DNA of 64,000 nucleotides from Chitinophagaceae bacterium (GTDB lineage Bacteria; Bacteroidota; Bacteroidia; Chitinophagales; Chitinophagaceae), in contig JALHRP010000011.1 of the NCBI GenBank assembly GCA_022841365.1, positions 1-64,000 of the forward strand, written 5' to 3'. Made by a program: the position numbers and the translations under genes. Below, piece after piece: positions 1 through 64,000 of this stretch (position 1 is the first letter of the stretch; every line of letters starts with the position of its first letter). The notes below the pieces were generated by a model. The model was not told the DNA's origin. It was given only the letters and a program-made list of their open reading frames with translations, and searched no databases.

Positions 1-519
1 TCGCATCCGCATAAACGGTTGCAACACCTTGCCGGCCGTTATTTATTACCAACGCTGTTTGAAGATTTTCCGCTCGAAGAAATTTTAATTGCAGATACCA
101 GAAAACCTTTTTTGCCTGGCGAGAAATATCATTTCAGTATTTCGCATTGCGGTAATTATGCAGCAGCAGTTGTAAGTTCTGCACAACGGGTTGGTGTGGA
201 TATTGAATTGCCTACCGATAAAATTTTTCGCATCAGCCATAAATTTCTAACGCCGCAGGAAAACATGTTTCTCGATGAACAGATGAGTCCTGCGCAACTT
301 CTGCAACTGGCTACTTTATTATGGAGCACCAAAGAATCGATGTTTAAATGGTTTGGTGATGGCGGACTCGATTTCCGTGAACACATGCACATTGAAAACA
401 TTGAAGGAAATAATGAAGAAGGAAAACTGATCTGCAGTTTTCAGAAATTTGAACCTATACCGCTTACTGTTCATTATCGTTTCATGGAAGAACTGGTGAT
501 GAGTTGGGTGGTTAGTTGA
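1..519 (+). CDS. 4'-phosphopantetheinyl transferase superfamily protein, 5' end cut by window
   Basis: Transfers the 4'-phosphopantetheine arm of CoA to a carrier-protein serine. The reading frame is open from base 1, so the start lies outside the window and the visible 172 codons are the C-terminal part. Visible motifs are the FSISHCGNYA stretch, the Mg-binding GVDIE motif and the WSTKESMFKWFG helix (the W-x-x-K-E-x-x-x-K signature of the Sfp/AcpS superfamily). The region between the last two motifs is short, as in the single-subunit type. A TTG at base 19 is in frame but is unlikely to be the start because conserved sequence precedes it. Whether it serves fatty-acid ACP or a secondary pathway cannot be told. 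Confidence 0.85.
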   Translation, partial: SHPHKRLQHLAGRYLLPTLFEDFPLEEILIADTRKPFLPGEKYHFSISHCGNYAAAVVSSAQRVGVDIELPTDKIFRISHKFLTPQENMFLDEQMSPAQLLQLATLLWSTKESMFKWFGDGGLDFREHMHIENIEGNNEEGKLICSFQKFEPIPLTVHYRFMEELVMSWVVS

Positions 520-597
520 AGAAAGCCGATAGTAGTTAGTCAAGATATTAACAACAGTTTAGTTTTGTTTAGTTTAGCAAAACCGATAAACAGATCT

Positions 598-1131
598 TTA
601 GCGCTTTCTAAGTGGAAAGAGAAAGTCAATCCCTCCATAAAAAAGGATGTTACTGTTTGTATTGAGATAATATTTTAAAGTTGATCGGTTATGGAAAAAC
701 GGGCTAAACAACAATCGGACATCATGCTTTTTAAATGGATAATATGCAATTGATGCAAAGCCAGCCACTGAAAGATTACTGTTTGTAAAAGTGTAAGGTG
801 TGCACCCGGCACCAATTTCTAACTTTGAAGATTTGGTAAAGCTATAATGGAATCCTACCGGAAAAGAAAGAAACAGAGCCCCTCCGTCACGACCGGGTAT
901 TGGACCCAACCCACCAATACCACCTCGAAAAAAAAGACCGTTATTGTAGCTACTCCTGATAATTTTTTTCTGATAATTGATACTGCCACCAAAACCAGGA
1001 CCACCCAGTTCCAAAAAAACAGAGTGATTATTTTGCACATCAGTTAATTCCTGAGATTTAACACTGACAAAATGAATTAAGCAGATAAAAAAAGCGAAAG
1101 CTGATTGACTTGTTTTTTTAATTGTTAGCAT
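598..1131 (-). CDS. hypothetical secreted or outer-membrane beta-barrel-like protein
   Basis: About 177 residues with an N-terminal signal peptide (positively charged MLTIKKTSQS followed by a hydrophobic segment, likely cleavage after VKSQ). The rest is rich in glycine and aromatic residues with alternating hydrophobic strands (GGSINYQKKI, FRGGIGGLG, FPVGFHYSF, LEIGAGCTPYTF) and ends in FLFPLRKR, the pattern of small Bacteroidota outer-membrane barrels. I do not recognise a named family. The start at 1131 gives the best signal peptide; a start at 1146 would add five residues. It is convergent with the phosphopantetheinyl transferase and downstream of murB on the same strand. Confidence 0.6.
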   Translation of the reverse strand: MLTIKKTSQSAFAFFICLIHFVSVKSQELTDVQNNHSVFLELGGPGFGGSINYQKKIIRSSYNNGLFFRGGIGGLGPIPGRDGGALFLSFPVGFHYSFTKSSKLEIGAGCTPYTFTNSNLSVAGFASIAYYPFKKHDVRLLFSPFFHNRSTLKYYLNTNSNILFYGGIDFLFPLRKR

Positions 1132-1174
1132 AAAATAAAGATGCATTCATTACTAAGACTGCTGCTTAGTGTAT

Positions 1175-2197
1175 TTAGAAAATATTCACTTCTTTCTCCA
1201 ACTTCACGCCAAACTTAGCATATACGCTTTGCAAGATCTCTTCACTTAAATCAAAAATTTCTTTTCCTGTTGCATTGGCGTAATTCACCAGAACCAGCGC
1301 CTGCTTTGCATGACAGCCTGCATCGCCTTTGCGGTAACCCTTCCATCCACATTGTTCAATTAACCAACCCGCAGCAAGTTTCACATCGCCGTTCTCTAAT
1401 GGATAACCAACAATAGCTGGAAATTGCGATTGTAAATTTTGAAATTTCGCTTTTGTAATTTGCGGGTTCTTAAAAAAACTGCCTGCATTACCAATCACTT
1501 TGGGATCGGGCAATTTAGAAGAGCGGATATTGATCACTGCCTGCGAAACAGCTGCAACAGATAGTTCTTTAACACCCATTTGCTCCAGCTCCTGATTGAT
1601 AGCTCCATAGCTTGTATGAAAGACAGGCTGCTTACGAAGTTTATACGTTACACTTAAAATCACAAACTGATTTTTGTATTGCTGCTTAAACACACTTTCT
1701 CTGTAACCAAAGGCACAATCTTTATTTGCAAACTTCACAATGGTTTTATCATGAAGATGATATGCTTCCAGTTCTTCAAACACATCTTTGATCTCCACAC
1801 CATATGCACCAATATTCTGCATAGGACTTGCACCTACATTTCCCGGAATTAAACTCAGATTTTCTACACCACCCCAACCCTGCTGCACACAATATTGTAC
1901 AAAGCCATTCCAGTTTTCGCCTGCGCCTGCCCGTAAGTAAACAAATTCATAGTCTTCTTTCTGTTGTTCAAAACCCATGATCTCGTTCTTCAATACCAAT
2001 CCATCCACATCTTTTGTAAACAAAAGGTTACTCCCACCACCAAGAATCATCCGTTGACTGTTGGGTGAAAACTGCTGTACATACGCTAACAACTCCTGCA
2101 ACTTTTCTGCTGAAGAAAAATCTGCAAATAGTCTGGCCTTTACATCAATGCCGAATGTATTGTATTGCCTCAATGAAATATTTTGATGAACTTGCAT
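1175..2197 (-). CDS. murB: UDP-N-acetylmuramate dehydrogenase (MurB)
   Basis: Cytoplasmic flavoenzyme that reduces UDP-GlcNAc-enolpyruvate to UDP-MurNAc with NADPH in peptidoglycan precursor synthesis. FAD-binding motifs are LGGGSNLLF and the long SLIPGNVGASPMQNIGAYG segment. The catalytic-serine motif reads GSFFKNP, and the C-terminal catalytic glutamate lies in LEKEVNIF, which together resemble the type I (E. coli-like) enzyme. Length (about 340 residues) is normal. The start at 2197 (MQVHQNISLRQYNTFG) matches family N-termini; an in-frame ATG nine bases upstream is possible. It is divergent from the oxidoreductase that starts at 2218, leaving only 20 bp between starts. Confidence 0.95.
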   Translation of the reverse strand: MQVHQNISLRQYNTFGIDVKARLFADFSSAEKLQELLAYVQQFSPNSQRMILGGGSNLLFTKDVDGLVLKNEIMGFEQQKEDYEFVYLRAGAGENWNGFVQYCVQQGWGGVENLSLIPGNVGASPMQNIGAYGVEIKDVFEELEAYHLHDKTIVKFANKDCAFGYRESVFKQQYKNQFVILSVTYKLRKQPVFHTSYGAINQELEQMGVKELSVAAVSQAVINIRSSKLPDPKVIGNAGSFFKNPQITKAKFQNLQSQFPAIVGYPLENGDVKLAAGWLIEQCGWKGYRKGDAGCHAKQALVLVNYANATGKEIFDLSEEILQSVYAKFGVKLEKEVNIF

Positions 2198-2217
2198 ACA
2201 CTGCAAAATAACAATTT

Positions 2218-2871
2218 ATGAACGGACAAACAGCTGTTGTTCTGGGTGCAACAGGATTAATCGGCTCACATGTGCTGGAACAATTACTGCAAGATGATTC
2301 ATTCACTAAAGTAAAAGCGCTGGTAAGAAGACCTCTTGCATTACAACATCCAAAGCTGGAAGTGATTGTAACTGATTTCAGCAATTATGAACAATATCAA
2401 ACTAATCTGGGCACAGGTGATTGTATTTTTTCCTGTATTGGCACAACCAACGCAAATGTAAAAGGTGATAAGGCGTTGTACCGTACAATAGACTTTGACA
2501 TTCCGGTGAATGCAGCAAGATTTGGAAAGGAAGCAGGGTTTCAGCAATTCCTGTTGGTTTCGTCAGTTGGGGCTAATGCAAAGTCCTCCTTTTTTTATAC
2601 AAGGTTGAAAGGCGAAGTGGAAGATGTGATAGCAGATTTCAATTTCAATAGTTATCATGTTTTTCGTCCTTCATTCTTAGTGGGCGAACGAACAGAACAA
2701 AGAATGGGCGAAACAATAGGAACAAATCTTTTCAAACTCTTCAATTTCCTGATTCCATCAAACTACAAAAGCATTACTGGTGAGGCAGTTGCAAAAGCAA
2801 TGATTAAAGCAGCAAAGAAAGGAAATGAAGGGATGAATTTTTATTACTACAAAGAGATGACAACTATTTAA
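2218..2871 (+). CDS. NAD(P)-binding oxidoreductase, HTATIP2/TIP30-like
   Basis: A 217-residue atypical short-chain dehydrogenase. It shows the N-terminal dinucleotide-binding motif GATGLIG at residues 10-16, an acidic/arginine-rich second strand (LVRRPL), VSSVGA before the active site and a YxxxK-type motif (FYTRLKGEVE). These features place it in the NAD(P)H-binding family PF13460 with TIP30-like proteins. Substrate unknown. It is a single gene between murB and priA, transcribed opposite to both. Confidence 0.8.
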   Translation: MNGQTAVVLGATGLIGSHVLEQLLQDDSFTKVKALVRRPLALQHPKLEVIVTDFSNYEQYQTNLGTGDCIFSCIGTTNANVKGDKALYRTIDFDIPVNAARFGKEAGFQQFLLVSSVGANAKSSFFYTRLKGEVEDVIADFNFNSYHVFRPSFLVGERTEQRMGETIGTNLFKLFNFLIPSNYKSITGEAVAKAMIKAAKKGNEGMNFYYYKEMTTI

Positions 2872-2885
2872 AGCAAACAATTCAT

Positions 2886-5402
2886 TTACATCTTATCTAC
2901 ATCCGGTATCATCACTACACTTTTAAAATTCGGATGATTATGCAAATGCACCTGTTGTGCAAGAATCATCTCTTTACATTGATGCATCAGTTGTGCATCT
3001 TTCGGCAATTTAAAAATCAGCTCCATGATGTATTGATTACGGATGCGGTTCACCACAGGTTCTGCCGGACCAATCATATAATTCGCCAACAGGGGTTTCA
3101 TATTTTCTGCCACCAGTTGCGATGCAGCTTCTACCACTTCTTTCAACTTATGTTTAAACGTAAGCTGAATGATGCGTGAAAACGGCGGATAAAAAAACTG
3201 TCGCCTGCCCTGTATCTCTTCTGCAAAAAAAGATTTGTAATCATGTGCAGCCACATACTTCAGCACCGGGTGATTGGTATTGGCCACCTGAATCATTACT
3301 TTTCCCAATGCATCTTTTCGGCCGGCACGGCCACTCACCTGTTCCATTAACTGAAAACCACGTTCGTTTACACGAAAATCGGCAAAGCTTAACAGGCTGT
3401 CGGCATCAAGTATGCCCACCAGATTTACATGTTCAAAATCCAAACCCTTTACCACCATCTGAGTACCTACCAACACATCAATCTTTTGCTGTTCAAAATT
3501 CTGGATCAACTGATCATGAGCTGTTTTACCACTCACGGTATCATAATCCATTCGTGCAATTTTTGCGTGTGGAATTAATTCCTGCAATTGCTCTTCCACT
3601 TTTTCTGTACCAAAATTCTGCTGTATAAAATCATGACTGCCGCAGGCATCACAGATTGTGACAATGGGATAAACTGTGCCGCAATAGTGACACTGCAGTT
3701 TATGTTTAAACTTGTGATAGGTTAAACTCACATCGCAATAACGGCAATGCGGAATCCAGCCACAGGCTTTACAAATCTGGTGCGGCGTATAGCCTCTTCT
3801 GTTTTGAAACAAGATGACCTGCTTCTTTAATTGCAATGATTCTTCGATGGCTTTTTGCAGCACCGGTGCTATCATTACTTTTTCCTTTGTTTGTTTAAAG
3901 AGCGGTTTGGTATCAATTAATTCAATTGAAGGTAATTCACCTTCGCCATAACGTTCATTCAACTCAACCAGACTGTATTTTTCTGTTTGTGTATTGTAAT
4001 ACGTTTCAATAGAAGGTGTGCCACTGCCCAATAATACCTTCGCCCCAAAAACTGTTGCATAATATACAGCTGCATCCCTTGCATTGTAACGTGGAGCAGG
4101 TTGTTGTTGTTTATAACTGCTGTCGTGCTCTTCATCACAAACAATTAAACCTAAATCTGCAAACGGAAGAAACAGGGAGCTTCTTGCACCCAACACCACT
4201 TTCATTTCTCCACTCTTAATCTTATTCCAGATTTCAATGCGTTCGTTTTGGTTGAACTTGCTGTGATAGATTCCAATGTATCCACCAAAATGTTTTTGCA
4301 AACGACGAATGATCTGTGCAGTTAATGCGATCTCCGGCAACAGATACAATACCTGCTTTCCTTTTTTGATATACTCTTCAATGAGTTTGATGTAGAGCAA
4401 TGTTTTACCACTGCCAGTTACACCATGCAGCAGGCAAACAGGTTTCGCTTCAAACGATTTCCGTATTTCATCCAATGCAGTTTGCTGTGCGGTTGTTAAT
4501 TCAAAATCAATGGATACATTTCTTGGCAGGTTCTGTAAACGATCTACTGCACGCTTTTCCAGAAACAAAATATTTTTTTCTACCAATCCTTTCAGTTGTG
4601 CGTCACTGGCACCGCTCTTTTTCAGTAACGCTGTTTTGCTTACTTCTCCTTCTGTCTTTATCAGGTGCAAGTAGCTGAGCAATAATTCCATTTGTTTTGG
4701 TGCACGGCTCCAGTTGTTGAGCAATTCACTCAACTGATCTTCATTGTCGTATTGCGGATTGAGTAAAACGAATGTTTCTTTCTTAGCAGAGTATGTTTCC
4801 TTCAATGATTCCCATACAAAACAAACACGCTTTTCAATTAACCTTTTCACCACAGGGTATACATGCGACGTATCAAGGATCTGCTGTACTTCAGGCAACT
4901 TCAATTCTTTGCGTATGAGCAATGCTTCTGCAACTAAATACTCATCATGATCGAGTGTAGAAAAATCTTCACCGATCTCTTCGTTATAAACCAAAATGGT
5001 TTCACTGCTCAGTTTAAAATGAGCAGGTAATGCAGCCGCCATCACTTCACCTTCCGTACATAAATAATAATCAGCAATCCATTCCCACAACTTTAATTGT
5101 TCTTCATGAATAATGGGTTCTACATCCAATACATTCAAAATAAACTTGGGATCAAAAGCAGAAGGCTTGTTGTGATGCAATGTTTTAATCACACCGGCAT
5201 AACGTTTCTTTCGCAGTTCCACTTCTACACGTACACCAACACGTACCAGCTCCTGCAAACGATCGGGAATACTCCATGTATAATTTTTAGGAAGGGCAAG
5301 TGGTATGATGACTTCAGCGTAAAGTAAGCCCCCATCCCCTAAAGGGGTGAACAACTCCGCAGATTTATCTGCACCACTGTTATCATCAACAAATAAATTC
5401 AT
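2886..5402 (-). CDS. priA: primosomal protein N' (PriA), replication-restart helicase
   Basis: An 838-residue superfamily 2 DNA helicase that restarts stalled forks. Order: N-terminal 3'-DNA-binding domain beginning near residue 28 (YAEVIIPLALPKNY), winged helix, Walker A GVTGSGKT, Walker B CDEEH, a zinc module with eight cysteines (CKACG, CRYC, CHYC, CDACG), then the C-terminal helicase motifs GTQMVVKGLDF and QVSGRAGR. The first ~26 residues are not family-like; they include FTPLGDGGLL, which is encoded by a copy of the GC-rich palindromic repeat of this region. No other start codon lies between that repeat and the conserved domain, so the extension is probably translated. Confidence 0.95.
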   Translation of the reverse strand: MNLFVDDNSGADKSAELFTPLGDGGLLYAEVIIPLALPKNYTWSIPDRLQELVRVGVRVEVELRKKRYAGVIKTLHHNKPSAFDPKFILNVLDVEPIIHEEQLKLWEWIADYYLCTEGEVMAAALPAHFKLSSETILVYNEEIGEDFSTLDHDEYLVAEALLIRKELKLPEVQQILDTSHVYPVVKRLIEKRVCFVWESLKETYSAKKETFVLLNPQYDNEDQLSELLNNWSRAPKQMELLLSYLHLIKTEGEVSKTALLKKSGASDAQLKGLVEKNILFLEKRAVDRLQNLPRNVSIDFELTTAQQTALDEIRKSFEAKPVCLLHGVTGSGKTLLYIKLIEEYIKKGKQVLYLLPEIALTAQIIRRLQKHFGGYIGIYHSKFNQNERIEIWNKIKSGEMKVVLGARSSLFLPFADLGLIVCDEEHDSSYKQQQPAPRYNARDAAVYYATVFGAKVLLGSGTPSIETYYNTQTEKYSLVELNERYGEGELPSIELIDTKPLFKQTKEKVMIAPVLQKAIEESLQLKKQVILFQNRRGYTPHQICKACGWIPHCRYCDVSLTYHKFKHKLQCHYCGTVYPIVTICDACGSHDFIQQNFGTEKVEEQLQELIPHAKIARMDYDTVSGKTAHDQLIQNFEQQKIDVLVGTQMVVKGLDFEHVNLVGILDADSLLSFADFRVNERGFQLMEQVSGRAGRKDALGKVMIQVANTNHPVLKYVAAHDYKSFFAEEIQGRRQFFYPPFSRIIQLTFKHKLKEVVEAASQLVAENMKPLLANYMIGPAEPVVNRIRNQYIMELIFKLPKDAQLMHQCKEMILAQQVHLHNHPNFKSVVMIPDVDKM
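5327..5350. repeat. GC-rich palindromic repeat inside priA
   Basis: Core CCCCTAAAGGGG (the CCCCTxxAGGGG type), encoding part of the PriA N-terminal extension. Confidence 0.6.
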
Positions 5403-5449
5403 GAACCAATAAAATTAGGGAAGTTAGAGAAGACTCGGACTGTGTATTT

Positions 5450-5472
5450 ACACCCTTTAGGGATGGGGTAAC
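5450..5472. repeat. GC-rich palindromic repeat at the plsC 3' end
   Basis: CACCCTTTAGGGATGGGG; it contains the plsC stop codon and encodes its last residues. Confidence 0.6.
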
Positions 5473-6212
5473 CAGCCCGCTTTATACTCAATCAACTTTT
5501 GCTCCATCAAATCATATACTTTTTTCTTCAGTGCTTCCACATCAAAAGGCGTGTAACCTTCGGGAGAAATTTCTTCGAGATAAACAGTGCGGAGCTTACC
5601 CGGTGATAAAGCAAAGATGCTGCTCCAGTGCATGCGATCCACTCCATCTAAAAACAACATGGGCTTAATGGGTGTTTGTGTTTCAATGGCTAACCGAAAA
5701 GCACCATCATAAAAATCAATCAATGGTTTGTCAGTCATATTAAACGTTCCTTCGGGAGCGATATAAATGGAAATTTCTTTACTCAAGACCGATTTCAACG
5801 TCTTTACGCTTCTCGCCCTGTTTTCGGCACTGCCTCTTACAACCGGCACCACCGCTGCTTTGTAGATGATACCAAAAATGGGCACATTGCCTGTTTCTGC
5901 TTTTCCCAGAATACGCAACGGCCTGCGAATAGCTTTCAGCATCTGCGGAATATCCATGTAGGAATTATGATTGCTCACAAAAATATAAGGCTGATGCGGT
6001 TTGATTTCCTGCTCAACAATTCGTTGATGAAATATACCGATGAGGAACAACCACAGATCGGCCCACCAATGTGCCAGCTGCATCACCACATTGCCTCCGG
6101 TTATTTTTCCAAACAACGATCCGATGATCACAAATGGAACAACAAGAAACATGATCAGTACAAACAGGATCATGGCATAGATGGCGTAAATGTATTGTAA
6201 GGGCTTTAACAC
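5457..6212 (-). CDS. plsC: 1-acyl-sn-glycerol-3-phosphate acyltransferase (PlsC family)
   Basis: Membrane-bound acyltransferase that makes phosphatidic acid from lysophosphatidic acid. An N-terminal hydrophobic segment (residues ~10-40) precedes the catalytic NHNSYMD motif (NHx4D form), the GKAETGNVPIFG region and APEGTFN (EGT motif). At 251 residues it has normal family length. The last residues (WLPHP) and the stop codon are encoded by a palindromic repeat copy at 5450-5472, so the natural C-terminus was probably slightly different. It lies 54 bp upstream of priA on the same strand, possibly co-transcribed. Confidence 0.9.
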   Translation of the reverse strand: MLKPLQYIYAIYAMILFVLIMFLVVPFVIIGSLFGKITGGNVVMQLAHWWADLWLFLIGIFHQRIVEQEIKPHQPYIFVSNHNSYMDIPQMLKAIRRPLRILGKAETGNVPIFGIIYKAAVVPVVRGSAENRARSVKTLKSVLSKEISIYIAPEGTFNMTDKPLIDFYDGAFRLAIETQTPIKPMLFLDGVDRMHWSSIFALSPGKLRTVYLEEISPEGYTPFDVEALKKKVYDLMEQKLIEYKAGWLPHP

Positions 6213-6284
6213 CTCACCCTCCCTAGCTTCGCTACTAACCTACACACTGTTTGGTTACCTCTCCAAAGAGAGATGGAGCGGTGC
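6211..6284. repeat. GC-rich palindromic repeat, CTCTCCAAAGAGAG type
   Basis: Begins CCTCACCCTCCC, ends CTCTCCAAAGAGAGATGGAG followed by CGGTGC. Middle section differs from other copies, so this may be a composite. Confidence 0.5.
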
Positions 6285-6380
6285 AGCATACATCTATTGA
6301 AAAAATTATCCTTCCACTTCATCTTTATTTCATTAATCATCAAATTATAAAGCTGTAATATCTTATCGGCAATTACAAAT

Positions 6381-6432
6381 TAGCTGGCTTTGTGCAATGC
6401 AGCTCTCCCTTTAGGGAGCGGGAGGGGGTTCA
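6381..6432. repeat. GC-rich palindromic repeat downstream of the DUF4258 gene
   Basis: AGCTGGCTTTGTG lead followed by CTCCCTTTAGGGAG and GGGAGGGGG. The same lead recurs at 7108 and 10362. Confidence 0.65.
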
Positions 6433-6888
6433 CTTACAACTCGGGCACTCCCAATCTTCACCTAAATCAATCACTGTTACAATTGTTAAATGCCGTTGCT
6501 TTGGTGCAACAATAATCCGTACACGTTGTCGGTCTCTGGATGTTACCCCTTCCAATGCATATTTTGGACCCTGCGCTGCATCCAGTTCACTTTTCTTATA
6601 ATTGATTTCTGCTTTCTGCACAATTTCTTTTACTTCTTCCTGTGTAATATGCCGGCACTTCATGCGGCAGCGTGCATGTTTGGTAAAATAATATTCAGCA
6701 GAAGGATCACGAAAAATTTCCGGATTCGATTTCTGATTATCCGTTCGCTCATCGTTGTTGCGTACATCTGCTGTTCGTCTTTTTTCTTTCTGATTATCTG
6801 TTTGGTTGTTGGTGCTGCTGCAACGGCGAAGCATAATCGCCGCAATTAATAACACAAGCAATAAAATATATGGCAGTGCTTTTTTCAT
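6430..6888 (-). CDS. DUF4258 domain protein with N-terminal membrane anchor
   Basis: A 152-residue protein with one N-terminal hydrophobic helix (residues ~5-20, then RRCSS), a charged low-complexity linker rich in N, K, E and R, and a C-terminal domain with the pattern YYFTKHARCRMKCRHITQEEV typical of DUF4258. That domain is seen in solitary small proteins of unknown function, some related to toxin-like folds. Repeats lie on both sides: the stop codon sits at the edge of one and a second abuts the start. Function unknown. Confidence 0.7.
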   Translation of the reverse strand: MKKALPYILLLVLLIAAIMLRRCSSTNNQTDNQKEKRRTADVRNNDERTDNQKSNPEIFRDPSAEYYFTKHARCRMKCRHITQEEVKEIVQKAEINYKKSELDAAQGPKYALEGVTSRDRQRVRIIVAPKQRHLTIVTVIDLGEDWECPSCK

Positions 6889-6912
6889 GCCCCATCCCTA
6901 AAGGGAGTAATT
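6886..6912. repeat. short palindromic repeat at the DUF4258 start
   Basis: CCCCATCCCTAAAGGGAG abuts the start codon. Confidence 0.5.
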
Positions 6913-6961
6913 AAATCGGTTGAATTGAAATTGATTTACACTACAATGATAAATAATTTTT

Positions 6962-7035
6962 GGCCTCATTACCCCCGTCCGACCGATTCATCCGGGCGGG
7001 CTTTCTTCTCTCCAAAAGAGAGAAGGCGGTGCTTT
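6962..7035. repeat. GC-rich repeat, CTCTCCAAAAGAGAG type
   Basis: TTCTCTCCAAAAGAGAGAAG followed by GCGGTGCTTT. The left part (CCCCCGTCCGACCGATTCAT) is unlike other copies. Confidence 0.5.
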
Positions 7036-7107
7036 ACTCTCAATTCCAAACTTCAACTCTCCCATTTCTGCAATCATACAGGAACAAAAAAATGAAACTC
7101 TATGCAA

Positions 7108-7160
7108 AGCTGGCTTTGTGAAATGATGGCTTCCCCTTTTGGGGGAAGTCGGAAGGGGGC
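7108..7160. repeat. GC-rich palindromic repeat upstream of mtaB
   Basis: AGCTGGCTTTGTG lead, then TTCCCCTTTTGGGGGAA and a GGAAGGGGGC end. Its loop carries the TTTG used as candidate -33 element of mtaB. Confidence 0.65.
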
Positions 7161-7161
7161 G

Positions 7162-7169
7162 TATCTTTG
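7162..7169 (+). promoter_or_regulatory. Bacteroidota-type promoter of mtaB
   Basis: TATCTTTG matches the TAnnTTTG -7 consensus exactly. A TTTG at 7138-7141, 20 bases upstream, fits the -33 element and lies in the loop of a palindromic repeat. The ATG is 8 bases downstream of the -7 box, so the transcript would be leaderless or nearly so. Confidence 0.55.
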
Positions 7170-7177
7170 CCGCCCTC

Positions 7178-8482
7178 ATGGCAGCAGCAAAATCAGTCGC
7201 ATTTCACACACTCGGTTGTAAACTCAACTACTCCGAAACTTCCACCATCAGTCGCCTGATGGAAAATGAAGGTTTTGAGAAAAAAGAGTTTGATGACCTG
7301 GCCGATGTATATGTGATCAACACCTGTTCGGTTACTGATAATGCTGATAAAGAATGTCGACAGCTTGTGCGTCGCATTCAACGTAAATCGCCGGAAAGTT
7401 TAGTAGTGATCACTGGTTGTTATGCACAGCTGAAGCCCAAAGAAATTGCTGAAATTCCCGGTGTTGATTTAGTGTTGGGTGCAGCAGAGAAATTCAATAT
7501 CGCATCGCATATTAAAGAACTGGCAAAGGGTGATAGTGCAAAGATCAGCAGTTGCGAAATTGAAGATGTAAGCGGTTTCAATGCATCGTATTCCATCAAC
7601 GACCGTACACGTACATTTTTAAAAGTACAGGACGGTTGCGATTATACCTGTTCGTTCTGCACTATTCCGCAGGCACGTGGCAAAAGCAGAAGTGATAATG
7701 TGGCGAATGTAATTTCCAACGCCAAAGAAATTGCAGCAGGTGGCAGTAAAGAAATTGTGTTGACGGGTGTAAACCTTGGTGATTTCAGAGGCCCCCTCCA
7801 AACCTCCCCCGGAGGGGGAGACTTAGCAAGCCTCCGACTAATAAAAGATCATAACTTTCTATACCTCATTAAAGAATTAGATAAAGTTGAAGGTATTGAA
7901 CGTTTCCGCATTTCTTCAATTGAACCAAATCTTCTTACAAATGAAATCATTGAATTTGTCAGCAGGAGCAAAAAGTTCATGCCGCATTTTCATATTCCGT
8001 TACAAAGCGGAAGCAATACAGTATTAGGTATGATGCGCCGTCGTTACAAGCGTGAACTCTATGCTGAACGTGTTGCATTGATTAAAGAGCTTATGCCGCA
8101 TTGCTGTATTGGTGTGGATGTGATTGTTGGCTTTCCCGGCGAAACCGATGAACTGTTTCAGGAAACATTTGAGTTTCTGCATTCTCTCGATGTATCGTAC
8201 CTGCATGTGTTCACTTATTCAGAGCGTGATAACACACATGCATTAACACTCGGGCCTGTTGTGCCGATGACTACCCGTTACGAACGCAACAAAACACTCC
8301 GCAACCTTTCTTACATGAAGATGCAATACTTTACACAGCAACATACTGGAGAAACAAGACCGGTGTTGTTTGAAGGACATAGTAAGAACGGCATGATGGA
8401 AGGTTATACTGACAACTACATTAAAATCACAACGCCATACAAAGAAGAATGGGTGAATGAGATTGTGGATTGGAAAATATAA
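7178..8482 (+). CDS. mtaB: tRNA (N6-threonylcarbamoyladenosine-37-C2)-methylthiotransferase MtaB, with in-frame repeat insertion
   Basis: Radical-SAM enzyme that adds the methylthio group to t6A37 of tRNA. The N-terminal MTTase domain shows HTLGCKLNYSE, NTCSVTDNADKEC and GCYAQ, the three cysteines for the auxiliary cluster. The radical-SAM motif is CDYTCSFC. The C-terminal part (RPVLFEGHSKNGMMEGYTDNY) is a TRAM-like domain. The start at 7178 is chosen because homologs begin at this point and a TATCTTTG promoter element lies just upstream. Residues between LTGVNLGDF and FLYLIKEL include PLQTSPGGGDLASL, encoded by a GC-rich repeat copy at 7789-7836 that keeps the frame open and adds roughly 15 residues. 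Confidence 0.93.
   Translation: MAAAKSVAFHTLGCKLNYSETSTISRLMENEGFEKKEFDDLADVYVINTCSVTDNADKECRQLVRRIQRKSPESLVVITGCYAQLKPKEIAEIPGVDLVLGAAEKFNIASHIKELAKGDSAKISSCEIEDVSGFNASYSINDRTRTFLKVQDGCDYTCSFCTIPQARGKSRSDNVANVISNAKEIAAGGSKEIVLTGVNLGDFRGPLQTSPGGGDLASLRLIKDHNFLYLIKELDKVEGIERFRISSIEPNLLTNEIIEFVSRSKKFMPHFHIPLQSGSNTVLGMMRRRYKRELYAERVALIKELMPHCCIGVDVIVGFPGETDELFQETFEFLHSLDVSYLHVFTYSERDNTHALTLGPVVPMTTRYERNKTLRNLSYMKMQYFTQQHTGETRPVLFEGHSKNGMMEGYTDNYIKITTPYKEEWVNEIVDWKI
7789..7836. repeat. GC-rich palindromic repeat in frame inside mtaB
   Basis: GGCCCCCTCC and CCTCCCCCGGAGGGGGAG, with a CCTCCGACTA tail; it keeps the mtaB frame open. Confidence 0.7.
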
Positions 8483-8483
8483 T

Positions 8484-8516
8484 TAAAAAGGCTTTCAGAT
8501 TTGAAAGCCTTTTTTC
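8484..8516. terminator. bidirectional hairpin between mtaB and the Rrf2 gene
   Basis: Arms AAGGCTTTC and GAAAGCCTT enclose a six-base loop, with A/T runs on both sides, so the hairpin can end mtaB on plus and the suf operon on minus. Confidence 0.85.
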
Positions 8517-8540
8517 ATATAATGATTTTATTCTTCGTTC

Positions 8541-9017
8541 TCACTTCAACAACTCCTCCACATTCCGCTGTAAAATCGCTTCCAGTTTCAACTCCACTTC
8601 TTTTTCATTCACCATCAAATCCTTCAGCGTTAATTTATTCAGGAGATTGTCGAGTGTGTACTGAATCATTTTCCATAACGAACGGGTGCTGCAATCAACT
8701 GAGTTGGTACACAAACGTCCAAGACCGGTATGTGCATCACAAAACTGCTGATCGAACAAACTGCCACCCAAGGTTTTCAACACATCATTGATGATGATCT
8801 GATCTGCCGGTTTTGCCAACACATAACCACCTTTGTAACCGGGTGTGCTGTTGATGAAGCCTTCCATACGCAAGGTGCGACAGATCTTTGCCACATGCGG
8901 CTCCGTGAGCTTTTCAGCTTCACTCAACTGCGGAATACTCAATCCTTCAACGGGATTAGCCGATGCAATGCGGATGAGGATCCTTATACCGTACTCTTCT
9001 GATGAAGTAATTTTCAT
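8541..9017 (-). CDS. Rrf2 family transcriptional regulator, IscR/SufR-like
   Basis: A 158-residue winged-helix regulator with the Rrf2 start MKITSSEEYGIRILIRIA and the recognition region SIPQLSEAEKLTEPHVAKICRTLR. Three cysteines at 93, 103 and 109 (FCDAHTGLGRLCTNSVDC) match the spacing of Fe-S-ligating cysteines in IscR-type members, so it probably senses Fe-S status. It is the last gene of the suf operon on the minus strand, so it would be co-transcribed with and probably regulate sufB-to-rrf2. Candidate operators are the two palindromes upstream of sufB. Longer C-terminus than many IscR proteins. Confidence 0.88.
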   Translation of the reverse strand: MKITSSEEYGIRILIRIASANPVEGLSIPQLSEAEKLTEPHVAKICRTLRMEGFINSTPGYKGGYVLAKPADQIIINDVLKTLGGSLFDQQFCDAHTGLGRLCTNSVDCSTRSLWKMIQYTLDNLLNKLTLKDLMVNEKEVELKLEAILQRNVEELLK

Positions 9018-9157
9018 GCTTTTGATTTTACCACAGAGACACGGAGAACAAAGAGTTCGTCATGTCTGTATGTTTGGTTTTAAAGATGAATTTTTCTTTT
9101 TAAATAATTTCTAAATAACAACCACTTCTCTGAGGCCCTGCGTCTCTTTGGTTATTG
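9018..9157. repeat. inverted-repeat element (ACCACAGAGACAC type) without a gene
   Basis: The whole spacer between rrf2 and the bacilliredoxin gene is bounded by imperfect inverted repeats: TTACCACAGAGACACGGAG at about 9028-9046 and, reading inward on the other strand, TAACCAAAGAGACGCAGGG at about 9154-9136. The same type of end flanks the broken GxxExxY gene at 12.3-12.7 kb. The interior is A/T-rich with no ORF, which suggests a small non-autonomous element or a remnant. Confidence 0.6.
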
Positions 9158-9709
9158 TTATGCTTGTGTTGCTAATGGATCTATCTGGTATAAATTTTTG
9201 AAATAAGTTCTTAACTCTTCACGCTCTTCGTCTGTTGTTTGCTTTGTGCAATGTTCGTTGTAAACGGTGATCAATGCATCAGCAATGGTTCCTGCATCGG
9301 TTGTTTCGATCTGGTGACGTTGCAGGTGCAACAATACTTTTCCGTCTTTCAACAACAGCACATTCGGTGAAGAAGGTGTAATACCGTTGAGGTATTTCTC
9401 ACGGAAATGCACAACCGCTTCTTTTTCCATGCCGGCAAACAAGGTTGCTTTTACATCGGGTACCACATGATTTAAAAAGCTGAGCAATGCGCCGGGCCTG
9501 CTTACTCTTGCGCTGCAACCGCATACACTGTTCAGCACAACAAGAATGCTTTTGCCGGGATTACCGCTCAAAACTTTCTCCACATCTTCCACCGTCATCA
9601 TTTGTTCAAAACCTGCATCCACCAGCTCTTTGCGGTAAGGTGCTGCTATTTGTTCGGGATAGCTGGGACCTTGGTTGCCCATTAAACTATCTAATGAGAT
9701 CATTGCCAT
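9158..9709 (-). CDS. BrxA/BrxB family bacilliredoxin (YphP/YqiW-like)
   Basis: A 183-residue thioredoxin-fold protein with the hallmark CGC motif (NSVCGCSARVSRPG, cysteines 63 and 65). Family members remove bacillithiol from proteins or act as thiol-disulfide isomerases, though bacillithiol use has to be assumed for this organism. The C-terminus is about 40 residues longer than Bacillus YphP (an acidic EERE helix). Its position inside the suf operon, upstream of rrf2, suggests a role linked to thiol state during Fe-S assembly. The start at 9709 or the methionine two codons later are both possible. Confidence 0.85.
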   Translation of the reverse strand: MAMISLDSLMGNQGPSYPEQIAAPYRKELVDAGFEQMMTVEDVEKVLSGNPGKSILVVLNSVCGCSARVSRPGALLSFLNHVVPDVKATLFAGMEKEAVVHFREKYLNGITPSSPNVLLLKDGKVLLHLQRHQIETTDAGTIADALITVYNEHCTKQTTDEEREELRTYFKNLYQIDPLATQA

Positions 9710-9718
9710 AATTTATTT

Positions 9719-9840
9719 GTTTCTCACAGATTTCACTGATTTACTCAGATGAAATCTGTTTGTGTGATTGTTATTGTTGCTTAAAGCTCATTGATCAGCA
9801 GAAAACGATCTGTGTTTATCTGCGTAATCTGTGAGCAACT
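9719..9840. repeat. inverted-repeat element (CACAGATT type)
   Basis: The spacer between the bacilliredoxin and DUF59 genes begins with CTCACAGATTTCACTGATTT and ends, on the other strand, with CTCACAGATTACGCAGAT. It is a short element with imperfect terminal inverted repeats and no ORF. A related copy lies at 56762-56858. Confidence 0.6.
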
Positions 9841-10152
9841 CTACATAAATCCCAGTTCAAGTGCCGCCACTTCACTCATCATACTCTTCTCCCACTTCGG
9901 TGTCCAGGTGATCATCACATTTACATCGGTAACACCTTCCACTTCTCTTGTTTTCTGATCTACTTCCACCGGTAACGATTGTGCTGCAGGGCAACTGGGT
10001 GCTGTCAACGTCATCGTGATGTTGGCATAACCTTTATCGTTGATCTCTATATTATAGATCAATCCAAGATCATAGATATTCACCGGCAACTCGGGGTCAA
10101 ACACCGTTTGCAGTTTTTCGATGATCTTTTCTTTAATATCTTCTTTATTCAT
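9841..10152 (-). CDS. SUF system DUF59 (MIP18-like) protein, SufT-type
   Basis: A 103-residue DUF59/FeS_assembly_P domain protein. The signature DPELPVNIYDLGLIY is followed by the conserved cysteine in TAPSCPAA. Family members help maturation of Fe-S proteins by an incompletely understood route. Its location between sufE and the bacilliredoxin in the suf cluster supports that role. The domain is complete. The start codon directly abuts a repeat copy on the upstream side. Confidence 0.9.
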   Translation of the reverse strand: MNKEDIKEKIIEKLQTVFDPELPVNIYDLGLIYNIEINDKGYANITMTLTAPSCPAAQSLPVEVDQKTREVEGVTDVNVMITWTPKWEKSMMSEVAALELGFM

Positions 10153-10154
10153 AA

Positions 10155-10235
10155 GCCTCTCCCTCGTTCCCTCTCCCGTAGAGAGGGAGGCCGAGCTTTT
10201 GTTATTTAATTATCAGTTGTAATTAAGCATTTCAG
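10155..10235. repeat. long composite palindromic repeat between sufE and DUF59 genes, copy 1
   Basis: GCCTCTCCCTCGTTCCCTCT...AGAGAGGGAGGCCGAGC, then a conserved tail ending CAGTTGTAATTAAGCATTTC. Confidence 0.75.
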
Positions 10236-10319
10236 CCTCACCCTCATTCCCTCTCCAAAAGAGAGGGAGGCCAAACTATACTGCACTTATCATCTACATC
10301 AACTAAGCATTTCAACTTT
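10235..10319. repeat. long composite palindromic repeat between sufE and DUF59 genes, copy 2
   Basis: GCCTCACCCTCATTCCCTCT...AGAGAGGGAGGCC with a divergent interior and the shared tail AACTAAGCATTTCAAC. In direct tandem with copy 1. Confidence 0.7.
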
Positions 10320-10361
10320 TCTGTTCCTTTATCGACTATGCAATTACTCTATATCTCTCAT

Positions 10362-10415
10362 AAGCTGGCTTTGTGACTTGCTAAGCCCCTCCTTCGGAGG
10401 GGTTTGGGGAGGCCA
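10362..10415. repeat. palindromic repeat overlapping the sufE 3' end
   Basis: AAGCTGGCTTTGTGACTTG lead, then AGCCCCTCCTTCGGAGGGG and TTTGGGGAGG. Supplies ten codons and the stop of sufE. The core is identical to 10993-11026. Confidence 0.75.
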
Positions 10416-10833
10416 TTTTTGCTAAATAAACTGTTGCATCTAATTTCATTTGCTTCACCATACTCAGCAAGCCATTGCTTCTTGTTTGGGCCAGGTGTTG
10501 CTTCATACCGATCTTATCAATAAAATCAAGCTTTGCGTTAATGATCTCTTTCGGTTCATGTCCGCTCAATACACGAATGAGCATACTCACTAACCCTTTT
10601 ACGATCACTGCATCACTTTCTGCACGATAATACACTTTTCCATCCTTCAACTCACTTACCATCCATACTGTACTCTGGCAACCTTTGATCTTATTCTCGT
10701 CTTTCTTATGTTCATCTTCCAGCGGTTTCAACTTCTTGCCCATGTCAATGATGTACTCATACTTTTCATCCCATGTATCGAACAAGGAAAAATCTTCAAC
10801 TATTTCTTCTTCTATTTGTGCTATTGATTTCAT
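10381..10833 (-). CDS. sufE: cysteine desulfuration protein SufE
   Basis: Accepts persulfide sulfur from SufS and passes it to the SufBCD scaffold. The acceptor cysteine is in KGCQSTVWM (residue 52), and the domain start EEEIVEDF is typical. The start at 10833 (MKSIAQIEEEI) is chosen over an ATG four codons upstream that lies close to a repeat. The last ten residues (ASPNPSEGGA) and the TAG stop are encoded by a palindromic repeat copy at 10382-10413, giving an extended, probably disordered tail. Confidence 0.93.
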   Translation of the reverse strand: MKSIAQIEEEIVEDFSLFDTWDEKYEYIIDMGKKLKPLEDEHKKDENKIKGCQSTVWMVSELKDGKVYYRAESDAVIVKGLVSMLIRVLSGHEPKEIINAKLDFIDKIGMKQHLAQTRSNGLLSMVKQMKLDATVYLAKMASPNPSEGGA

Positions 10834-10836
10834 AAA

Positions 10837-10882
10837 CCTCACCACCCTTCCTCCTCTCCGGCAGAGAGGAGGCGGTGCTTTT
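10837..10882. repeat. palindromic repeat upstream of sufE
   Basis: CCTCACCACCCTTCCTCCTC...GAGAGGAGGCGGTGC. Confidence 0.6.
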
Positions 10883-10992
10883 AATCTTTAATAAATAATT
10901 TTTTCTTCCACATCATCATTCAATCTCTACTCATCAAATATCCGCCACTCAACCATTCATAAAACCATTAAACAAGATAGGGCTGCGACTCG

Positions 10993-11026
10993 GTAAGCCC
11001 CTCCTTCGGAGGGGTTTGGGGAGGTC
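10993..11026. repeat. palindromic repeat downstream of sufS
   Basis: TAAGCCCCTCCTTCGGAGGG and GGGGAGG; shares about 30 identical bases with 10382-10413. Confidence 0.75.
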
Positions 11027-11030
11027 TCGT

Positions 11031-12272
11031 TTATCTCAACAACTTAATCGCTTTCTGCAAACCTGCAATCATCACATCAATTTCATCTTTGGTATTGTAC
11101 ATCGCAAAACTTGCTCTTGTAGTTCCGGGAATACCAAAGCGGTTCATCAACGGCTGTGTACAATGATGGCCAGTTCGTACTGCCACACCTTGATTATCCA
11201 ACAGTATACCTAAGTCCTGCGGATGAACACCCTCCACCACAAATGACGCAACACTTACTTTCTGTTTTGCAGTACCGATCAAACGGATACCATCTATGTT
11301 TTGCAATTCTTCTGTTGCGTATTGCAAAAGTTCTTCTTCATGCAAACGGATCTGCTTTTTACCGATGCGTTGAACGAAATCAATTGCAGCTTTCAATGCA
11401 ACAGTATCTGCAATATTGGGTGTACCCGCTTCGAACTTGTAAGGCAATTCATTCCAGGTTGTTTTTTCAAACGAAACATCTTTGATCATTTCACCACCAC
11501 CCATGAACGGTGGCATAGCTTCAAGCAATGCTCTCTTACCATACAACACACCAATACCTGTAGGACCATATACTTTGTGCGAACTGATGGCAAAGAAATC
11601 ACAATCAAGTTCCTGCACATCAATATCCAAATGAACAGTTGATTGTGCCCCATCTAACATTACAATTGCGCCTACCTTATGAGCTGCATCAATGATTTCT
11701 TTTACAGGATTGATGGTACCTAATGAATTGGATGCATGCACCACAGAAACCAGCTTCACTTTTTCGTTGAGCAGATTGTGAAATTCATCCATCATCAATT
11801 CACCATTATCATCAACAGGAATTACTTTCAACTTTGCACCTGTCATTTCTCCTATCAACTGCCAGGGAACAATATTGCTGTGGTGTTCCATACCACTGAT
11901 GAGGATCTCGTCACCGGCTTTCAGATTTGTTCTTGCCCATGTGTATGCAACAAGGTTGATACTTTCCGTAACACCTCTTGTGAAAATAATTTCTTCTCGT
12001 TGCCTGGCGTTGATGAATTGCTGCACCGTATCTCTTGTTGCTTCATAAGCTGCGGTTGCTTCTTCGGCTAACGAATGAATACCGCGGTGGATATTTGCAT
12101 TGAAATATTGATAGTAGCTTGTTAATGCGTCAATCACTTCAACAGGTTTCTGTGTAGTGGCTGCATTATCAAAATAAACCAAGGGCTTTCCTTTTACTTC
12201 ACGATTCAAGATTGGAAAATGCCTTCTCACCTGATCTACATCAAACGCAATATGTAATGTTGTTGCTGACAT
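11031..12272 (-). CDS. sufS: cysteine desulfurase SufS
   Basis: PLP enzyme that releases sulfur from cysteine for the SUF system. It has the N-terminal YFDNAATTQKP, cofactor region EHHSNIVPW, DGAQS, the PLP lysine in SSHKVYGPTG and the persulfide cysteine in RTGHHCTQPLM, which is the group II (SufS) arrangement. About 413 residues, normal. The start at 12272 (MSATTLHIAF) is preferred to an upstream ATG that lies in the flanking inverted repeat. It follows the broken GxxExxY gene and precedes sufE. Confidence 0.96.
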   Translation of the reverse strand: MSATTLHIAFDVDQVRRHFPILNREVKGKPLVYFDNAATTQKPVEVIDALTSYYQYFNANIHRGIHSLAEEATAAYEATRDTVQQFINARQREEIIFTRGVTESINLVAYTWARTNLKAGDEILISGMEHHSNIVPWQLIGEMTGAKLKVIPVDDNGELMMDEFHNLLNEKVKLVSVVHASNSLGTINPVKEIIDAAHKVGAIVMLDGAQSTVHLDIDVQELDCDFFAISSHKVYGPTGIGVLYGKRALLEAMPPFMGGGEMIKDVSFEKTTWNELPYKFEAGTPNIADTVALKAAIDFVQRIGKKQIRLHEEELLQYATEELQNIDGIRLIGTAKQKVSVASFVVEGVHPQDLGILLDNQGVAVRTGHHCTQPLMNRFGIPGTTRASFAMYNTKDEIDVMIAGLQKAIKLLR

Positions 12273-12273
12273 A

Positions 12274-12300
12274 TGTTTTACCACGGAGGCACAGAGACAC
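12274..12300. repeat. left terminal inverted repeat of the GxxExxY element
   Basis: ACCACGGAGGCACAGAGACA and following bases. It is the inverted partner of 12693-12719 and resembles the ends of the element at 9018-9157. It abuts the sufS start. Confidence 0.6.
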
Positions 12301-12304
12301 AGAG

Positions 12305-12691
12305 TTAGAAAATCATTCTCTTGATGCCATCCTTTAAAAGATTAACATTAAAATTTATCAAAAGACCTAAACGCTTTTCAGACAGTTTTAAATAAGTCAG
12401 TAATTGTGCTTCATGAACCGGAAGAATGTTATCCACTGTTTTCAACTCAACAATCACTTCCTCTTCTACCAATAAATCAATTTTAAAATCCAGTCCAATA
12501 TTTTCGCCTTTATAGAAAACAGGTAATGCAACCTGCCTCCTTACTGATAATCCTTCATTTATCAACTACTTCATCAAGCAAACCCCATAAACACTTTCAA
12601 GCAAACCCGGACCTAATTCTCTATGAACCCGAATTGAGCAATCTACAATCGCTCCGGAAATACTATTCAAACTGTATTCGTTTGTATTCAT
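12305..12691 (-). pseudogene. GxxExxY family gene (PDDEXK_3) with internal stop codon
   Basis: Reading from an ATG at 12691, the frame gives a typical GxxExxY protein N-terminus with RVHRELGPGLLESVY (the name motif GLLESVY at residues 29-35), then an amber TAG at codon 42 (12566-12568). The same frame continues without interruption to 12305 with the rest of the family: FKIDLLVEE, VIVELKT (the D...ExK nuclease-like motif) and LGLLINFNV. Homologs usually have glutamate at the stop position, so a single GAG-to-TAG change explains it. The gene is flanked by inverted repeats at 12274-12300 and 12693-12719. A sequencing error or readthrough cannot be excluded. Confidence 0.85.
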
Positions 12692-12692
12692 C

Positions 12693-12719
12693 CCCGTGTC
12701 TTGGTGTCTCTGTGGTTAG
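12693..12719. repeat. right terminal inverted repeat of the GxxExxY element
   Basis: On the minus strand this reads ACCACAGAGACACCAAGACA, matching the left end at 12274-12300 with few mismatches. It ends three bases before the sufD stop codon. Confidence 0.6.
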
Positions 12720-12722
12720 TAA

Positions 12723-14030
12723 CTATATTTCAAAATCCAAACGCTCAGAAATGATCTGATCTACATACTGACGGATCGGCTCCAGTTCAATCTTCTCCAA
12801 TATTTCAATAGCAAATGCATGCAGCAATAAAGCTTTTGCAGCTTTATCACCAATGCCTCTTGATTGCAGATAAAACAATGCTTCTTCGTCCAGTCGGCCG
12901 ATGGTACAACCGTGAGAACATTTTACATCATCAGCAAAAATTTCTAACTGTGGTTTTGTGTTCACTGTTGCAGTATCACTCAACAGAATATTCTTATTGC
13001 TTTGATAAGCGTTTGTCTTTTGTGCGTCCTGACGTACAAAAATCTTACCGTTAAATACAGCTGTTGCCTTTTCATCAATAATGCCTTTGTACAACTCATT
13101 GCTTAAACTGTTGGGCATTTTGTTATCAACGATGGTATGATTATCAACATGCGTAGTTCCCTTCACACAATACAAGCCATACATATTGCTTTCGCAACCC
13201 GGTGCTTCCAAAATAAAGTTGAGATTGTTGCGGATAACGCCACCATTGAGTGTAATTGTTACTGAATTTACCTTGCTCACTCCTACCTGACGCACATGTG
13301 TTGTTTTTACACAACTGCTGTGACTGTCCTCATTCTGAATTTTATATAAATGCACCTGTGCATTTTCTTCCACAACAATTTCAGATATCTTATTGATGAA
13401 TGAATCACTTGTACCAATCGTTACTTCTTCTTCAACAATCTTCACTTCTGCATTTACTGCTACATGAATCAATGTGCGTGGTTGTGATAATACATTCACC
13501 GTTCTTGCATCGTTGATGTAATAGCAATACAATGGATGCTCTACTGATTTGTTTTTCTTTACAGCAATAAACAAGCCCTGGTATGCAAATGCATTGTTCA
13601 TTGCATTGATCCCATCTTTATGATAACCGGCACTATGTCCAAGATTAGCATCAACAATAATTTTGTATTCAGCTTTCACTGCTTCACTCAAGGGAAGGAT
13701 CACCAATTCATCAACAGATGAACGGATGTTAGAAAGTTCAGCATGATAAATACCGTTCACAAATACCAACTCATTGGCTGCTTCATGACCGGGCAAACGA
13801 AATGCATCTACGTCTTTTGCAGTAACAGCTGTTGCATCAACTGCATACGAAAAATCTTTGTTGAGTACAGCGCTGATACGTGTGTACTTCCACTCTTCGT
13901 GCTTCACTGTTGGAATGCCCTGCTCATTAAAGAGCTCTAATCCTTTTTGACTCAAAGCCTTTAATGAACCATTGCCGCTGAATGATTCTTTGCTGAGTTT
14001 ATCCTGTATTAATTCTTTTAATTCTGACAT
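12723..14030 (-). CDS. sufD: Fe-S cluster assembly protein SufD
   Basis: A 435-residue partner of SufB in the SufBC2D scaffold. Visible signatures are VKHEEWKYTRI near the N-terminus, the beta-helix core with repeated short strands, and the C-terminal CSHGCTIGRLDEEALFYLQSRGI, which is diagnostic for SufD. It acts in the cytoplasm with the ATPase SufC. It is preceded by a repeat copy in the sufC-sufD spacer and followed closely by the GxxExxY element. Confidence 0.95.
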   Translation of the reverse strand: MSELKELIQDKLSKESFSGNGSLKALSQKGLELFNEQGIPTVKHEEWKYTRISAVLNKDFSYAVDATAVTAKDVDAFRLPGHEAANELVFVNGIYHAELSNIRSSVDELVILPLSEAVKAEYKIIVDANLGHSAGYHKDGINAMNNAFAYQGLFIAVKKNKSVEHPLYCYYINDARTVNVLSQPRTLIHVAVNAEVKIVEEEVTIGTSDSFINKISEIVVEENAQVHLYKIQNEDSHSSCVKTTHVRQVGVSKVNSVTITLNGGVIRNNLNFILEAPGCESNMYGLYCVKGTTHVDNHTIVDNKMPNSLSNELYKGIIDEKATAVFNGKIFVRQDAQKTNAYQSNKNILLSDTATVNTKPQLEIFADDVKCSHGCTIGRLDEEALFYLQSRGIGDKAAKALLLHAFAIEILEKIELEPIRQYVDQIISERLDFEI

Positions 14031-14115
14031 GGCCTCACCCTCGGTCCCTCTCCGGTAGAGAGGGAGGCCGAGCTTTGTTTTATTTGTTTATCAATTGTAA
14101 TTCAGCATTTCAACT
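14031..14115. repeat. long composite palindromic repeat between sufC and sufD
   Basis: GGCCTCACCCTCGGTCCCTC...GAGAGGGAGGCCGAGC with the TCAATTGTAATTCAGCATTT tail. Confidence 0.75.
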
Positions 14116-14151
14116 CTTGAATTTTAATCATCTGTAAGCTTCAATTAATCG

Positions 14152-14196
14152 GAGGCTTACAAGTCCTCCCCCTTCGGGGGAGTTAGAGGGGGCTTT
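14152..14196. repeat. palindromic repeat overlapping the sufC 3' end
   Basis: CCTCCCCCTTCGGGGGAG then TTAGAGGGGGCTTT. Contains the sufC stop codon. Confidence 0.7.
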
Positions 14197-14953
14197 CTAT
14201 TTCTTCACCAACCTCTTCTTTAATGAAATCGTATCCTTTTTCTTCCAGCTCAAGTGCTAATTCTTTACCACCTGTTTTTACAATTCGTCCTTTGTAGAGG
14301 ATGTGTACATAATCAGGAACGATATAATCGAGCAAGCGTTGGTAGTGCGTAATCACCAATGTGGCGTTATCTTTTGATTTAAGTTTGTTTACACCTTCTG
14401 CAACAATGCGGAGAGCGTCAATATCCAAACCACTATCTGTTTCATCCAGGATGGCAAACTTTGGTTCAAGCATCGCCATCTGGAAAATTTCGTTACGTTT
14501 CTTTTCACCACCACTGAAACCTTCGTTGAGTGAACGGCTTAACAGGCTCTGATCAATTTCAACCAGCTTCATCTTTTCTTTCATCTTCTTCAGAAACTGC
14601 ACTGCATCCATAGGTTCTTCACCACGATACTTGCGGATTTCATTCACAGCTGTTTTTACAAAATTGGTCGTACTCACACCGGGAATTTCAATCGGGTATT
14701 GAAATGCAAGGAACACACCTTCACGTGCTCGATCTTCAGGTGAAAGTTCTAACAGATCTTTTCCTAAGAACTCAACACTGCCGCCGGTTACTTCGTAATC
14801 CGAACGACCGGCCAATACAGAAGCCAAGGTTGATTTACCACTACCGTTCGGCCCCATGATGGCATGTACTTCGCCGGGTTTAATATCGAGGTTAATACCT
14901 TTTAGGATTTCCTTCTCTTCAATACGAGCTTGTAAATTTTTAATACTTAACAT
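14183..14953 (-). CDS. sufC: Fe-S cluster assembly ATPase SufC
   Basis: ABC-type ATPase of the SufBCD complex. It has Walker A GPNGSGKST, the signature SGGEKKRNE and Walker B FAILDETDSGLD, all intact, in 256 residues. The final residues (ESPL) and the stop codon are encoded by the palindromic repeat at 14152-14196. It is the second gene of the suf operon. Confidence 0.96.
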   Translation of the reverse strand: MLSIKNLQARIEEKEILKGINLDIKPGEVHAIMGPNGSGKSTLASVLAGRSDYEVTGGSVEFLGKDLLELSPEDRAREGVFLAFQYPIEIPGVSTTNFVKTAVNEIRKYRGEEPMDAVQFLKKMKEKMKLVEIDQSLLSRSLNEGFSGGEKKRNEIFQMAMLEPKFAILDETDSGLDIDALRIVAEGVNKLKSKDNATLVITHYQRLLDYIVPDYVHILYKGRIVKTGGKELALELEEKGYDFIKEEVGEEIESPL

Positions 14954-14959
14954 GATTTA

Positions 14960-15030
14960 GGCCTCTCCCTCGTTCCCTCTCCGGTAGAGAGGGAGGTCGG
15001 GCATTTGTTTATATTTATACAATAGTTTTT
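14960..15030. repeat. long composite palindromic repeat between sufB and sufC
   Basis: GGCCTCTCCCTCGTTCCCTC...AGAGAGGGAGGTCGGGC with a divergent A/T-rich tail. Confidence 0.7.
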
Positions 15031-15162
15031 TACTTTTCATCTGATGAATAAAATTTCATCAGTACAAGTGTGCGACGCAACAAAAATTTCATTTCTGTAC
15101 TATCGCCGACCAACAAAAAAAGAACTTCAACATTTTATACTGCAACATTTACTTAGAGTGTT

Positions 15163-15200
15163 AACAGTTCCCCTTTCAGGGGGCGGAGGGGGGCTTACCC
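15163..15200. repeat. palindromic repeat at the sufB 3' end
   Basis: CAGTTCCCCTTTCAGGGGGC then GGAGGGGGGCTTA. Contains the sufB stop codon. Confidence 0.65.
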
Positions 15201-16640
15201 CACACTTCCCTCCAATGAAATCGCTAACAGTTTCTGAGCTTCCACAGCAAACTCCATCGGCAATTGATTCATTACCTCTTTGGCAAAACCATTAATGATC
15301 AATGCAACAGCTGTTTCAGTATCTAAACCACGTTGATTGCAATAGAATATCTGGTCTTCACCAATTTTTGAAGTTGTTGCTTCATGCTCTACCTGTGCAG
15401 TGCTGTTCTTTACTTCAATGTAAGGAAAGGTGTGTGCGCCGCATTTATCACCAAGCAACAAACTATCACATTGTGAAAAGTTACGTGCATTGGTTGCGTT
15501 CTTCCCAACCTGCACCAAACCACGATAAGAATTTTGACTGAAGCCTGCAGAAATACCTTTCGATACAATGCGGCTTCTTGTGTTCTTACCAATGTGCATC
15601 ATCTTTGTACCGGTATCGGCCTGCTGATGATTGTTGGTAACTGCAACTGAATAAAATTCACCTTGACTGTTATCACCTTTTAAAATAACGGAAGGATATT
15701 TCCATGTAACTGCACTACCGGTTTCAACCTGCGTCCAGCTGATCTTTGAATTAACACCTGCACAAATACCACGCTTGGTAACGAAGTTGTAAATTCCGCC
15801 CTTGCCATCTTTATCGCCGGGGTACCAGTTTTGTACGGTTGAATATTTTACTTCAGCATTATCGAGTGCTACAATTTCAACAACTGCTGCGTGCAATTGA
15901 TTTTCATCACGCATCGGTGCTGTGCATCCTTCGAGGTAACTTACATAACTGCCTTCTTCGGCAACAATGAGTGTACGTTCAAACTGTCCGGTATTTTCTG
16001 CGTTGATACGGAAATAAGTGCTCAATTCCATCGGGCTTTTAACTCCTTTTGGAATATAGCAGAAACTACCGTCGCTAAACACTGCACTGTTTAAGGCAGA
16101 AAAATAATTATCGGTCATCGGCACAACAGAACCCAACCATTTTTTTATGAGTTCCGGATGTTCCTGCACCGCTTCGCTCATGCTGCAGAAAATAATGCCG
16201 AGCTCTGCCAGTTCTTTTTTAAATGTTGTGGCAATAGAAACTGAATCAATCACCGCATCCACCGCCACATTGCTCAAACGCTTTTGCTCATCCAGCGAAA
16301 TACCCAGCTTTTCAAACGTGGCCCGCAACTCAGGATCAATTTCATCCAGACTATTCAGCGTTACTTTTTGCTTGGGTGCGCTGTAATATTTGATGCTCTG
16401 ATAATCGATTTTTGGATACTTCACATTGGCCCACTCAGGCTCGGTCATTTTTAACCAATGACGATAGGCTTTGAGTCGCCACTCCAGCATCCACTCGGGT
16501 TCGTTCTTTTTGGCGCTGATGAAACGCACAATGTCTTCGTTCAGTCCGGGAGGTGCCTCGTCGGCTTCAATGTCGGTTACCCAACCATATTTGTACTCAC
16601 TCAGGGCCGTTTGCTCCAGTGTATTGAGCATCTCACTCAT
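15195..16640 (-). CDS. sufB: Fe-S cluster assembly protein SufB
   Basis: A 481-residue scaffold subunit and first gene of the suf operon. Typical features are the N-terminal [16 protein letters not shown], then [33 protein letters not shown], and the C-terminal [25 protein letters not shown] with the conserved cysteines, followed by [21 protein letters not shown]. The stop codon lies inside a palindromic repeat copy (15163-15200). It is transcribed from a promoter region with two palindromes at 16688-16731. Confidence 0.97.
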
Positions 16641-16687
16641 GATTCGCTTTGTTTAATATGTTTACCTAAAATCTTCAACAATTACTA

Positions 16688-16707
16688 TCTATACACAAAA
16701 GTACAGA
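16688..16707 (-). promoter_or_regulatory. palindrome 1 upstream of sufB, overlapping a -7 element
   Basis: In the sufB direction this reads TCTGTAC-N6-GTATAGA, a 20-bp near-perfect palindrome. It contains TACTTTTG, an exact TAnnTTTG promoter element. It lies about 50 bp upstream of the sufB start and is a candidate operator, most likely for the Rrf2 regulator of the same operon (inference). Confidence 0.55.
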
Positions 16708-16711
16708 TTAA

Positions 16712-16731
16712 TCTATACGAAAAAGTATAGA
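16712..16731 (-). promoter_or_regulatory. palindrome 2 upstream of sufB
   Basis: In the sufB direction this reads TCTATAC-N6-GTATAGA, with perfect 7-bp arms. It has the same arms and spacer length as palindrome 1, with starts 24 bp apart. It overlaps the expected -33 region. Confidence 0.55.
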
Positions 16732-16740
16732 CAGTGTTCG

Positions 16741-17012
16741 AGATGCGGAAAAATTGGAAAATGGGGAATGGATGTGGGGAAGTAGTGGGCTGGGTCGTGA
16801 CGCTGGAGCGGCCTGAACCCTTAAGGAATTGGGTATGTTGGAATTAGGAGTTGGGGCTGTGGACTACGAATCTTTGGGCGGCTGCGGTTCCGACTTTTCG
16901 CTGTACCTCCGCAACGCTGCGGTGCCGCTGCAATCCGGCAGCCTGTGGAGGTCTCATATTGATTAACGCTTTTTTATGTTCAACTTCAAACTAAAAAAAT
17001 CTATAGAAACAC
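16741..17012. other. gene-free spacer with a GC-rich segment
   Basis: No ORF of note. The stretch around 16855-16950 is much richer in G+C than its surroundings and contains CCGCAACGCTGCGG, a short palindrome, within a run of CTGC/GCGG words. It may be a remnant of a repeat family that differs from the other palindromic elements here. Nothing else is recognised. Confidence 0.35.
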
Positions 17013-17768
17013 TTATTTCTTTTTTTGCTCCTTTTCGTCAAAGAAGATCCCTTTTGATTTTATTTTAAAAAATGTAACTGTTTCCGTTGGATATATCTCA
17101 GTTGACGTATCCTTTGAGTTATAAAAAAATAAGTACTTATCTGTTTTCCCGATAAAATAAAGACTATCATTAGAAATAAGTTCTTTTGAGTCTCCAATCT
17201 TAATAGCCGTTCCACTATATTTTCCTCGTGAGACAGAATCAATGTCGAAAACAGTTTTAAACATAACTGATACAACTAAAAAGTAGAAAAAAATTAAAGC
17301 ATATGAAAGTTTAGGGGAAAAATTATCTAACAAAACAGATTCGAAAAAAGGTAGTGCTATTATAAGGGAAACAATAGAGATCAATAATTGTTGATGATAT
17401 TGACGAAAGATAAATAGTAAAACTGTTATGCTTATAATACTTATAAGAACATAAATTACAATAAACCAATCTCTTTTACTTGGCTCATCATTTCTAGTTT
17501 CAAGATTTGCTTCTCGTTTAGTAGGCGTAGGAATTAATGGTTCGTTGTACCTAATCGCAGTGTAGAATATGATTGCAATAAACACTATTAATATAAAAAC
17601 CAAATCTTCGGAAATTAATGCTCCAATCTCAGAAATTCCAATGAAATATTTGATAGGTACATTGTAATTCCCATAATAAAGGATTTGTTTTAGCAATCCT
17701 AAGATTAAAACCATTACTGAGAGCAATGGCAAATTGATTTCTAATTTTTCTGTCTTTTTATCTTCCAT
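17013..17768 (-). CDS. hypothetical multi-pass membrane protein
   Basis: About 251 residues with five or six hydrophobic segments (around LLSVMVLILGLL, LVFILIVFIAIIFYTAI, WFIVIYVLISIISITVLLFI, LLISIVSLIIALPFF and YALIFFYFLVVSVMF), a charged loop after the second (PTKREANLETRNDEPSKRD), and a soluble C-terminal domain of ~70 residues (DSLYFIGKTDKYLFFYNSK). No family recognised. The coding sequence is visibly more A/T-rich than its neighbours, which hints at recent acquisition together with the ORF6N gene upstream. The start at 17768 (MEDKKTEK) is preferred to 17810. Confidence 0.55.
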   Translation of the reverse strand: MEDKKTEKLEINLPLLSVMVLILGLLKQILYYGNYNVPIKYFIGISEIGALISEDLVFILIVFIAIIFYTAIRYNEPLIPTPTKREANLETRNDEPSKRDWFIVIYVLISIISITVLLFIFRQYHQQLLISIVSLIIALPFFESVLLDNFSPKLSYALIFFYFLVVSVMFKTVFDIDSVSRGKYSGTAIKIGDSKELISNDSLYFIGKTDKYLFFYNSKDTSTEIYPTETVTFFKIKSKGIFFDEKEQKKK

Positions 17769-17845
17769 ATTTTGAAATATTAATAAACATAAGACATTAA
17801 TGATTGCCAATTCAACTAGCCGAGATATAAACCCAATCCAATTTA

Positions 17846-18415
17846 TTATACTTTCTTAAACCCAATCCTCTCCCGTTCATCCCACTTACGGTCTGCCGCT
17901 TTTTCATCAAGCAAGTTTTCCATCGCATCGTATATCTGATTAAGTTGTACATCATGCTCGCCAATGCGTTCTTTCAACTCCCGCAACTGCTCCTTTAAAT
18001 CGCTCTCCTTCAGCAATATTCTCCTGATTTCTACAAATGCCCGCATGATAGCGATATTCATTTGAATGGCCCGGTCAGTTGTTAATATCCCACTTAACAT
18101 CGCAACTCCTTGTTCAGTAAAGACATAGGGCATGTATTTGCTGTGCTGCCCCCTTCCTTTCTTTAAGGTTGCATTTTGCAACCTTAAAGAACTATCATGG
18201 ATGTCTAAGGTTTCAACTTGCAACCTTATAGAATCAAATTCTTCCTTTGTTAACTGAAACATGAAATCTTTGGGAAAGCGTTTAATATTCCGTTTTACAG
18301 CAAGGTTCAGGAATTTGGTTTCCGCTCCGTACAGGTCTGCCAGATCACGATCCAGCATTACCCGCTCTCCTCTTATTTCATAAATCCGGTTTTGAATACT
18401 TCTGATGACTTGCAT
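17846..18415 (-). CDS. ORF6N domain protein (phage-type DNA-binding domain)
   Basis: A 189-residue protein with the ORF6N domain: IYEIRGERVMLDRDLADLYG, KRFPKDFMFQLTKEEF and YVFTEQGVAMLSGIL, followed by a C-terminal coiled-coil-like region (LKEQLRELKERIGEHD). ORF6N proteins are common in phages and mobile islands, and isolated chromosomal copies of unknown role are frequent in Bacteroidota. Between the second and third motif there is a near-duplication (IRLQVETL and LRLQNATL, 14 residues apart) encoded around a perfect 15-bp-arm inverted repeat at 18159-18191. Confidence 0.82.
   Translation of the reverse strand: MQVIRSIQNRIYEIRGERVMLDRDLADLYGAETKFLNLAVKRNIKRFPKDFMFQLTKEEFDSIRLQVETLDIHDSSLRLQNATLKKGRGQHSKYMPYVFTEQGVAMLSGILTTDRAIQMNIAIMRAFVEIRRILLKESDLKEQLRELKERIGEHDVQLNQIYDAMENLLDEKAADRKWDERERIGFKKV
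18159..18191. repeat. intragenic perfect inverted repeat in the ORF6N gene
   Basis: TTCTTTAAGGTTGCA, three bases, then its exact complement. A partial third copy (TTGCAACCTTATAGAA) follows at 18219-18234. It lies in the coding region of the ORF6N protein. Confidence 0.8.
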
Positions 18416-18571
18416 AGGCAGCTATTTATGAGGTAATATAAAATCAAAAAAGAAAATCTGCAAGCAGGTAAGAGCGAAGCTTAACCCTTCCTTCATCTTT
18501 TCATAACCTTCCCGTCATATTTTCTTAACAATCTCCATCTACCATTGCGGCTCAACTAATACACTTACACA

Positions 18572-20158
18572 ATGAGAAAATTCCTTTTGCTAATCGGCAG
18601 CGTTTTGCTGTTGAATGCATGTACCAAGCTTGACAGTGAAGAACAGACAGCGTTGCAGACTGCTGAAAGAAAAGAAAAAGAAACTGCATCAACCGGTTTT
18701 GCTGCACGTCAGGAATCAACCTCTTTTGCAGAAATCAGCAGCCTTGCAATTGGCGGCGGACAGGGTGCAGCAGAAATCAGCGCATATGATCCTTCAACAA
18801 AGAAATTATTTGTAGTAAACAACAGTGCAGGTAACAACCGTATTGAAGTGGTTGATCTTACCAATCCTGCTTCACCGGTTGTTACAGCCAATATCAATAT
18901 TGCAACTTATGGCGGAGTTGTAAACAGTGTAGATGTAAGTAACGGAACACTGGCTGCAGCAATTGAAGCTATTCCTAAAACAAACAATGGAAAAGTATTG
19001 GTTTTTAAAACAACGGATTACAGTGTATTGGCCAATGTAACTGTTGGTGCATTACCGGATATGGTAACATTTTCACCCGATGGAAATTTAATTTTAACTG
19101 CAAACGAAGGCGAACCAAATGAGGCTTATACAATTGATCCGGTGGGAACTGTTTCCATAATCAGTGTAAACGAAAATTACAGTGTAACTACTTTAGATTT
19201 TAGCGGTTTTGAAAGTCGTGCTGCACAATTAAAAGAAAAAGGTTTTCGCATTTTTGGAAAGAATGCAAGCTTTGCGCAGGATATAGAGCCGGAGTATATT
19301 GCTGTTTCAGAAAATTCTAAAAAAGCATGGGTAACCTTACAGGAAAATAATGGCATGGCATTGATAGATTTAAATTCAAAAACCATTACTGATATTTTAC
19401 CTTTTGGTTTTAAGGATTACAATGCGCCGGGCAATACGATTGATGCAAGTGATGAGGGTGGTACTAACAATCCTGCGTTGGTACCTGTAGTTAATTTTAA
19501 CAGCTGGCCAGTTTACGGAATGTATATGCCAGATGCAATCGCAGTTCTTCCGAATAATAATGTTCCGTTTGTGTTTACTGCAAATGAAGGCGATCAAAGA
19601 GAGTATGCAGGCTTCAATGAAACAGTGAGAGTGGGCAGCTCTGCTGTAACATTAGACCCAACTACATTTACGAATGCACCGTTCCTGAAACAAAATGCAA
19701 ATCTTGGACGGTTGAACATTACCAATACACTTGGAAGAACAGGTGCCAACGGAGCTTACACCGGTTTATATTCTTTTGGTGCCCGTTCATTTAGTATCTG
19801 GCATGGACTTACAGGTGAACTACTTTTCGACAGTAAAGATTTTATTGATAAAAAAGCATTTGAAATGGGTAAATATCCAAACGGAAGAAGTGATGATAAA
19901 GGAAGCGAACCCGAAGGTATTACCACAGGTCGTGTTGGAAATAAAAATCTGTTGTTCGTTGGATTAGAAAGAGCAAATGCAGTGATGGTGTTTGATGTCA
20001 CAAACCCTGTTAAGCCGGCATATTTACAATGGCTCAATACAGGCGTTGGACCTGAAGGGTTGTTATTTGTTTCTGCAGAAAAAAGTCCTAACGGAAAATG
20101 CATGTTAATTGTAAGCAGTGAAACCGACGGTTTTATTAAGACCTATACAACATTATAA
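18572..20158 (+). CDS. choice-of-anchor I family lipoprotein
   Basis: A 528-residue exported lipoprotein (lipobox LLNAC near residue 17). The body is a beta-propeller-like repeat protein with segments such as GAAEISAYDPSTKKLFVVN, PDMVTFSPDGNLILTANEGEP and EPEYIAVSENSKKAWVTLQ, and a closing part with DDKGSEPEGIT and NTGVGPEGLLFV. These are hallmarks of the choice-of-anchor I / alkaline-phosphatase-like propeller family, often encoded with phosphate or DNA-scavenging functions. The substrate is unknown. It is monocistronic, ended by a strong hairpin. Confidence 0.85.
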   Translation: MRKFLLLIGSVLLLNACTKLDSEEQTALQTAERKEKETASTGFAARQESTSFAEISSLAIGGGQGAAEISAYDPSTKKLFVVNNSAGNNRIEVVDLTNPASPVVTANINIATYGGVVNSVDVSNGTLAAAIEAIPKTNNGKVLVFKTTDYSVLANVTVGALPDMVTFSPDGNLILTANEGEPNEAYTIDPVGTVSIISVNENYSVTTLDFSGFESRAAQLKEKGFRIFGKNASFAQDIEPEYIAVSENSKKAWVTLQENNGMALIDLNSKTITDILPFGFKDYNAPGNTIDASDEGGTNNPALVPVVNFNSWPVYGMYMPDAIAVLPNNNVPFVFTANEGDQREYAGFNETVRVGSSAVTLDPTTFTNAPFLKQNANLGRLNITNTLGRTGANGAYTGLYSFGARSFSIWHGLTGELLFDSKDFIDKKAFEMGKYPNGRSDDKGSEPEGITTGRVGNKNLLFVGLERANAVMVFDVTNPVKPAYLQWLNTGVGPEGLLFVSAEKSPNGKCMLIVSSETDGFIKTYTTL

Positions 20159-20180
20159 AGAGAACCACTACTATCACGAA

Positions 20181-20210
20181 AGCTCCCGTAAAGCGGGAGT
20201 TTTTGTTTTT
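20181..20210 (+). terminator. terminator of the choice-of-anchor I gene
   Basis: CTCCCG / CGGGAG arms with a five-base loop, followed by TTTTTGTTTTT. Confidence 0.85.
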
Positions 20211-20276
20211 AGTACAGCAAAGCAGCATTGTACAATGTTTTATACTCTTACACGTTTAGTATCAAAATTAATCAGC

Positions 20277-21071
20277 ATGAAATTCATTCAACTAAGTCTG
20301 GCAGTAATTGCAGTTGCAGGCATCAGTCTTACTTCCTGTAAAAAGAAAAAGCCCGATGTGCAGGCAGAAAAAACCTGTAAGCTTTCTAAAATTGTTTATT
20401 ACGATACAGGTGTTGCTACAGACAGCATCAGTTTTGTTTATCAAAATAACATCCCTGTTCGGGCAAACTTTCCGCAAGGCTTTTACTTTACGTTTGAATA
20501 CAGTGGTGAGCGCATCAGCAAAAGGAGTTATTTTGAAGGCGCTGCCTCACTGAGCGATTATTATGAAACGGCTGTTTACAATTCTGACGGCAGCATTGCA
20601 AAAGTTGAAGCATTTGTCCGCACCAACAATACATACACAAAAGACTTTGTGTATGAGTTTACCTATAATGGAGGCAGGTTGCAACGAATGGCTGTTACAC
20701 AAAATGACGGCAACGGTATTTTTGATCTCATTACAGATTATGTGTACACTTACACAGGAACAAACATTACAAGGACAGTTTATACAGAATACGATCCTGT
20801 TAATGGAAACAGCACCGAAACGTTCAATTATACTTACGACGCCATCCCGAACTACTTTGCAAAAACAAAGAATATTTTATTGCTTGATTTTCTTTTTGCA
20901 GATTTCGACGGAACTGTTTTGCCCATTATCTTAAGCCAAAACAATGTAACAGGTGTACAGTTTAGCATAGGTACTGCACCTCTGAGTTATACGGCAGATG
21001 AAAAACAAAATATGACCAGCTTCAGCATTGCAGGACAATTGCTCTCCAGATATTTCTATCAATGTGATTAA
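20277..21071 (+). CDS. hypothetical lipoprotein
   Basis: A 264-residue protein beginning MKFIQLSLAVIAVAG with a lipobox ending in SLTSC followed by KKKK. The mature part has alternating beta-strand-like segments with repeated YxYD/T patterns (FTFEYSGERIS, FVYEFTYNGGRL, YVYTYTGTNIT, FNYTYDAI), similar to the DUF4595/RHS-like lipoproteins common in Bacteroidota. Function unknown. The start at 20277 is chosen for the signal peptide. The gene lies between two hairpin terminators, so it is a single transcription unit. Confidence 0.7.
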   Translation: MKFIQLSLAVIAVAGISLTSCKKKKPDVQAEKTCKLSKIVYYDTGVATDSISFVYQNNIPVRANFPQGFYFTFEYSGERISKRSYFEGAASLSDYYETAVYNSDGSIAKVEAFVRTNNTYTKDFVYEFTYNGGRLQRMAVTQNDGNGIFDLITDYVYTYTGTNITRTVYTEYDPVNGNSTETFNYTYDAIPNYFAKTKNILLLDFLFADFDGTVLPIILSQNNVTGVQFSIGTAPLSYTADEKQNMTSFSIAGQLLSRYFYQCD

Positions 21072-21072
21072 T

Positions 21073-21108
21073 AAAAAAATCCCCCGTTTACTAAGGGGGA
21101 TTTTTTTT
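21073..21108 (+). terminator. terminator after the 20277 lipoprotein gene
   Basis: ATCCCCC / GGGGGAT arms with loop GTTTACTAA, flanked by an A run and eight Ts. It can work in both directions. Confidence 0.85.
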
Positions 21109-21121
21109 AACAGTTTCGGAA

Positions 21122-21778
21122 CTAAAAAACAATCTCCGGTATATCTCCCTCCACAAACAGTTTACCTGCTGTTTTTGAAACAATCTCATCTACACTAACA
21201 CCAGGTGCACGTTCAAGTAATTTAAATCCATTGGGCGTAACCTCCAGCACAGCCAGATCACTCACAATTTTTTTCACACATCGTAATCCGGTTAACGGCA
21301 ATGCACATTGCGGCAATAATTTGCTTTCGCCTTTTGGATTGGTATGCATCATGGCCACAATAATATTTTTTGCACTTGCTACCAGATCCATTGCACCACC
21401 CATGCCCTTCACCATCTTACCGGGAATTTTCCAGTTTGCAATATCACCCTGTTCACTCACTTCCATTGCACCAAGTACAGTTAAGTCAACTTTACCAGCA
21501 CGGATCATTCCAAAGCTCATAGCACTATCAAAGAAAGCAGAGCCGGGTAATGTGGTAATAGTTTGTTTACCTGCATTGATGAGATCAGGATCTTCTTCTC
21601 CTTCAAACGGAAATGGTCCCATACCCAGCAATCCATTTTCACTTTGCAGTTCTACATGAATGCCAGCAGGTATATAATTCGCCACCAAGGTTGGAATGCC
21701 TATGCCAAGGTTTACATAATAACCATCTTTTAATTCTCCGGCAATGCGTTGTGCGATTTGTTCTTTTGTTAAAGCCAT
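21122..21778 (-). CDS. scoB: 3-oxoacid CoA-transferase subunit B
   Basis: Beta subunit of succinyl-CoA:3-ketoacid CoA-transferase type enzymes, which activate acetoacetate in ketone-body and short-chain acid use. The catalytic glutamate is in [22 protein letters not shown] and PGSAFFDSA are typical. The start at 21778 ([13 protein letters not shown]) matches family N-termini; the ATG two codons upstream lies in a repeat copy. The alpha subunit is directly upstream on the same strand, separated only by two repeat copies. Confidence 0.92.
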
Positions 21779-21805
21779 ACCCATGTCCCCTAAAGGGGAA
21801 CTTAG
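21779..21805. repeat. short palindromic repeat at the scoB start
   Basis: GTCCCCTAAAGGGGAAC, between scoA and scoB. Confidence 0.6.
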
Positions 21806-21871
21806 TTTAAATGATTAAAATTAATTTTCAGTCTGACCCAATTTCAAAGTTGCATTTACTCTGCAAGCTAC

Positions 21872-21905
21872 CAGTTCCCCCTTTAGGGTGCGGAGGGGGC
21901 TTTTC
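21872..21905. repeat. palindromic repeat at the scoA 3' end
   Basis: AGTTCCCCCTTTAGGG then GCGGAGGGGGCTTT. Contains the scoA stop codon and its last codons. Confidence 0.7.
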
Positions 21906-22590
21906 TTACCGTTCTCTGCTCAATCCGCTTTTCATAATTGGTTCCTTTAAAAATGCGATGCACATAAATGCCCGGTGTATGAATTTCGTTTGGATCTAAC
22001 ACACCGGGTTCAACCAACTCTTCTACTTCTGCAATGGTGATCTTGCCAGCCATTGCCATGAGCGGATTAAAATTACGGGCAGTGTCTTTGTAAATAAGGT
22101 TACCCATGGTATCACCTTTCCATGCTTTTACAATAGCATAGTCTGCATCAAATGCATATTCAAGTAGATAATCTTTGCCGTTAAAATTGCGGGTTTCTTT
22201 TCCAATGGCTACTTCGGTACCAACACCTGCTGGTGTATAAATGGCAGGCATTCCATATCCTGCAGCCATACAGCGTGTAGCCAATGTTCCTTGCGGAATC
22301 AATTCTACTTCCAGTTCTCCACTCAACAACTGGCGTTCAAATTCTGCATTCTCACCTACATAAGAAGAAATCATTTTCTTCACTTGCTTTTGTTGCAGCA
22401 TCAGTCCAATACCAAAATCATCAACACCGGCATTGTTAGAAATACAGGTGAGATCTTTTGTTCCTTTATTCACTAATGCAGAGATACAGTTTTCGGGAAT
22501 GCCACATAAACCAAAACCACCAAGCATAAGAGTTGCTCCATTTGGTATATCGTTGATTGCTTCAGCGGCATTTGAAACAACTTTATTCAT
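21883..22590 (-). CDS. scoA: 3-oxoacid CoA-transferase subunit A
   Basis: Alpha subunit partner of the downstream ScoB. It has the CoA-binding glycine motif [26 protein letters not shown], and [21 protein letters not shown]. The family normally ends near IEQRTVR. Here a repeat copy at 21872-21905 supplies the last residues (KAPSAP) and the stop codon. The start at 22590 ([12 protein letters not shown]) is chosen over an upstream ATG. Confidence 0.93.
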
Positions 22591-22644
22591 ATGACACAAT
22601 CGTTTGTACAAAAGTAACGGAAGCAAACGATTTGCAATAAACTG

Positions 22645-24864
22645 TTACGCCGCTTTTAAATAGTCTTTCAATTCTTCCAATACCACTTTTACAGAATGAT
22701 CCAGTTCTGCTGCCAGTACTTTCATCTGTGCTTTATCAGCAGGTATAGACAGATCGCTTTTCTCCAGCTCCCGGACTTTGTTTGATACAATTTCTTTTAC
22801 TCCCAGAATGCTGAGCGTTGTTTTCATATTATGAACTATCTCTTTTAACAGCTCACCATTATTATCTTCAAGAGAATCATGGAGTTTTTTTACTTCACCC
22901 GGCAACAGATGCACCGCTTTTAACAACACTTCTTCCACATACTCCTTGCTGCCGCCTGTTATTCGTTGCAGGTATTCAATATTAACCAGTTTCAAATGTT
23001 CCGTATCGGTTTGTGCATTCCAGTCGGTATAGTAATCGAGCAGTTCAAATAATTTCTGATCATCTACCGGCTTGGTGAGGTAAGCGTTCATTCCTGCATG
23101 AATACTGGCCTGCTGTTCTTCGGGCTGACTGAATGCGCTTAAACCAATCACGGGTGTCTGCAGTTTTAATTCGGCTCTGATCTTACGGGTGGTTTCCATC
23201 CCGTTCATTTCGGGCATCTGTACATCCATAAGTACAAAATCGTACTTCTTCTGCTTCAGCATTTGAAGTGCAATTACACCATTGGCTGCCGTTTCAACAC
23301 GGTACTGATGTTCTTTTAAAATAAAACCAAGCAAATCTCTGTTCATTTCATTATCATCAACCACCAGAATTTCTTTTTGACGTTGATCGGCTGCTGCTAT
23401 GGGAACCTGCTTTACTTCTGCAGGTGCAGACAACAGCTCGCCTTCGTAAATTTTGTATGGCAATGTGATCTGAAACTTTGTTCCCATTCCCGGTGATGAT
23501 GCAGCAGTAATAGTACCACCCTGCATTTCAACCAGCTGCTTTACTATGGGCAATCCAAGACCGGTGCCAAAATATTTTTTCGACAATCCGGAATCAACCT
23601 GGTAAAACCGTTCAAAAATATAAGGGAGTTTTTTTTCATCAATACCAATGCCTGTATCGGTAATGGTAAACTGTATCCACACTCTGCCTTCTTCTTTTTT
23701 GTGTACTGATGTCTGCAGTTTTATATGGCCGCTTTCTGTAAACTTTACTGAGTTACCGGTGAGGTTAACAAGAATCTGCATCAGTTTCTTTTCATCACCT
23801 TCCAGCGCAGCAGGAATTTCACCTGAATGATCCATGATAAAACGGAGGTTCTTGCTGTCAGCCCTGTTTTGCATTACATTTTTGAGATTGCTTAATACCT
23901 CTTTCAACTGAAACGGCTCGTTTGCAAACTGAATATAACCCGATTCAAGTTTGGAATAATCCAGCACATCATTAATCACTTCCATTAACAGGTTTCCTGA
24001 AACCTTCATGGCATAGATCCACTGTTTCATTTCTGTACGATATTCTTTTTTCAATAACAGATTGGTGTAACCAATAATAGAATTTAAGGGTGTTCTTAAT
24101 TCATGCGTAACATTTGAAATAAACTGATCTTTTACAAGTGATGCTTCATGTTCTTTTTTAACTGCTACAGATAACCGCTCATTCAAACGCCCCGTTTCTA
24201 CCATTTGATACAATACAAGTAAAGCAATGAGCAACATAAAGATCAGAGAAACGAGATTCCACTTTCGATCCAATACAAGCAGCGCCTTCTTTTGAACAGT
24301 AACCGATTGGTTAAGGCTGGCTATTTTTGCATTTAACGTATTTGTGAGTTCCTGTGCACTGTAATTTAATTCAGCCAGATTATTTTTATTTTCTCTTCCA
24401 TTAATCAATGCCTGCGCTTTTGCTGCGCCACCTGCATTATAAAGTGACAGGATCTCTCTGTTTAAATCAATCCGGTTGCCTGCCTTATGAATAAAAATAT
24501 TCACCAGATACTTTGGAATATAACCGGCATAACCGTTTTTTACTTCGTTGAGACTTTGTTGAATGAGACTGATGTTTCCTTTATAATGCAATAGTTTTAG
24601 TACACTCTTTGTTTGTACATATCCTTCCAGATGAAGATCGCTCTGCGTCATCAGGAACATGGTTTTTTCAACCAGCTGCCTGTATTTTTCATGCTGCAGT
24701 ACTGAGTCTGTTTTATATGCATGCTCCTGTACTGAATCCAATACTTTAGACTCAATCATGAAATTGAAACCAATACCAACAAATAACACGGTGATAACAA
24801 CTGCAAATGCAAGAACACGTTTCAGCCTGGGGCGACCTTTAACAGAAGGCACAATTGGTTTCAT
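22645..24864 (-). CDS. hybrid sensor histidine kinase with REC and HPt domains
   Basis: A 739-residue membrane phosphorelay protein. TM1 is at ~16-36, an extracytoplasmic helical sensor (~37-200, CHASE3-like in size) follows, and TM2 is at ~203-221. The HisKA phospho-histidine is His254 in VTHELRTPL. The ATPase domain has NLTGNSVKFT, DTGIGI and GTGLGLPIV. The receiver domain has VDDNEMNRD and the phospho-aspartate in LMDVQMPEM. The C-terminal HPt-like domain carries a histidine in IVHNMKTTLSIL. No response regulator lies beside it, so its output partner is encoded elsewhere. The start at 24864 is chosen because an upstream extension lacks family character. Confidence 0.92.
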   Translation of the reverse strand: MKPIVPSVKGRPRLKRVLAFAVVITVLFVGIGFNFMIESKVLDSVQEHAYKTDSVLQHEKYRQLVEKTMFLMTQSDLHLEGYVQTKSVLKLLHYKGNISLIQQSLNEVKNGYAGYIPKYLVNIFIHKAGNRIDLNREILSLYNAGGAAKAQALINGRENKNNLAELNYSAQELTNTLNAKIASLNQSVTVQKKALLVLDRKWNLVSLIFMLLIALLVLYQMVETGRLNERLSVAVKKEHEASLVKDQFISNVTHELRTPLNSIIGYTNLLLKKEYRTEMKQWIYAMKVSGNLLMEVINDVLDYSKLESGYIQFANEPFQLKEVLSNLKNVMQNRADSKNLRFIMDHSGEIPAALEGDEKKLMQILVNLTGNSVKFTESGHIKLQTSVHKKEEGRVWIQFTITDTGIGIDEKKLPYIFERFYQVDSGLSKKYFGTGLGLPIVKQLVEMQGGTITAASSPGMGTKFQITLPYKIYEGELLSAPAEVKQVPIAAADQRQKEILVVDDNEMNRDLLGFILKEHQYRVETAANGVIALQMLKQKKYDFVLMDVQMPEMNGMETTRKIRAELKLQTPVIGLSAFSQPEEQQASIHAGMNAYLTKPVDDQKLFELLDYYTDWNAQTDTEHLKLVNIEYLQRITGGSKEYVEEVLLKAVHLLPGEVKKLHDSLEDNNGELLKEIVHNMKTTLSILGVKEIVSNKVRELEKSDLSIPADKAQMKVLAAELDHSVKVVLEELKDYLKAA

Positions 24865-24987
24865 AGTGTGGATTTTAGAAAGTAAGATTGAAAAATTACG
24901 ACGATTTCTGATGATTACCAATTACCCTGCTTTGTTTTTCCACCTGTCCATCCTACAAAACTACGTGGGAAAATACGTACGCATTGA

Positions 24988-25935
24988 TTACCTGATCATT
25001 CGCCAGCACCAGCGCTGCAATTTGCCTTCAAAATCAAAAGGAGTTGTTGCCTTTGTAATATTAGTGATCACCGATGCCTGTATGAGTGTTTCCTGTAATT
25101 CGAAACGCCTTGCATTGGTGCTGAAATAAAGAATGCCGTCGGGTTTCATCATACGCAGTGTCAGGTTAATGAGCTCTGCATGATCCTGCTGTATATCCAG
25201 AATGCCGTTCATCTTTTTGCTGTTGCTGAATGTTGGCGGATCCATTATCACCAGATCAAAACTGTTTGGAGTAAGTGTGTGCAGGTATTGTTTTACATCA
25301 GCCACTTCAAATTTATATTTCTTATGATCTACCAGAAAATTTGCTTCAAAATTTTTCTTCGCCCAGTCAATGTATGTGTTTGAAAGATCTACCGTCACCA
25401 CTTCCTCTGCACCACCTGCTGCTGCATGTACGCTGAACGATCCCGTGTATGCAAACAGATTCAGTACTTTTTTTCCTTTAGCTTCACTCATCACCATTTT
25501 CCTTGTGGTACGGTGATCGAGAAATAAACCGGTATCCAGATAATCGCTCAGGTTAACTAAAAACTTTAAATCATGTTCATCCACTTCAAAAAAAACTTTT
25601 TCTTCACCTGTTTTCTGATATTGCGCCAACCGGTTTGTTTTTCTTCTGCGTTCTTTTGTAAAAATATCTTCACCACTAATATTTAATACCTGAGCAATTA
25701 CATCAACTGTACCTTCCAGCCAGTCCTGATGTTCCTCTTCCGTTAAATGATGTTTTGCCCGGTATTCACTCAAACACACTTTATCGCCATACACATCAAT
25801 ACTGACAGGAAACTCAGGCAAATCTTTATCGTATAAACGGTAACAGGAAATACCCATTCGTTTGGCCTGTTTACTCCGGTGCTTATACACTTTCGTAAGC
25901 CTGTTCTGAAACATTTGTAATTTATCGGAAAGCAT
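24988..25935 (-). CDS. class I SAM-dependent rRNA methyltransferase, RlmK-like
   Basis: A 315-residue methyltransferase resembling the C-terminal (RlmK) half of RlmKL, which makes m7G in 23S rRNA. It has an N-terminal RNA-binding part (NRLTKVYKHRSKQAKRMGISCYRLYD), FVNLSDYLDTGLFLDHR, the SAM motif NLFAYTGSFSVHAAAGGA and the catalytic-type motif IMDPPTFSNSKKM. No THUMP domain is present, so it is the stand-alone form. RlmI-like proteins share some motifs, so the exact modified base is inferred. Confidence 0.82.
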   Translation of the reverse strand: MLSDKLQMFQNRLTKVYKHRSKQAKRMGISCYRLYDKDLPEFPVSIDVYGDKVCLSEYRAKHHLTEEEHQDWLEGTVDVIAQVLNISGEDIFTKERRRKTNRLAQYQKTGEEKVFFEVDEHDLKFLVNLSDYLDTGLFLDHRTTRKMVMSEAKGKKVLNLFAYTGSFSVHAAAGGAEEVVTVDLSNTYIDWAKKNFEANFLVDHKKYKFEVADVKQYLHTLTPNSFDLVIMDPPTFSNSKKMNGILDIQQDHAELINLTLRMMKPDGILYFSTNARRFELQETLIQASVITNITKATTPFDFEGKLQRWCWRMIR

Positions 25936-25965
25936 GATGATGAGTAATGAATGATGAGTGATAAG
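25930..25965. repeat. GATGAGTGATGAGT word repeat
   Basis: ATGATGATGAGTAATGAATG followed by ATGAGTGATAAG, upstream of the RlmK-like gene. Same words as at 48530. Confidence 0.5.
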
Positions 25966-26012
25966 TTGTGGCTTTTAATTTGGACATTGGGCTTTGTGTT
26001 TTTGGGTTTTAT

Positions 26013-26993
26013 CTATAAGGCCAGCAAACTGCAGCCTCTGATATCGCTGTTATCCATCCTGCCCAGGATTCTGAAACTGCCATCTGCAAATACTTCGCCC
26101 ACATCATCTGTAGCAATAAAGCAGCAGGAATAAATATTGGCAAGATCAATAATATTGATCGCTCCTTTTCCTGTTGTGCTAATGTGCATTGGATCATCTT
26201 CATCTCTTACCAGCACTTTCATCCATGGCGGACAATGAAACAATCCATCACCCGATGAATAAGCCTGACTCAACAACTCCGTCATCCCGTATTCAGAATG
26301 AATTGTATTTACAGCAAAACTGTTTTTCAATTGCAGATGGAGTTCTTCTCTTGTAAGTTCTTCCCTTCTGCCTTTCATACCACCCGTTTCAACAATTGTT
26401 GTGTTGTAACATTGCAGGTTATACTTCTCAGCAAAATCGAGCAATGCAAAACTCACTCCTATCAACATCGTTTGCTGCCCGTTTGTTTCAAGCAATTTCA
26501 ATGTTTGATGTAATTGTTCAAATTCATTTAGATAAAAACCATTATTGGGGTGCTGACTTTCATCCATCAGCCGTTTAACCATATATACTAAAGAGGAATG
26601 CTTGCGTTCCAGGTAAGCAGGTAACAATCCCAGGAAACACCAGTTTTCAGGATTGCCGTAACGGAGTTCGAAACCATTGAAAAAAGCATCTTCATACAAT
26701 GCAATGCTTTTTACTGCATGTTTGCTCTGGATGGTTTGGGAAGTACCGCTGCTTTCAAAAATGATCTCAGGCTCAAATTGTGTGGAACAAACCGTATGCG
26801 TTTTAAAAAAACTGATGGGTAAAAAAGGCATCCGGGCATCGTTCTTTATCCGATCAAGGTCTGTTTTAAGTGAATTGCAAAATAACCGGTAAACCTCATT
26901 CGTTTCATATTGAAATTGAAATGCCGCATATGCAGCCGTACCGAAGTTGGCAGCGTTTACCTCAAAAAGATTGTTAACAAATGAAGGAATCAA
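26013..26993 (-). CDS. LuxE-like acyl-protein synthetase family protein
   Basis: A 326-residue member of the ANL superfamily branch PF04443 (LuxE). It shows the phosphate-binding SSGTSQT, TGGMKGRREELTREEL, the EYGMTELLSQAY motif and the hinge-type GRMDNSDIRG. LuxE activates fatty acids onto itself in luminous bacteria. Homologs in non-luminous Bacteroidota presumably adenylate an unknown acyl group. No lux genes are nearby. It is divergent from a lipoprotein gene at 27043, with a 49-bp spacer. Confidence 0.8.
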   Translation of the reverse strand: MIPSFVNNLFEVNAANFGTAAYAAFQFQYETNEVYRLFCNSLKTDLDRIKNDARMPFLPISFFKTHTVCSTQFEPEIIFESSGTSQTIQSKHAVKSIALYEDAFFNGFELRYGNPENWCFLGLLPAYLERKHSSLVYMVKRLMDESQHPNNGFYLNEFEQLHQTLKLLETNGQQTMLIGVSFALLDFAEKYNLQCYNTTIVETGGMKGRREELTREELHLQLKNSFAVNTIHSEYGMTELLSQAYSSGDGLFHCPPWMKVLVRDEDDPMHISTTGKGAINIIDLANIYSCCFIATDDVGEVFADGSFRILGRMDNSDIRGCSLLAL

Positions 26994-27016
26994 CTTTTTA
27001 GTGCTGTATTAATGCT

Positions 27017-27024
27017 TAAATTTG
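27017..27024 (+). promoter_or_regulatory. candidate promoter of the 27043 lipoprotein gene
   Basis: TAAATTTG matches the TAnnTTTG element 18 bases before the ATG. A TTTT at 26995-26998 may serve as a weak -33 element. Confidence 0.4.
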
Positions 27025-27042
27025 AAATAAGAACATCTCGTA

Positions 27043-27513
27043 ATGAAAGCAAAACTATTATTTCTTTTTTTATTTATCGCTGCACTTGCAGCATGTAAGA
27101 AAGATAAATATCAAACAAAACCGCAACTGTCGCTCAAAAACGTAAAAGTTGGCGGTATACAGGATGCTGCCGGTACCATTGGTTCTACGGTTGAGTTTGA
27201 CATTGAAGTAACCGATAAAGAAGGAGATGTGGAAGACAGTATATTTATTGATAAAGTAGATGCTACAGGTATTTGTCCTGCCAATAGTCTCTTGCGGGAT
27301 GTATACAAGATCCCCAATTATCCAAACGAAAGCAACCAGAAAGTACTTTTTAAAGTGCGGTATGCCACTATTAATGTAGCCGGTTATGGTTTGTTAGGTG
27401 GCCCCCGTTGTTCTCCCAGAAAAGACACTTCGTTTTTCCGCTTTGTTGTGTCTGATAAAGCCAATAATAAAAGTGATACACTTTTTACCAGTGCTGTAGC
27501 CTTGCCTTTTTAA
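27043..27513 (+). CDS. hypothetical lipoprotein
   Basis: A 156-residue protein with an N-terminal signal and lipobox ALAAC followed by KKDKY. The mature part looks like a single beta-sandwich (VGSTVEFDIEVTDKEGDVEDSIFI, FFRFVVSDKANNKSDTLF), a pattern reminiscent of Ig-like or cadherin-like domains. Function unknown. It is followed 11 bp later by a UbiA-like membrane protein gene, so the two may be co-transcribed. Confidence 0.7.
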   Translation: MKAKLLFLFLFIAALAACKKDKYQTKPQLSLKNVKVGGIQDAAGTIGSTVEFDIEVTDKEGDVEDSIFIDKVDATGICPANSLLRDVYKIPNYPNESNQKVLFKVRYATINVAGYGLLGGPRCSPRKDTSFFRFVVSDKANNKSDTLFTSAVALPF

Positions 27514-27524
27514 GGAATGCATGG

Positions 27525-28361
27525 ATGATGCAAACAATTAAACGTTTTTTCTTTTTTCACCATTTTGTAATTGCATTGGGCGCTATTGCACTTTGTGTAC
27601 AGACCTTACTGTTCTACGGCAATACATCAGGCAATACTCCGTTGCTGCTGTTTATGTTTTTTGCAACCCTGCTCAGTTATAATACACACTTTTTTTTAGC
27701 GGCGCAAAAAAGTAATGCAACTGCACAGCATCGATGGTTTCAGCAAACCAGAACGTTTACTCTTCTTTTTAATCTGGCTGCAGCATTCCTGACAATATGG
27801 TATTGGTGGCAATTGAAAGAAATCCGATTGTTTATTGGGCTGTCGGTTTTTATTAATGCCTGTTATACTGCCCCGCTTCTCTTAAATAACCCTATCCGTT
27901 TGCCAAAACTGCTCACTTATCTTAAAAGTTATTTTATTGGATTCGTTTGGGCATGGGCTACAGTACTCCTACCCGTTCTGTTTCTGCAACATTCATTTGG
28001 ATTACCGGAAGTACTTCTGTTCATTAACCGCTTATTGCTGGTGGCTGCTGCCACACTGATTTTTGATTACAGAGACAAGCTGCAGGATTTTTCATCAGGC
28101 GTTTATACACCGGCCAATAAAATGAATGATCAACAGTTCAGCATTTTTTTTAATGCCAATGTTGTGCTGTATGCCATTTCGGTTTTATTCGTCAGCTACA
28201 GTTTTGATCAGCAGCTGTACTTGTTGCAACTGCTCTGCAGCCCCGTGCTGCTGGTTCTGTTTCATCTGTCAAAGAAACAAACCCATGAATATTATTATCT
28301 GGGCTGGGTAGATGGCATTTTAATCCTTTCCCCGCTGCTGAGTTTATTCCTGTTGTTTTAA
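27525..28361 (+). CDS. UbiA-like integral membrane protein
   Basis: About 278 residues with eight or nine predicted membrane helices. It ends its sixth-helix region with a DYRDKLQD motif that resembles the second aspartate-rich motif of UbiA prenyltransferases. The first motif (normally NxxxD) is not clear; only SYNTHFF lies near the expected place. It may therefore be a divergent or catalytically altered member. No quinone or carotenoid genes are adjacent. It lies between a lipoprotein and an M42 peptidase gene on the same strand, with short spacers. Confidence 0.6.
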   Translation: MMQTIKRFFFFHHFVIALGAIALCVQTLLFYGNTSGNTPLLLFMFFATLLSYNTHFFLAAQKSNATAQHRWFQQTRTFTLLFNLAAAFLTIWYWWQLKEIRLFIGLSVFINACYTAPLLLNNPIRLPKLLTYLKSYFIGFVWAWATVLLPVLFLQHSFGLPEVLLFINRLLLVAAATLIFDYRDKLQDFSSGVYTPANKMNDQQFSIFFNANVVLYAISVLFVSYSFDQQLYLLQLLCSPVLLVLFHLSKKQTHEYYYLGWVDGILILSPLLSLFLLF

Positions 28362-28385
28362 TTACATTTGCTAAAACCATGAACG

Positions 28386-29501
28386 ATGGCGAAAGCAGTA
28401 AAGAACACAAAGAAAAAATCAATTCTAACAGATAGCTCACTCAACTTTTTAAAGCATTATCACAACACCCATTCACCTGTTGGTTTTGAAACCAGCGGAC
28501 AGAAAGTATGGCTGGAGTACTTGAAGCCATATGTTGATACGCATTTTTCTGATCCTTACGGTAGCGTTGTAGGTGTAGTTAATCCACAGCACAGTTTTAA
28601 AGTAGTGATTGAAGCACATGCCGATGAAATCAGCTGGTTTGTGAATTATATTTCACCTGACGGATTGATTTATTTAAAACGGAATGGTGGTGTTGATCAT
28701 CAGATTGCTCCGGCAAAACGAGTACTCATTCATGGAAAAAAAGGCATTGTAAAAGCTGTATTTGGATGGCCCGCCATTCATACCCGCCTCAGCAATCCCG
28801 ATGCTAAAGAACCACAACCAAAAGTGGACAATCTGTTTCTCGATTGCGGAGCAAGAAATAAAAAAGAAGCAGAAGCATTAGGTATAAAAATTGGCTGCGT
28901 TGTTACGTATGAAGAAGGTTTTGATGAACTGGCACATGACTATTATATTGCCCGTGCTTTTGATAACCGCATCGGTGGTTTTATGATTGCAGAAGTTGCC
29001 AGACTGCTGAAAGAAAATAACAAAAAACTTCCTTACGGCTTGTATGTAGTAAATGCTGTGCAGGAAGAAATTGGTTTACGTGGTGCTGAAATGATTGCCC
29101 GACGCATTAAACCCGATGTGGCCATTGTTACAGATGTAACGCATGATACAACCACTCCCATGATCAGTAAAATTATTGAAGGGGATATCAGTTGCGGTAA
29201 AGGACCATCTCTTGCTACAGCTCCCGCTGTACATAATAAGTTACTCGATTTTGTAACTGATGTGGCGGAGAAGAAAAAAATTCCGGTGCAATGGCGTTCT
29301 TTAAGCCGCAGTACAGGAACCGATACTGATTCATTTGCTTATGCCAATGACGGTTGTCCTTCAGTATTAATCAGCATACCTTTACGTTACATGCATACCA
29401 CGGTAGAAATGCTGCACAAAAGCGATATTGAAAACACCATTCAGTTGATGTATGAAACATTGCTGGCATTAACGCCCAAAACCAATCTCCGTTATTTATG
29501 A
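28386..29501 (+). CDS. M42 family metallopeptidase
   Basis: A 371-residue cytoplasmic aminopeptidase/endoglucanase-like M42 peptidase. Metal-binding and catalytic residues are visible in EAHADEISW (His-Asp), AFDNRIGG (Asp), QEEIGLRGAE (Glu-Glu), VTDVTHD (Asp) and RYMHTTVE (His). The N-terminal NTHSPVGFE is also typical. Its stop codon overlaps the start of the small membrane protein that follows (ATGATG across 29498-29503). Confidence 0.92.
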   Translation: MAKAVKNTKKKSILTDSSLNFLKHYHNTHSPVGFETSGQKVWLEYLKPYVDTHFSDPYGSVVGVVNPQHSFKVVIEAHADEISWFVNYISPDGLIYLKRNGGVDHQIAPAKRVLIHGKKGIVKAVFGWPAIHTRLSNPDAKEPQPKVDNLFLDCGARNKKEAEALGIKIGCVVTYEEGFDELAHDYYIARAFDNRIGGFMIAEVARLLKENNKKLPYGLYVVNAVQEEIGLRGAEMIARRIKPDVAIVTDVTHDTTTPMISKIIEGDISCGKGPSLATAPAVHNKLLDFVTDVAEKKKIPVQWRSLSRSTGTDTDSFAYANDGCPSVLISIPLRYMHTTVEMLHKSDIENTIQLMYETLLALTPKTNLRYL

Positions 29502-29671
29502 TGCAGCTCTTATACCTTGATCCCGGCAGCGGAAGCTATTTGATCCAGGTGATCATTGCAGGTGTGCTGGCTGTATTATTTTATTTTAAGAATACCTGGA
29601 ACTGGATCAAAAGTTTTTTCATTAAAACAGCTCCCAAAAACGAAGAGGAAAAGAATGAATCAAGCGATTAA
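29498..29671 (+). CDS. small membrane protein of the LDPGSG type
   Basis: A 57-residue ORF (56 if the second ATG is used). It starts with LLYLDPGSGSY, followed by one hydrophobic helix (LIQVIIAGVLAVLFYF), then KNTWNWIKSFF and a charged tail. Similar tiny proteins with a YLDPGxGS start occur next to envelope-modifying genes in several phyla (recalled, not checked). It overlaps the end of the M42 gene by four bases and the start of the methyltransferase gene by 17 bases, so translational coupling is likely. Confidence 0.75.
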   Translation: MMQLLYLDPGSGSYLIQVIIAGVLAVLFYFKNTWNWIKSFFIKTAPKNEEEKNESSD

Positions 29672-31031
29672 ACCTCATGCTGCTTCATTCCGTGATCCGT
29701 CCGGTTTTGTTTATGAAAAGGATGGAATCCTATATAGATTTGTTTCATCTGCATATCAATCAGCATATGACCTGTTACAATCATCCGGACTTGCTGATGA
29801 GCTGATCAAACAAAAAAAATTACTTCCGTTTACGGAGATCAATGAAAACCATACCAGCCGTGCTGATTGGTATAAAACACTGCAGCCGCAGTTGCTTCCA
29901 TTTGTATCGTATGCATGGGAATGGAGTTTTGATCAGTTAAAAGATGCTGCATTAACTACACTATCCATTTGCAGTGCAGCATTGAAAAAGGGTATGATTT
30001 TGAAAGATGCCACTCATACCAATATTCAGTTTGTAAATGGAAGGGCCAAATTAATTGATACACTTTCGTTTGAACGCTATACCGAAGGTGAGCCATGGGT
30101 AGCTTACCGTCAATTTTGTGAATGCTTTCTCAACCCTTTACTGCTGGCAGCTTACAAAGGAATGGAAGTACATAAACTATTGCTGAGTTATCCCGACGGT
30201 GTTCCTGCTGCCTCTACTGCCAATCTGCTTCCGTTTAAAACAAAGTTGAAACCCGTTGTTTACCTGCATGTGCATTTGCATGCAAATCTTTCCGGAAAGG
30301 CGGATGTAAGTACAACGAAGCAAACAAAGAAAGTTACGCTGAAAAATATGGAGCAGATCATTCAAAGTCTGCACGATTGTATTTCTTCTCTTACTCTCCC
30401 AACGCAACAAACAACCTGGAATAATTATTACGATGAAACCATCCTGAGCGATCAATACCTCTCCGAAAAAAAGAAACTGGTTGCTGCATGGCTTGGTGAG
30501 ATGAATTATACCTCTGTAATTGATTTGGGTGCAAACGAAGGCGAATTTTCTTTGCTCTGCAAAAAAGAAGCGTTAGTTGTTGCAACAGATTTCGACAGCG
30601 CCTGTATCAACTCCTTGTACACAAAATTAAAAGCTGAAAAGCTGCAGCATATTATTCCGTTGATTGTTGATCTTACTTACCCATCTTCATCTTTAGGTTG
30701 GGCAAATGCAGAGCGTACAGCTTTTTTCAAACGAAAAACATTTGATCTGGGCTTTGCACTGGCGCTCATCCATCATCTGGCAATTGCTAAGAATATTTCA
30801 TTTAATCAGATAGCCTTATTCTTCTCAGATATTTGTAATGAACTGATCATAGAGTTTGTGCCGAAAACGGATCCAAAAGTGAAGGGCATGCTGCAATGGA
30901 GAAAGGATATTTTTGAACTGTATACTGAGGAACAGTTTGAAAAAAGTTTTGGAGAACATTTTCTGTTGAAAAAGAAAACTGCTGTCCCCGGTTCTGAAAG
31001 AACGCTTTATTATTATCAGAAAAAACAGTAA
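29655..31031 (+). CDS. kinase-like / class I SAM-dependent methyltransferase fusion protein
   Basis: A 458-residue protein. The N-terminal ~270 residues contain a kinase-like catalytic-loop pattern: Asp118 in KDATHTN, Asn123 five residues later and Asp135 in LIDT, matching the D-x4-N and later D spacing of protein-kinase-fold enzymes. The C-terminal part has a SAM-binding motif VIDLGANEGEF (Asp290 region), ATDFD and LALIHHLA. Similar proteins have been annotated as NoeA-like nodulation methyltransferases (recalled). The start at 29655 (MNQAIKPHAASFRDPSGF) is chosen because it matches the conserved domain start. It is followed 19 bp later by the sulfatase-fold genes. Confidence 0.75.
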   Translation: MNQAIKPHAASFRDPSGFVYEKDGILYRFVSSAYQSAYDLLQSSGLADELIKQKKLLPFTEINENHTSRADWYKTLQPQLLPFVSYAWEWSFDQLKDAALTTLSICSAALKKGMILKDATHTNIQFVNGRAKLIDTLSFERYTEGEPWVAYRQFCECFLNPLLLAAYKGMEVHKLLLSYPDGVPAASTANLLPFKTKLKPVVYLHVHLHANLSGKADVSTTKQTKKVTLKNMEQIIQSLHDCISSLTLPTQQTTWNNYYDETILSDQYLSEKKKLVAAWLGEMNYTSVIDLGANEGEFSLLCKKEALVVATDFDSACINSLYTKLKAEKLQHIIPLIVDLTYPSSSLGWANAERTAFFKRKTFDLGFALALIHHLAIAKNISFNQIALFFSDICNELIIEFVPKTDPKVKGMLQWRKDIFELYTEEQFEKSFGEHFLLKKKTAVPGSERTLYYYQKKQ

Positions 31032-31050
31032 AACCACCTGCGTTTTCTTC

Positions 31051-32580
31051 ATGAAAGAAACAATTCTTAAAAAGCTGCAACAGAAACCATTCTTTCTGGT
31101 TTTACTACCCGTCTTTTTTATTTTGCATGGATACAATGAGTTCTTTGGATTTTTTACACTAAAGTTTACCACCCTTCATCTTACTGCCGTTTTATTATTC
31201 ACTGCAATACTGTACTTAACTGCCTATGTTTATTTCAGGAGCCTGAAAAAAACTGCATTGTTTAGTTTTTGGTTTCTCCTGTTGCTCTTAACCTTTGGTA
31301 GTGTACACGACCTGTTGAAAAAAACAGCCCCCGGTTTTTTCAGCAGTTATACATTTCTGCTGCCGTTGATCTTACTTGCAATGATTATACTCATTGTCCG
31401 GATCAAAAAAAGCCCTTCACAGTTTTTGCGGACATTCACTTTCCTTAATCTGGTAATGATCATTTTTCTGCTGTATGAATTTGCAGACGGAATTCAACGG
31501 TTTATACAGGTTCAAAAAGGAAGCAACTTAATTGACAACCGGTTTACAGCTTTTAAAAATTATAAACCTTTAACAGCTGTTGCAGAAGCTGATAAACCGG
31601 ATATATATTTTTTGGTATTTGATGGAATGCCTTCAACCAAGGCAATGAAAGCAGCATGGAATTATGATAACAGCTCGTTAGACAGCTTTTTATTGAAAGA
31701 GCATTTTTTTATCAGCCATGATTCAAAAAGTAATTACAACCTGACAGTACTCTCTATCAGCAGCACATTAAATATGGACTATACCCCTCCTGTTGATCTT
31801 GCACAGGATGAAACCAAAATGTATTTCAAAGCATCCGCATCTATCCTGAAAAATTCTCTTACAGAAATTTTACTGAAAGAAGATTACAGCATTAAACAAT
31901 ACCAACCGGTTTCGTTTAATAATCCGGACTGGAAAGGCGGGTTGTTTTTTACAGACATGCTGTACATGCACTACTTCTATCAAACATTACCCGGTCGTAT
32001 ATACCGTGATCTTGGCTGGCATTTCTTTAAGCGTTTTAAAAATGCAGAAAAAACTTATAACAACAGAAACGCTCTGGCAGAAACCGATTTAAAACAAACA
32101 CTATCACTGGTTAAAGAGTCCTGCGACACATTGCAACGAAAGCCACAGTTCATTTATGCGCATTTTCGTTTACCGCATGATCCTTATATTTTTGACAGTA
32201 CAGGAAAAAGAAAGCCCGGCTTATTAACAACAAAGCTCAAGGAAGAAGATCAGCCTAAAGTATTTATTGAGCAGGTTCAATTTGCAAATCTGCTTATTAA
32301 AGATCTCACTACGCACATTAAAAGAAATAATAAAAAGAACACAGTCATCATTGTTGAAGGTGATCATGGTTACAGGAATATCTACGGCAAAAAAGGGTAT
32401 ATGATTTTTGACAACTTACATACCATATACTACCCCGATCAAGATTACAAAACCCTGTATCCATCCATCAGTCCGGTAAACAGCTTCCGATCGGTAGTGA
32501 ACAAATTCTTCCATGCAAATCTGCCAATCTTAAAAGATAGCAGTATTTTCATTCCTTATAACTTACCGGGCGAACAATAA
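31051..32580 (+). CDS. membrane sulfatase-fold (alkaline phosphatase superfamily) protein, copy 1
   Basis: A 509-residue protein with five N-terminal membrane helices (to ~residue 155) and an extracytoplasmic sulfatase-like domain. Candidate metal and catalytic residues are Asp191 (LVFDGMP), Thr232 in NYNLT as nucleophile, His376 (LPHDPY), and Asp438-His439 in GDHG. This layout, a membrane part plus a Thr nucleophile, resembles LTA synthase and phosphoethanolamine transferases more than soluble sulfatases. It is the first of two paralogs separated by five bases. The acceptor is unknown, probably an envelope glycan or lipid (inference). Confidence 0.8.
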   Translation: MKETILKKLQQKPFFLVLLPVFFILHGYNEFFGFFTLKFTTLHLTAVLLFTAILYLTAYVYFRSLKKTALFSFWFLLLLLTFGSVHDLLKKTAPGFFSSYTFLLPLILLAMIILIVRIKKSPSQFLRTFTFLNLVMIIFLLYEFADGIQRFIQVQKGSNLIDNRFTAFKNYKPLTAVAEADKPDIYFLVFDGMPSTKAMKAAWNYDNSSLDSFLLKEHFFISHDSKSNYNLTVLSISSTLNMDYTPPVDLAQDETKMYFKASASILKNSLTEILLKEDYSIKQYQPVSFNNPDWKGGLFFTDMLYMHYFYQTLPGRIYRDLGWHFFKRFKNAEKTYNNRNALAETDLKQTLSLVKESCDTLQRKPQFIYAHFRLPHDPYIFDSTGKRKPGLLTTKLKEEDQPKVFIEQVQFANLLIKDLTTHIKRNNKKNTVIIVEGDHGYRNIYGKKGYMIFDNLHTIYYPDQDYKTLYPSISPVNSFRSVVNKFFHANLPILKDSSIFIPYNLPGEQ

Positions 32581-32585
32581 ATTTC

Positions 32586-34175
32586 ATGCGTTTACTGTAT
32601 CAGCAAATAACACATTTTTTTAAAACAAGACCTCTCTTTCTGCTGCTGCTGCCGCTGTTTTTTATTTACAGCGGCTATAATGAGCTGTTTGGATTTTTAA
32701 GCTTCCGGTTTGTTGCACTCAACTTTGCTGTATGCGTTGTGTGTATGCTGTTGCTCTTGTTGGTATCATTCCTGTTCCTGAAGTCCCTGACCAAAGCTTC
32801 TGTGTTTACTTTTTTCTGCTCACTTTTTTTTCTGGTGTTTGGTTATTTACACGACAGTTTAAAGCAACTCTCTTCAACTGCGTTTTTTACAAAATTCACC
32901 ATACTGCTGCCTATTTGTGCTTTACTGTTGCTCTTCCTGTTTCTTTATTTAAAAAAACGGAAAAAAGATTTTACAGAATTGCACCTGTTCTTAAATGCAT
33001 TGTTCTGCATCCTGCTCTTATCTGAAATACCAAACAGTATTAAACGATACCGGCTCGATCAGAGTGTGCACAATCTGATTGACTTTCGCTTCAATGCATT
33101 CAACAGTTACCTACCATCTGCACCGTTAGTTGATTCACTAAAGCCTGATATCTATTTTCTGGTGTTTGATGCAATGACATCGTCCAAAGGATTGATGCAG
33201 GTGATTGGTAAAAATCATACAGAGCTCGACAGCTTTCTTCACCAGCAGGAATTTTATATTGCTGAAAATGCAAGTGCAAACTACAATTCAACCATCCATT
33301 CACTCAGCACTACATTTAATATGGACTATCTCCCAACATGGATAGTTCCGGTTGCCAATGATCCAAAGGCTTTATTCTGGGGTTCTGCATCCATCCTCAA
33401 CAATTCACTTTTTTCTATTCTGCAAAAAGAAGGTTATGAAACAAAGAGCTATCAACCCATTTCATTCGATAATAAAGACTGGAATGATGAAACCTTTTTC
33501 AGCAACCTGAAAAAAAATCATTTCTATTTTAAAACCCTGCCCGGCAGATTAAGTCGTGATCTTTTCTGGAACTACTCAAAAATTGATCTGCCGTTTATCC
33601 ACCAAAAACAAATACAGTTTATTGAAGATCGTAATCAACAGAAACTGCAATCGTTTAACAGAACAGCAGAGCTGTTGAAAAACTCCTGTTCCACAACAGG
33701 AAAGCCAAAGTTTGTGTACAGTCATTTTATGATTCCCCATGAGCAATACATATTCGACAGTACAGGGAAATTAAAATTGCCGCTGCAAACCATTATTCAT
33801 CGTAAGGAAGAGGATGCGCCTGCTTACTATCAGCAGGTTATTTATGCAGGAAAGGTGATCAAGGAACTTGTTCAACACATTCGTGAGAATAACAAAAAAA
33901 ATACCGTCATTATTGTTGCAGGTGATCATGGGTACAGAACTGAACAGGGAAATAAAACAGGTTATACGTTCAGCAATCTGCAGGCCATTTATTTTCCCGA
34001 CAGGCAGTACCAACAGTTGTACGATTCCATTTCACCGGTCAATACCTTCAGGGTGGTACTCAATAAATATTTTAATGCAGGGTTTACTTTGCATGCAGAC
34101 AGCAGCATACTGGTGAGTTCAAAAAAAGAAACTATCAGGAAATCAGAAAAGATACAGCCAGCTCGTACCCCTTAA
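32586..34175 (+). CDS. membrane sulfatase-fold (alkaline phosphatase superfamily) protein, copy 2
   Basis: A 529-residue paralog of the preceding gene with the same architecture: about five N-terminal membrane helices, then Asp195 (LVFDAMT), Thr236 in NYNST, His385 (IPHEQY) and Asp447-His448 in GDHG. Shared stretches such as SGYNE-FGF, SASILNNSL, TLPGR and NNKKNTVIIV show a clear duplication, but the two have diverged strongly, so distinct substrates are likely. Its last 41 bases overlap the 3' end of aroQ on the other strand, giving a basic tail. Confidence 0.8.
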   Translation: MRLLYQQITHFFKTRPLFLLLLPLFFIYSGYNELFGFLSFRFVALNFAVCVVCMLLLLLVSFLFLKSLTKASVFTFFCSLFFLVFGYLHDSLKQLSSTAFFTKFTILLPICALLLLFLFLYLKKRKKDFTELHLFLNALFCILLLSEIPNSIKRYRLDQSVHNLIDFRFNAFNSYLPSAPLVDSLKPDIYFLVFDAMTSSKGLMQVIGKNHTELDSFLHQQEFYIAENASANYNSTIHSLSTTFNMDYLPTWIVPVANDPKALFWGSASILNNSLFSILQKEGYETKSYQPISFDNKDWNDETFFSNLKKNHFYFKTLPGRLSRDLFWNYSKIDLPFIHQKQIQFIEDRNQQKLQSFNRTAELLKNSCSTTGKPKFVYSHFMIPHEQYIFDSTGKLKLPLQTIIHRKEEDAPAYYQQVIYAGKVIKELVQHIRENNKKNTVIIVAGDHGYRTEQGNKTGYTFSNLQAIYFPDRQYQQLYDSISPVNTFRVVLNKYFNAGFTLHADSSILVSSKKETIRKSEKIQPARTP

Positions 34176-34554
34176 GACCGAGGCCGAATATACTTCCCGC
34201 TGCTTTACCACTAACATGCGAAAGTTTTCTAAAATCTTCCCGTGCATGTACATTGGAGATATGCACTTCTACCACAGGCGTTTTAATAGCAGCAATGGCA
34301 TCGCCAATAGCAACTGACGTGTGCGTATAACCACCGGGGTTTAATACAATACCATCATAGTCATAACCAACTCGCTGCAATTCATTGATCAGCTCGCCTT
34401 CTATATTGCTTTGGTAATAGCTGAATTCAACAGAAGAGAATTTTGTTTTCAGCTCTTCCAGATATGCTTCAAATGGCTTGTTGCCATAAATATCTGTTTC
34501 TCTTTTACCAAGCAGATTTAAGTTAGGACCATTGATGATGGCGATCTTCTTCAT
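34135..34554 (-). CDS. aroQ: type II 3-dehydroquinate dehydratase (AroQ)
   Basis: Third step of the shikimate pathway. The 139-residue protein shows INGPNLNLLGKRE (with the catalytic tyrosine downstream in DIYG), YYQSNIEGELIN, LNPGGYTHTSVA and EVHISNVHAREDFR, the full type II signature. It overlaps the convergent sulfatase-fold gene by 41 bases. It lies downstream of carA on the same strand, with a hairpin between them. Confidence 0.95.
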   Translation of the reverse strand: MKKIAIINGPNLNLLGKRETDIYGNKPFEAYLEELKTKFSSVEFSYYQSNIEGELINELQRVGYDYDGIVLNPGGYTHTSVAIGDAIAAIKTPVVEVHISNVHAREDFRKLSHVSGKAAGSIFGLGLKGYELAVSFLIS

Positions 34555-34569
34555 AACATAAATATATGA

Positions 34570-34596
34570 AAAGCCCCGACTTGATGTCAGGGCTTA
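34570..34596 (-). terminator. hairpin between carA and aroQ
   Basis: On the minus strand, AAGCCCTGAC and GTCGGGGCTT arms form a stem, followed by TTTTC. It probably ends carA transcription. Confidence 0.65.
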
Positions 34597-34599
34597 TAA

Positions 34600-35721
34600 C
34601 TAATTTAAACTCTTTTGAATCATTTGTATAAAATCATCAAACAGGTAACGGCTGTCGTGTGGGCCGGGCGTGCTTTCCGGGTGATGTTGTACAGAAAATG
34701 CAGGACGGTCTTTCAAACGAATTCCTTCAATAGAACCATCGTTGAGATTGATATGTGTGATCTCCACATTCTCTGCTTTACGCACAGCTTCGGGATCAAC
34801 ACCAAAGCCATGGTTCTGTGTGGTGATCTCACACAAACCTGTGATCATATTCTTCACCGGATGATTTAATCCTCTGTGTCCGTGATGCATTTTAAATGTA
34901 GGAATATCGTTTGCTAAAGCCAGTAACTGATGCCCCAGACAAATACCAAAGGTTGGTTTCTTTTCGTTGATGATACCTTTTACTGTTTCAATGGCATAGT
35001 CCATACTTGCAGGATCGCCGGGACCATTGGAGATAAAATATCCATTTGGATTAAATGCTTTCAGTTCTTCCAGTTTGGTTTTTGCAGGAAATACTTTCAG
35101 GTAAGCACCACGATCAACCATGCATTGCAGAATGTTGAGCTTTGTACCATAATCCATCACAGCAATTCGCACTTCAGCTTTTTCATCGCCCATTGTAAAT
35201 GCTTCTTTGGTACTAACGGTGCTGGCCAGCTCCAGTCCTTCCATTGACGGAACCTTTGCCAACTCTTCTTTCAGTTTTGCTTCGTCTAATATTTCAGATG
35301 AAATGATACAGTTCATGGCACCTTTCGTACGCACATGTGATACCAACGCTCTGGTATCTACATGTTCAATAGCTACGATGTTTTGCGATTCGAGGTATTG
35401 CTGCAACGAATGATCTGCAAAATATCTTGAATAACGATCTTCGAGATTACGGCCAATCAATCCTTTAATTTTTACACTGCTGCTCTCCACATCTTTTACA
35501 AATGTGCCATAGTTCCCCGTGTGCACATTGTTCATAATAATCACCTGACCGGTGTAGCTGGGATCGGTAAATACTTCCTGGTAACCTGTCATGCCGGTGT
35601 TGAAACAAATTTCACCGGTGGTGGTTCCAATCTTTCCAAATGCTTTTCCGTAAAAAACATTTCCATCTTCCAGAATCAGGATGGCTGTTTGATTTCCTGT
35701 TTGTGTATGTGGTTGTGTCAT
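34600..35721 (-). CDS. carA: carbamoyl-phosphate synthase small subunit (CarA)
   Basis: Glutamine amidotransferase subunit that feeds ammonia to CarB for arginine and pyrimidine synthesis. N-terminal CPSase domain: GEICFNTGMTGYQEVFTDPSY. Class I amidotransferase domain: FISNGPGDP, the catalytic cysteine in GICLGHQLLA, and His-Glu in QHHPESTPGP. The start at 35721 (MTQPHTQTGNQ) is preferred because an upstream ATG lies inside the terminator region of the ribosomal operon. carB is not in the window. Confidence 0.96.
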   Translation of the reverse strand: MTQPHTQTGNQTAILILEDGNVFYGKAFGKIGTTTGEICFNTGMTGYQEVFTDPSYTGQVIIMNNVHTGNYGTFVKDVESSSVKIKGLIGRNLEDRYSRYFADHSLQQYLESQNIVAIEHVDTRALVSHVRTKGAMNCIISSEILDEAKLKEELAKVPSMEGLELASTVSTKEAFTMGDEKAEVRIAVMDYGTKLNILQCMVDRGAYLKVFPAKTKLEELKAFNPNGYFISNGPGDPASMDYAIETVKGIINEKKPTFGICLGHQLLALANDIPTFKMHHGHRGLNHPVKNMITGLCEITTQNHGFGVDPEAVRKAENVEITHINLNDGSIEGIRLKDRPAFSVQHHPESTPGPHDSRYLFDDFIQMIQKSLN

Positions 35722-35732
35722 AATTATGGTGC

Positions 35733-35769
35733 AAAATAAAAGAGGCAGAACCAAATGTCCTGCCTCTGT
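35733..35769 (-). terminator. terminator of the ribosomal protein / rpoA operon
   Basis: On the minus strand, GAGGCAG and CTGCCTC arms enclose a loop and are followed by TTTTATTTT. It lies 25 bases beyond the rplQ stop. Confidence 0.85.
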
Positions 35770-35793
35770 ATCAAAAACTTTTCAACATGATTA

Positions 35794-36300
35794 TTATTCA
35801 GCTGATTTTTCTTCTTTCGTTTCTTCAGCAGCAGGAGCAACAGCTTCATCGGCTTTTGCTTCAACTTTTTTCTTTGCACTACCTGCACGACGTGTTTTCT
35901 TAGCAGGAGCAGCAGCTTCACCTTTTCCTTTACCGTAGATTTCGTTGAAATCAACCAGTTCAATCATGGCTTTTTCTGCATTATCACCGGTACGGATACC
36001 CAACTTAAGGATACGTGTATAACCACCTGGGCGGCTGGCAATTTTCTCTGCAACCGTGCTAAACAGTTCAGTAACTGCTTCTTTGTTTTGTAAGTAGCTG
36101 AACACAATACGACGAGAGTGCGTAGAGTTGTCTTTTGATTTTGTAATGATTGGCTCAATCCAGGTGCGTAACGCTTTTGCCTTTGTTAAGGTAGTTACGA
36201 TACGTTTGTGCTGGATCAGTTCGATGGCCAGATTTGTCAGTAACGCTTTTCTGTGAGAGGCGGTTCTGCTCAGATTTTTGATTTTGTCTCCGTGACGCAT
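35794..36300 (-). CDS. rplQ: 50S ribosomal protein L17
   Basis: A 168-residue protein. The L17 core ([58 protein letters not shown]) occupies the first ~125 residues. A C-terminal alanine/lysine/glutamate-rich tail follows, as often seen in Bacteroidota L17. It is the last gene of the infA-to-rplQ operon. Confidence 0.97.
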
Positions 36301-36429
36301 GACTTGTTAATTTGAAGATTTGAAAATTGATGAATTTGAAAATTCATCTCTTCACAAACCCGTTAGTGAATAAGCTATACCGTGTCAGGAATTATAGCTT
36401 TTAAAATTTATAAAACTGCTGCCTTTCTT

Positions 36430-36463
36430 TCCCCTCCCCTCGGGGGAGGATGGGTGGGGCCTT
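36430..36463. repeat. palindromic repeat at the rpoA 3' end
   Basis: CCCCTCCCCTCGGGGGAGG then GGGTGGGGCC. Confidence 0.65.
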
Positions 36464-37462
36464 TTAATCAATATTATCCAATCCCATTTTATGAAGATCC
36501 ATACCAAAGTGTAAGCCTCTTTCGCCTAACACCTGCTCAATTTCAGCCAATGATTTTTGACCGAAGTTGCGGAACTTCATCAGGTCTTCCTGCTCGTACT
36601 GTACCAATTCACTTAATGAATTGATCTTAGCAGCTTTTAAGCAGTTGAAAGCACGTACAGAAAGATCGAGGTCTTCCAACGGCGTCTTCAATACCTTACG
36701 CAGTTGCAGCATTTGCTCATCAACCACATCTTCTTTCTTCTCTTCCTTATTATCAAACGTGATGTTTTCATCCGTAATGATCATCAGGTGCTGAATCAGA
36801 ATGCGGCTTGCCTGCTTTACAGCTTCTTCAGGATGAATTGTACCATCAGTTACAACATCCATGATCAGTTTTTCAAAATCTGTACGCTGTTCAACACGGG
36901 TGTTTTCAATCAGGTACTTTACATTTTTGATGGGTGTAAAGATGGCATCAGTAGCAATAAAGCCAAATGGTGCATCTTTTGGTTTGTTATCTTCTGCAGG
37001 AACATAACCACGACCTTTCGCAATGTTGATTTCAATATCAAGTTTTGAACTTGGATCCATGGTGCAAATAAGCAACTCAGGATTCATTACTTCAAAGCTC
37101 TGTGTAGCTTCACCAATATTGGCAGCAGTAAATTCTGTTTTATTCTTCAGGCTCAAAGTGATTTTTTCATGACTTACATCATGTTCCACTTTCTTTTTAA
37201 AACGAACCTGTTTCAGGTTCAGGATAATTTCAACCACGTCTTCGCTGATGCCTTTAATGGTTGCAAACTCATGATCGGCTCCCTCAATCTTAATGCCCAC
37301 AATAGCATAGCCTTCCAGTGAATTTAACAACACACGGCGTAATGCGTTACCAATGGTAACACCGTAGCCTGGTTCAAGCGGACGAAATTCAAACTGTGCT
37401 TCGAAATCATTTGCTTTCTGAAGAACAATTTTGTCGGGTTTTACGAAATTCAAAATAGCCAT
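36464..37462 (-). CDS. rpoA: DNA-directed RNA polymerase subunit alpha
   Basis: A 332-residue subunit with intact N-terminal assembly domain (EPGYGVTIGNALRRVLLNSLEGYAIVGIKI, KGRGYVPAEDNK) and C-terminal domain (LDLSVRAFNCLKAAKINSL, RNFGQKSLAEIEQVL). It lies between rpsD and rplQ as in most bacteria. A palindromic repeat directly abuts its stop codon and another lies in the rpsD-rpoA spacer. Confidence 0.98.
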   Translation of the reverse strand: MAILNFVKPDKIVLQKANDFEAQFEFRPLEPGYGVTIGNALRRVLLNSLEGYAIVGIKIEGADHEFATIKGISEDVVEIILNLKQVRFKKKVEHDVSHEKITLSLKNKTEFTAANIGEATQSFEVMNPELLICTMDPSSKLDIEINIAKGRGYVPAEDNKPKDAPFGFIATDAIFTPIKNVKYLIENTRVEQRTDFEKLIMDVVTDGTIHPEEAVKQASRILIQHLMIITDENITFDNKEEKKEDVVDEQMLQLRKVLKTPLEDLDLSVRAFNCLKAAKINSLSELVQYEQEDLMKFRNFGQKSLAEIEQVLGERGLHFGMDLHKMGLDNID

Positions 37463-37484
37463 ATTGAAGTTTCTGTTTTTATTT

Positions 37485-37508
37485 GCCCCTATCCCCTAAA
37501 GGGGGACA
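37485..37508. repeat. short palindromic repeat between rpsD and rpoA, copy 1
   Basis: GCCCCTATCCCCTAAAGGGG. Confidence 0.6.
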
Positions 37509-37547
37509 AAAGCGGTTATAAACTTTTGAATATAGTTCAGCTCCCGG

Positions 37548-37575
37548 TTCCCCCTTCAGGGGGCGGAGGGGGCTT
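37548..37575. repeat. palindromic repeat between rpsD and rpoA, copy 2
   Basis: GTTCCCCCTTCAGGGGGCGG then AGGGGGCT, next to the rpsD stop. Confidence 0.7.
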
Positions 37576-37576
37576 C

Positions 37577-38182
37577 TTACTTGCTGTACAATTCCACAAT
37601 CAGTTGCTCCTTGATATTCTCAGGAACACTTTCACGCTCAGGAAATGCAATGAAGGTACCTTTCAGTTCTGCTTCATTCCAGTCTAACCAGCTGAACTTA
37701 GGATTTTTTCCTTTTACCATGCCGGTAACAGAAACATTATCCTTGCTCTTATCTTTTAAAGAAATTACATCGCCGGGTTGCAGACTGAAAGAAGGAACGT
37801 TTACCACTTCTCCATTTACAGTTACGTGTTTGTGACTAACAAGCTGGCGTGCAGCAGGACGGCTTGGAGCTATACCCAAACGGTAAATTGCATTATCCAA
37901 ACGTGCTTCCAGCAAACGGATCAGGTTTTCACCTGTAACACCCTTTAAACGGGCAGCTTCATCAAATGTTTTACGGAATTGTTTTTCCAGCAAGCCATAG
38001 GTGTATTTGGCTTTTTGCTTTTCACGCAGCTGTAAAGCGTATTCACCTAAAGTTTTACGTTTACGTTGTGCGCCGTGTTGGCCGGGAGGGTTGCTGTTTT
38101 TGTTCAACCATTTCCCATTTCCTAAAATTGGCTCACCGAAAATACGGGAGATCTTGGTCTTTGGACCAGTGTAACGTGCCAT
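37577..38182 (-). CDS. rpsD: 30S ribosomal protein S4
   Basis: A 201-residue S4 with the zinc-free N-terminus (ARYTGPKTKISRIFGEPI), the RQFRKTFDEAARLKGVTGENLIRLLE segment and the S4 RNA-binding domain (RPAARQLVSHKHVTVNG). Primary 16S-binding and assembly protein. Normal length. Confidence 0.98.
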   Translation of the reverse strand: MARYTGPKTKISRIFGEPILGNGKWLNKNSNPPGQHGAQRKRKTLGEYALQLREKQKAKYTYGLLEKQFRKTFDEAARLKGVTGENLIRLLEARLDNAIYRLGIAPSRPAARQLVSHKHVTVNGEVVNVPSFSLQPGDVISLKDKSKDNVSVTGMVKGKNPKFSWLDWNEAELKGTFIAFPERESVPENIKEQLIVELYSK

Positions 38183-38329
38183 AGTTTTTATTCATTTACG
38201 CTTTTTAGAAACCGGTGAGCTGATCGGTAAAAGCGTTAAAAAATTAATCAGTCACCCTTTGTTAAAATGAATGAATCTTGGCGATTCAAATATGTCTTGC
38301 CTTTTCTCCCTTTCAGGAGATCGGGGCTA

Positions 38330-38734
38330 TTAAACTCTTCTCTTCTTCGGAGGACGACAACCATTGTGTGGTAAAGGAGTAACGTCTTTAATCATTGCTA
38401 CTTCAATACCTGATTGTGCCAAAGCACGGATGGCGCTTTCACGACCGGAACCCGGACCTTTTACAAATACATCAACACGTTTAACACCTGCGTCAAACGC
38501 TTTTTTAGCTGCTTCTGCAGATGCTACCTGTGCAGCATAAGGTGTATTTTTCTTGGAACCTTTAAAGCCCATTTTGCCGGCGCTGCTCCAGGAAATAACC
38601 TGTCCCTGCTTGTTGGTTAAGCTGATGATAATGTTGTTGAAACTTGCAGTAATGTGTGCATCACCATGTGAATCCACTTTTACTACTCTTTTTTTGGCGG
38701 CTGCTTTTGCGCTAACCTGTTGAGATTTTGCCAT
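38330..38734 (-). CDS. rpsK: 30S ribosomal protein S11
   Basis: A 134-residue S11 with the conserved [50 protein letters not shown] and C-terminal [13 protein letters not shown]. Operon position between rpsM and rpsD is standard. Its stop codon lies within a short repeat copy. Confidence 0.98.
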
Positions 38735-38871
38735 AATTGAAAACCGAGGTAATCATTTGTTTTAAAATTATCCCGCTTTCAGCGGGACCAGATCAACACT
38801 CCATCTGCACCAAACATCTGTAATTGATCTGAAAGAACCGGTGCATATTGTTAAGGCCCAAGTTTCAAAAC

Positions 38872-38902
38872 ACAAGGTACAAGCTTAAAACCTGTACCTT
38901 GT
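38872..38902. repeat. inverted repeat between rpsM and rpsK
   Basis: ACAAGGTACA at 38872-38881 and TGTACCTTGT at 38893-38902 are perfect 10-bp arms around an 11-base loop; weaker pairing (TTTCAAAACACAAG against CTTGTTTCTTGTG) may extend it. It lies within the ribosomal operon and has no run of Ts after the stem, so it is more likely a mobile repeat than a terminator. Confidence 0.6.
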
Positions 38903-38919
38903 TTCTTGTGCCGTTAAGC

Positions 38920-39300
38920 TTATTTCTTAGCTGCTTTCTTCTTACCTGCAACTGTCTTACGTTTACCTTTACGTGTGCGGCTGTTTGTTTTGGTACGCTG
39001 ACCACGAACGGGTAATCCTTTACGGTGACGTAAGCCACGGTAGCAGGCAATATCAAGCAAACGCTTGATGCTCATTTGCACTTCACTACGCAACTGACCT
39101 TCTACCTTAAACTCATTAGTAATGGTGTTACGAATTGCATTCAATTCGTCATCATTCCACTGGTTTACTTTTTTATTCACGTCAATACCTGCTTTTTCCA
39201 GGATATAACGGGCAGTAGAAGGACCAATACCATAAATATAGGTAAGTCCTATTTCTCCTCTTTTGTTCTTTGGTAAATCAACACCGGCAATACGAGCCAT
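38920..39300 (-). CDS. rpsM: 30S ribosomal protein S13
   Basis: A 126-residue S13 with [29 protein letters not shown] at the start and the C-terminal [27 protein letters not shown] motif. Second to third gene of the operon, after rpmJ. Confidence 0.98.
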
Positions 39301-39332
39301 AACTTATTTTACTTTTATTGTTGTTTGTATCA

Positions 39333-39400
39333 AATTCCAAAATCCAAATTCCAAAATCCAAATATTCTGCTTGTGATTTGGTTTTTGGGTTTTGAATCTT
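39333..39400. repeat. CAAATTCCAAAATC-type repeat between rpmJ and rpsM
   Basis: Tandem AAATTCCAAAATCC words are followed by the complementary TTTGGTTTTTGGGTTTTG. They form a loose inverted repeat that fills the spacer. A similar sequence occurs at about 25974-26010. Confidence 0.5.
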
Positions 39401-39406
39401 CAGCAA

Positions 39407-39523
39407 TTATCCCTGACGCTGCTTAAAGCGGGGATTCTTTTTGTTAATGACATACAGGCGGCCTTTTCTGCGTACAATCTTGCAGTCAACGCTGCGCTTT
39501 TTAATGGATGCTCTAACTTTCAT
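39407..39523 (-). CDS. rpmJ: 50S ribosomal protein L36, zinc-ligand-poor form
   Basis: A 38-residue ORF read from an ATG at 39523: [20 protein letters not shown] to the ending KQRQG. It matches L36 over its full length. Only one of the usual zinc ligands (Cys14) remains; the positions of Cys11, Cys27 and His33 are Ser, Asn and Phe. This is the zinc-independent variant, and it is common in Bacteroidota (recalled). It lies between infA and rpsM. Confidence 0.95.
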
Positions 39524-39569
39524 CGTTTTTTATTTTCTGCGTGAAGCTTTCGGCTTTTGGCGTTCAGCA

Positions 39570-39788
39570 TTATTTATACCTGAAAATGATCCTACCCCTG
39601 CTCAAGTCGTACGGACTCATCTCCACTCCTACCTTATCACCGGGAAGAATACGGATGTAATGCATCCTCATTTTTCCTGAGATGGTGGCCAGTATTTCAT
39701 GTCCGTTTTCAAGCTGTACCCGAAACATAGCATTACTTAATGCTTCTAAAATTTTTCCGTCCTGCTTAATGAGTGCTTGTTTCGCCAT
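39570..39788 (-). CDS. infA: translation initiation factor IF-1
   Basis: A 72-residue OB-fold protein: [52 protein letters not shown]. First gene visible in the operon. secY and map, which usually precede it, are absent, and a promoter element lies 14 bases upstream. Confidence 0.97.
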
Positions 39789-39802
39789 ACTTTTTGGGGT
39801 CG

Positions 39803-39810
39803 CAAAGATA
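39803..39810 (-). promoter_or_regulatory. candidate promoter of the infA operon
   Basis: On the minus strand TATCTTTG matches the TAnnTTTG element 14 bases before the infA ATG. TTTGTA lies 22 bases further upstream as a possible -33 box. Confidence 0.55.
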
Positions 39811-39842
39811 GGAGGATTTCCGGAAAAGAATACAAAAAAATA

Positions 39843-39885
39843 AGCCCCGGCAGCAATTTCTAAAAAAAATTACTGAACCGGGGGC
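39843..39885 (-). terminator. terminator of the 39908 gene
   Basis: On the minus strand a long stem (GCCCCCGG...CCGGGGC with AGTAATTT/AAATTGCT inner pairing) is followed by TTATTTTTTT. It separates this gene from infA. Confidence 0.8.
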
Positions 39886-39907
39886 AAAAATAGTTTTTTT
39901 TCAATGC

Positions 39908-40315
39908 TTACATGGCATCTGCAGTAAGGTGCACCTTGGTCATTTGCAGATAATAATTCTGTAGCTGATGAACAGAAAGTGGTTGATTTACATGGCGTTT
40001 ATCTTCTCTGTACCAGAAATGCAGGTTATTGAAATCGTCTTTCTTTTCTAATTGCACCCTGAAAGCTCCTTTCATATATTTAACGGAGCCATTCTCTTCA
40101 TCCTGGCGCTGAAAGCTTAGTTTTTGCAGCGAACTGTCGTTAAGCGGTATGGGATGAAGGGCTTCGCCTCCGTACCAAAATTCATTTTGTCCGTTGGTGA
40201 GTACCTTGGCTAATTTTTGACCCATATTTACTTCCAGCACCTCTCCTTCCATATGAGTACCGTCAAAATCAACCATAACCATATCACCTTCTTTGAGTTC
40301 AGAAATTTTTATCAT
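39908..40315 (-). CDS. hypothetical protein
   Basis: A 135-residue soluble protein beginning MIKISELKEGDMVMVDFDGTHMEGEVLEV, a pattern like a small SH3/KOW-type barrel. A second half (YMKGAFRVQLEKKDDFNNLHFWYRED, LSVHQLQNYYLQMT) resembles conserved Chitinophagaceae proteins of unknown function. It is single and has its own terminator. No function can be assigned. Confidence 0.7.
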   Translation of the reverse strand: MIKISELKEGDMVMVDFDGTHMEGEVLEVNMGQKLAKVLTNGQNEFWYGGEALHPIPLNDSSLQKLSFQRQDEENGSVKYMKGAFRVQLEKKDDFNNLHFWYREDKRHVNQPLSVHQLQNYYLQMTKVHLTADAM

Positions 40316-40457
40316 AGCAAAATCGTTTTATGCTTCAATTTAATACATTTTACAATGTTTGCAAACGCTTTCAAAAAAAGGAACGTTTTAGGCCAGACAG
40401 GAAAAAGATGGGACTTGCAGGCATTAAATTTGCTCGGGATTGATTAAATTACTGTTT

Positions 40458-41882
40458 ATGATCCAATCTCTTTACAACCAACGGAAAAATTTTACTGCTT
40501 TTGTTCTTTCTCTCTTTATACTTTCTTCTTCAACGGGACAGCCAATTATTAATTATCAGCCGGTCATTACCGGACTTTCACAGCCGGTAGACATTGTTAA
40601 TGCAGGAGATGGCAGCATCCGGATTTTTGTTGTTGAACAGGGCGGTGTAATTAAAGTCTTTAATTCATCGTACACCTTGCTGGGTACTTTTCTTACAGTA
40701 ACAGGTATTGCTACCGGAGGTGAACAAGGGTTGTTGAGTCTGGCTTTTCATCCCAACTATGAAAGCAACGGTTTTTTTTGGGTGTATTATACCAACGGTG
40801 CAGGCGATCTGGAAGTAAGCAGATACAAAGTAAGCAGCGGTAATGCCAACCAGGCCGATGTAAATTCTAAACAGGTTGTGATCACCATTCCACATCCCGG
40901 GCAAACGAATCATAATGGAGCTAAGTTGAATTTTGGAAATGATGGATTTCTCTACTTTGCAACAGGTGATGGTGGTGGCGGCGGCGATGCCAACAACAAT
41001 GCACAAAATGGAAATTCGCTGTTAGGTAAAATGATCCGTATAAATGTTTCCACAGGAACAACTGCTCCTTATTATACAGTACCTGCAGACAATCCATTTG
41101 TTTCTAACCCGAATGTGTTGGATGAAATCTGGGCTCTTGGTTTACGCAATCCCTTTCGCTGGAGCTTTGACCGCACAACCAATGACATGTGGATTGGCGA
41201 TGTAGGTCAGGATGCAAGAGAAGAAATTAATTACAGAGCAGCAGGCAGCACAGGTGGTATTAATTACGGATGGCGTTGTTACGAAGGCAACCTGCCATAT
41301 AATACAAACGGCTGCCTACCTTCAACCAACTATGTTTTTCCTTTGTACGATTATGTGAATCCAAATCCCGGTGCAGCATCTGTTACGGGCGGTTATGTGT
41401 ACAGAGGTGCTATGCATGCATCTATGCAGGGCTATTATTTTGCAACAGATATTTACAGTGGCAATCTGTATAAAATAAATACAGCAGGCTTTACCACAAC
41501 AGTACAAACCGGTTTACAAAATCTGGTTGTGGGTTTTGGTGAAACAGAAAGCGGAGAACTGTTGAATGTTTCATTAAACGGTAGTGCCTATTCAGTTGTG
41601 CCCAATACCGCAACTTCAGTAAACGACATCAATAACAACGAACGAAAACCGTTCATTTATCCTTCTGTTATTAATGGAAACAGATTTACAATACAGTTAC
41701 CTGTTGCATATGAGCAGTTGCAGATTATCAACAGCACAGGTGCAATCATTCAGCAACAAACAATTGCAGGAAGAACAGGTAATACAGAAATTACCTTAAC
41801 CAGTGTTGCTGCCGGCATGTACACTGTTCGCCTTACAGGAAAAGGAAAAGTATTTACAGGAAAAATTATTGTACTGCAGTAG
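40458..41882 (+). CDS. secreted PQQ-dependent sugar dehydrogenase with T9SS sorting domain
   Basis: About 474 residues. A signal peptide (to ~STGQP) is followed by a six-bladed soluble glucose/sorbosone dehydrogenase propeller: GLSQPVDIVNAGDGSIRIFVVEQGG, GEQGLLSLAFHPNY, HNGAKLNFGNDGFLYFATGDGGGGGD, LGLRNPFRWSFD, GDVGQDAREEINY. The last ~80 residues (FIYPSVINGNRFTI, ITLTSVAAGMYTVRL, GKIIVLQ) form a type A C-terminal sorting domain, so the protein is probably exported across the outer membrane. The exact sugar is unknown. TAAATTTG lies 26 bases upstream of the start. Confidence 0.88.
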   Translation: MIQSLYNQRKNFTAFVLSLFILSSSTGQPIINYQPVITGLSQPVDIVNAGDGSIRIFVVEQGGVIKVFNSSYTLLGTFLTVTGIATGGEQGLLSLAFHPNYESNGFFWVYYTNGAGDLEVSRYKVSSGNANQADVNSKQVVITIPHPGQTNHNGAKLNFGNDGFLYFATGDGGGGGDANNNAQNGNSLLGKMIRINVSTGTTAPYYTVPADNPFVSNPNVLDEIWALGLRNPFRWSFDRTTNDMWIGDVGQDAREEINYRAAGSTGGINYGWRCYEGNLPYNTNGCLPSTNYVFPLYDYVNPNPGAASVTGGYVYRGAMHASMQGYYFATDIYSGNLYKINTAGFTTTVQTGLQNLVVGFGETESGELLNVSLNGSAYSVVPNTATSVNDINNNERKPFIYPSVINGNRFTIQLPVAYEQLQIINSTGAIIQQQTIAGRTGNTEITLTSVAAGMYTVRLTGKGKVFTGKIIVLQ

Positions 41883-41957
41883 AAGAAAGGTTTTTTTGTT
41901 CTGCATGTTTAGTTGAATTGTGGCCTGGATTTTGCAAAAAATGTGTATTCTGTAACA

Positions 41958-42311
41958 ATGCACATTTATCAAATTTTCATTGCCGTCGTTGTTACCTGTT
42001 CGCTTGCAGCATGTACAGGAACAAAAACAGCTGCAACAAAAAAAACTGTTACCCGGAAAATGGTGAATGGTTATCAACTGCAGGTATTAAACACCACCGA
42101 CAGAAACGAAGCTTTAAAAGCAAAATCATTACTGCTATCAAAATATCCGCAGCAGAAAACATTTCTATTGTTTCAAACGCCTTACTATAAAATACGGTTT
42201 GGACATTTTGTAACCCAGACCGAAGCAGTCAATTACCAGAAAAAAATTAAATCACATTTTACCAATGTATTTGTGATACCTGCAAAATTTGAAGTGAAGG
42301 TGGAAGAGTAA
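41958..42311 (+). CDS. SPOR domain lipoprotein
   Basis: A 117-residue protein with a signal and lipobox (CSLAAC) followed by a short linker and one SPOR-like domain (GYQLQVLNTTDRNEALKAKSLLLSKYP, YYKIRFGHFVTQTEAVNYQKKIK, NVFVIPAKFEV). SPOR domains bind denuded septal peptidoglycan. The start at 41958 is chosen for the signal peptide. It faces hmgA across a shared terminator. Confidence 0.82.
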   Translation: MHIYQIFIAVVVTCSLAACTGTKTAATKKTVTRKMVNGYQLQVLNTTDRNEALKAKSLLLSKYPQQKTFLLFQTPYYKIRFGHFVTQTEAVNYQKKIKSHFTNVFVIPAKFEVKVEE

Positions 42312-42326
42312 AACCTCTTGACAACA

Positions 42327-42365
42327 AAAGAGAGAAAAGAATTTTCAATCCTTTTCTCTCTTTCT
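42327..42365. terminator. bidirectional terminator between the SPOR gene and hmgA
   Basis: AGAGAGAAAAG and CTTTTCTCTCT arms around an 11-base loop, with T-rich ends on both strands. Confidence 0.8.
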
Positions 42366-42386
42366 TCTTTTTGTTATTCTTATTTC

Positions 42387-43544
42387 CTACTCAGCCCAAC
42401 TCATTACATAATTTCCATTTTCAATTTCCAGTGCCTGCTTCGTTAACATCAACGGTCGGAAAGTATCTACCATCACCGCTAACTCTTTGGTTTCTTTTTT
42501 ACCAATACTTTTTTCAACAGCACCGGGGTGTGGACCATGTGGTATGCCGGCGGGATGCAAGGTGATCATGCCTCTTGTTACATTTTTTCGACTCATAAAA
42601 TCGCCGTCTATATAATAAATCACTTCATCACTATCAATATTGCTGTGGTTATATGGAGCAGGGATAGCGTTTGGATGATAATCGTATAACCTGGGTACAA
42701 AGGAGCAAACTACAAACGCATTAGTTTCAAATGTTTGATGTACAGGTGGCGGCTGATGTACCCGACCGGTGATGGGTTCAAAATCATGAATGGAAAAAAT
42801 ATACGGATAGCAGCAACCATCCCATCCCACAACATCAAACGGATGTGTTCCATAATGCAAACCATATAACATTCCTTTCTTCTTTGCACGGATAAGAAAA
42901 TCGCCCTGCTCATCATGTGTTTTAAGATCCTGCGGTGTTCTGATATCCCGTTCACAATAAGGCGAATGCTCCATCAACTGTCCAAACTTACTCATATAAC
43001 GTTTGGGATAACGGAGCGGCGTAAACGATTCAACAATAAACAAACGGTTCTTATCATCATTAAATTCAATCTGATAAATGGTTCCTCTGGGCAACACAAT
43101 ATAATCACCATAACCAAACGGCAATTCACCGTATTGTGTTTTCACCGTACCACTTCCTTCATGTACAAAAATCAACTCATCTGCATCGGTATTTTTATAG
43201 AAATAATCTTTTGTTCCGCTGGTTGGTGCAGCCAATACAATATGGCAATCGTTATTAACCAGCACCGGCACACGGCTTTTTAAAAACTCTCCGCCCGGTT
43301 TAATATTGAATCCTTCAAAACAACGGTGCTGCAGCATTTTCTCTTCGGCAATAACAGGCGATACGTCTATCTGCGGTTCTGTTTTAATAATCTGTGTGGG
43401 AGGATGGCAATGATAGAGCAACGAATAATCATCGCTGAATCCTTCAGTTGAAAATAATTGTTCGCTGTACAATCCACCATCGGGCTTGCGGAACTGTGTA
43501 TGACGTTTGTGGGGAATCGTTCCCAGTTTATAATAATGCGGCAT
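42387..43544 (-). CDS. hmgA: homogentisate 1,2-dioxygenase
   Basis: Iron enzyme that opens the ring of homogentisate in tyrosine and phenylalanine breakdown. The 385-residue protein has HGD motifs: YKNTDADELIFVHEGSG, PFGYGDYIVLPRGTIYQIEF, GWDGCCYPYIFSIHDFEPITGRVHQPPPVHQTFE and HPAGIPHGPHPGAVE, which include the probable iron ligands. It is shorter than the human/Pseudomonas enzyme and matches the Bacteroidota form. No other catabolic genes of the pathway are adjacent. Confidence 0.9.
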   Translation of the reverse strand: MPHYYKLGTIPHKRHTQFRKPDGGLYSEQLFSTEGFSDDYSLLYHCHPPTQIIKTEPQIDVSPVIAEEKMLQHRCFEGFNIKPGGEFLKSRVPVLVNNDCHIVLAAPTSGTKDYFYKNTDADELIFVHEGSGTVKTQYGELPFGYGDYIVLPRGTIYQIEFNDDKNRLFIVESFTPLRYPKRYMSKFGQLMEHSPYCERDIRTPQDLKTHDEQGDFLIRAKKKGMLYGLHYGTHPFDVVGWDGCCYPYIFSIHDFEPITGRVHQPPPVHQTFETNAFVVCSFVPRLYDYHPNAIPAPYNHSNIDSDEVIYYIDGDFMSRKNVTRGMITLHPAGIPHGPHPGAVEKSIGKKETKELAVMVDTFRPLMLTKQALEIENGNYVMSWAE

Positions 43545-43875
43545 TTAGCTAATTTGAAAATTTGATGATTTAAAAATGATCAACCGGCAGTATTGCGTTG
43601 TTCAGCAGATGTAAACAATCCTCTTTTTCTTTTTTAAGCAACGAGCAAGCGATACAATTCTCAGCTTCGTGAAAGTTCAAGTGTGGCAAGTAAAAAAATA
43701 TACTTCCAGCTTCTTTTATCAATCCAATATAAAAAGTTGCGGCAAAATGGCATAACCAAATCTACGTAATCTCTCCCAGCTTTACACAGGAATTAAACAG
43801 CAGTTTGTAAAAAATACAAATAGCTTTATCTTCCATCAATACTTATTCGTTCAACAGCTTTAAACAACTGCAACC
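43545..43875. other. 331-bp gene-free spacer between hmgA and the bestrophin gene
   Basis: Divergent promoter region. The first ~35 bases carry an AATTTGAAAATTTGATGATTT repeat like that at 36306-36347. The rest is A/T-rich with no clear ORF or RNA. A candidate promoter for the bestrophin gene lies at 43804-43834. Confidence 0.5.
43804..43834 (+). promoter_or_regulatory. candidate promoter of the bestrophin gene
   Basis: TTTG at 43804, a 19-base spacer, then TATCTTCC at 43827, which matches the TA and TT parts of TAnnTTTG but not the final TG. Confidence 0.35.
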
Positions 43876-44859
43876 ATGCACGCCGGTAATCAATACTCAC
43901 TGAAAGAATTTATTGTATGGACAAGAAGAGACATTTATGCATTGCTTTTTCTTGCTGCTGTGCCTACCATACTGTTCCAGCTATTCAACTGGCACTGGCT
44001 GGCGATTCCATGGGTGCCCATTGCAATGATTGGTACAGCCGCCGCTTTTATTGTTGGTTTTAAAAACACTCAAACCTATAACCGTTTATGGGAAGCCCGT
44101 CAAATCTACGGTGCAATTGTAAACAGCAGTCGTTCATGGGGTGTGATGGCCAGAGATTTTGTAAAAGATCCTGCTGCACAAAAAACACTCATCTACCGGC
44201 ATATTGCATGGCTAACGGCTTTGCGTTTTCAACTGAGAGAATCGAGAAAATGGGAGAACACGGAAAAGAAATATAACATTGAATACAAGCGTTTTTATAA
44301 AATACCTGAAAAAGAAAGTAATCTTGAAACAGAGTTAAAAGCATTGATATCTGAAGAAGATGCAACCTATGTGCTGCAGAAAAAAAACCGTGCTACTCAA
44401 CTCATCAGTTTACAATCGTTGCACCTGAAACAACTGAAAGAAGCGGGCCATATTGAACCTCTGAATTATATTGAGCTCCAGAACATGCTGGTTAACCTGT
44501 ATGAACAGCAGGGGAAATGTGAACGGATTAAAAACTTTCCCTACCCACGGCAGTTTGCATCCATCAACAAATTTTTCATTGTTCTTTTTATCAGTATTGT
44601 GCCCTTTGGTTTATTGAATGAGTTTCAGAAAATGGGCGAACATTATGTGTGGCTCAACATCCCCTTCAGCATCATTGTTTGCTGGGTTTTTTCTTCAATG
44701 GAACGTGTGGGTGAAGCAACTGAAAATCCGTTTGAAGGTGGCGCCAACGATGTGCCCATTACAGCACTGAGCCGAACCATAGAAATTGATTTACGGGAAA
44801 TGCTCGATGAAACAGAACTGCCTCCTGCCTTACAGCCTGTCAACAATATATTAATGTAA
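43876..44859 (+). CDS. bestrophin family ion channel
   Basis: A 327-residue membrane protein. Its four membrane helices (LLFLAAVPTILFQLF, AIPWVPIAMIGTAAAFIVGF, FFIVLFISIVPFGLL, NIPFSIIVCWVFSSMERVGE) and the motifs FKNTQTYNRLWEARQIYGAIVNSSRSW and ENPFEGGANDVPI are diagnostic of bacterial bestrophin-like proteins (Bestrophin/RFP-TM). Bacterial homologs conduct monovalent ions. It is a single gene. Confidence 0.9.
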   Translation: MHAGNQYSLKEFIVWTRRDIYALLFLAAVPTILFQLFNWHWLAIPWVPIAMIGTAAAFIVGFKNTQTYNRLWEARQIYGAIVNSSRSWGVMARDFVKDPAAQKTLIYRHIAWLTALRFQLRESRKWENTEKKYNIEYKRFYKIPEKESNLETELKALISEEDATYVLQKKNRATQLISLQSLHLKQLKEAGHIEPLNYIELQNMLVNLYEQQGKCERIKNFPYPRQFASINKFFIVLFISIVPFGLLNEFQKMGEHYVWLNIPFSIIVCWVFSSMERVGEATENPFEGGANDVPITALSRTIEIDLREMLDETELPPALQPVNNILM

Positions 44860-44915
44860 ACGTTCAGGATACAGCTATTGCTGAAGAAAAAAATCTTACT
44901 TCTAAATAATACAGT

Positions 44916-45422
44916 TTGACACGAATAGGTCTTATTTCCGATACACATGGTTTTTTGGATCCGCAGGTCTTTGATCATTTTAAACAATGTGATGAGATTT
45001 GGCATGCAGGTGATTTTGGTGATGAAGAAATTGCAAGGAGATTAAAAGAAGAAAAAAAACTGAAAGGAGTGTTTGGAAATATTGATGGCATTGAACTGCG
45101 TTCAGCGTTTCCTGAACAGCTGGTTTTTTATTGTGAAGAAGTAAAAGTAATGATGCGGCATATCGGCGGCTCTCCACCCAACTATAATCCAGAGACCAGA
45201 AAAGAATTGCACCTGCATCAGCCCAAACTATTCATCACCGGGCATTCGCATATTTTAAAAGTGATGTATGATGAGAAGATCAATTGCTTGCACATGAACG
45301 CCGGTGCAGCAGGAAAACAGGGCTGGCATAAAGTACGTACCATCATCCGCTTTGTTATTGACGGCAGCAATATGAAAGATTGTGAAGTAATTGAACTGGG
45401 AAAACGATCCGCCATGCAATGA
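44916..45422 (+). CDS. YfcE/MJ0936-type metallophosphoesterase
   Basis: A 168-residue phosphodiesterase with the metal motifs GLISDTHG (D-x-H), HAGDFGDEE (GD), GNIDG (N) and GHSHILKV (GHxH). The start is TTG at 44916, because the conserved N-terminus (TRIGLISDTHG) begins immediately after it and no ATG is available upstream. The gene follows the bestrophin gene by 56 bp. Confidence 0.88.
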   Translation: MTRIGLISDTHGFLDPQVFDHFKQCDEIWHAGDFGDEEIARRLKEEKKLKGVFGNIDGIELRSAFPEQLVFYCEEVKVMMRHIGGSPPNYNPETRKELHLHQPKLFITGHSHILKVMYDEKINCLHMNAGAAGKQGWHKVRTIIRFVIDGSNMKDCEVIELGKRSAMQ

Positions 45423-45444
45423 CCATTCAGTCAAACATTGTTGA

Positions 45445-45478
45445 ATAAAAAAGGAGAACAAGTCTGTTCTCCTTTTTT
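45445..45478. terminator. bidirectional terminator after the phosphodiesterase gene
   Basis: AAAAGGAGAACA and TGTTCTCCTTTT arms around AGTC, with A/T runs on both sides. Confidence 0.85.
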
Positions 45479-45485
45479 GAATGTT

Positions 45486-45920
45486 TTACATGCCGGGAAA
45501 TAATGGTCTTGCAATGGCTTCACGGAAAGGCCAAGGTACAGCAGCAAGAATCAATACGAGTGCTACAAAGTAAAGCCACATGGCGGCAGAATAGCTTGCC
45601 AGTTTTGCTTTTTTTCGGGCTACAGTAATGAGGATCACCGCAAGAATCATCATACTGAAATGTTCTACCGCCCAGAAACGCATGGCTGTATTTTTCATTA
45701 CCTCTCCCATGCCCAGATTCTGAATATTTTTTAAGCCCCATGGACCGGCAATCCATTGGTACAATCCAATTAAAAAGGTTGTATGTGCAGCGATGAGTAA
45801 CCAAAGACTTGATTTTTTAATGCCGTCTTTTTTGGTGATTGCCTGAAACAGAGCAACAATCAGCAGAATTAAAATAACCCAGCGCAGTACATTATGTAAA
45901 TGAAGTAATCCTGTGTACAT
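45486..45920 (-). CDS. four-helix membrane protein, cytochrome b / CopD-like
   Basis: A 144-residue protein with four predicted membrane helices and histidines at helix ends (HLHNVLRW, AAHTTFL, VEHFSMM), a pattern seen in small cytochrome-b-like or CopD-like proteins. Heme binding is only inferred. It is single and convergent with the phosphodiesterase gene. Confidence 0.65.
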   Translation of the reverse strand: MYTGLLHLHNVLRWVILILLIVALFQAITKKDGIKKSSLWLLIAAHTTFLIGLYQWIAGPWGLKNIQNLGMGEVMKNTAMRFWAVEHFSMMILAVILITVARKKAKLASYSAAMWLYFVALVLILAAVPWPFREAIARPLFPGM

Positions 45921-46038
45921 AAGAATTGATGATTTAATATGAAGGAATGATATGAGTACGCAAAGTAAGACCGGGAAAGGAATTCTGCAAAAACAGTTTC
46001 AAAAAAAAAGAATTAAATTCATATCTCAAACAGCAACT

Positions 46039-46422
46039 ATGAAACAGCTTTTATCCACACTGGTCTTTTTATGCAGTCTGCAGTTTGCCATTGCACAAAA
46101 CATACACACTGTGAGCGATACAATTCCTTATAACCTGCAGAATCAATTGCTGCTTCCAAAGATGAAGATTGCAAAAACAGAAAAAGGAACGGTTTACCTG
46201 CTGCCGCAGGATCGTATGCCGGTGCTTGTACCAGACAATTCCATGAACTATCATATGCCTGCAAAAAATTTAAACGCAAATTCAACCACACAAATACCCA
46301 ATCCTTATTATCCTTACAGACAGTTTAACATACAACCAAAACCGGGTTATGATTTTAAAATTGAACCAACCATGCCATTTAAAAAGCGGAGCGACGAAAA
46401 AGAAAATTTACGAAAGGATTAA
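46039..46422 (+). CDS. hypothetical secreted protein
   Basis: About 127 residues with a signal peptide (MKQLLSTLVFLCSLQFAIAQ, cleavage likely after AIAQ). The mature part is short and proline-rich (PNPYYPYRQFNIQPKPGYDF) with a LLPQDRMPVLVPDNS segment. No family recognised. The start at 46039 is chosen for the signal peptide; an upstream ATG at 45952 gives an unlikely extension. Confidence 0.65.
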   Translation: MKQLLSTLVFLCSLQFAIAQNIHTVSDTIPYNLQNQLLLPKMKIAKTEKGTVYLLPQDRMPVLVPDNSMNYHMPAKNLNANSTTQIPNPYYPYRQFNIQPKPGYDFKIEPTMPFKKRSDEKENLRKD

Positions 46423-46439
46423 AAAAACGCTCATTCATT

Positions 46440-46503
46440 GTACTTGCGTTCAGTATTCACTACTCACCATTCACTCATCACTCATTACTCATCACTAATC
46501 TAA
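46440..46503. repeat. ATCACTCATTACTCATC tandem-word repeat
   Basis: The spacer is built from variations of ACTCATCACTC and ATTCACT. Complementary versions (GATGAGTGATGAGT) occur at 25932-25962 and 48530-48562, so the family exists in both orientations. Confidence 0.6.
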
Positions 46504-47610
46504 TCACTCCACCCAATCTGCAATAAAAATATTGGTATCTCTTGTACCGCCGTTGTTGCGGTTGCTGCAAAACACAATCTTTTTTCCGTTGGGGCTAAAC
46601 ATGGGGAATGCATCAAAGCCTTTATCACGGCTCACTTTGGTTAAGTTGCTTCCATCTTCATTCATCGTGTACAAATTAAACGGAAAGCCTCGCTTGTATT
46701 CGTGATTGCTTGCAAAGATGATGCGTTTGTTATCGGGCATATAAGCCGGTGCCCAATTGGCTTGTCCGAATGTTGAAACCTGTTTTGGGTTTGATCCATC
46801 TGCATTGGCAATCCATACTTCCATATTGGTTGGCGCCACTAAACCTTCGGCCAGCAACTCTTTGTATTCTTTTATTTCTGCTTCAGTCTTTGGACGACTT
46901 GCACGCCAGATGATTTTTTTTCCATTGGGGCTAAACCATGCACCACCATCATAACCTAACAAATTGGTGATGCGTCTTTCTTTTCCTGTTTTAATATCCA
47001 TCACATACAAATCAATATCACCATCTTTTGTACTGGTGTACAGCATTTTTTTTCCATCGGGCGAAATAGTTGCTTCAGCATCATATCCTTTGCTCTTTGT
47101 CAATTGCTTTACAATTTTTCCATTTAGATCGGCCATGAAAATATCATAGCTGTCGTATAGTGGCCAGATGTATTTGTTGCCATACTTTTTTCTATCCGGC
47201 ACCGGCGGACAACTATCAGCACCCAAATGTGTGGAAGCATAAATGACATGTTTGCCATCTTTCATAAACGCACCGCAGGTTGTTCTTCCTTTACCAGTAC
47301 TCACCAGTTTGGGCACAAATTTTTCGCCTGCTTTGGTTGGAATTTTTCCAACATACATCTGATCACAGGGAATCCCTTCTTTAGCATATGTTTTTTGAAA
47401 GATGAGCCATTTACCATCATAACTGAAATACGCTTCGGCATTATCACCGCCAAACGTCAACTGCTGCATGTTTTTAAAATGCTGCTCATCGGGATACAAA
47501 ATGGTATCTGCTGCTATCCGTTCACTGCTAACAACAGCATCTGATTTAGATAAAAAAGAAACGGAAACAACAGCAAGCAAAATAAACAACAGAGATCCTA
47601 GAGGTTTCAT
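46504..47610 (-). CDS. exported TolB/PD40-type beta-propeller protein
   Basis: A 368-residue protein with an N-terminal hydrophobic signal and repeated WD40-like PD40 units: FSYDGKWLIFQ, ISPDGKKMLYTSTKDGDIDLYVMD, FSPNGKKIIWRAS, MPDNKRIIFASN and FSPNGKKIVFCSNR, each followed by a D-IYVMD-like strand. Such proteins are usually periplasmic or surface interaction scaffolds, some with peptidase partners. The substrate is unknown. Confidence 0.82.
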   Translation of the reverse strand: MKPLGSLLFILLAVVSVSFLSKSDAVVSSERIAADTILYPDEQHFKNMQQLTFGGDNAEAYFSYDGKWLIFQKTYAKEGIPCDQMYVGKIPTKAGEKFVPKLVSTGKGRTTCGAFMKDGKHVIYASTHLGADSCPPVPDRKKYGNKYIWPLYDSYDIFMADLNGKIVKQLTKSKGYDAEATISPDGKKMLYTSTKDGDIDLYVMDIKTGKERRITNLLGYDGGAWFSPNGKKIIWRASRPKTEAEIKEYKELLAEGLVAPTNMEVWIANADGSNPKQVSTFGQANWAPAYMPDNKRIIFASNHEYKRGFPFNLYTMNEDGSNLTKVSRDKGFDAFPMFSPNGKKIVFCSNRNNGGTRDTNIFIADWVE

Positions 47611-47690
47611 GACCGGTAATTTTGGTAAATGTATTTTCTAAAAGCGCTGCAAATGTCAGGAAATTGTAAGAACCCTGAGCTGAAAATAAT

Positions 47691-47698
47691 TAGTTTTG
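47691..47698 (+). promoter_or_regulatory. candidate -7 element of the 47703 TPR gene
   Basis: TAGTTTTG matches TAnnTTTG four bases before the ATG, so the mRNA would be leaderless. No clear -33 box. Confidence 0.4.
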
Positions 47699-47702
47699 CG
47701 CC

Positions 47703-48524
47703 ATGCATTTGAAAGCAGCCCTCAGCATCAGTATCATCAGTTTATTTTTTGCAGCCTGTACCAATAACGGAACGGTGAAAAACGAACCCCTTGCAGATAC
47801 CGCTTCCACAACACCTCAGATCCGTGAGCTGGAAACAAAGCTCAGCACCGATCCCGATGCAGACAGTTTGCGTGAAGGGCTGGTGCAGGAACTGGTGCTA
47901 ACCAATCAATACGATAAAGCTTTGGCACAAATAGATCAACTGTTGAAAAAAGAACCCAACAGTCCTGCGTATTTGTTTATGAAAGCAGATGCATTGGAAA
48001 AGAAAGCTGATACAGCCAGTGCCATCAGTTATTATCAACAGGCAATTAATGCAGCAGGTTTATTTACCGAAGCTCAGTTGCGGCTGGCATCACTGTATGC
48101 AGAAACCGGGAATCAAATGGCGGTGAAACTCTGCGACCTGTTGCTGAAAGAACCCACAGCATTAAAAATGCGCAGCGATATTTTATTTGTAAAAGCTGCT
48201 TATTACAAAAAAATAAATGATGCAGCTAAAGCCACGGCGCTGTACAACCAGATTATCCGGGAAGACTATACCTATTTAGAAGCTTATATTGAAAAGGGAT
48301 TGATTTTTTATGACAAGGGGCAATTTGCAGAAGCACATAAACTGTTTGAACGAACCACCAACATCAGTAATCAATTTGCAGATGGTTATTTCTGGATGGC
48401 CAAGACAGAAGAGAAGATGAACAAAACTCAAGAGGCGATTGATAATTATAAACGTTCACTTGCATTGGATCAATCTATAACTGAAGCAAAAGATGCATTG
48501 AAACGGTTAGGTGTGGTGAAATGA
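47703..48524 (+). CDS. tetratricopeptide repeat lipoprotein
   Basis: A 273-residue protein with a signal and lipobox (LFFAAC). The mature part consists of five or six TPR units with the usual pattern (DKALAQIDQLLKKEPNSPAYLFMKADALEKK, FAEAHKLFERTTNISNQFADGYFWMAKTEEKMNK, EAIDNYKRSLALDQSITEAKDAL). Scaffold role in the envelope; partners unknown. Confidence 0.85.
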   Translation: MHLKAALSISIISLFFAACTNNGTVKNEPLADTASTTPQIRELETKLSTDPDADSLREGLVQELVLTNQYDKALAQIDQLLKKEPNSPAYLFMKADALEKKADTASAISYYQQAINAAGLFTEAQLRLASLYAETGNQMAVKLCDLLLKEPTALKMRSDILFVKAAYYKKINDAAKATALYNQIIREDYTYLEAYIEKGLIFYDKGQFAEAHKLFERTTNISNQFADGYFWMAKTEEKMNKTQEAIDNYKRSLALDQSITEAKDALKRLGVVK

Positions 48525-48529
48525 TCAAT

Positions 48530-48562
48530 AATGAATGATGAGTGATGTGTGATGAGTAAATG
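48530..48562. repeat. GATGAGTGATGTGTGATGAG word repeat
   Basis: Tandem ATGATGAGTG words after the TPR gene; complementary to the repeat at 46440. Confidence 0.55.
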
Positions 48563-48694
48563 CCCGCCAGAATGAGTAACGTTCGGACAGGCTTAATTAC
48601 TTAAACCAATAAAAAACAGAAAACTGTTCTCTGTGTTCTTAGAAAACAGGCATGAGGACAACTACAAACTATCAACTACAAACTTTAAATTATT

Positions 48695-49345
48695 ATGCCC
48701 ATCATTGCTCCATCTCTCCTCTCCGCAAATTTCATCAATCTCCAGGCCGATTGCGATATGCTCAACGCCAGTGAGGCAGATTGGTATCATCTGGATGTGA
48801 TGGATGGACGTTTTGTTCCCAACATCAGCTTTGGTCCCATGCTCATTGATTTTTTCCGCAAAGCAACCACCAAAGTGTGCGATGTGCATTTAATGATTGA
48901 AGAACCGGAAAAATATGCTGAAGCATTTCAAAAAGCAGGAGCCGATATTCTCACTGTTCATTACGAAGCATGCACCCACCTGCACCGCAATATTCAACAG
49001 ATAAAAGGTTTGGGTATGAAGGCGGGCATTGCCATCAACCCACATACTCCGGTAGAATTATTAAAAGATATTCTGGCAGATATTGATCTGGTTTGTTTAA
49101 TGAGTGTGAACCCGGGTTTTGGCGGACAATCATTTATCCCCAACACCATCAACAAAATAAAAGACCTGCGAAAGATGATTGATGTGAAAGGATTGAAAGT
49201 AGATATTGAAATTGATGGCGGTGTTACGTTAGAGAATGCAAAAAGCATTCTTGATGCAGGGGCAACGGTGTTGGTTGCCGGTAATACGGTTTTTAAATCT
49301 GCAAACCCAACAGAAACTATCAGACAATTAAAAAATATAAAGTAA
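48695..49345 (+). CDS. rpe: ribulose-phosphate 3-epimerase
   Basis: A 216-residue TIM-barrel enzyme of the pentose phosphate pathway: APSLLSANFINL, WYHLDVMDGRFVPNISFGP (metal His and Asp), VHLMIEEPEKY, VHYEACTHL, MSVNPGFGGQSFIP, EIDGGVTLENAKSILDAGA and LVAGNTVFK are all present. Isolated from other pathway genes. Confidence 0.97.
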   Translation: MPIIAPSLLSANFINLQADCDMLNASEADWYHLDVMDGRFVPNISFGPMLIDFFRKATTKVCDVHLMIEEPEKYAEAFQKAGADILTVHYEACTHLHRNIQQIKGLGMKAGIAINPHTPVELLKDILADIDLVCLMSVNPGFGGQSFIPNTINKIKDLRKMIDVKGLKVDIEIDGGVTLENAKSILDAGATVLVAGNTVFKSANPTETIRQLKNIK

Positions 49346-49381
49346 AAGCAGCGGCAGGGGTCCGACAAAAGTCTTTAATGT

Positions 49382-49831
49382 ATGAAATACACCATCACTG
49401 CTTTTGCATTACTGATTTTATTTTCATGTAATTATCCATGTGCACCTTCGGATGGTTTGCAAATGGAGCTTATTGGTTTCACCCAACTGGAAGCGGATAC
49501 GATTTTGCTGAAGAAATTTGAAAAAGGCAGTGCCTTTACAAGAGCCGTTGACAGTTTGATTATTGACAGCAATGTAACCCGTTTCAGGTTGAGTAATGAT
49601 ACATTGCGTATAACATCAACCATCAGCACAACAAATCTTTTAAGCAAATACGATTACATGATCTCCATTCCATCAACCAACTCATTATTTTATATTACAG
49701 AGATGAAAGAACCGCAACAGGAAGGTCGAAAATCAAAATATAAGATCATGTGCGGCAACAGTATTCAATCCTGTAAAATAAACGGAACAGAAACGCCCAT
49801 CCGATTTGATGTGGTCTATCTCAAAAAATAA
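49382..49831 (+). CDS. hypothetical lipoprotein
   Basis: A 149-residue protein with a signal and lipobox LLILFSC. The mature part is beta-rich without recognised family motifs; two conserved-looking cysteines (IMCGNSIQSCK) near the end may form a disulfide. Its neighbour, a TonB receptor gene, begins 46 bp downstream, and the two could be linked functionally. Confidence 0.65.
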   Translation: MKYTITAFALLILFSCNYPCAPSDGLQMELIGFTQLEADTILLKKFEKGSAFTRAVDSLIIDSNVTRFRLSNDTLRITSTISTTNLLSKYDYMISIPSTNSLFYITEMKEPQQEGRKSKYKIMCGNSIQSCKINGTETPIRFDVVYLKK

Positions 49832-49877
49832 GTTCATCTTATTCCCGTTATTGCAGAAAGACTTAGTTTTATCCTTC

Positions 49878-52361
49878 ATGAATTCATCCAAAACCTGCTT
49901 CCTCATCCTGTTCCTGCTGGCATCTATGTTTTCTTTTGCACAAAAGAAAACTGCCACCGTATCGGGTAAAGTGCTCGATGAAAATGAACAGCCGCTCAGC
50001 AAGGTTTCCATTGTGATCCTTGGCCGCAGTGCAGGTGTAACAACAAACGACTCAGGTATATTTAAAATAAAAGTACCGGCCGATAAAGCCTTTGCCCTCA
50101 TCTTCACCTACAGCTCCTACCGATCTGAACAACGCAATTTTTTTCTGAATGAAAATGAAGAAGAGTACATGGTATTACGGTTAGAAAAAGGTGTAACGGA
50201 GTTACAGGAAGTAACAATAAAAGACGATCGCCTGCGTACCGAGTCTTCTTCTTACCGCATCAATCCAAAAAATGCATTGGTGCTGCCATCTGCAACAGGC
50301 GGTGTGGAAGCATTGATCAAAATATTTGTAGGCAGTAACAATGAACTCACTTCACAATATTCTGTGCGTGGCGGTAATTATGATGAGAACTTAATTTATG
50401 TAAACGATTTTGAAGTGTTTCGTCCATACCTCGTAAGACAAGGTCAGCAGGAAGGATTGAGTTTTATCAATCCTGAAATGGTGCGCTCACTTACTTTTTA
50501 CAACGGTGGATTTCAATCTAGGTATGGTGATAAAATGAGCAGCGTACTCGACATTCAATACAAACGGCCAAAAGCTTTTGGAGGTTCTGCTTATATTTCT
50601 TTGCTGGAGCAGGGTTTGCATTTTGAAGGTGCAACCAGAAATGATAAAGTAAGTTTTGTAATTGGTGCAAGAAACCGCAGCAATCAGAATTTACTCAGCA
50701 GTCAGCAAACAAAAGGCAATTACGTTCCATCCAGTAACGATCTGCAGGGATACATCACCTGGCAACCCAATACCAAATGGATGTTTGAAGGCATGACCAA
50801 TGTGTCGAAAACACAATTCAAACTCAATCCTGAATTCAGCAGTCAAACAGCTTCTGTGTTCTCACCTTTCTTTACCGCCAATCTTGGGTTGGATATTTAT
50901 TTCGCCGGTGGTGAACGTGATCAGTACAGCACCAATATGTTTGGCATTGCGGCCAATTATCAACCACGAAAAAATCTGAAGTTGAAATGGATGCTGAGTC
51001 AGTTCAGCAATAAGGAAGAAGAATCGTTTGATATACAGGGTGCGTATTTATTTGGCGAACGGGATTTCGACAGAAGCCGTGCAAGCTTTGGTTTAATTGT
51101 AAATCCGTTGGGTGCAGGTGTATTTCAGAATTATGCACGCAACCGTCTCACCATTCAAATACAAAATGCAACACATAAGGGCAGTGTTGAAAAAGGAAGA
51201 CATTTTATTCAATGGGGCCATAGTCTTGAACGGCAAACCATCAACGATAAATTAAATGAATGGGAAATGCAGGACAGTGCCGGTTATACTCTTCCTTTTA
51301 ATCCCAATCAGTTGCAGTTCAGTAAAGTCATTAAATCAAGTGCCGGTTTTTCTTTCTTTCGCACTCATGGTTATGTGCAGGATAATTTTATTCTCAATGA
51401 TTCACTCAATATGACTTTGCAGGTGGGTGTCCGTTATAATTACAATACGCTCAACAACGAAGTATTGGTACAACCACGCATACAATTTGCTTTTAAACCA
51501 AGATGGAAAAAAGATATCATCATCCGTACTGCAGCAGGAGCCTATCATCAGCCACCGTTTTACCGTGAGCTGCGCCGTTATGACGGAACAGTAAATGAAG
51601 CAGTGCGTGCACAAAAAAGCTGGCAGGCAGTTGCAGGTATTGATTATAATTTTAAAGGCTGGGGTGCACGACCATTTAAACTGCAGGTAGAAGCTTACTA
51701 CAAACAGTTGTACGATGTGGTGCCTTATGATGTAGACAATGTGCGTATCCGTTATTTCGGCAGCAACAGCGCAAAGGCTTATGCAACAGGGATTGAAGCG
51801 AGACTGTTTGGTGAGCTGGTGAAAGATGCAGAAAGCTGGCTGAGTATTGGTTTGATGCGTACAAGAGAAAACCTTGATAACGATCAATATTATAATTACT
51901 CATTAGATTCAAATAACAAACCGGTAGACAGCACATTGATTCAGGGCGGATGGATCAGACGACCAACAGATCGTTTGTTAACTGTTGGTTTGTTTTATCA
52001 GGATTATTTAGCGACCAATAAAAATTTTAAATTCTCTATGAACTTATTGTACGGCACCAATCTTCCTTACAATATACCCAACAGTGTGAAGTACCGCAAT
52101 GCATTAACCATTGACCCCTACATTCGTGTTGATTTTGGATTCAGTGCATTGTTGCTGGATGCAGAACGCAGCAAACGCAGAAGCCGCAATCCTTTCAGGG
52201 GCTTTAATAATATTTGGGCAAGTTTAGAAGTGTTTAATGTGATTGATCGTCCGAATACAATTTCTTATTTGCTAATTAAGGATTTCAGCAACACTATTTT
52301 TTCAATTCCTAATCGCTTAACACCCAGATTGGTGAATTTTAAGATTGTAGCGAGATGGTAA
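49878..52361 (+). CDS. TonB-dependent receptor with carboxypeptidase-regulatory-like domain
   Basis: An 827-residue outer-membrane receptor. A signal peptide (cleavage near SFAQ) precedes a carboxypeptidase-D regulatory-like domain (SGKVLDENEQPLSKVSIVILGRS), then the plug (SQYSVRGGNYDENLIYVNDFEVFRPYLVRQGQQEG, ending in SRYGDKMSSVLDI) and a 22-strand barrel that ends LVNFKIVARW with the C-terminal aromatic residue. No TonB box was assigned and no SusD partner is adjacent, so it is a non-SusC receptor; siderophore or another ligand is unknown. The start at 49878 is chosen for the signal peptide. Confidence 0.9.
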   Translation: MNSSKTCFLILFLLASMFSFAQKKTATVSGKVLDENEQPLSKVSIVILGRSAGVTTNDSGIFKIKVPADKAFALIFTYSSYRSEQRNFFLNENEEEYMVLRLEKGVTELQEVTIKDDRLRTESSSYRINPKNALVLPSATGGVEALIKIFVGSNNELTSQYSVRGGNYDENLIYVNDFEVFRPYLVRQGQQEGLSFINPEMVRSLTFYNGGFQSRYGDKMSSVLDIQYKRPKAFGGSAYISLLEQGLHFEGATRNDKVSFVIGARNRSNQNLLSSQQTKGNYVPSSNDLQGYITWQPNTKWMFEGMTNVSKTQFKLNPEFSSQTASVFSPFFTANLGLDIYFAGGERDQYSTNMFGIAANYQPRKNLKLKWMLSQFSNKEEESFDIQGAYLFGERDFDRSRASFGLIVNPLGAGVFQNYARNRLTIQIQNATHKGSVEKGRHFIQWGHSLERQTINDKLNEWEMQDSAGYTLPFNPNQLQFSKVIKSSAGFSFFRTHGYVQDNFILNDSLNMTLQVGVRYNYNTLNNEVLVQPRIQFAFKPRWKKDIIIRTAAGAYHQPPFYRELRRYDGTVNEAVRAQKSWQAVAGIDYNFKGWGARPFKLQVEAYYKQLYDVVPYDVDNVRIRYFGSNSAKAYATGIEARLFGELVKDAESWLSIGLMRTRENLDNDQYYNYSLDSNNKPVDSTLIQGGWIRRPTDRLLTVGLFYQDYLATNKNFKFSMNLLYGTNLPYNIPNSVKYRNALTIDPYIRVDFGFSALLLDAERSKRRSRNPFRGFNNIWASLEVFNVIDRPNTISYLLIKDFSNTIFSIPNRLTPRLVNFKIVARW

Positions 52362-52365
52362 AACA

Positions 52366-52422
52366 GTTGGTAGTTTTTAGCTTGTCTGTTGGTAAACAAG
52401 TTTGTAGTTTGTAGTTTTCCAA
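52366..52422. repeat. TTGTAGTTTGTAGTT word repeat
   Basis: Tandem versions of GTTGGTAGTTTTTAG and TTTGTAGTTTGTAGTTTT follow the TonB gene. Complementary words (ACTACAAACTATCAACT) lie at 48658-48688 and 57907-57936. Confidence 0.55.
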
Positions 52423-52435
52423 ACAGCAGAATGAC

Positions 52436-52500
52436 TATCCCCTCTTTGGAAGGGGGGCAGAGTGTTAAACAAAACAATGACCGTAAGGGGTGGGTCAGCC
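52436..52500. repeat. GC-rich repeat upstream of the 52574 gene
   Basis: ATCCCCTCTTTGGAAGGGG at the left and CCGTAAGGGGTGGG at the right of the stretch. Confidence 0.5.
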
Positions 52501-52573
52501 AACAATGTTGTCAGCCTAATGACTTTAATTCTCCCCAATCCTTTCCTATCTTTACTTCCGTAAATGCTGGAAT

Positions 52574-53206
52574 ATGAAAACAACTCTCTCAATCATCATT
52601 TGTTTCGTTACTGCTGTAACCGGTTTTGCACAGTCAAATGATCCTTTTCTGGTATTCCCTATTGAGTTAAAATATTTGCAGGCACAGAAAACCAGTCAAT
52701 CCAATTTACTCAAATGGCTGGCACCCTGCCAAACATCAGAAGCTACTTTCGAAATTCAGCATTCAACAGATAACCGGAATTTTAAAGTATTGGAATCCAT
52801 CAATGCCGATCAGTTACGCTGCACACAGCCTTTCGATTTTACAGATCTTCAACGCAGGGAAGGAACCAACTATTACCGCATCAGAATGATTACGCCTTCC
52901 AATACATTCGCACATTCATTTACCGTTGCAGTGCTCAATGCAGGATCGGGGTTTGAATTAAATGCATTGCTTCCATCATTGGTCAATACAAATGCTGTGC
53001 TCAGTATTTCATCTGCAGAAAGTGATCGTCTTCAATTATACATGACCGATCTTACAGGAAAGCGATACAGCATGCAGCAATACCAGGTTCAGTCGGGCAC
53101 CAATCAAATTCAGCTTCAACTTTCTGCTTTGCCGGCAGGCTCCTATGTATTAACTGCTGTGAATGGTAAAGGAGATCAGCGAACACTCCGCTTTCTGAAA
53201 CAATAA
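52574..53206 (+). CDS. secreted protein with T9SS C-terminal sorting domain
   Basis: A 210-residue protein with a signal peptide (ending GFAQ), a fibronectin-type-like middle section (LLKWLAPCQTSEATFEIQHSTDNRNFKVLESI, NYYRIRMITP) and a C-terminal type A sorting domain (LQLYMTDLTGKRY, LSALPAGSYVLTAVN). It is probably exported by the type IX system. Preceded by a long repeat-rich spacer. Confidence 0.72.
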   Translation: MKTTLSIIICFVTAVTGFAQSNDPFLVFPIELKYLQAQKTSQSNLLKWLAPCQTSEATFEIQHSTDNRNFKVLESINADQLRCTQPFDFTDLQRREGTNYYRIRMITPSNTFAHSFTVAVLNAGSGFELNALLPSLVNTNAVLSISSAESDRLQLYMTDLTGKRYSMQQYQVQSGTNQIQLQLSALPAGSYVLTAVNGKGDQRTLRFLKQ

Positions 53207-53281
53207 ATTATAAATGGGTCTGCGATTGTTTTGATTAATCTCTGAAAAAATGCAGTAGATTAGTTTTTCAAACCAATTGCT

Positions 53282-54925
53282 ATGCCCAACTCCGCTCCGC
53301 TGTATCAGTTCCTGAGAAATGAACAGGAATTTGCAAATGACATTTTTCTTCGTCAGCCGTTTAACGGAGTATACAAGACATGGACCTGGAAAGAAGCGGG
53401 AGACGAATGCAGAAGAATGGCAGCTGCATTAAAAACACTCAACCTTCCGGAAAGAAGTCATATCGCCATCTTATCTAAAAACTGTGCGCATTGGATGATG
53501 GCCGATATAGCCATTATGATGGCAGGTTGTGTTTCTGTTCCCATTTATCCAACATTAACTGCTGCATCCATCCAACCAATTCTCGATCACAGTGATGCAA
53601 AAGCCATCTTCATCGGTAAGCTCGATGATTTTGCTTCGCAGGAAGCAGCTATTCTTCCAAACCTTACACGTATTTCGTTTGATGACTATGGCAGAAAAGA
53701 CAAACACAACTGGAGTGAACTGATTGCACAGTCTCAGCCATTAACAAATGTATACAACTGGACAGCAGATGAAATCCTCACCATCATTTATACATCGGGT
53801 ACAACAGGCAAGCCAAAGGGTGTGGTTCATACGGCAGGAAATTTTGATACAGTAATGCATGATGCAATCCGTGAGTTAAGACTGCCCGAACGAAGCTGGT
53901 TATTTTCGTATTTACCACTTAGCCATATTGCAGAACGGATTGGCATTGAAATGAACGGTATCTATAATGCATCAGTGATCTCTTTTGCCGAATCAATTGA
54001 CAGCTTTGCAAAAAATGTAGCAGAGGTTCAGCCTTATGTTTTCTTTGCGGTACCTAGGCTTTGGGGAAAGTTCAGAGAAGGTGTGTTAAAAAAACTGCCG
54101 CAAAAGAAATTAGATATCCTGTTATCCATTCCCATCATTAACGGCATCATCAAAAAAAGCATCAAAAAGAAACTCGGCTTATCAAGAGCCACACATATCT
54201 ACAGTGCCTCTGCTCCTATTGCTGTAGAGTTGTTGAAATGGTTTGCAAGACTCGATATAAAAATTATTCAGGCACTCGGTATGACGGAAGATTGTGTGTA
54301 TGCCCATTTTGAACGGCCGTATGAATTCAGACATGGCTCCGTAGGAAAACCATTCGCCGGATTAAAAGTAAAAATTACAGAAGAAGGTGAGCTGCGGGTA
54401 AAAAGTGATGCCAACACAAAAGGTTATTACAAAGAGCCTGAATTAACGGCAGAGTTATTTGATGAAGATGGTTATTTAAAAACAGGCGATATCTGCGAAT
54501 ATGATCACGACGGTTTTTTATTTGTTACCGGCCGTATTAAAGATCAGTTTAAAACAGATAAAGGAAAATACATTTCACCGGCACCTATTGAAATGAAACT
54601 GCTTGCCTGTGCAGATATTGAGCAAACCTGTGTGGCAGGTATGGGCATACCACAACCTATTGCATTGGTAACGCTTTCTGATATTGGCAAACAAAAAACA
54701 AAAGAAGAACTGAATCAATCCCTCACCGATCTGCTGAAAGAAGTAAACCAAACACTGGAACATCATGAGCTGCTGGCAAAAGTAGTGATCATGAAAGAAA
54801 ACTGGACAATTGAGAATGGTCTGCTTACTCCTACCATGAAAGTAAAACGCAATCAGGTAGAAAAAATTCATCAGCAGTTTTATCCGCAATGGTTTAATGA
54901 AAAAGGAACGGTGATCAGGGAGTAA
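53282..54925 (+). CDS. AMP-binding long-chain acyl-CoA synthetase
   Basis: A 547-residue ANL-family ligase that activates fatty acids with ATP and CoA. It shows IIYTSGTTGKPKGVVHT, YLPLSHIAERIG, the ALGMTED motif, and the C-terminal hinge KTGDICEYDHDGFLFVTGRIKDQFKTDKGKYI. This matches the FadD15-type (eukaryote-like ACSL) branch. Chain length preference unknown. It ends directly at the stop codon of a convergent gene (54926). Confidence 0.9.
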   Translation: MPNSAPLYQFLRNEQEFANDIFLRQPFNGVYKTWTWKEAGDECRRMAAALKTLNLPERSHIAILSKNCAHWMMADIAIMMAGCVSVPIYPTLTAASIQPILDHSDAKAIFIGKLDDFASQEAAILPNLTRISFDDYGRKDKHNWSELIAQSQPLTNVYNWTADEILTIIYTSGTTGKPKGVVHTAGNFDTVMHDAIRELRLPERSWLFSYLPLSHIAERIGIEMNGIYNASVISFAESIDSFAKNVAEVQPYVFFAVPRLWGKFREGVLKKLPQKKLDILLSIPIINGIIKKSIKKKLGLSRATHIYSASAPIAVELLKWFARLDIKIIQALGMTEDCVYAHFERPYEFRHGSVGKPFAGLKVKITEEGELRVKSDANTKGYYKEPELTAELFDEDGYLKTGDICEYDHDGFLFVTGRIKDQFKTDKGKYISPAPIEMKLLACADIEQTCVAGMGIPQPIALVTLSDIGKQKTKEELNQSLTDLLKEVNQTLEHHELLAKVVIMKENWTIENGLLTPTMKVKRNQVEKIHQQFYPQWFNEKGTVIRE

Positions 54926-55351
54926 TTATTTCAACATTTTTTCAAACCGTTTCAGTTCGGTTATTTCCGGCGCAGTAAGTGTTTCATTGTTTTCATACTT
55001 TGCTTTGAAAAACAAGATGCGTTTATGTTGGGGATATTTGTTCAGAATGAAATCAATGATTGCTCCAACCGTTTCATCTTTTGTAAACATGGGTGTTGGT
55101 GCCGATGCTGCAGCCCTTTCTCTGGTTGGTTTTTTTAAGATAATAGCTTCCAGCGTTGCCAGTTTTCCTTCAGGAACCACCTGTGCTTTCATGGCTTTGT
55201 GATACAAGCCTTCCAGTTGCTTTTTACTGAGCCCTCCACGTTCTTCATACTGAAATGCCAGACTGTTGATGAATACAGAATCAGGTCTTGCAGCCTGCAT
55301 CAGCTGCAACACATCTTTTACTACATCTACATCGGCTTTTTTACGTTGCAT
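54926..55351 (-). CDS. hypothetical protein
   Basis: About 141 residues, mostly helical by composition, without signal or membrane segments. It has a VVKDVLQLMQAARPDSVFINSLAFQYEERGGLSKKQLEGLY region and a C-terminal KAKYENNETLTAPEITELKRFEKMLK. No family recognised. Its stop codon abuts that of the acyl-CoA ligase. The start at 55351 is chosen over 55396; the extra N-terminus of the longer form contains cysteines and looks non-conserved. Confidence 0.6.
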   Translation of the reverse strand: MQRKKADVDVVKDVLQLMQAARPDSVFINSLAFQYEERGGLSKKQLEGLYHKAMKAQVVPEGKLATLEAIILKKPTRERAAASAPTPMFTKDETVGAIIDFILNKYPQHKRILFFKAKYENNETLTAPEITELKRFEKMLK

Positions 55352-55546
55352 GAATTGAAGGATGCATTTGGTGCTGCAAAGATGAACTCTTTCCATCTAA
55401 CTATGACAGTAAAAAAAACATAAACTTCAATAACATTCATTCATATAAAATAAGGATTCGTTTCTTACAAAAGCTTAACACTTTCCACACGTTGTGAATA
55501 AGTAACTTTATGAATATTACTTTACTATAAGTAATATTGAAAACAG

Positions 55547-55651
55547 ATGGAAGGGTTAGAAGTATCACTCAGTAAAGCGATACTTATTGTGAACATGGCG
55601 GGTTCTGTAATCTATATTCCGGTACCGGCCGCTAAACTTAAAAAGCATTGA
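55547..55651 (+). CDS. possible 34-residue leader ORF upstream of phoH
   Basis: An ATG at 55547 opens a 34-codon frame (MEGLEVSLSKAILIVNMAG, then a hydrophobic VIYIPVPAA and a basic KLKKH end). Its TGA overlaps the TTG start of phoH (TTGA, 55648-55651). This layout suggests translational coupling. No homolog is known to me, so it may be a chance ORF. Confidence 0.35.
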   Translation: MEGLEVSLSKAILIVNMAGSVIYIPVPAAKLKKH

Positions 55652-56631
55652 CTGAAACAATCATCAACCTCGAAACCGTAAACCCTATTGAGTTCTTCGG
55701 TGTTAACAACGGCAAGCTCGACATTCTAAAGAAAAAATTTCCACTCTTAAAAATTCTTTCAAGAGGCACACAGATTAAACTGAGCGGCAGTCCCGAACAG
55801 GTAGATCAGGCCAAAGAAAAAATTGATCTGCTCATTGCTTATCTCGAACGCAATGGCCAATTGAGTGAAAATTATTTTGAACAGATTCTTGGTGGCGACG
55901 ATCAGGAAACCGTGGATGCTTTTGTTGAGCGCAACCCCAGTGAAGTGTTGGTGTTTGGCCCGAATGGCCGCACCGTAAGGGCACGCACACAAAACCAGAA
56001 AAAAATGGTGGGTGCAATTGATAAGAATGATATTGTGTTTGCTGTTGGTCCGGCTGGTACAGGTAAAACCTATACGGCTGTTGCATTGGCAGTACGGGCA
56101 TTAAAAAATAAACTGGTCAAGAAAATTATTTTAACACGCCCTGCAGTAGAAGCAGGTGAGAGTCTTGGTTTTTTACCCGGCGATCTCAAAGAAAAAATTG
56201 ATCCGTATCTGCGTCCGTTATATGATGCACTGGATGATATGATTCCTGCTGATAAGCTCGGTTACTATATGAGCACAAGAGTGATTGAAATTGCACCCCT
56301 TGCTTATATGCGTGGCCGCACATTGGATAATGCATTCATCATTTTGGATGAAGCACAGAACACCACCGATCTGCAGCTGAAGATGTTCCTCACCCGTATT
56401 GGTGCCAATGCAAAAGCCATTATCACAGGCGATCTTACACAGGTTGATCTTCCCAAGAACCAACGTAGTGGTTTGGTAAAAGGCATCAACATCCTGAAAA
56501 ATATTGATGGCATCAGTCATATTGAACTGGATGAAGAAGATGTGGTGCGTCACCGTTTGGTGAAGGCCATTATCAGAGCTTATGATAAAGATCATCAGCA
56601 GGATCAGGAACAGAACCCGTACAGAAAATGA
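55648..56631 (+). CDS. phoH: PhoH-like protein (YbeZ family ATPase)
   Basis: A 327-residue NTPase. An N-terminal KH-like region (FPLLKILSRGTQIKLSGSPEQVDQAKEKI) is followed by the P-loop domain with VGPAGTGKTYTAVA, LTRPAVEAGESLGFLPGDLKEKIDPYLRPLYDAL and ILDEAQNTTDLQLKMFLTRIG. Proteins of this family act near YbeY in ribosome and RNA metabolism. The start is TTG at 55648; the frame is closed by a stop three codons upstream, and conserved sequence begins right after it. Confidence 0.92.
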   Translation: MTETIINLETVNPIEFFGVNNGKLDILKKKFPLLKILSRGTQIKLSGSPEQVDQAKEKIDLLIAYLERNGQLSENYFEQILGGDDQETVDAFVERNPSEVLVFGPNGRTVRARTQNQKKMVGAIDKNDIVFAVGPAGTGKTYTAVALAVRALKNKLVKKIILTRPAVEAGESLGFLPGDLKEKIDPYLRPLYDALDDMIPADKLGYYMSTRVIEIAPLAYMRGRTLDNAFIILDEAQNTTDLQLKMFLTRIGANAKAIITGDLTQVDLPKNQRSGLVKGINILKNIDGISHIELDEEDVVRHRLVKAIIRAYDKDHQQDQEQNPYRK

Positions 56632-56723
56632 GTACTTACACCGCAACATAGACAAATGCAATGAAGCTCATTTGTTATAACAGATCATTGTAACAACCCT
56701 GAATGAGCATAATTGCACAACCC

Positions 56724-56756
56724 AATCCCGTTTCAATGTTGAGACGGGATTTTTTT
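56724..56756 (+). terminator. terminator of phoH
   Basis: ATCCCGTTTCAA and TTGAGACGGGAT arms are followed by seven Ts. Confidence 0.85.
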
Positions 56757-56761
56757 ATGGA

Positions 56762-56858
56762 GAGGAATAGAGTCACAGATGATACTGATTGAACAGATTT
56801 TCGCAGATTGGCTTAGAAATCTGTTTCGTCCTCCAAATCTGTAACATCAGTGTTTCTA
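56762..56858. repeat. inverted-repeat element (CACAGAT type)
   Basis: GTCACAGATGATACTGATTG on the left and, on the other strand, CACTGATGTTACAGATTTGG on the right enclose AAATCTG/CAGATTT words. It resembles the element at 9719-9840. Confidence 0.5.
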
Positions 56859-56897
56859 TTGTATCGTTAAAACTGGTTTACAATTCAATCCCTTTTG

Positions 56898-56905
56898 TAC
56901 ATTTG
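56898..56905 (+). promoter_or_regulatory. candidate -7 element of the 56909 gene
   Basis: TACATTTG matches TAnnTTTG and ends three bases before the ATG, so a leaderless transcript is expected. Confidence 0.4.
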
Positions 56906-56908
56906 AGC

Positions 56909-57313
56909 ATGATGAAGAAATACGCCACCCTGTTCATAACTGTATTTAGTTTCTATGCCTGCAATCAGGAACGTGAACGTCCAACAGATGCATTTGATAC
57001 AGCCCGTGAATTCATTGAAAGCTCTCTAAAAGGAGATTATGACTGGGCAAGAAAGTTGATGCTACAAGACAGTGTGAATTTGTATGAGCTGGATATAATT
57101 GAAAAAAAATATAAAACTGAAATGAGTGCAAAGGATAAAGAAGGTTATAAAAATGCAACCATCAGAATTGTATCAGTTGACAATGTAAGTGACAGTGTGG
57201 TTGTAGTTAATTTTTATAATACTTATAAAAAGAAACCAATGCCACTTAAAGTAATTAAGAGAGATGGTTTGTGGCAGGTTGATTTCAATTATACGTTTAC
57301 GGGGAATCTGTAG
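56909..57313 (+). CDS. DUF4878-like lipoprotein
   Basis: A 134-residue protein with a signal and lipobox-like FYAC. It has a nuclear-transport-factor-2-like body (DAFDTAREFIESSLKGDYDWARKLML, IVSVDNVSDSVVVVNFYN, KVIKRDGLWQVDFNY), consistent with DUF4878 or a similar NTF2-fold family. Function unknown. The start at 56909 is chosen over an upstream in-frame start because of the lipoprotein signal and the promoter element. Confidence 0.75.
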   Translation: MMKKYATLFITVFSFYACNQERERPTDAFDTAREFIESSLKGDYDWARKLMLQDSVNLYELDIIEKKYKTEMSAKDKEGYKNATIRIVSVDNVSDSVVVVNFYNTYKKKPMPLKVIKRDGLWQVDFNYTFTGNL

Positions 57314-57398
57314 GCCCCTTCCTCGTTCCTTCCCCAAAGGAGAAGGAGGCCGGGCATTAGAAATTTAATCTACAGTTACAGCTAAGCATTTTTACTTC
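57313..57398. repeat. long composite palindromic repeat upstream of crcB
   Basis: GCCCCTTCCTCGTTCCTTCC...GGAGAAGGAGGCCGGGC with tail CAGTTACAGCTAAGCATTTT. Confidence 0.7.
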
Positions 57399-57424
57399 AA
57401 TTCAATTTTGTACAAATAACCATC

Positions 57425-57787
57425 ATGCTTAAAAACTTTCTACTTGTTGGTCTTGGTGGTGCGGCAGGCAGTATGTTGCGTTATGCATTTGCTGTTTGGT
57501 TGAAGCATGTATCGTTTCCACTTGCCACCTTTCTTGTAAATATCATCGGAAGTTTTATTATTGGAATTGTGTTTGCCTATGCTTTACGCAATGAATCCTT
57601 TGATCTTAACTGGCGTACCTTTCTTGCAGCAGGTCTTTGCGGCGGCTTTACAACATTCTCTGCCTTTTCGCTTGAAAGCCTGCAGTTGCTGCAACAGCAA
57701 AGGATCGGTTTATTTTTCTTGTATGTTGTTGGAAGTATTCTCCTGGGGTTGGCTGCTGTATGGCTGGGGTACAGTTTAATGAAATAA
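57425..57787 (+). CDS. crcB: fluoride efflux channel CrcB (Fluc)
   Basis: A 120-residue four-helix membrane protein that exports fluoride as a dual-topology dimer. It shows GLGGAAGSMLRYAFAVW, TFLVNIIGSFIIGI and GLCGGFTTFSAFSLE, which include the conserved Asn and the Phe-Ser track. A single gene encodes the channel here. No fluoride riboswitch motif was recognised upstream; the spacer is filled by a palindromic repeat. Confidence 0.95.
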   Translation: MLKNFLLVGLGGAAGSMLRYAFAVWLKHVSFPLATFLVNIIGSFIIGIVFAYALRNESFDLNWRTFLAAGLCGGFTTFSAFSLESLQLLQQQRIGLFFLYVVGSILLGLAAVWLGYSLMK

Positions 57788-57802
57788 TGATTTGCAAGTT
57801 TA

Positions 57803-57883
57803 CCCACCCCTTAATCCCCTCCCAAGAGGGGAGACCGAGCTTTCTATCAGAAATGTAGCTTCAGTAATTCAGCATTTCAACTT
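57803..57883. repeat. long composite palindromic repeat between crcB and parB
   Basis: CACCCCTTAATCCCCTCCC...GAGGGGAGACCGAGCTTT with tail TCAGTAATTCAGCATTTCAA. Confidence 0.7.
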
Positions 57884-57991
57884 ATGAACGAAGGTTGAGC
57901 GTTGCTGAACTAACAACTACAAACTACCAACTGAACTATCTTGTTTTTTGGTTTTTTTTCAGGTACTTCGCAGACTGTAACAACACATATT

Positions 57992-58903
57992 ATGTCTACT
58001 CCAGGAAAAAAAGATGCGTTAGGAAAAGGAATCCGTTCCCTGCTGCAAAGTATTGATGAAGATCTGAAAACAACCGCCGGACAGTTAAAGCCAACGGTTC
58101 AGGAAGCGGTTACAAGTATGCTCCGCATTCCTGTTGCTGATATTGAGATCAACCCCAAACAACCCCGCAAAGATTTTGATGAGCAGGCGCTTAAAGAACT
58201 GGCCGAAAGCATCAAAATGCATGATATTGTTCAGCCCATTACCGTTTCACGGATTGCCGGCAACAAATACCGTTTAATTGCAGGTGAAAGAAGATGGCGT
58301 GCCAGTAAACTGGCAGGTTTAAAAGATATTCCTGCCTATATCCGCCAGGCCAATGATCAGGAATTACTTGAACTGGCATTGCTCGAAAATCTGCAACGGG
58401 AAAATTTAAACGCAGTAGAAATTGCCCTCAGCTATAAACGACTGATGGAAGAATTGAATTATACCCAGGAACAGGTGGCCGAACGGATGGGGAAAGACCG
58501 AACCACTGTTACCAATTATATCCGCTTGTTGAAATTACCACCCGATATTCAACTCGCCGTTCGTTCGGGCGAATTAAGCATGGGCCATGCAAGAGCATTG
58601 ATTAATGTTGATACGGTTGACAGGCAGTTGTATGTGTATCAGCAAATCCGCCAGAAAGCGTTATCTGTTCGCCAAACAGAAGAGCTGGTAAGGCAGATGT
58701 ACAAATCAACCGATGTTAAAAAATCGGTAAAGAGCGGCCTGCCACAAGCCTTTCAGCGAATTGAAGATAATTTAGCTTCACAGTTCGGCACCAAAGTAAA
58801 ACTCCACCACAGCAAAAAAGGAAACGGTAGTATTTTTATTGAATACTATTCACTGGAGCAGTTTAACCAGATTCTGAAACAACTGGGTACCGATGTTGAA
58901 TAA
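57992..58903 (+). CDS. parB: ParB/RepB/Spo0J family partition protein
   Basis: A 303-residue chromosome-partition CTPase. CTP-binding motifs are GERRWRASKLAG and ALLENLQRENLNAVEIA; the helix-turn-helix is in YTQEQVAERMGKDRTTVTNYIRLLKL, and a C-terminal dimer domain follows. The start at 57992 (MSTPGKKDALGKGI) is conserved in the family. parA is not adjacent; the upstream gene is crcB. It is followed by DUF5683 and dapB with short spacers, the common Bacteroidota order. Confidence 0.93.
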   Translation: MSTPGKKDALGKGIRSLLQSIDEDLKTTAGQLKPTVQEAVTSMLRIPVADIEINPKQPRKDFDEQALKELAESIKMHDIVQPITVSRIAGNKYRLIAGERRWRASKLAGLKDIPAYIRQANDQELLELALLENLQRENLNAVEIALSYKRLMEELNYTQEQVAERMGKDRTTVTNYIRLLKLPPDIQLAVRSGELSMGHARALINVDTVDRQLYVYQQIRQKALSVRQTEELVRQMYKSTDVKKSVKSGLPQAFQRIEDNLASQFGTKVKLHHSKKGNGSIFIEYYSLEQFNQILKQLGTDVE

Positions 58904-58909
58904 CACACT

Positions 58910-59533
58910 ATGAAGTATTTTTTTCTTTTCATTCTGCTTTGTTTTTTTTCTCCGCTGCTGTATGCACAGCAGACAGACACTGTGAAACTGCCGGTTGACA
59001 GTGCTGCTTTAAAACCGGCTGCAGCAAAAAAGAAAAAAGAAACCGATACTGTAAAACTGCATTCTCCACGCAAAGCAACCATCCGCTCGGCCATACTTCC
59101 GGGCTGGGGACAGGCTTACAATAAAAAATACTGGAAAATTCCCATTGTATATGGAGCACTCGGCACGGCTGCAGGCTTTTTTATTTTCAATGTAAGAGAG
59201 TATACGGATGCAAGAAATGCCTATCGTTACAAAGTAGATACCTTCCCCGATAATGATGTACTCATCAAACCAAAATTCCGTCCTGTTGATCCGGAAGGAA
59301 TCAGACAATACAGAAATGGTGTGCGGCAGAATGTTGATTATTCTGTGCTTGCTTTTTTTATTCTCTGGGGATTAAATGTGGTAGATGCCACGGTAGACGG
59401 GCATTTGAAAGCCTTTGAAGTAAATGAAAATTTATCGTTGCAGATAAATCCCTCCTATCTGCCTCAAACACGTCAGGCACAAATTGGTCTGGTATTTACG
59501 TTTGGTAAATTCAGGAACACTGCAGGCAGATAA
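58910..59533 (+). CDS. DUF5683 domain protein
   Basis: A 207-residue protein with an N-terminal signal (ending LLYAQ), a short alanine/lysine-rich region, then the DUF5683 core (HSPRKATIRSAILPGWGQAYNKKYWKIPIVYGALGTAAGFFIFN, SVLAFFILWGLNVVDATVDGHLKAFEV) with two hydrophobic helices. It is consistently found after parB in Bacteroidota. Function unknown. Confidence 0.88.
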   Translation: MKYFFLFILLCFFSPLLYAQQTDTVKLPVDSAALKPAAAKKKKETDTVKLHSPRKATIRSAILPGWGQAYNKKYWKIPIVYGALGTAAGFFIFNVREYTDARNAYRYKVDTFPDNDVLIKPKFRPVDPEGIRQYRNGVRQNVDYSVLAFFILWGLNVVDATVDGHLKAFEVNENLSLQINPSYLPQTRQAQIGLVFTFGKFRNTAGR

Positions 59534-59574
59534 TACTTGCTGAAGTATCTTCGCTCAAATTCAAACAACTACAA

Positions 59575-60291
59575 ATGAAACTTGCATTGATCGGTTACGG
59601 CAAAATGGGTAAAGCTATACATGAAGTGGCGAAGCAGCGTGGTCATGAAGCTGTGCTGATTATTGATGCAGATAATTTACATGAGCTTACTCCTGAAAAT
59701 ATAAAACAGGCAGATGTTGCCATTGAGTTTACCAGTCCGCATACGGCACTGGCCAATGTATTATTCTGTCTGCAACATTCCGTTCCTGTTGTTTGCGGTT
59801 CAACCGGTTGGTTAGAACATTTAGATGAAGCCAAACAAATGGCGCAACAACATTATACCGGATTAATTGTTGCCAGCAACTTCAGCGTAGGCGTTAATAT
59901 TTTTTTTGAAGTGAATAAACGCCTGGCGCAACTGATGCAGGGCCACGACAATTATGATGTAACGCTCAAAGAAATTCATCACACAGCAAAAAAAGATGCA
60001 CCCAGCGGCACCGCTATTTCATTGGCCGAACAGGTGCTGGAGCAACTGGGCCGTAAAGAAAAATGGGTGAACGAAGTAGCTGCACATCCAGGCGATTTGT
60101 CCATCATCAGCGAACGGATTGATCCTGCCCCCGGCACACATCATGTAAAATACAGTTCTGCTATTGATGATATTGAAATTATCCATACCGCTCACAACCG
60201 CACAGGATTTGCAATGGGAGCAGTACTGGCAGCAGAATTTTTAAAAAATAAAACAGGGTTTTTTGGAATGAAAGAAGTGCTTAACTTGTAA
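59575..60291 (+). CDS. dapB: 4-hydroxy-tetrahydrodipicolinate reductase (DapB)
   Basis: NAD(P)H reductase of the diaminopimelate/lysine pathway, 238 residues. The Rossmann motif is GYGKMGKAIHEVA; EFTSPHTA and the catalytic HHTAKKDAPSGTAI (His-His and Lys) are present. It is slightly shorter than the E. coli enzyme, as in Bacteroidota. It is transcribed with parB-DUF5683. Confidence 0.96.
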   Translation: MKLALIGYGKMGKAIHEVAKQRGHEAVLIIDADNLHELTPENIKQADVAIEFTSPHTALANVLFCLQHSVPVVCGSTGWLEHLDEAKQMAQQHYTGLIVASNFSVGVNIFFEVNKRLAQLMQGHDNYDVTLKEIHHTAKKDAPSGTAISLAEQVLEQLGRKEKWVNEVAAHPGDLSIISERIDPAPGTHHVKYSSAIDDIEIIHTAHNRTGFAMGAVLAAEFLKNKTGFFGMKEVLNL

Positions 60292-60296
60292 GCACC

Positions 60297-62129
60297 ATGC
60301 TGCTGCAACCCAAACAACTAACTATACTCCTCATTTTTTTCCTGCATACTTTTCATGGTTTGGCGCAAGACCCAACCATTGACCGGCTTCGTGCTGTTAT
60401 TTCTTCATCTGCAAAAGATGAAGAGAAATTAACCGCCTATATACAACTCAGCGGTAAACTGAGTCTGATCAGTTTTAACGAAACCATTAAAATAGCAGAA
60501 CGGGGAATTGAACTGGCATCAAAGCGTAAAGATTCACTTGCTTATGCTGAGCTGAGCCGCAATATGGGAACCGCATACTATTTTAAAGGGGAGTATGAAA
60601 AAGCTGCTACACTTTATTTTGATGCCGCCCGTATTTATGAACAGGCAGGCAAAGAACAACCGCTGGCTTACGTCTTTAATGATATTGCCAAACTCTACCG
60701 CAAAAACAGAGATTTAAAACGTGCCGGACAAAACTACGAGAAGGCGCTTGCTATTTTCCGCTCACTGAAAGATTCCAGCGGTATACAGATGATTTTAAAT
60801 GAGAGCGGCGTGGTGTATGAATACCAGGGCGATTATACAGAAGCATTGAAACGTTACAATGCATCGTTACAAATTGCCAAACGCCTCACTGATGAAATAG
60901 GAAAAAGCTGGTGCTACAGTTTTATTGCCGGTGTATATGTGCTGCAAAGCGATTATGAATCGGCCGAAAATTACAACCTGCAATCACTTGCCATCCGCCA
61001 AAAACTCAACGATACCTTTGCCATCACCCTCAGCTTCTCTGATCTGGGCGTGATGTACAGCGCATGGGGTAAGCCCGAACGGGCCAATTACTATTTTGAA
61101 CAAAGCAATAAAATTGCAGAACGGATGGGGTATAAAGAACTCCTCTCTAACAACTATGCAGAAATGAGTAAGCTGGCCAATGTAACCGGCAATTATAAAA
61201 GTGCACTCGATTACTTTACCTGGCATACCCAGTTAAAAGATTCCATTTTTACTTCACAAAAAAACAGACAGGTAGAAGAGTTAAGCACACTCTATGAAAC
61301 AAATAAAAAAGAACAGCAGATCCTTGGTCAGCAGTTAACCATTAAGAAACGTAATTCGCTCATTGTTGTTATTCTGGTTATGTCAGCCCTTGCACTGCTG
61401 GTGGTGTTTTTATTATACAACCGGTATAAATGGAAACAGAAAACCAATATGCAGATTGAAATTTTAAAACAACAGGAACTGGCTGCAAAATCAATTCTGG
61501 AGGCCGAAGAAAAAGAACGGAGCCGCATTGCAAAAGATCTGCACGATGGTGTGGGGCAAATGATGAGTGCAGCACGAATGAACCTGTCTTCGTTTTACAA
61601 TCAACTGCAGGTAAAAAATAACAGTGAAGATCAATCACTGCTTAATATTATTCAGTTGGTTGATGACAGTTGTAAAGAAGTAAGGGCCGTGAGCCACAGC
61701 ATGATGCCTGCTGCATTGCTCAGCAAAGGTTTGCCCGATGCGGTAGATGAACTGGTTTCAAAAATAAACGGCACAGCATTGCAGGTGCATTTCCACAGTG
61801 AAGGATTTGATACACGTCTTGACTCAAACACCGAAACCATTGTGTACAGGGTCATACAGGAATGTGTAAACAATACCATTAAACATGCAGAAGCTACCGA
61901 ACTGGATATTGCACTCATTTGCGAAACAGATATTATCAGTGTAACCATTGAAGATAACGGCAAAGGATTTTCATACAACCACAGTCATGAGGAGGAAGAA
62001 GGCATCGGTTTAAAAAATATCCGCAGCCGTATTCAATTCCTGAAAGGAACGGTTGATTTTGATACAGCACCCGGCCGGGGAACACTGGTAGCTATTCATA
62101 TACCACGCAACAGTTCGTTTGTACAATAG
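60297..62129 (+). CDS. TPR sensor histidine kinase, NarX/HisKA_3 type
   Basis: A 610-residue protein. A signal-like N-terminus is followed by six or seven extracytoplasmic TPR units (AYAELSRNMGTAYYFKGEYEKAATLYFDAA, EALKRYNASLQIAKRLTDEIG), one TM helix (NSLIVVILVMSALALLVVFLL), a coiled coil, the HisKA_3 phosphoacceptor ERSRIAKDLHDGVGQMMS and an ATPase domain (VNNTIKHA, EDNGKGF, EGIGLKNIRSRI). It lies five bases after dapB, and the response regulator at 62340 is its probable partner. Confidence 0.92.
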   Translation: MLLQPKQLTILLIFFLHTFHGLAQDPTIDRLRAVISSSAKDEEKLTAYIQLSGKLSLISFNETIKIAERGIELASKRKDSLAYAELSRNMGTAYYFKGEYEKAATLYFDAARIYEQAGKEQPLAYVFNDIAKLYRKNRDLKRAGQNYEKALAIFRSLKDSSGIQMILNESGVVYEYQGDYTEALKRYNASLQIAKRLTDEIGKSWCYSFIAGVYVLQSDYESAENYNLQSLAIRQKLNDTFAITLSFSDLGVMYSAWGKPERANYYFEQSNKIAERMGYKELLSNNYAEMSKLANVTGNYKSALDYFTWHTQLKDSIFTSQKNRQVEELSTLYETNKKEQQILGQQLTIKKRNSLIVVILVMSALALLVVFLLYNRYKWKQKTNMQIEILKQQELAAKSILEAEEKERSRIAKDLHDGVGQMMSAARMNLSSFYNQLQVKNNSEDQSLLNIIQLVDDSCKEVRAVSHSMMPAALLSKGLPDAVDELVSKINGTALQVHFHSEGFDTRLDSNTETIVYRVIQECVNNTIKHAEATELDIALICETDIISVTIEDNGKGFSYNHSHEEEEGIGLKNIRSRIQFLKGTVDFDTAPGRGTLVAIHIPRNSSFVQ

Positions 62130-62192
62130 AACTTTGTGTGATTCCCGATCCTGTTCACTTTTGAAAACAACTGCACACCCGTGAATACAATG

Positions 62193-62210
62193 TGCTGCAT
62201 GTATGCAGCA
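62193..62210. promoter_or_regulatory. 18-bp palindrome upstream of the response regulator gene
   Basis: TGCTGCAT-GT-ATGCAGCA is a perfect inverted repeat in the kinase-regulator spacer, about 130 bp before the response regulator start. It may be an operator or chance. Confidence 0.3.
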
Positions 62211-62339
62211 AGTAAACAACAGAACAGTAAGAACGCATTTTATACATACTTTTAGAAAACCCTTTTGTTCAACCACAACCCGTAAATTAAGAATAAAGCA
62301 AAACGGCTTTTTTCTTACATTCGGTTAAAGAGAAACTAT

Positions 62340-62984
62340 ATGTCCGTTGAGAAAATAAAACTGGCTATTGTTGACGATCATCAGATAGTAATTGACGGGC
62401 TCCATTCCCTGCTGAAAGGGTACGATCAGTTTGAAATTGTACTGGAATCGAACCACCCCGAAACCATACCACAACAACTCCGTAAACAACAGGTTGATAT
62501 TTTATTAACGGATGTGATGATGCCGGGCATGACGGGCGTTGAACTGGCCCGTCAGGTGAAAAAAGAATTTCCTGACATCCGCATCATTGCCCTCTCTATG
62601 AATGGCGAAGGCAGTCTGGTAAACCAGATGATTGATGAAAGCGACATCAGCGGATACCTGCTCAAAAACATCGGACAAACAGAATTCATCAGTGCCTTAA
62701 ATAAAATTGCAGCAGGCGGTATTTATTTCAGTGATGATGTATTGCAGGAAATGCTGAAAGCAAGTGAACGGAAAAAACAAACGGATGAAGAAGCAAGACT
62801 CACTCACCGTGAAGTTGAAATTGTAAGGCTTATTGAAAAAGAATACAGCAACAAAAAAATTGCGGAAGAATTATTCCTGAGTGAACGAACCGTTGAAACG
62901 CACAGGAAAAACATCTTCCGCAAAACAAAAACCAATTCGGTAATCGGGTTAATTAAATATGCTTACGAGCACAAACTCATTTAG
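62340..62984 (+). CDS. NarL/FixJ-type response regulator
   Basis: A 214-residue two-domain regulator. The receiver domain has VDDHQIVIDG and the phospho-aspartate in LLTDVMMPGMTG; the LuxR-type HTH is LTHREVEIVRLIEKEYSNKKIAEELFLSERTVETHRKNIFRKTKTNS. It pairs with the TPR histidine kinase encoded directly upstream. Its targets may include the adjacent outer-membrane-like genes, but no shared operator was found. Its stop lies two bases from the stop of the convergent 62987 gene. Confidence 0.95.
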   Translation: MSVEKIKLAIVDDHQIVIDGLHSLLKGYDQFEIVLESNHPETIPQQLRKQQVDILLTDVMMPGMTGVELARQVKKEFPDIRIIALSMNGEGSLVNQMIDESDISGYLLKNIGQTEFISALNKIAAGGIYFSDDVLQEMLKASERKKQTDEEARLTHREVEIVRLIEKEYSNKKIAEELFLSERTVETHRKNIFRKTKTNSVIGLIKYAYEHKLI

Positions 62985-62986
62985 TA

Positions 62987-63508
62987 CTAACGGATACCGA
63001 TACCCACCTTTACAACAATTGAGTTAGATGAACCCGGAGAATTGACCCGCTTAATGGCATCGTAATGAATGCTGGCCTGCAGTTTTGAAATATGCAACCC
63101 CGCTCCCACATCATAAATAAATCTGGATTCTCTGGCAAGCAGCTCCGCATCTTTTACAAGACCGGTACCCAGGTTACCTGTTACAAAAAACTGTTGCACG
63201 GGATAAAACCGTACACCTGCTTTTAACGGAATCATGGTAATATTTCCGTAGTTGTAATAAATTTCGGGATAAGCAGGATCGGCTGCAAAAGACTGGTAAC
63301 CGATGGTTCCCGTTACATATACATTTGAAGCTACAGCGAAACCGGCCAATCCTTCAACGCCCAGCACGCTCCTGTAACCGTTTCTGAAATCACCCACAGG
63401 TGTACCAATAATTAAATTACCGCCAAACAAGGTTTTGCCTTTTTGTGCTTTTACCAATGATGGGCTAAAAAAAATCAGCAGCAGAGAAAACAGAAAAAAT
63501 TGTTTCAT
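62987..63508 (-). CDS. hypothetical outer-membrane-like protein, paralog 1
   Basis: A 173-residue protein with a signal peptide (MKQFFLFSLLLIFF, cleavage near VKAQ). The mature part has an outer-membrane beta-barrel pattern: GGNLIIGTPVGDFRNGYRSVLGVEGLAGFAVASNVYVTGTIGYQ, MIPLKAGVRFYPVQQFFVTGNLGTG, FIYDVGAGLHISKLQASIHYDAI, ending in KVGIGIR. It is a clear paralog of the next gene upstream, so the pair arose by tandem duplication. The start at 63508 is chosen for the signal peptide. Confidence 0.75.
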   Translation of the reverse strand: MKQFFLFSLLLIFFSPSLVKAQKGKTLFGGNLIIGTPVGDFRNGYRSVLGVEGLAGFAVASNVYVTGTIGYQSFAADPAYPEIYYNYGNITMIPLKAGVRFYPVQQFFVTGNLGTGLVKDAELLARESRFIYDVGAGLHISKLQASIHYDAIKRVNSPGSSNSIVVKVGIGIR

Positions 63509-63609
63509 ACAATAGTTTTCCATCCATTTGCCAAATCTGTACCAAACTAAAAGCTTCTGAGCTTTTGAATTTTCTTTAACAACCTGTTCAGTCATAAACA
63601 GCCGCAAAA

Positions 63610-64000
63610 CTACTTTAATGCAATGCCGAATTTTAACTGAATGCTGGCAGAAGTACCGCTGTTATTTTTGCGTTGCCATGCATCGTAATGCACACTCATT
63701 TGTCCCAATAAGAAATGCAGCCCCACCCCTGCATCGTACATAAAATTTGCCTGACGAGATTCCATGGATTCATCTTTCAAAAAACCATAGCCCGCATTAC
63801 CGGTAATGAAAAGCCGTTTGGTTGCATACACCCGTACACCCGCTTTTAACGGAATCACAGTAATTTTTCCGAACGTGTTAGAACTAACGGGACGGTAAGA
63901 TGTGTAGCCAACCGTACCCAGAAAGTAAATTTTGCTTACACCAATACCTGCAGATGCTTCAATACCTGTTGCGCCCTTGTAGCCATTTTTAAAATCGCCG
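63610..64000 (-). CDS. hypothetical outer-membrane-like protein, paralog 2, start outside window
   Basis: The frame is open to the window edge, so only the C-terminal ~129 residues are visible. It shares GDFKNGYKGATGIEASAGIG, MIPLKAGVRVYATKRLFITGNAGYG and FMYDAGVGLHFLLGQMSVHYDAW with paralog 1. Ends KFGIALK. Function unknown; likely an outer-membrane barrel. Confidence 0.7.
   Translation of the reverse strand, partial: GDFKNGYKGATGIEASAGIGVSKIYFLGTVGYTSYRPVSSNTFGKITVIPLKAGVRVYATKRLFITGNAGYGFLKDESMESRQANFMYDAGVGLHFLLGQMSVHYDAWQRKNNSGTSASIQLKFGIALK

Follow-up and report, generated by a model that had tools for sequence, protein, structure and literature searches.

The window, a stretch of 64,000 nucleotides from a Chitinophagaceae bacterium (contig JALHRP010000011.1, positions 1 to 64,000), carries a co-directional run of seven genes, the last four of which encode a small membrane protein (S57), a fusion protein that we assign to the NoeA family, and two NoeB-like membrane enzymes (SULF1 and SULF2). 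The features, in window coordinates, are as follows.

27043..27513, + strand: lipoprotein-like protein (by eye) that opens the co-directional run; open reading frame with no Pfam match above the cutoff
27525..28361, + strand: polytopic membrane protein, co-directional with the module; open reading frame without a Pfam match
28386..29501, + strand: M42 aminopeptidase, a chromosomal neighbor conserved across relatives
29498..29671, + strand: S57, a 57-amino-acid single-helix membrane protein (from the list of open reading frames)
29655..31031, + strand: NoeA-family kinase-like and SAM methyltransferase fusion, 458 amino acids, ATG at 29655
31051..32580, + strand: SULF1, NoeB-like, five N-terminal helices and an alkaline-phosphatase-superfamily domain (Pfam, AlphaFold2 model)
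32586..34175, + strand: SULF2, NoeB-like paralogue of SULF1 (Pfam, identity to SULF1)

The initial annotation had placed four genes at 29498-34175, overlapping or 5 to 19 nt apart, and all of these open reading frames lie as it described: S57 and NoeA overlap by 17 nt, 19 nt separate NoeA from SULF1, and 5 nt separate SULF1 from SULF2. It had also taken the four genes as one unit. Their order does recur across loci, more than chance would explain, but the cassette is the 3' part of the longer run from 27043 (lipoprotein-like, polytopic, M42, S57, NoeA, SULF1, and SULF2) and not a stand-alone unit; the M42 stop and the S57 start overlap by 4 nt. A scan returned 15 promoter-like sites (versus 21.3 in shuffles) and 13 terminator-like sites (versus 6.8 in shuffles), and every one of the terminator-like sites that fall on the + strand is inside a gene.

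By sequence similarity, the fusion protein is a member of the NoeA family: residues 9-458 align by tblastn to a Sinorhizobium medicae record annotated noeA (31.2% identity, E 3e-56). It consists of a kinase-like domain (about residues 1-245), which has no named family in Pfam or NCBIfam, and a class I SAM methyltransferase domain (about residues 251-458). The kinase-like spacing of Asp118, Asn123, and Asp135 pointed out in the initial annotation is borne out, as neither these residues nor the SAM motif (D290-G292-N294-G296) vary in any of three alignments (14, 46, and 20 sequences, the window protein being among them each time). The catalytic Asp/Asn/Asp motif is matched at all 80 NoeA loci, and the Singulisphaera protein keeps the three residues, with Cys after Asp. 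The Pfam family Methyltransf_23 is found in 40/46 members (E up to 1), and residues of about 251-458 of the AlphaFold2 model align with methyltransferases at Z scores of 16 to 18 in VIA-align. The methyltransferase domain fills the VIA-align tables and residues 1-250 are barely covered, so the absence of kinases there means nothing. In Foldseek, the model matches WbdD best (E 9.6e-8); a further match, to the kinase domain of MSK1, has an E value of 6e-6 over 275 columns.

Profile tests of the N-terminal domain gave weak kinase homology. In hhalign (sets of 18/20 fetched loci for APH and 15/20 for Pkinase), D118, N123, and D135 fall in register with APH (E 0.011) and Pkinase (E 0.0067) at low probabilities (3.7% and 5.7%, respectively), and controls came to E 0.054 (shuffled sequences), 0.047 (an unrelated methyltransferase domain versus APH), and 0.021 (the methyltransferase domain versus Pkinase), the last being nearly as good. 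The sole match in a PDB profile search was RIO3 (E 0.32). Such results are in line with a reading that we consider rather unlikely, in which NoeA is a methyltransferase only and the role of its kinase-like domain, as a pseudokinase, is to bind substrate or nucleotide; NoeA would methylate a sugar or a lipid-linked glycan, and to this glycan the NoeB-like enzymes would separately add phosphoethanolamine or phosphoglycerol taken from phospholipid. The fully conserved SAM motif and the resemblance of the SULF proteins to MCR-1, EptC, and EptA are also consistent with this reading, as is R28, which is invariant, alongside D118, N123, and D135, in 20/20 NoeA sequences where kinases have Lys (an equivalence taken from PMC9758233 and not from superposition). 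For Lani_1194, that paper gives Arg at the position of the usual kinase Lys, and it identifies no ion-pair Glu. R28 would also allow a kinase-like domain that acts in a different way. Against a pseudokinase stands the invariance of D118, N123, and D135 in all three alignments, at 80/80 loci, and as far away as Singulisphaera, which would be unusual for a dead kinase at such distance.

SULF1 and SULF2, which correspond to NoeB, are paralogues with 45% identity, and both match the Pfam Sulfatase family (26.0 and 48.3 bits, respectively; cutoff 25). The description of two five-helix membrane paralogues with a Thr and a metal site agrees with what we find. The SULF1 AlphaFold2 model (pLDDT 91.7) has N-terminal helices at residues 15-30, 37-62, 65-92, 100-120, and 126-157, followed by an alpha/beta domain; among 47 aligned SULF sequences the NYNxT position (T232) is occupied by Thr 45 times and by Ser twice, and D191, H371, H376, D438, and H439 are present in all 47. 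By analogy, the Thr/Ser would be the nucleophile and the conserved Asp and His residues the metal ligands. Within the genus, SULF2 is the more constant paralogue, with a best match of at least 48% identity in 10/11 loci, versus at least 55% in 5/11 loci for SULF1.

The first four Foldseek matches of the SULF model are MCR-1, EptC, PbgA, and EptA (E 3e-7 to 1.2e-6; identity of 10 to 14%). The best sequence-profile match to an enzyme of the phosphoethanolamine transferase type is 4kav (E 0.2), and SULF2 alone gave only chance-level matches in a PDB sequence search. A carrageenan sulfatase ranks fifth in Foldseek, and in VIA-align carbohydrate sulfatases tie with phosphoethanolamine transferases and YejM/PbgA (Z 18-21); thus, transferases and hydrolases cannot be told apart by their fold. 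The sulfatase match, these ties, and the Pfam label could be taken to mean that the NoeB-like proteins act as a sulfatase, phosphodiesterase, or phosphatase, hydrolases whose task would be to remove or recycle esters of the envelope or the environment, with a NoeA chemistry unrelated to theirs, a possibility to which we attach little probability. Sulfatases convert a C/S-x-P/A-x-R motif to formylglycine, whereas the SULF nucleophile position is Thr/Ser (47/47) and lies outside such a motif. The five fused membrane helices, the tight phyletic linkage to NoeA, and the GT and Wzx neighbors of some copies also fit a transferase better.

S57 has no named family in Pfam or NCBIfam. Its homologues share the motif Y-[LIV]-D-P-G-[ST]-G-S, with Y6, D8, and Q17 invariant in 26 aligned sequences, and the C-terminal flank is more basic than the N-terminal one in 61/78 homologues. 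In two rhizobial homologues, a signal-peptide-like N terminus ends in AHA and is followed by YLDPGTGS; in the Novosphingobium homologue, AHA is followed by YLDAASAS (both by eye). The topology of S57 is probably N-out/C-in, and the YLDPGSG-type motif would then face the periplasm.

Rare co-occurrence of these genes had been named beforehand as a finding that would overturn the initial annotation. The opposite was seen, as co-occurrence is strong: across 59 genomes (own included) the three families have nearly one phyletic profile; NoeA occurs in 21, S57 in 20, and NoeB-like proteins in 22. The only NoeA genome without S57 is one whose NoeA is cut by a contig end. At E below 1e-40, SULF is found in all 21 NoeA genomes plus one genome that lacks NoeA; this cutoff was set after the results were seen, and at E 0.001 the count is 26 genomes, the four extra ones matching at E 7e-7 or worse. 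Genome-level Fisher values are inflated because 14/59 genomes belong to one genus, and the genus-level values are preferred: S57 is present in 8/9 and SULF in 9/9 of the NoeA genera, versus 0 and 1 of the 36 other genera. One genome of the same genus, listed as 100% complete, is without NoeA, S57, and SULF. NoeA and S57 are single copy, and NoeB-like genes number one to five.

Locus counts cover 80 loci kept of 426. S57 lies directly upstream of NoeA in 67/74 loci with enough sequence as counted by script (69/74 by inspection), and SULF lies within 400 nt downstream of NoeA in 62/75 (64/75 by inspection); the script mis-anchored a few extended open reading frames, and the inspection figures are corrected for this. 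SULF does not directly follow NoeA at 11/75 loci. At two loci (L081 and L115), no S57 was seen despite the presence of upstream sequence, and at one with a divergent NoeA, neither S57 nor SULF was detected by profile. The S57-NoeA-SULF order is also found in Sinorhizobium, Rhizobium, Novosphingobium, Gemmatirosa, and Singulisphaera (S57 E 7.5e-16, NoeA E 1.2e-181, and SULF E 2.6e-74 in the last), and the deltaproteobacterium Smac51 has all three parts in a different order. S57 thus accompanies NoeA and NoeB-like genes in Bacteroidota, alpha- and deltaproteobacteria, Gemmatimonadota, and Planctomycetota, and it is the constitutive third part that the present analysis adds to the pair. Within the phylum NoeA is patchy, with nine full-length matches and a single split one among 296 genomes; in 34 more genomes the matches are short and partial, and almost all of these fall in the methyltransferase domain.

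The initial annotation had inferred an envelope-decoration pathway; an envelope-glycan setting is indeed the likeliest role, and glycan genes lie near part of the loci. Three of six unlinked SULF copies examined are near glycan-biosynthesis genes, and the other three (L202, L206, and L207) have no evident glycan genes. Two genomes (G017 and G032) have no SULF after NoeA but one elsewhere; these copies are found directly behind genes for a Wzx-type flippase and a GT4, and in the neighborhood of genes for GT2, GT4, a GHMP kinase, SIS, and a nucleotidyltransferase. The own genome's C58 copy of SULF has a GT2 gene and one of the YdjC type nearby; in a relative (G012), Glf and GT2 genes lie between SULF1 and SULF2. 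In Novosphingobium and Smac51, the genes around the module include GDP-mannose and glycosyltransferase genes, and the Chitinophagaceae module itself is beside housekeeping genes.

The M42 gene, present in 65/80 loci and overlapping S57 in the window, and the presence or absence of the module as a block behind it, could point to a role other than glycan modification (e.g., secreted-peptide processing or anti-phage defense), which we regard as very improbable, as M42 is kept in 12/15 module-negative relatives examined and looks like a landing site (neither S57 nor NoeA was found in the roughly 1.4 to 1.5 kb behind it), the annotations flanking four loci from outside Bacteroidota include no M42 gene, and PADLOC returned only one weak match (PDC-S35, SULF2, E 0.01). 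We accordingly reject M42 as a functional partner; it is probably a housekeeping neighbor that marks an insertion slot and lies outside the module. Known defense families are rejected on the PADLOC result, and phage carriage is rejected as well, since 50,697 phage records searched at E 1e-5 gave no NoeA match.

The reading that we prefer, and hold to be somewhat more probable than its alternatives taken together, is that the module is the Bacteroidota version of NoeA/NoeB, a three-family unit for envelope-glycan modification. As to its chemistry, step order, and substrate, and the role and orientation of S57, we infer the following. Cytosolic NoeA would act on a membrane-bound (lipid-linked) sugar or lipid carrier, its kinase-like domain adding or holding a phosphate and its methyltransferase domain methylating the phosphate or an adjacent group, in the manner of WbdD at the O-antigen chain end. 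S57 would span the membrane, the basic tail on the inner side and the YLDPGSG end on the outer, and may link NoeA with the enzymes of the exofacial side. With the metal site and a covalent Thr-phospho intermediate, the NoeB-like enzymes would hand a phospho-group on to glycans or lipids of the envelope, and one NoeA/S57 pair may serve several such enzymes with different acceptors. A more specific version, which we offer as a doubtful conjecture, is a three-part relay that crosses the inner membrane, in which NoeA makes a methyl-phosphate-type lipid-linked donor, S57 couples the two sides, and recombining exofacial Thr-phosphotransferases, each with an acceptor of its own, put the group on different envelope glycans. 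If this were true, such a relay would also account for the rhizobial host-range genes noeA/noeB, which are otherwise unexplained.

Most likely, the cassette chemically decorates cell-surface sugars. The genes nodL-noeA-noeB were reportedly identified as host-range genes by Ardourel and colleagues in 1995. As determinants of nodulation host range, noeA and noeB have been known for a long time, and relatives occur in five of the major lineages sampled. New here are the constitutive small membrane protein S57 and the finding that in Bacteroidota a single NoeA goes with several NoeB-like transferases, part of them near glycan genes. These results also suggest that a surface-modification module of general use was borrowed for nodulation.

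Among known systems, EptA, EptC, and MCR-1 are phosphoethanolamine transferases with a Thr nucleophile and a metal site. They share with SULF the combination of membrane helices and an alkaline-phosphatase-superfamily ectodomain, although identity in the structural matches is only that 10 to 14%. WbdD of Escherichia coli O9a is an O-antigen terminal kinase/methyltransferase with both parts on one polypeptide, as the kinase-like and SAM methyltransferase domains are in NoeA; the order is reversed, with the methyltransferase preceding the kinase in WbdD, and the NoeA methyltransferase profile (280-402) matches WbdD residues 68-180.

A 2022 Legionella kinome paper (PMC9758233) has relevant sections that already set out the kinase-like and methyltransferase architecture and the conserved neighbors of NoeA. 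According to these sections, Lani_1194/Lani_1195 of Legionella anisa, with relatives in 1201 further species, share with the window proteins this architecture, the Arg for Lys, and an alkaline-phosphatase-fold neighbor. Lani_1193 (65% of 816 neighborhoods) is presented there as a likely effector, and those sections do not speak of it as a small protein of the membrane; Lcin_0519, of another family, is likened to WbdD, the two being called only remotely related. The "undescribed pathway" and "new system" of the initial annotation must consequently be given up, since the fusion is NoeA and its architecture and NoeB-like neighbor are published; a categorically new system is rejected on the NoeA/NoeB homology. 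The noeA orthologues outside Medicago symbionts are likewise noted in a passage of PMC3899959. No chemistry for noeA/noeB is given in the pertinent passages of PMC9758233, PMC10945364, PMC9048898, PMC4053727, PMC7709874, PMC5613336, PMC8706082, PMC4468178, and PMC3899959.

Another close known system is NoeA/NoeB of Sinorhizobium meliloti and S. medicae, from the nodL-noeA-noeB operon of host-specific nodulation, with homology over the full length of the fusion (31%). In S. medicae ml29, an S57 homologue lies directly upstream of noeA and a SULF-family open reading frame about 300 nt downstream. The window module differs from the rhizobial operon in belonging to Bacteroidota, in having no nodL neighbor, in having several NoeB-like paralogues per NoeA, and in occupying a chromosomal slot beside an M42 peptidase.

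We conclude that the four-gene cassette is a NoeA/NoeB module. The initial annotation had called it an undescribed system, a claim that falls with the noeA homology and with the family description in the consulted parts of PMC9758233. The open reading frames themselves lie exactly where that annotation had placed them:

29498-29671, plus strand: S57, a 57-aa single-helix membrane protein, overlapping the NoeA-like gene by 17 nt
29655-31031, plus strand: NoeA-like ORF, a kinase-like/SAM methyltransferase fusion
31051-32580, plus strand: SULF1, NoeB-like, 19 nt 3' of the NoeA-like gene
32586-34175, plus strand: SULF2, its paralogue, 5 nt 3' of SULF1

The co-directional run starts at 27043, and the last 4 nt of the M42 aminopeptidase gene overlap the beginning of S57; thus, the four genes make up the 3' portion of what is likely a longer operon. 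A LuxE-type acyl-protein synthetase gene (26013-26993; PF04443 above its cut-off, NF052244 far below its own) is divergent from the run and syntenic across the genus, with module membership not indicated. A Bestrophin-family protein is encoded at 43876-44859 (PF25539, E 1.2e-44). The genome belongs to Bacteroidota; among the matches listed, the nearest relatives carry the label Chitinophagaceae, two Lacibacter strains among them.

By tblastn, the NoeA-like protein matches 65 of 72,556 plasmid records (61 from Sinorhizobium, Ensifer or Rhizobium), and four of the best 30 of these 65 matches are annotated as noeA (31.2% identity, residues 9-458). Excerpts of a Legionella pan-kinome study (PMC9758233) describe the kinase-like plus methyltransferase family Lani_1194 in 1201 species besides Legionella, with Lani_1193 (65% of 816) and Lani_1195 (38%) as conserved neighbours and an alkaline-phosphatase fold predicted for Lani_1195 and NoeB; they fix no function and suggest that the family decorates secreted factors or the envelope. 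Portions of other papers repeat the hypothesis that NoeA and NoeB modify Nod factor (PMC9048898), report a truncated noeA in a strain without nodulation on 17 of 27 M. truncatula genotypes (PMC4053727), and place noeA orthologues in one Trifolium nodulator and one non-symbiont (PMC3899959).

We find no description of S57 in the consulted portions of the NoeA/NoeB literature; Lani_1193 may be S57. Homologues of S57 adjoin NoeA in Bacteroidota, Sinorhizobium and Rhizobium (in both beside noeA), Novosphingobium, Gemmatirosa, and the deltaproteobacterium Smac51. Such small genes are easily overlooked in annotation. Singulisphaera S57 (L145 4298-4564, plasmid pSINAC01) adjoins confirmed NoeA and SULF and was detected although it has no entry in the PLSDB gene table. 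The order is SULF, NoeA, S57 in Smac51 and S57, NoeA, SULF in the other lineages outside Bacteroidota. A phylum survey added seven Bacteroidota loci: profiles find all three components at five, the sixth carries S57 and NoeA next to a gene classed by Pfam as Sulfatase, and at the seventh they find a divergent NoeA but neither S57 nor SULF. In one distant Bacteroidota genome (L143 56-3809), an APS-kinase-family gene (PF01583) lies directly 3' of a SULF-NoeA-S57 module, a possible substrate clue; kinases of this family also occur in phosphoramidate pathways.

The expected co-occurrence of the cassette genes is borne out across 59 genomes (the window's own included). NoeA occurs in 21, S57 in 20, all NoeA carriers, and SULF (E < 1e-40) in 22, namely the 21 carriers and G044. 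The sole NoeA genome lacking S57 (G025) has its NoeA cut at a contig end. By genus, S57 is present in 8/9 NoeA genera versus 0/36 others, and SULF in 9/9 versus 1/36. G005 (2.4 Mb, same genus) lacks all three and keeps M42; a minus-strand ORF 3' of the M42 slot, the module's apparent insertion place, reads by eye like a sulfotransferase (L161).

Each NoeA genome has one NoeA (in G006, the second match is a contig-end fragment) and no more than one S57 match, versus one to five SULF copies (counted by hand with fragments merged, one G013 copy having internal stops). Mainly for this reason, we propose that one common upstream step would serve several NoeB-like transferases, each acceptor-specific. 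Among 80 larger loci (of 426), order variants such as S57-SULF-S57-NoeA-SULF occur (L059, L094). G012 has a NoeA that shares 95% identity with the window's, yet its SULF1 departs sharply from the window copy beyond about residue 200 (L023 6830-13504 versus window 31051-34175). Genes for UDP-galactopyranose mutase (Glf), a polytopic protein, and GT2 come next, and the terminal ~49 nt of a window-type SULF1 gene remain just 5' of SULF2. This break and remnant are a sign of allele swap or recombination inside the paralogues. Decayed-looking extra copies in G013 (L024 4491-5993) and G002 (C44, 55510-56963), with stops within the aligned stretch or split in two pieces, suggest turnover in the SULF array.

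The N-terminal domain of the NoeA-like protein is likely kinase-like, a rating based mainly on motif, model, and literature; that it is a true kinase is unproven. D118, N123, and D135 have the spacing of the kinase catalytic Asp, Asn, and metal-binding Asp and are invariant in alignments of 14, 46, and 20 sequences (each counting the window's; the last a divergent set including alpha- and deltaproteobacteria and Gemmatimonadota). R28, also invariant, probably occupies the position of the kinase Lys, by equivalence with the Arg-for-Lys replacement reported for Lani_1194 in the consulted part of PMC9758233. With the AlphaFold2 model (mean pLDDT 91.3), Foldseek ranks WbdD, the O-antigen terminal kinase/methyltransferase, first (E 9.6e-8), and the MSK1 kinase domain is among the matches (E 6e-6). 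VIA-align coverage falls mostly within residues 251-458, where methyltransferases score Z 16-18; these include the methylphosphate capping enzyme MePCE and the RNA-phosphate methyltransferase BCDIN3D, level with many others. Profile-profile comparison puts all three residues in register with APH (18 sequences) and Pkinase (15), both sets drawn from the same family of genomes, with weak scores (E 0.011 and 0.0067, 4-6% probability). For comparison, shuffled and reversed controls score 0.054-0.43, the unrelated methyltransferase domain scores 0.047 against APH and 0.021 against Pkinase, and the two kinase sets match each other at 4e-13.

Of six unlinked SULF loci examined, three have glycan genes nearby: in G017, a Wzx-type flippase and GT4; GT2, GT4, GHMP kinase, SIS isomerase, and an NTP-transferase/HAD fusion in G032 (L205 1237-9202), which together look like a nucleotide-heptose pathway; and GT2 and a YdjC-type gene at the window genome's C58 copy. 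Glycan genes are not evident at the window genome's C1 copy or in G011 and G002, where each copy adjoins a 527-aa ORF without a Pfam match. An ORF cluster 3' of the module (n = 14) resembles PIG-L deacetylases, the Pfam check covering one member. GDP-mannose and glycosyltransferase genes surround the Novosphingobium and Smac51 modules and were not found in the flanks of those of Rhizobium, Sinorhizobium, and Singulisphaera; the first two adjoin nodL.

New relative to the consulted NoeA/NoeB literature are the constitutive S57 in five major lineages, the phyletic profile common to NoeA, S57, and SULF, the one-to-many copy ratio, and the evidence that transferase paralogues have recombined. As the best fit, we infer a mechanism in which a phospho/methyl step would take place in the cytosol, S57 would couple it to the membrane, and NoeB-like enzymes would perform exofacial Thr-phosphotransfer onto glycans. 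Across 47 aligned NoeB-like sequences (the two window proteins and 45 of 86 full-length locus ORFs), D191, N228, H371, H376, D438, H439, and N477 are present in all, and position 232 is Thr in 45 and Ser in two. The commonest spacings among the sequences listed are 40-41 residues from D191 to T232 and five from H371 to H376, a layout similar to that of EptA and MCR-1. With the SULF model, Foldseek is led by MCR-1, EptC, PbgA, and EptA, with carrageenan sulfatase next, and VIA-align leaves YejM/PbgA, EptC, MCR-1, and true sulfatases inseparable (Z 18-21).
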